This document shows positions 1 through 10,109 of a DNA stretch of 10,109 bases, piece after piece (within the stretch, counting starts at the first letter, position 1; every line of letters starts with the position of its first letter). The translations under genes and the position numbers were made by a program. Origin of the DNA: Marinagarivorans sp. UBA5868 (GTDB lineage Bacteria; Pseudomonadota; Gammaproteobacteria; Pseudomonadales; Cellvibrionaceae); the NCBI GenBank assembly GCA_002432095.1, contig DJFQ01000071.1:4918-15026 (forward strand). The letters run 5' to 3'. Under the pieces are notes generated by a model, which was not told where the DNA came from, made no database searches, and saw only the letters and a list, made by a program, of their open reading frames with translations.

Positions 1-1752
1 CACTATGTGGATGCCCAGACCAAAACCCAGCTGCGGATCGCCGGATTCGGCAAATGGCTGATTGAGCTGGCGCAGCCGCGTCTCCGACATACCCGGCCCC
101 TGATCCCACACCTGAATTAAATAACCGCCGTTGCGTACCCGCCCACTTAACAATACCTGTCCATGCCCGGCGTGGCGCAGAGCGTTGTGCAGTAGATTGT
201 CGAGGATGCGACGCACCAACAGCCGCAGACAGGTCACTTCCACTTCGGTTGCCCGCACTCTTAGCCCCATGCCTTTTGCGGCGAATGCAGGCCGGTGCGG
301 TGCGGCGATTTCTTCCAGCAGGGTGAGTCCGCTCAGTGTCTCCTGCAGTTGTCGATAGGTACTGCGGTTGAGTTGCAGACGGTTGCGCAGCATGGCGTCG
401 GCGTGGCTGAGGGTGTCATTCAACTGGCGGATGATGGGGTCGTCCGCGTCCCGGGTCGCCAGTTGCAGGCGCATGGCCGCCAGCAATTGCAGCAAGTCGT
501 GGGAGGCTGTGGCCGACTGCAACACGGTCGCTTTGGATTGATGACGCAGTTCAGCCGCCGCTTGTTCACTCGCCGCCAATGCCTGTATATCCCGCGCGCG
601 CTCGATCATCTGCTGGTCCAGCAGGCGACGAAGATGGCGCTGTTGCAGCAGAATCGCGGCGGACAGGCAAAGCACGTCGATAAACTGACCGCCGGTGGTG
701 AGGGCAAAAGCACGGAAGCCGAAATCGATGCCAAGGCATACCAGCAATAGCAGATAGGCGAGGCCGCAATGCAGGCACGAGCCGAGTAACAGCAGGCCGG
801 CACCCGGCTCGCGCCGGCGCACGGCCTGGAGCGCTGCAAACACCGAAAGGGGGAGACCCACCACCACCAATAGGGTAAGCGCCATCGCCGTCGACCAGAG
901 CAATCCCGTCAACGCCAAGATGGCGATGGCGAGACTAAACCCCATCAGACTGCGATAAAGAAGCGGATTGTGCTGGCGGAAAGCGAAGATGTTGGCGAAG
1001 AAGAGAAAATAAAACACATAGATAAACGCCGCCGCCAGAGCGGTGATATGGATATTGAGTGTCGTTTGAGTGGGGAAGAATAACCGCCACCCATAGCCGA
1101 AGATCTGCACCATAAACAGCAAAATGCAGAAGATAAACAGACAGTAAAAACCCAGGGACGCGCTTGGGCGCAAAAAGAACTGCACCACAAAGAACAGCAA
1201 CAGCACCAATCCCAGTCCTAGGCTGATGCCGTTAAGCAGGGTGAAGATGTAACTGCGCTCCAAAAAGGTGGGTTCGTCTATGACGTGCAGAGAAAGAGGA
1301 AAATTCGCGAGACTTCGATATTGGATAAACAAAGCGCCCTGTTCGCCGGGCTCCAACTGCAGCAGCAGACTGACATTGGTATGGCGGGCGTAATGAGTGG
1401 CGGTGACACCATTGCCGGGGCGAAGCGTGATCGGTTCCTCCGCTCCCCGCACCCAGTACGCGTGCAGCAGGGGAGGATTGGCAACACCAGTGGAGAGCAC
1501 TCGCTCAATGGGTTGATCCGTTGAGTTGTGCAGGTGAATACGGTACCAATGTGTGTGGACGCGGCCCAACCAGGGTTTTTCCGCGAGGGGTACGAACCAC
1601 CCAGGATTATCTCGAAGGGTATCCAGGTTGAATTGGCCGGTGCGATCGGCAAAATACTCGATTTTCGGGGACTCCTCCTCGGCCTTTGCCACGATGCATA
1701 GCATCAGCAACGCCAACAGAAATACAACTTGAATGCCCGTTGCTGTTTTCAA
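1..1752 (-). CDS. 7TMR-DISM sensor histidine kinase (C-terminus cut by window edge)
   Basis: Inner-membrane sensor kinase that should autophosphorylate on His and pass phosphate to a response regulator, probably the divergent one next door. The visible part is 584 residues. Residues 1-24 form a signal peptide (MKTATGIQVVFLLALLML...). Residues 30-160 are a periplasmic domain resembling 7TMR-DISMED2. Residues 168-370 hold about seven hydrophobic helices, then a helical linker to about 410. The H-box is ASHDLLQ with the phosphoacceptor H418, the N-box DNLLHNA has N523, the G1 box is DQGPGM from D550, and FGLGI lies at the very end, so few residues are missing. The H-box resembles the SHDLRQP class of kinases. 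The start is a TTG at 1752: there is no upstream ATG before the in-frame stop at 1798-1800, AGGA lies 10 nt before it, and it gives a clean signal peptide. The ligand is unknown. Confidence 0.93.
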   Translation of the reverse strand, partial: MKTATGIQVVFLLALLMLCIVAKAEEESPKIEYFADRTGQFNLDTLRDNPGWFVPLAEKPWLGRVHTHWYRIHLHNSTDQPIERVLSTGVANPPLLHAYWVRGAEEPITLRPGNGVTATHYARHTNVSLLLQLEPGEQGALFIQYRSLANFPLSLHVIDEPTFLERSYIFTLLNGISLGLGLVLLLFFVVQFFLRPSASLGFYCLFIFCILLFMVQIFGYGWRLFFPTQTTLNIHITALAAAFIYVFYFLFFANIFAFRQHNPLLYRSLMGFSLAIAILALTGLLWSTAMALTLLVVVGLPLSVFAALQAVRRREPGAGLLLLGSCLHCGLAYLLLLVCLGIDFGFRAFALTTGGQFIDVLCLSAAILLQQRHLRRLLDQQMIERARDIQALAASEQAAAELRHQSKATVLQSATASHDLLQLLAAMRLQLATRDADDPIIRQLNDTLSHADAMLRNRLQLNRSTYRQLQETLSGLTLLEEIAAPHRPAFAAKGMGLRVRATEVEVTCLRLLVRRILDNLLHNALRHAGHGQVLLSGRVRNGGYLIQVWDQGPGMSETRLRQLNQPFAESGDPQLGFGLGIHIV

Positions 1753-1797
1753 AAACTTACGGTCCTGTTGTTGTGATGCCGTTGTATGGTGCGGGTG

Positions 1798-1815
1798 TTA
1801 AGGTGCCGGTCTTAA
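1798..1815. promoter_or_regulatory. Small dyad between kinase and regulator genes
   Basis: TTAAG and CTTAA form perfect 5-bp inverted arms around an 8-bp spacer, inside the roughly 100-bp gap between the divergent kinase and regulator genes. The position would suit an operator for autoregulation by a dimeric NarL-type regulator. Arms this short can arise by chance, so the assignment is weak. No convincing -35/-10 pair was identified in this gap. Confidence 0.2.
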
Positions 1816-1854
1816 GATGATAGCCAACCGCACAGGCGGAAAATGGAGCTGCAG

Positions 1855-2451
1855 ATGAACCTCGTCATAGTGGACGATCACGATATTTTTCGCCAATCCC
1901 TCGCTTTATTACTCGGTCAAAAAGGCCATCATCAGGTGTTAGAGACGTTTGCGTCCTCAGAGCCGCTCTTGACTTGGAAGGGTGTACCGCCCGACGCAGT
2001 GTTGCTCGATTACCACATTCCCCAACAGAACGCATGGCAAGTGCTGGAACAACTGCAACGCCATTGGCCAGAGGTAAAGATAGTGTTTCTCACCGGTACC
2101 GGATCGGTCGCGGTGCTCCGGCAGATCGTCGCCAGCAGCGCCGCTGGGGTGCTGCACAAACGCGATAGCGCCGACACTATCCTCGAACTGCTTACGCAGA
2201 TCGAACAAGGACAAAAGGTCGTGTCGCCGGAGATTATCCAGCAAATGGATGAAGCCGAATGTGGATTCACCGCGCGGGAATTGGAAGTTCTCAGCTGCTT
2301 GCTGCAAGGGCGCACGGCGGAGGAGATCGCGGCCAGTCTGCATATCTCCCGGCGCACTGTAGAAAAACATAAAGAAAACATGATGCGCAAAGCAGAATTA
2401 AACAATCTGGCCCAACTGATCGAATTGGGCCACCGTTTAGAGCTCCACTAG
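1855..2451 (+). CDS. NarL/LuxR-family response regulator
   Basis: DNA-binding response regulator of 198 residues, the usual length for the family. The N-terminal receiver domain opens with VIVDDHDIF (acidic pair), has the phosphoacceptor Asp in LLDYHIP (about residue 52), the conserved Thr in FLTGTG (about 80) and Lys in LHKRD (about 102). The C-terminal LuxR-type helix-turn-helix covers about residues 137-196, with TARELEVL, EEIAASLHIS and RTVEKHKENM. An in-frame ATG lies 12 nt upstream at 1843, but its purine-rich stretch is too close; the ATG at 1855 has GGAG six nt upstream and starts exactly at the receiver domain. It is divergent from the sensor kinase, so the two are probably cognate. 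Its stop shares the bases CTAG with the stop of the convergent ankyrin gene. Target genes are unknown; the neighbouring cytochrome locus is a candidate. Confidence 0.95.
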   Translation: MNLVIVDDHDIFRQSLALLLGQKGHHQVLETFASSEPLLTWKGVPPDAVLLDYHIPQQNAWQVLEQLQRHWPEVKIVFLTGTGSVAVLRQIVASSAAGVLHKRDSADTILELLTQIEQGQKVVSPEIIQQMDEAECGFTARELEVLSCLLQGRTAEEIAASLHISRRTVEKHKENMMRKAELNNLAQLIELGHRLELH

Positions 2452-4442
2452 AACACGCCCAGCAGCGCCTTACTCTTCACCAACTCATGCATCTGCGGAC
2501 TGACCTGTTTCGATAGGTCGATAGCGGAGAATCCCAGGCGATTTTTGCGAGTGACACTGGCGTTGGCGTTCAGCAGATGTTTCACCACTTCCGGCGCGTT
2601 GGCGGATACGGCGATCATTAGCGCGGTGTCACCACGCTGATTGCGCGACTCCACCTGGGCCTTGTTCTGCAGTAACCAGGCTGTCAGCAACGGGTCTTTA
2701 TTGATGGCCGCCAACATCAATGCGCTATTGCCGCTCGCAGCCTGATGATTGATGTCGCTGTGGGGCAGGAGCAGGCGCGCGCACTCCAGGCAGCCTTTAT
2801 CCACCGCCATCTGGAAAGGTGTGCGCCCGACGCTGTCCTCCTGGCGTGCGGAGACGCCGATCTGCAACAGGCGGGGAATCAACTTGGTGTTGCCTTCTGC
2901 AGCAGCAAACCACAGAGCGTTGCGCTGTTGCTTGTCGACGGCGGCACCGGAGCTGGCGAAGGGCAGAAGTTTATCGAGCACATTTTGGGCGCGGTGTTGG
3001 GTGGCCAGCAGTATGTAGCGGTCCACCGGCGCCCGGGCAACCGTCAACTGCGCTTTGATCGCGGCGGTATTGGGGGAGTCGCCCATGAGATCCGCCAGAA
3101 GTAGATCGGCAATAGCGTAGCGATCTTCTTCCAGTGCGGTAATCAATGCATCGCGACCGCTGTCATCGGCGATGCCGGCATTGGCTCCTGCCGCTAGCAG
3201 CGTCTTCACCATGTCTTCCTGATTCGCCTGTACCGCGACATGCAGAGCGGTGACGCCGCGATAGGCGATTTGGTTAACCTCCGCCTGCTGTTTTAACAAT
3301 GTGGCCACCATTTGCGGCTTTTGATGTTTGATGGCAAGGATTAGCAGTGTCGATCCATCATCAAGGACGGTGTTGACGGCTTTGGGATCGTTGCGCAGCA
3401 ATTGTTCCAGAAGTGCACGGTTGTCGTTGATCACCGCCTTGGCGACGGCTGGTAGAGAACCGTCGTCAAGCTGCTGAGCTACCACTTTTACGTCCTGGGC
3501 TTTGCGCCCCGCACGCCACCCGCTGCCGTGTTTTGCGCCTAATTTTTCCAGCGCGGCGACCGTTTGCGCAGCACCTTGATATTCGGCCAGGTCCAAAGGT
3601 GTCCACCCTTCTTTGTTGCTGTGATTAACGCTGACTCCAAGCCGGGTGAGCGGCGCCACCAGTTCGTACTGTTGCAGGCGTATGGCGTAATGCAGAAGGT
3701 TGTCGCCGTTGGCGAGAATCTGGTCTTTATCGGCACCGGCTTGAAGAAGCTTTTGCACGAGATCCGTGTGCTTGCGCTCAAGGGCGGTCTGCACCGCCGT
3801 CAGGCCAAAGTTATCCCGGTGGCGCACATCGATGTCTTTGGATAATAACCAGTCCACCGCCGTTTTGCTGCCAGCAGTAGCGGCATAAAACAGCGCCGTA
3901 CGTCCGGCACTATCCGTTAAATTGATATTGCTGTGCTGTTGCAACAGGCGGGTCAAAAGCTCGATTTGGCCGGCGCGCGCGGCGCCAAACCACTGGGCTT
4001 CAATGGGAGCCTCTTGATTGACCTGTACTCCAGGCGCCCCGCGGGCAAGCAGATTCTTGGCGGGGGCATAGTTCTGATCCGCGGAGGCTTGCAACAATTG
4101 CCGGGCGCGCTCGGGGGCGCTCTGTTGCAGTAATTGCGAAAGCGCGAATTGCGCGCCGGCGTGATTTTGCCCCGCGGCTTGTTCCAGCCAATGAGCAGCC
4201 TGCTTTTCGTCTTTCGGAACTCCGCGGCCAAGCAGATACATATTGCCAAGCTGGTACTGCGCTTCGCTATTGCCGGTTTCCGCACTGCTGCGGTAGAGCG
4301 CTGCGGCCTGGGAAAACTGCTGCTGGCGAATGGCCTTGCTCGCCGCTGCCAGATCGTCGGCGTAACCTGTTTGAACGAGCGCGACACTAAGAGTGACGAG
4401 GACAGGGCCGGTCAGGCGGGTCCAGAACTTACGCGGTGCCAA
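2448..4442 (-). CDS. Exported Sel1-repeat and ankyrin-repeat protein
   Basis: Predicted periplasmic scaffold protein of 664 residues with no enzymatic motif. It has a Sec signal peptide (about residues 1-28, ending near QTGYA), one to two Sel1/TPR-like repeats at about 43-105 (AQYQLGNMYLLGRGV, then HAGAQFALSQLL), and about 15 ankyrin repeats from about 150 to the end, in blocks parted by less regular linkers. Typical ankyrin cores are GRTALFYAA, GVTALHVAV and GDTALMIAV. An upstream GTG at 4499 is possible, but the TTG at 4442 has GGAGG at ideal spacing and puts the signal peptide at the N-terminus. It overlaps the upstream oxidoreductase gene by 14 bp, so translation is probably coupled. Known precedent: periplasmic AnkB of Pseudomonas aeruginosa supports catalase KatB. 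A supporting role for the redox proteins here is inference. Confidence 0.88.
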   Translation of the reverse strand: MAPRKFWTRLTGPVLVTLSVALVQTGYADDLAAASKAIRQQQFSQAAALYRSSAETGNSEAQYQLGNMYLLGRGVPKDEKQAAHWLEQAAGQNHAGAQFALSQLLQQSAPERARQLLQASADQNYAPAKNLLARGAPGVQVNQEAPIEAQWFGAARAGQIELLTRLLQQHSNINLTDSAGRTALFYAATAGSKTAVDWLLSKDIDVRHRDNFGLTAVQTALERKHTDLVQKLLQAGADKDQILANGDNLLHYAIRLQQYELVAPLTRLGVSVNHSNKEGWTPLDLAEYQGAAQTVAALEKLGAKHGSGWRAGRKAQDVKVVAQQLDDGSLPAVAKAVINDNRALLEQLLRNDPKAVNTVLDDGSTLLILAIKHQKPQMVATLLKQQAEVNQIAYRGVTALHVAVQANQEDMVKTLLAAGANAGIADDSGRDALITALEEDRYAIADLLLADLMGDSPNTAAIKAQLTVARAPVDRYILLATQHRAQNVLDKLLPFASSGAAVDKQQRNALWFAAAEGNTKLIPRLLQIGVSARQEDSVGRTPFQMAVDKGCLECARLLLPHSDINHQAASGNSALMLAAINKDPLLTAWLLQNKAQVESRNQRGDTALMIAVSANAPEVVKHLLNANASVTRKNRLGFSAIDLSKQVSPQMHELVKSKALLGVF

Positions 4443-5748
4443 ATTTTGCCTCCACTTGAATGCCGGCGCTGTGGAGGAACGGCGTGGGTAAAAGACCACC
4501 TGCGCAGATCACCACAACATCATTGGGAATTGTCTGTAAACCTTGCGCAGTATCCAGCACCACGGCAGATGGTTTGATCTCTTTAACCTGGGATTCGAGC
4601 AATACCGTCAATTGGCCTCGGGATTGAGCCGAGGCGAGGCGTTCGCGATTGGCCTGCCTGGCGCGGGCGAACGCTTTGCCGCGGTAGGTCAAGGTAACTT
4701 TCGCCCCCGGTTGGCGGGCAATCGACGTAGCGGCTTCCAAGGCGCTGTCGCCACCCCCCACCACCAACACTTTGCGACCGATGTACTGCTCTGGATCGAT
4801 CAACCGGTACACCACCTTGGATTGGTCTTCTCCAGGAACCCCGAGCCTGCGCGGGGTTCCGCGACGACCGAGGGCGAGCAACACATTATGGCAGCGCATC
4901 TCGCTTTTGGTAGTGGTGACCAGAAATCCCTGGTCCAGCGGTTTGACGTTTTCCACCCGGGTATTGGTTTGGATTTTTAAACCGGTTTTGCGGATCACAT
5001 CGTGCCAGAAATCCACCAACTGTTCTTTGCTTGCCTCACGGAACTGAAACTGGCCTACCAGCGGCAGGTCCGCCGGTTGCGTCATCACCATCTTGCCGCG
5101 TGGGTAATGGGCGAGGGTTCCACCGATAGAGTCCTGCTCCAACACAATAAACCGCAAGTTTTTGGTTTTGGCTTCCAGAGCGGCACTCAGCCCTGCGGGT
5201 CCAGCACCAACAATAACCAAGTCATATTCAAGCCCGTGGGATTTTGGCAACTTGCGTTGAATTGCATCAAGCGCTTGGCGCCCCTGGGTAATGGCATTTT
5301 TGATCAATCCCATGCCTCCCAGTTCACCGGCAATATAAATACCCGGAACGCTGGTCTCGAAATCCTTGCTTAGCAACGGAATATCGACGCCGCGGGTGGC
5401 GGACCCGAATACCAGCGTAATGGCATCGGAGGGGCAGGCCTCCCGGCAAGCGCCGTGGCCGATGCATTCTGCGGGAGCGACCAACGCGGCTTTGCGGTTG
5501 ATCAAGCCCAGCACGTCGCCCTCCGGGCAGGCGGTGACGCAGGCGCCGCATCCCATACATTTGCCTGCATCAATATGCGGGTGGAGGGAAACTGGCTCGC
5601 CCATGCCGCTATTGATGGCGGTTTCCAGGCGCATACGAGCGCGGCGGTTGGTACGCCACTGCCAGAGATAATAAGTGCTTAAAAGCATCAGCAGGGGGAC
5701 GCCGAAAATCACGGCGTTGGGCGGTGCGAAATCCACAGGTGGTCTCAA
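4429..5748 (-). CDS. Membrane-anchored ferredoxin/FAD-dependent NAD(P) oxidoreductase, apparently permuted
   Basis: Flavoprotein of 439 residues likely passing electrons between NAD(P)H, FAD and Fe-S clusters. One transmembrane helix (about 12-30) is followed by a basic stretch (WRTNRRARMR), which by the positive-inside rule puts the rest in the cytoplasm. A ferredoxin-like domain has CMGCGACVTACP (C64, C67, C70, C74) and CIGHGACREACP (C95, H98, C101, C105), where His replaces the expected second Cys. Residues 132-156 (VPGIYIAGELGGMGLIKNA) match the FAD motif that normally ends thioredoxin-reductase-like proteins. Then come GAGPAG (181-186, FAD) and GGGDSA (331-336, NAD(P)) with basic residues in YRGKAFARAR that suggest NADPH. 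No CxxC redox disulfide is present. The assigned start is TTG with a weak GAACGAG upstream; GTG five codons in is an alternative. It is first in a two-gene operon, divergent from the cytochrome operon. Confidence 0.92.
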   Translation of the reverse strand: MRPPVDFAPPNAVIFGVPLLMLLSTYYLWQWRTNRRARMRLETAINSGMGEPVSLHPHIDAGKCMGCGACVTACPEGDVLGLINRKAALVAPAECIGHGACREACPSDAITLVFGSATRGVDIPLLSKDFETSVPGIYIAGELGGMGLIKNAITQGRQALDAIQRKLPKSHGLEYDLVIVGAGPAGLSAALEAKTKNLRFIVLEQDSIGGTLAHYPRGKMVMTQPADLPLVGQFQFREASKEQLVDFWHDVIRKTGLKIQTNTRVENVKPLDQGFLVTTTKSEMRCHNVLLALGRRGTPRRLGVPGEDQSKVVYRLIDPEQYIGRKVLVVGGGDSALEAATSIARQPGAKVTLTYRGKAFARARQANRERLASAQSRGQLTVLLESQVKEIKPSAVVLDTAQGLQTIPNDVVVICAGGLLPTPFLHSAGIQVEAKFGTA

Positions 5749-5791
5749 CTCGTTCGGGCGCCCGCTTATGCAGCTAGAGTCGCGGCGCGCT

Positions 5792-5819
5792 AGTGTAATT
5801 AATTCGGTTTAGCATTCAA
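5792..5819 (-). promoter_or_regulatory. Candidate sigma70-type promoter for the oxidoreductase operon
   Basis: On the minus strand TTGAAT (5819-5814) and TACACT (5797-5792) are separated by 16 bp; each matches four of six consensus bases. Transcription would start near 5785, giving a leader of roughly 37 nt before the TTG start at 5748. The position is right but the match is moderate. Confidence 0.35.
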
Positions 5820-5864
5820 TACGAACCGTTGCCGCAGAGTCACATACAGTGAGATCCACTGCTC

Positions 5865-5892
5865 ATTCTGGCAAACAAATGTCCCCTATAAT
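5865..5892 (+). promoter_or_regulatory. Candidate promoter with perfect TATAAT box
   Basis: A perfect TATAAT lies at 5887-5892 on the plus strand, but the -35 area (around ATTCTG, 5865-5870) is poor and no extended -10 TG is present. If used, it would give the cytochrome operon an untranslated leader of about 375 nt. A TTGACT at 6177-6182, closer to the gene, has only a weak -10 partner (GATGAT, 15 bp spacer). The true start is undecided. Confidence 0.25.
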
Positions 5893-5942
5893 CCCAAGCC
5901 TTTTTTCATCATTTGGCGAATGTCTTGGAACATCGTCGGCCC

Positions 5943-5976
5943 AAAAAGTATAAGCAGTGGGACGAAAAAGTATAAG
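5943..5976. repeat. 12-bp direct repeat AAAAAGTATAAG, two copies
   Basis: AAAAAGTATAAG occurs at 5943-5954 and again at 5965-5976, 22 bp apart start to start, which is about two helical turns and puts both copies on the same DNA face. It lies about 50-90 bp downstream of the TATAAT box, in the divergent region. Paired sites for a regulator, such as the NarL-type protein of this window, would look like this; the role is inference. Confidence 0.45.
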
Positions 5977-6273
5977 AAACCAAGAGATGACCTTCGCTCA
6001 CTGAACAAACTGTCTATCCTCAACGTAGTGATCTACGCAATAGCGAGAGCTGCGGCCGCACCGACAGCAAAGTGGTTGCAGGCGAGATTTCCGACAAAAA
6101 ATTCTATATGGTCTGTCTGAAATTAAGTGGTGGCGCGTAAATTAACATATTATAGTTGTTGCCGCCAAACGCCTGTTTGACTACATTTTCCCAGTGTGAT
6201 GATGCATCTGGAAGCTGCAGTTTGCTCGGCATGAACCGAATCTGCGCCGGGGTTGATTGAGAAGTTTAGTGGT

Positions 6274-7167
6274 ATGACAACAAGCACAGACAGCATGAAT
6301 AGCGCTTTAAAGGATCGCTATTTGGCGCATGCGCATCGGATATTTGTCCTGCTGTTGGCCGCTGGATGGCTGGTGTTGGTGAGTTGGGGTTGGTCGGTGC
6401 GCGACCAGGACTATATTTCGGCATCGAGTGGCTTGGGTTATTACCTGGGCATGTCCGGCGGCTGCATGATCCTGTTGCTCCTGACGTACAGTTTGCGTAA
6501 GCGGGTGCGGGCCCTGAGTAATCTGTTTCATCTGCGCTATTGGTTTCGCCTGCATATGATGCTCGGTGTCTTGGCGCCCACGGCCATCTTGTTTCACGCA
6601 AGATTCACCATGGGTTCCGCGGTTAACAGCACAGTGGCATTGGTATGTTTGCTCACGGTGGCCAGCAGTGGATTGATCGGCCGGTTTTTGTATAACCGGG
6701 TTCACGCCGGCGTGTACGGCGAGAAGATCAAATTGGTGCAGGTGCGACGCGATTTTCAAACGCTTCATCAGGCGGTGTTGGATCTAGCGGTCACCGACAA
6801 ACAAAAGGAGCGTGCGGAAGGGGTCTTTGATGCATTGGAGGAATTGATCGGGAGCTTGGACACGGCGACGTTCGCGGCGCTTGTGCGCAATCGTCACCGC
6901 GCGCGGGTGATCGCCCAATCTCTGCGGACACTGTTGAAAGCTATCGAGGACTACCACGAAGAGCATCCAGAGGCTCACGAGGAGTTAAGTAAAACCCGCG
7001 CGGATATTCATAATTGCGCGGATATTATGCTGGCAATTTTGAACAAGCTGCCGGGCCTGCATTTATTTGAGCGCTTGTTTGCGCTTTGGCATGTCGTGCA
7101 TTTGCCGATTTTTGGCTTGATGATTATTACCGCGATCACCCACGTGATTGTTGTTCACATGTATTGA
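6274..7167 (+). CDS. Di-heme b-type membrane cytochrome
   Basis: Inner-membrane protein of 297 residues. Hydrophobic helices lie at about 22-40, 55-72, 94-112, 117-137 and 270-296. Two helices each carry a pair of His 14 apart: H94 and H108 (HX13H), and H276 and H290 (HX13H). This is the pattern that holds two stacked b hemes in bc1-type cytochrome b, so it probably carries electrons across the membrane. A soluble, charged, helical segment of about 130 residues (138-268) sits between the fourth and fifth helices, preceded by GLIGRFLYNRVHAG, a motif I associate with membrane proteins found beside FAD oxidoreductases and multiheme cytochromes. The ATG at 6274 is preferred (GAGAAG nine nt upstream); a TTG at 6253 would add seven residues. 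First gene of the plus-strand operon, 11 nt before the 21-heme cytochrome. No sequence-level family assignment could be checked. Confidence 0.82.
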   Translation: MTTSTDSMNSALKDRYLAHAHRIFVLLLAAGWLVLVSWGWSVRDQDYISASSGLGYYLGMSGGCMILLLLTYSLRKRVRALSNLFHLRYWFRLHMMLGVLAPTAILFHARFTMGSAVNSTVALVCLLTVASSGLIGRFLYNRVHAGVYGEKIKLVQVRRDFQTLHQAVLDLAVTDKQKERAEGVFDALEELIGSLDTATFAALVRNRHRARVIAQSLRTLLKAIEDYHEEHPEAHEELSKTRADIHNCADIMLAILNKLPGLHLFERLFALWHVVHLPIFGLMIITAITHVIVVHMY

Positions 7168-7178
7168 CGGAAACCCTG

Positions 7179-8735
7179 ATGAAACGTCCTTATTGGTTGC
7201 TTATTTTCTGCCTCCTCCTCAGTGGAGTTGCCTGGTCGCAGGAAATGTCCATCAAGCAGCGGGTGCTGATGCCGGGTGAAGTGATCGCCGGTCATGCGGA
7301 ATTCGAGGCCCAGTGCGAAAAATGTCACGCCTCTTTCGATAAAGCCGCCATGCCCAACTTGTGTCTCGATTGCCACGATGAAATTCGCGCGGACCGCAAC
7401 AGCAAAACCGGGTTCCACGGTCAATCACCTCAGGCCAGCGTCAAACCTTGCAATACTTGCCACACCGATCACCTAGGCCGAGATGCGGACATTATCGCTA
7501 TGGCGATCGATGCTTTTAGCCATGAGTGGACACGCTTTCCTCTGGAAGGCAAACACACGCCCCTCGCCTGCACCAGTTGTCATGAAGAGGGTAAGAAATT
7601 TCGCGATGCCGAACCCCAATGTGTGAGCTGTCACAAGAAAGATGATTTCCATAAAGAAGCCTTGGGTACCGAATGCGAAACCTGCCACACCCCCCAGGGC
7701 TGGCAACAACGCAACGAGTTCGACCACTCCACTACTGGCTTTGATCTGCGTGGCATGCACACAGAGGTTGCCTGTTCAGGTTGTCACGCCGGTCAACGCT
7801 ATCAGTTTGAGGAAACCACCTGCGTAAGTTGTCACAAAGCGGCGGATGTTCATGCGGGTAAAAACGGCAAGCAGTGCGACAGCTGCCACTCGGTGGAAGG
7901 TTGGGATAAACATATATTCAACCACAACACGACGGATTTCCCGCTGCGACATCATCATGCGGAATTGCCCTGTCGTGCCTGCCACACCAATGGGGTGGTG
8001 GAGAAAAATTTGTCCACCACCTGCCATAGCTGTCATGCCAATGACGATATCCATCTAGGCCGCAACGGCAAACAATGTGAAACGTGCCATACCACGGTGG
8101 ACTGGGATAAGGCCAAGTTCGATCACGCCACCGAAACCGGTTTTCCACTGACCGGACACCACCAGCAACTCGCCTGCACCAACTGTCATGTGGGCGCTTT
8201 GCAGGACGATCTGCCGCGGGACTGCGCTTCCTGTCACTCAGCGGACGACATTCACAAGAACCCGGAAATGCAAATGTGTGCCACCTGCCATGTCACCGAT
8301 GGTTGGAACATCATTAATCGCTTTGATCATCACTTCACCAATTTCCCATTAGTCGGCTTTCACAATGTGGTGCCCTGCCAGAGTTGCCACATCGGCAATC
8401 AATTCGCGGGAACCGATACCAATTGCGTGAGCTGCCATAAACAGGATGACCACCACCGTGGCGCGCTTGGCGAGAGCTGCAATAGCTGCCATTCACCCAA
8501 TGGCTGGAACCTATGGCAGTTCGATCATGAAGAATTTACCGGCTATGCACTGCTAGGTTCTCACGAGGGGCTTGCCTGTGATGCCTGTCATGCTCCGGGC
8601 ACCGACCCTCACAAGACCCCCGCTATCTGTGGTAAATGTCATGAACGCCAGGACATTCACAATGGTGGTTTCGGGCTGGACTGCGGCCGCTGTCACAGTC
8701 AAAACAAGTTTTTCCAGTTGATATTGCAGGACTAG
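7179..8735 (+). CDS. Periplasmic 21-heme cytochrome c
   Basis: Exported cytochrome of 518 residues with 21 CXXCH heme sites, about one heme per 25 residues. The signal peptide ends near GVAWS (residue 20). Heme cysteines start at 46, 62, 91, 131, 148, 166, 199, 215, 233, 265, 282, 300, 333, 349, 367, 400, 416, 434, 467, 484 and 502, that is seven triplets. The last six triplets repeat every 66-68 residues, each built as FxHxxTxFxLxGxH, then CxxCH, CxxCHxxDDxH, and CxxCHxxxGW. Three extra His per block (FxH, GxH, DxH) could be the sixth ligands, giving bis-His low-spin hemes. It is likely a periplasmic electron wire. An in-frame upstream ATG at 7086 is rejected: it lies inside the cytochrome b gene and would bury the signal peptide. 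GGA lies seven nt before the chosen ATG. Maturation needs the Ccm system, absent here. Confidence 0.95.
   Translation: MKRPYWLLIFCLLLSGVAWSQEMSIKQRVLMPGEVIAGHAEFEAQCEKCHASFDKAAMPNLCLDCHDEIRADRNSKTGFHGQSPQASVKPCNTCHTDHLGRDADIIAMAIDAFSHEWTRFPLEGKHTPLACTSCHEEGKKFRDAEPQCVSCHKKDDFHKEALGTECETCHTPQGWQQRNEFDHSTTGFDLRGMHTEVACSGCHAGQRYQFEETTCVSCHKAADVHAGKNGKQCDSCHSVEGWDKHIFNHNTTDFPLRHHHAELPCRACHTNGVVEKNLSTTCHSCHANDDIHLGRNGKQCETCHTTVDWDKAKFDHATETGFPLTGHHQQLACTNCHVGALQDDLPRDCASCHSADDIHKNPEMQMCATCHVTDGWNIINRFDHHFTNFPLVGFHNVVPCQSCHIGNQFAGTDTNCVSCHKQDDHHRGALGESCNSCHSPNGWNLWQFDHEEFTGYALLGSHEGLACDACHAPGTDPHKTPAICGKCHERQDIHNGGFGLDCGRCHSQNKFFQLILQD
7515..8696 (+). repeat. Six tandem three-heme repeats of about 200 bp
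   Basis: Internal coding repeats of the 21-heme cytochrome (residues about 113-506). Each unit is about 67 codons with three heme sites spaced 16-17 and 18 residues apart, then a gap of 31-33 residues to the next unit. The first heme cysteines are at residues 131, 199, 265, 333, 400 and 467. The N-terminal triplet (46, 62, 91) has wider spacing and is more diverged. The pattern points to growth by tandem duplication. Confidence 0.88.
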
Positions 8736-8739
8736 ACCG

Positions 8740-9654
8740 ATGATGAGAGTGGTGCAATGGTGTTGTCGGGTTCTGGGCCTGGTGGTTCTGATGGGATGTT
8801 TAAATGGCGTTGTGCTGGCGCAGGATCAGGCCTTCGATCACGCAGCGACCGGTTTTGAGCTTACTGGAGGTCACAACTTTGTGCCTTGCGAGAGTTGCCA
8901 CGTTGGCGGCCAATTCGCCGGCACCCCCACTGAATGCGTCGCGTGTCACAGTATCAACGGCCGCTTTAATGCCACGCCGAAACCCGTGGAGCACATCTTT
9001 ACCAGCGAGCGTTGCGACGCCTGCCACAGCACTATCGGGTTTCAGGCGGTTCCCGTGGTGGACCACCACGAAGTATTTGGCCGCTGCGAGAACTGCCACA
9101 ACAACATCGTCGTTCCCGGTAAGCCCGTGGATCATATCCCGGCGCCGAACGAGTGTGCCGATTGTCATTCGGATATGAGCTGGCAGCCGGTGCGTTTCAA
9201 TCACGATAATGTTGGCGACAATTGCGTTTCCTGCCATGACAATTTCAGGGCTCAGGGCAAACCACCAAACCATATCCCCGCAAGTGAACAATGTGGCGGC
9301 TGCCACAGTACGGTCGCGTTCCAGCCAGTGATTGTGAATCATGATTTTGTGGAGGGAACATGCTTTAGCTGCCACAACAACAATATTGCGCGCGGCTGGC
9401 CGCAAGACCATATAGCCGTCCAACCTCAGTGCGATGCCTGCCACAGAAACACGGTCGCTTTTGCGCCCGTACCGGCTGAAAATGTGGATCACGAATATGT
9501 TATTGGCGCCTGCTTTGACTGCCATAACAACCAAGTGGCTCCTGGTCAGCCTATGAACCACATTCCGGTAAGGGAACCGCTTTGTGGAAGGTGCCACTCC
9601 ACCGAGGTCTGGAGTCCACCGGAGAGAATAGACCCTGACTTACTTGCGTTTTAG
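8740..9654 (+). CDS. 11-heme cytochrome c
   Basis: Exported cytochrome of 304 residues with 11 CXXCH sites (cysteines at 50, 66, 92, 116, 139, 162, 185, 208, 231, 258, 282). Residues 30-70 copy the front half of the repeat of the preceding gene (FDHxxTGFxLxGGH, CESCH, CVACH). From about 109 on it switches to a two-heme unit of 46-50 residues: NH or DH, CxxCHNN, GKPxxHIP, CxxCHST, FxPV. There are 12 non-motif His, enough for bis-His ligation of all hemes. The N-terminus is either a signal peptide cut near VVLA (27) or, less likely, a lipoprotein signal, since LMGC (C20) is an imperfect lipobox. ATG at 8740 or 8743, four nt after the previous stop, with AGGA eight nt upstream. It likely exchanges electrons with the 21-heme protein. 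It ends after a short tail, VWSPPERIDPDLLAF. Confidence 0.94.
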   Translation: MMRVVQWCCRVLGLVVLMGCLNGVVLAQDQAFDHAATGFELTGGHNFVPCESCHVGGQFAGTPTECVACHSINGRFNATPKPVEHIFTSERCDACHSTIGFQAVPVVDHHEVFGRCENCHNNIVVPGKPVDHIPAPNECADCHSDMSWQPVRFNHDNVGDNCVSCHDNFRAQGKPPNHIPASEQCGGCHSTVAFQPVIVNHDFVEGTCFSCHNNNIARGWPQDHIAVQPQCDACHRNTVAFAPVPAENVDHEYVIGACFDCHNNQVAPGQPMNHIPVREPLCGRCHSTEVWSPPERIDPDLLAF

Positions 9655-9672
9655 CGCTTTGTGGATCTGTTA

Positions 9673-10109
9673 ATGAACACCAAAACCCTGCGATTTATGC
9701 GTGCCCTGTTAACAGCAATTGGGTTGATCTGGCTACCAGCTTTTGTTTTTGCTGCTGATAAACAAAATGCAGCGGCTTCCGCCGAACCCGACACATTTTT
9801 CTCCCTCTACCGCGACTACACCAATGCGGGTTATGTGGTTGAGTGGCCGGTGAGTGCCGGGGGCGTTAATGCTGTGCGCAGTCGTCTCGGACGCTACGCT
9901 TATCTGGCTTTTTTCACTTCGCCGCAACAATTGCAGAACAAACCCCTGCCTCTGGTCAGTCTCGGGTTTTTTACCTCTCGTTCCGAGGCGGAAAAATTTA
10001 TTGCGGATAACGCCTCAGCGTTTGCTGGGATGCGTGTGGTTGGTGTGTCGCAATCGGAGCACCAACAGCTTTTTTCCGGCGCCGAGCAGAAATCCTGGTA
10101 TTGGTTGAG
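9673..10109 (+). CDS. Exported protein with SPOR-like segment (cut by right edge)
   Basis: I do not recognise this protein with certainty. The visible 145 residues begin with a clear signal peptide (MNTKTLRFMRALLTAIGLIW, ending near AFVFA at 27). A mature domain follows. Residues 94-128 (LVSLGFFTSRSEAEKFI..., then MRVVGVS) resemble the first half of a SPOR-type fold (beta strand, helix, strand), and residues 74-84 (RYAYLAFFTSP) look like a similar strand. SPOR domains bind denuded peptidoglycan, but the match here is weak. No heme motif is visible. The gene starts 18 nt after the 11-heme gene, with GGA seven nt before the ATG, so it belongs to the same operon. It may anchor or assemble the cytochromes; this is inference. 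The frame is open to the window edge. Confidence 0.8.
   Translation, partial: MNTKTLRFMRALLTAIGLIWLPAFVFAADKQNAAASAEPDTFFSLYRDYTNAGYVVEWPVSAGGVNAVRSRLGRYAYLAFFTSPQQLQNKPLPLVSLGFFTSRSEAEKFIADNASAFAGMRVVGVSQSEHQQLFSGAEQKSWYWL

Follow-up and report, generated by a model that had tools for sequence, protein, structure and literature searches.

The locus studied here, in a stretch of 10,109 nucleotides from Marinagarivorans sp. UBA5868 (contig DJFQ01000071.1; below, the window), is almost certainly a porin-cytochrome cluster of the PCC3 type. This kind of locus is known; what is new is that OX, the flavoprotein encoded beside it, is a conserved partner of PCC3. PCC3 was named by He et al. (2017, PMC5566968), where its function is given as a hypothesis, and papers from 2017 to 2026 (including PMC5566968 and PMC12442390) name it as a possible iron oxidase. 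This designation contrasts with the fall in expression described for both PCC3 clusters of Sideroxydans ES-1 on Fe(II) (PMC8788666). A near-constant partner of the NAD(P)H flavoprotein type provides a direct handle on the direction of PCC3 and on its inner-side chemistry, and OX may tie the PCC3 wire to the NADPH of the cell.

Gene organization of the locus

OX (4429-5748, minus strand), recognized by profile matches and motifs, is divergent from a plus-strand operon of IMP (6274-7167) and the cytochrome genes MHC1 (7179-8735) and MHC2 (8740-9654), which confirms, position by position, the four-gene locus of the earlier note. ANK (2448-4499, minus strand), encoding a Sel1 and ankyrin-repeat protein, lies 3' of OX and overlaps it; the start codons of OX and ANK are uncertain. 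The outer membrane porin, previously reported as absent, had been hidden by the window edge. A porin gene begins at 9673 on the plus strand, and its part within the window (9673-10109) encodes a signal-like segment and a SPOR-like domain (Pfam E 0.018, under the cut-off). A run of N interrupts the gene and the contig ends within it; its TPR and beta-barrel part follows the run of N at 15092-16040 in the numbering of this locus (L002), in which the window ends at 15026. With this porin gene, the conduit probably ends at the cell surface; the idea of a transmembrane electron conduit was thus right, but its periplasmic endpoint probably was not.

Assignment to PCC3

The gene set corresponds to PCC3 as described by He et al. 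(2017, PMC5566968), with a porin (its N-terminus in the window, its barrel-like part on the contig), a 21-heme periplasmic MHC, a second MHC and an IMP of about 300 amino acids carrying the defining motifs. The genes also follow the order of Slit_1446-1449 of ES-1 (PMC12016527), with IMP first, then the periplasmic and the extracellular MHC, and the porin last, and the earlier impression of a layout unlike known ones has to be given up. Two differences were seen: the second MHC of the window, with 11 hemes, is at the low end compared to the published median of 34 (PMC5566968), and OX and ANK fall outside the four-gene definition of PCC3. A word search of three main texts on PCC3 found no mention of OX or ANK, and the accessible text of PMC11475568 holds nothing on PCC3 partners. 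PCC3 is known from Sideroxydans, Leptothrix and Gallionellaceae; IMP carriers found here belong to the alpha-, beta- and gammaproteobacteria, with a few other MAGs, and a plasmid search with IMP gave a single weak match.

The published definition of the PCC3 IMP comprises ~300 amino acids, five TM helices, SGXXG on TM4 and WX3HX13H on TM3 and TM5 (PMC5566968). The IMP of the window (~297 amino acids) was assigned on its motifs, W90-x3-H94-x13-H108, S132-G-x2-G136 and W272-x3-H276-x13-H290, and has five hydrophobic segments once overlaps are merged, judged by hydropathy alone, so that all features of the definition were found. ATG at 6274 was preferred over TTG at 6253 as its start because homologues start there. 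Both WX3HX13H motifs and SGxx[GA] are kept in 80 of 80 locus homologues. The two His-pair segments noticed earlier (H94/H108 and H276/H290) are indeed present, and IMP is predicted from them to bind two b hemes, as an inner membrane diheme cytochrome b. No Pfam or NCBIfam family scored above its cut-off with IMP. PF01794 (NOX/ferric reductase) did not match it and matched one of 28 family members (E 0.047). Kinship to NOX or cytochrome b561 was also sought by sequence and rejected, as nothing convincing emerged; the PDB rows, from the best (E 0.0023) downwards, cover helical-bundle or coiled-coil stretches.

MHC1 (518 amino acids, 21 CXXCH) is built largely from three-heme repeats of ~67 amino acids and agrees with the ~21-heme periplasmic MHC of PCC3, including its low residue-to-heme ratio; it is a predicted periplasmic wire. 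MHC2 (304 amino acids, 11 CXXCH) has mostly one heme per 23-27 amino acids, and by analogy with the location proposed in He et al. (2017, PMC5566968) it is the putative extracellular cytochrome of PCC3. Both have N-terminal hydrophobic, signal-like segments, that of MHC1 resembling a signal peptide, in agreement with the exported 21- and 11-heme cytochromes of the first description. The median number of amino acids per heme across loci is 25 for MHC1 and 28 for MHC2, the MHC1 count leaving out the 23-heme MHC1 of L057, where a short frame with one heme was mis-assigned. The putative surface cytochrome of PCC3 loci ranges from 5 to 73 or more hemes. The earlier note would have taken a rare joint occurrence of the genes as refutation; the opposite was found, an MHC1-type cytochrome adjoining IMP at all 80 loci, which is beyond chance. 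Of the loci whose right flank extends over at least 6.5 kb, 38 of 43 include a barrel gene.

Comparison with other conduits

MtrCAB, MtoAB and PioAB likewise connect an MHC via a porin to the surface, but the present locus has another inner membrane partner. An Mtr/Mto type was rejected for the locus, since no DmsE-family decaheme protein scored above cut-off in the genome (TIGR03508, covering MtrA/MtoA: best 23.4 bits, cut-off 192.2). PCC4, as described by He et al. (2017), shares an IMP with equal His spacing and has Fe-S redox proteins in its cluster; it differs in having 4-, 5- and 10-heme MHCs, in lacking an extracellular MHC, and in its IMP, which shows no significant homology overall to the PCC3 IMP. 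NADPH oxidase and ferric reductase, to which He et al. (2017, PMC5566968) likened the system, also combine a flavoprotein with a membrane protein having two His pairs spaced by 13. Here, however, separate genes are involved, the flavoprotein has another fold and only the His spacing agrees, IMP being without significant sequence kinship.

The OX protein

OX consists of an N-terminal hydrophobic helix, a two-cluster ferredoxin-type domain and a YpdA/thioredoxin-reductase-like FAD/NAD(P) domain, which is apparently circularly permuted. The previous description as a 4Fe-4S/FAD oxidoreductase holds for the FAD/NAD(P) domain and the two ferredoxin-type motifs, but the second motif is one Cys short. 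Motif I is complete in the window, whereas motif II (5434-5466, minus strand; C95-x2-H98-x2-C101-x3-C105) has a His in place of the second Cys of ferredoxin. OX thus lacks the two CxxCxxCxxxC motifs of a 2[4Fe-4S] protein; Pfam Fer4-type models nevertheless scored above cut-off. The His is found in 70 of 71 locus OX proteins, the remaining one (L026) being cut off by a contig end. Identity to OX is 50-61 % among 30 aligned homologues from several classes.

Fold matches of OX are YpdA, thioredoxin reductase and ferredoxin-NADP reductase. The FAD/NADPH fold is shared with YpdA (bacillithiol disulfide reductase) and with thioredoxin-reductase-like ferredoxin-NADP reductases, to which OX adds the membrane helix, the Fe-S domain and the apparent permutation. 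A YpdA-type thiol enzyme was considered and rejected: TIGR04018 (YpdA) gave 175.7 bits, under the cut-off of 339.9, and, apart from the cluster motifs, no CxxC thiol pair is conserved among the 31 aligned OX proteins. Searching the PDB with just the 63-residue FAD segment was uninformative: the top rows were repeat-protein artefacts and thioredoxin reductase matched only at E 0.25. OX would be anchored in the membrane on its cytoplasmic side, with NADPH as the presumed preferred cofactor.

Co-occurrence of OX and IMP

Among 369 genomes of the class of the host, IMP occurs in 42, OX in 43 and both in 41 (Fisher p 7e-51, kinship ignored); OX was not found in the IMP carrier G285. OX lies no more than 1.5 kb away at 35 of 47 IMP places, and 34 of these pairs are divergent with OX upstream. 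OX is present in 71 of 80 loci and, for six of the other nine, elsewhere in the genome beyond the locus stretch; it was not found in three locus genomes (L041, L048 and L068). OX is therefore assigned to the PCC3 set, as a near-constant partner often kept even when unlinked. Two loci of Rhodocyclales (L061 and L063) have IMP, an 18-heme MHC1 and OX, all on one strand, neither MHC2 nor a barrel being found within 10 kb downstream.

In the family of the host, three distant IMP-like genes (L103, L104 and L105) directly adjoin other NAD(P)H flavoproteins as well as 7- to 10-heme cytochromes. The flavoproteins of L103 and L104 are of the FNR type, with a fold different from OX; that of L105, a distant relative of OX, is a PNDO carrying cNMP and Fe-S domains.

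Proposed electron path and rival readings

OX is probably the cytoplasmic point at which electrons enter or leave IMP, and the path would run through OX, IMP, MHC1, porin and MHC2. In an outward mode, OX on the cytoplasmic face would pass hydride from NADPH to FAD and single electrons via its two Fe-S centres to IMP. Through the two b hemes of IMP they would cross the inner membrane and reach the 21-heme MHC1 spanning the periplasm, from which they would leave through the porin to MHC2 at the surface. The whole would amount to a split NADPH oxidase or ferric reductase, flavoprotein plus diheme b protein, joined to a heme wire. We give such NOX-like export from NADPH to the surface an even chance, and a net outward flow slightly less than that. 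Consistent with export are the tie of OX to IMP, its FAD/pyridine-nucleotide folds, the three IMP-like genes beside NAD(P)H flavoproteins and the ES-1 expression data (PMC8788666). Against it stand the RuBisCO-family enrichment and the CL21 data given below, and the few carriers in which OX is missing; the NOX-like reading is further weakened by the absence of detectable sequence kinship of IMP to ferric reductases or NOX. Tentatively, PCC3 might be an NADPH-driven exporter instead of a quinone-linked iron oxidase. It would form a new split NOX-like class with a permuted flavoprotein, a His-ligated (or three-iron) cluster, a diheme b protein, a heme wire spanning the periplasm and a cytochrome at the surface, in which porin and surface cytochrome were added to a core of IMP, MHC1 and OX. 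Outward flow, as the earlier note implied, and inward flow, as in He et al. (2017), are both candidate directions.

In the uptake model (He et al. 2017, PMC5566968), Fe(II) or another donor outside the cell would feed MHC2, porin, MHC1, IMP and finally quinone in the inner membrane, with OX as an accessory drawing on IMP or setting its redox state. This reading is less probable than export but a strong rival. It is a published model and carriers include iron oxidisers. RuBisCO-family genes (PF00016) are somewhat commoner in IMP carriers (29/42 compared to 152/327 of the rest; p 0.008, kinship ignored, PF00016 including RuBisCO-like proteins), which fits lithotrophic electron uptake, and copy 2 of the PCC3 IMP is reported to go up as Sideroxydans sp. 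CL21 gains the ability for iron oxidation (PMC12442390). However, the ES-1 clusters go down on Fe(II), and on magnetite the ES-1 PCC3 proteins reach low to middling percentiles, the listed extracellular cytochrome staying at 0 throughout (PMC12016527). The model as described also gives a near-constant OX no role, and the genome of the window (87.6 % complete) has neither a RuBisCO-family match at E <= 1e-20 nor an MtrA/MtoA-type protein above the family cut-off.

OX might instead stand outside the electron path, as a sensor or maintenance enzyme (for example for the redox state of heme proteins or a regulator) kept because PCC3 needs service. The mostly divergent transcription, the occasional unlinked OX and the cNMP-binding domains of the related L105 protein would suit this role. 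It is nevertheless improbable: a single chain, encoded beside a predicted diheme b protein, combines a membrane anchor with Fe-S centres and FAD, the thiol pair is missing, and OX is retained in L061 and L063, where porin and MHC2 were not found. Export or uptake via the surface is also preferred over a copy stopping short of it, which would store electrons in the periplasm or lack a functioning outer membrane step. Two Rhodocyclales loci do have just IMP, MHC1 and OX, and the porin on the contig is incomplete, being interrupted by N and truncated where the contig ends. This reading is very unlikely, however, given the SPOR-like/TPR/barrel-like protein encoded at the right place, the presence of a barrel gene at 42 of the 80 loci and the 22-strand barrel predicted by structure modelling for the porin homologue of L006.

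Other observations

The conduit of a bioanode Methylobacter (PMC13322032) was considered as support for export by PCC3 and set aside, its cluster being described as MtrAB-type. ANK, present in 52 of 80 loci, is probably exported to the periplasm; a simple hydropathy rule finds an N-terminal hydrophobic stretch in 49 of 51.

Organization and conservation of the PCC3 locus

The locus lies in a 4.2-Mb draft genome (G000, 87.6 % complete), where the window spans 4918-15026 of contig C123, and is assigned to PCC3, a porin-cytochrome cluster type. On the plus strand IMP (6274-7167), an inner-membrane protein predicted to be a diheme cytochrome b, is followed by the multiheme cytochromes MHC1 (7179-8735, 21 CXXCH motifs) and MHC2 (8740-9654, 11 CXXCH motifs), and by the beginning of a gene for an exported protein (9673 to the window end). 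On the minus strand OX (4429-5748), a membrane-anchored Fe-S/FAD protein, overlaps with ANK (2448-4499), a Sel1/ankyrin-repeat protein. The side-by-side arrangement of OX, IMP and exported 21-heme and 11-heme cytochromes described in the earlier note was found complete at 4429-9654. The IMP motifs set out in the main text of He et al. 2017 (PMC5566968) are present in IMP of the window and in all 80 homologues. The gap between OX and IMP (5749-6252) measures 500 bp, compared to 150-400 bp in many loci. A 7TMR-DISM sensor kinase (1-1752, minus strand) and a LuxR-type response regulator (1843-2451, plus strand) adjoin the cluster; in L035 and L076 a regulator match is likewise close to ANK.

A scan of genome contigs with an IMP profile yielded 229 confirmed stretches, 80 of which were kept as loci and all examined. 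The earlier note had proposed a neighbourhood search, and the genes indeed occur together: an MHC1-type cytochrome is adjacent to IMP in 80/80 loci, while OX is present in 71/80 and MHC2 in 66/80. ANK was found in 52 and a barrel in 42 of the 80. OX is located upstream and divergent, within 1.3 kb, for 55 of the 71 OX genes. In L029, L045, L028 and L030, where ANK is missing, OX is followed for example by what we take, by the look of the sequence, to be a CcmI-like protein (436-437 aa) or a universal-stress-like protein (~306 aa). The 38 barrel-less loci include early contig ends as well as five loci with room for a barrel (L061, L063, L068, L073 and L079); among the 43 loci whose right flank extends for 6.5 kb or more, 38 have one. 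L061 and L063 (Rhodocyclales) carry IMP, an 18-heme MHC1 and OX consecutively and in the same orientation, with neither MHC2 nor barrel within 10 kb on that side.

The porin and the cytochromes

The earlier note saw no outer-membrane porin, but the porin is the next gene, starting at 9673, with its barrel-like part beyond the window. The contig (16,040 bases) extends 1,014 bases past the window end and there contains a run of N, a TPR segment and outer-membrane-barrel-like sequence. Four full-length homologues examined (L006, L007, L012 and L046) each combine an N-terminal domain, a TPR region and a barrel in a single protein. A model of the L006 homologue (mean pLDDT 79.6, pTM 0.55) has 22 strands following the TPR part. 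The PDB structures that match it best, at low TM-scores, are outer-membrane barrels: porins for the most part, plus some pilus ushers. The gene is therefore regarded as a porin gene.

Heme numbers of MHC1 were scored in 72 genes uncut by locus ends, one of which, at L057, was a mis-assigned frame; the actual MHC1 of that locus, with 23 hemes in a separate annotation, is not in this count. The other genes scored have 21 (47 genes), 24 (12), 18 (9), 27 (2) or 22 hemes (one), nearly always multiples of three, as predicted from the three-heme repeat in MHC1 of the window. Across the 43 uncut MHC2 genes, heme numbers range between 5 and 73. Very large MHC2 proteins are encoded in L073 of Bradyrhizobium (12688-19404; 73 CXXCH in 2,238 aa) and in L079 (12614-20774; at least 89 CXXCH in 2,720 aa, the frame running on to the end of the locus). 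For Gallionellaceae PCC3, the main text of PMC10734462 gives periplasmic cytochromes with 21, 24 and 27 hemes and extracellular ones with 10-35.

OX as a partner of IMP

Profile searches for IMP and OX were performed in 369 genomes of the class, evenly drawn and including that of the window. IMP matches at E ≤ 1e-10 occurred in 52 genomes, of which 42 (E ≤ 1e-40) were counted as carriers; the 10 dropped (best E 2e-18 to 7e-11) are probably distant IMP-like families. OX (E ≤ 1e-80) was found in 43 genomes and together with IMP in 41 (Fisher p 7e-51, kinship not corrected); none of the 10 dropped genomes has OX, and counting them gives 41/52. The exceptions are G285, with IMP and no OX, and two genomes with OX and no IMP: G193, whose OX match is partial, and G272, which is 72 % complete. 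For 35 of the 47 IMP places OX is within 1.5 kb, and for another 6 it shares the contig at a distance of up to 12 kb; the remaining 6 places are unlinked to OX, and 5 of these 6 genomes do have it. In one-contig genome G129 an OX gene (C1:2217460-2218326) with one in-frame TGA matches model positions 7-294 only; this copy may be decaying, next to an IMP gene that is intact. For the nine loci without OX in the stretch, OX is present elsewhere in six of the genomes, one a Gallionella, and was not found in the other three (L041, L048 and L068); in some of these six it may adjoin IMP across a contig break. In L042, one of the six, whose genome appears to be G333 of the sample, OX lies ~11 kb off on the same contig. 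IMP, MHC1 and OX are taken as the core of the system.

Among the titles listed in literature searches, none concerns an OX-type partner of PCC3. The main text of He et al. 2017 (PMC5566968) does not mention ankyrin, pyridine or FAD, and its Fe-S and NADPH passages concern no PCC3 gene. Flavoprotein, ankyrin and pyridine nucleotide are absent from the main texts of PMC10734462, where 4Fe-4S occurs once in a table row unconnected with PCC3, and PMC12442390, which also lacks 4Fe-4S. OX may still be drawn in PCC3 figures or supplements.

Sequence and fold of OX

OX has two cysteine motifs, C64-x2-C67-x2-C70-x3-C74, with C67 kept in 22/31 sequences (Ser in 7, Ala in 2), and C95-x2-H98-x2-C101-x3-C105, with His in 70/71 (the remaining one cut off by the contig). 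Thirty aligned homologues (50-61 % identity to OX of the window) share FAD and pyridine-nucleotide motifs. The segment FETNVPGIFIAGELGG (consensus), which forms the end of the FAD domain in thioredoxin-reductase-like enzymes, comes before GxGxxG in OX. When it was moved behind the domain, the YpdA model aligned over 1-310 of 316 positions (182.4 bits), compared to 1-263 (168.9 bits) for the same piece without the segment and 1-264 (175.7 bits) for whole natural OX; the thioredoxin-reductase model then aligned over 1-298 of 300. The segment alone gave no significant reductase match. From the sequence order and the modest gain in score, the FAD domain is read as a circular permutation. Structures nearest to the AlphaFold2 model of OX (mean pLDDT 83, pTM 0.71) are YpdA, thioredoxin reductases and ferredoxin-NADP reductases, relatives that point to NADPH, not NADH, as the cofactor.

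Direction of electron flow

Energetically, electrons run downhill when NADPH supplies an acceptor at the cell surface, whereas NADP+ reduction by Fe(II) against the charge of the membrane is a steep uphill step. For this reason, and because OX has an NADPH-flavoprotein fold and three IMP-like genes from the host's bacterial family adjoin other NAD(P)H flavoproteins, we lean tentatively, at slightly less than an even chance, to a net outward flow, leaving the remainder to uptake or two-way use of the PCC3 conduit. Uptake is proposed in the published model, the hosts include iron oxidisers, and RuBisCO-family genes are present in 29/42 IMP carriers versus 152/327 others (p 0.008, kinship not corrected). 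The genome of the window, at 87.6 % completeness, gave no hit to the RuBisCO family with E ≤ 1e-20 and no MtrA-type protein over the family cut-off; it has several heme-copper oxidase matches, part of them fragments.

In the main text of PMC12442390 PCC3 is termed functionally unverified. Passages of other papers report that both PCC3 clusters of Sideroxydans strain ES-1 are down on Fe(II) (PMC8788666), that its PCC3 proteins are low to middling or undetected on magnetite (PMC12016527), and handle PCC3 as a possible iron oxidase (PMC13386937).

Distribution and distant IMP-like genes

By record titles, hosts of IMP loci are gamma-, alpha- and betaproteobacteria and a few further MAGs, two Nitrospinaceae among these; named hosts include Woeseiaceae, Spongiibacteraceae, Emcibacter, Bradyrhizobium, Thiobacillus and Gallionella. 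In a set of 97 genomes, made up of that of the window (G000) and 96 relatives, true IMP (E ≤ 1e-80) occurs in 6 (G000, G009, G012, G039, G056 and G090), and the two other genus members among these 97 have no IMP match, a patchy spread that suits horizontal transfer.

Neighbours were annotated for three distant IMP matches, L103, L104 and L105, and in these the IMP-like genes adjoin NAD(P)H flavoproteins of two kinds other than OX. In L103 (6207-9713) and L104 (6545-9971) a short IMP-like gene has a 7-heme cytochrome on one side and, on the other, an FNR-type FAD/NAD/2Fe-2S protein of 651 aa (L103) or 636 aa (L104), possibly a separate NAD(P)H-to-cytochrome system. In L105 (1-11148) the IMP-like gene neighbours a protein of 874 aa that combines domains for pyridine-nucleotide oxidoreductase, cNMP binding and Fe-S clusters, as well as 10- and 7-heme cytochromes, and this locus may be akin to PCC4 of He et al.
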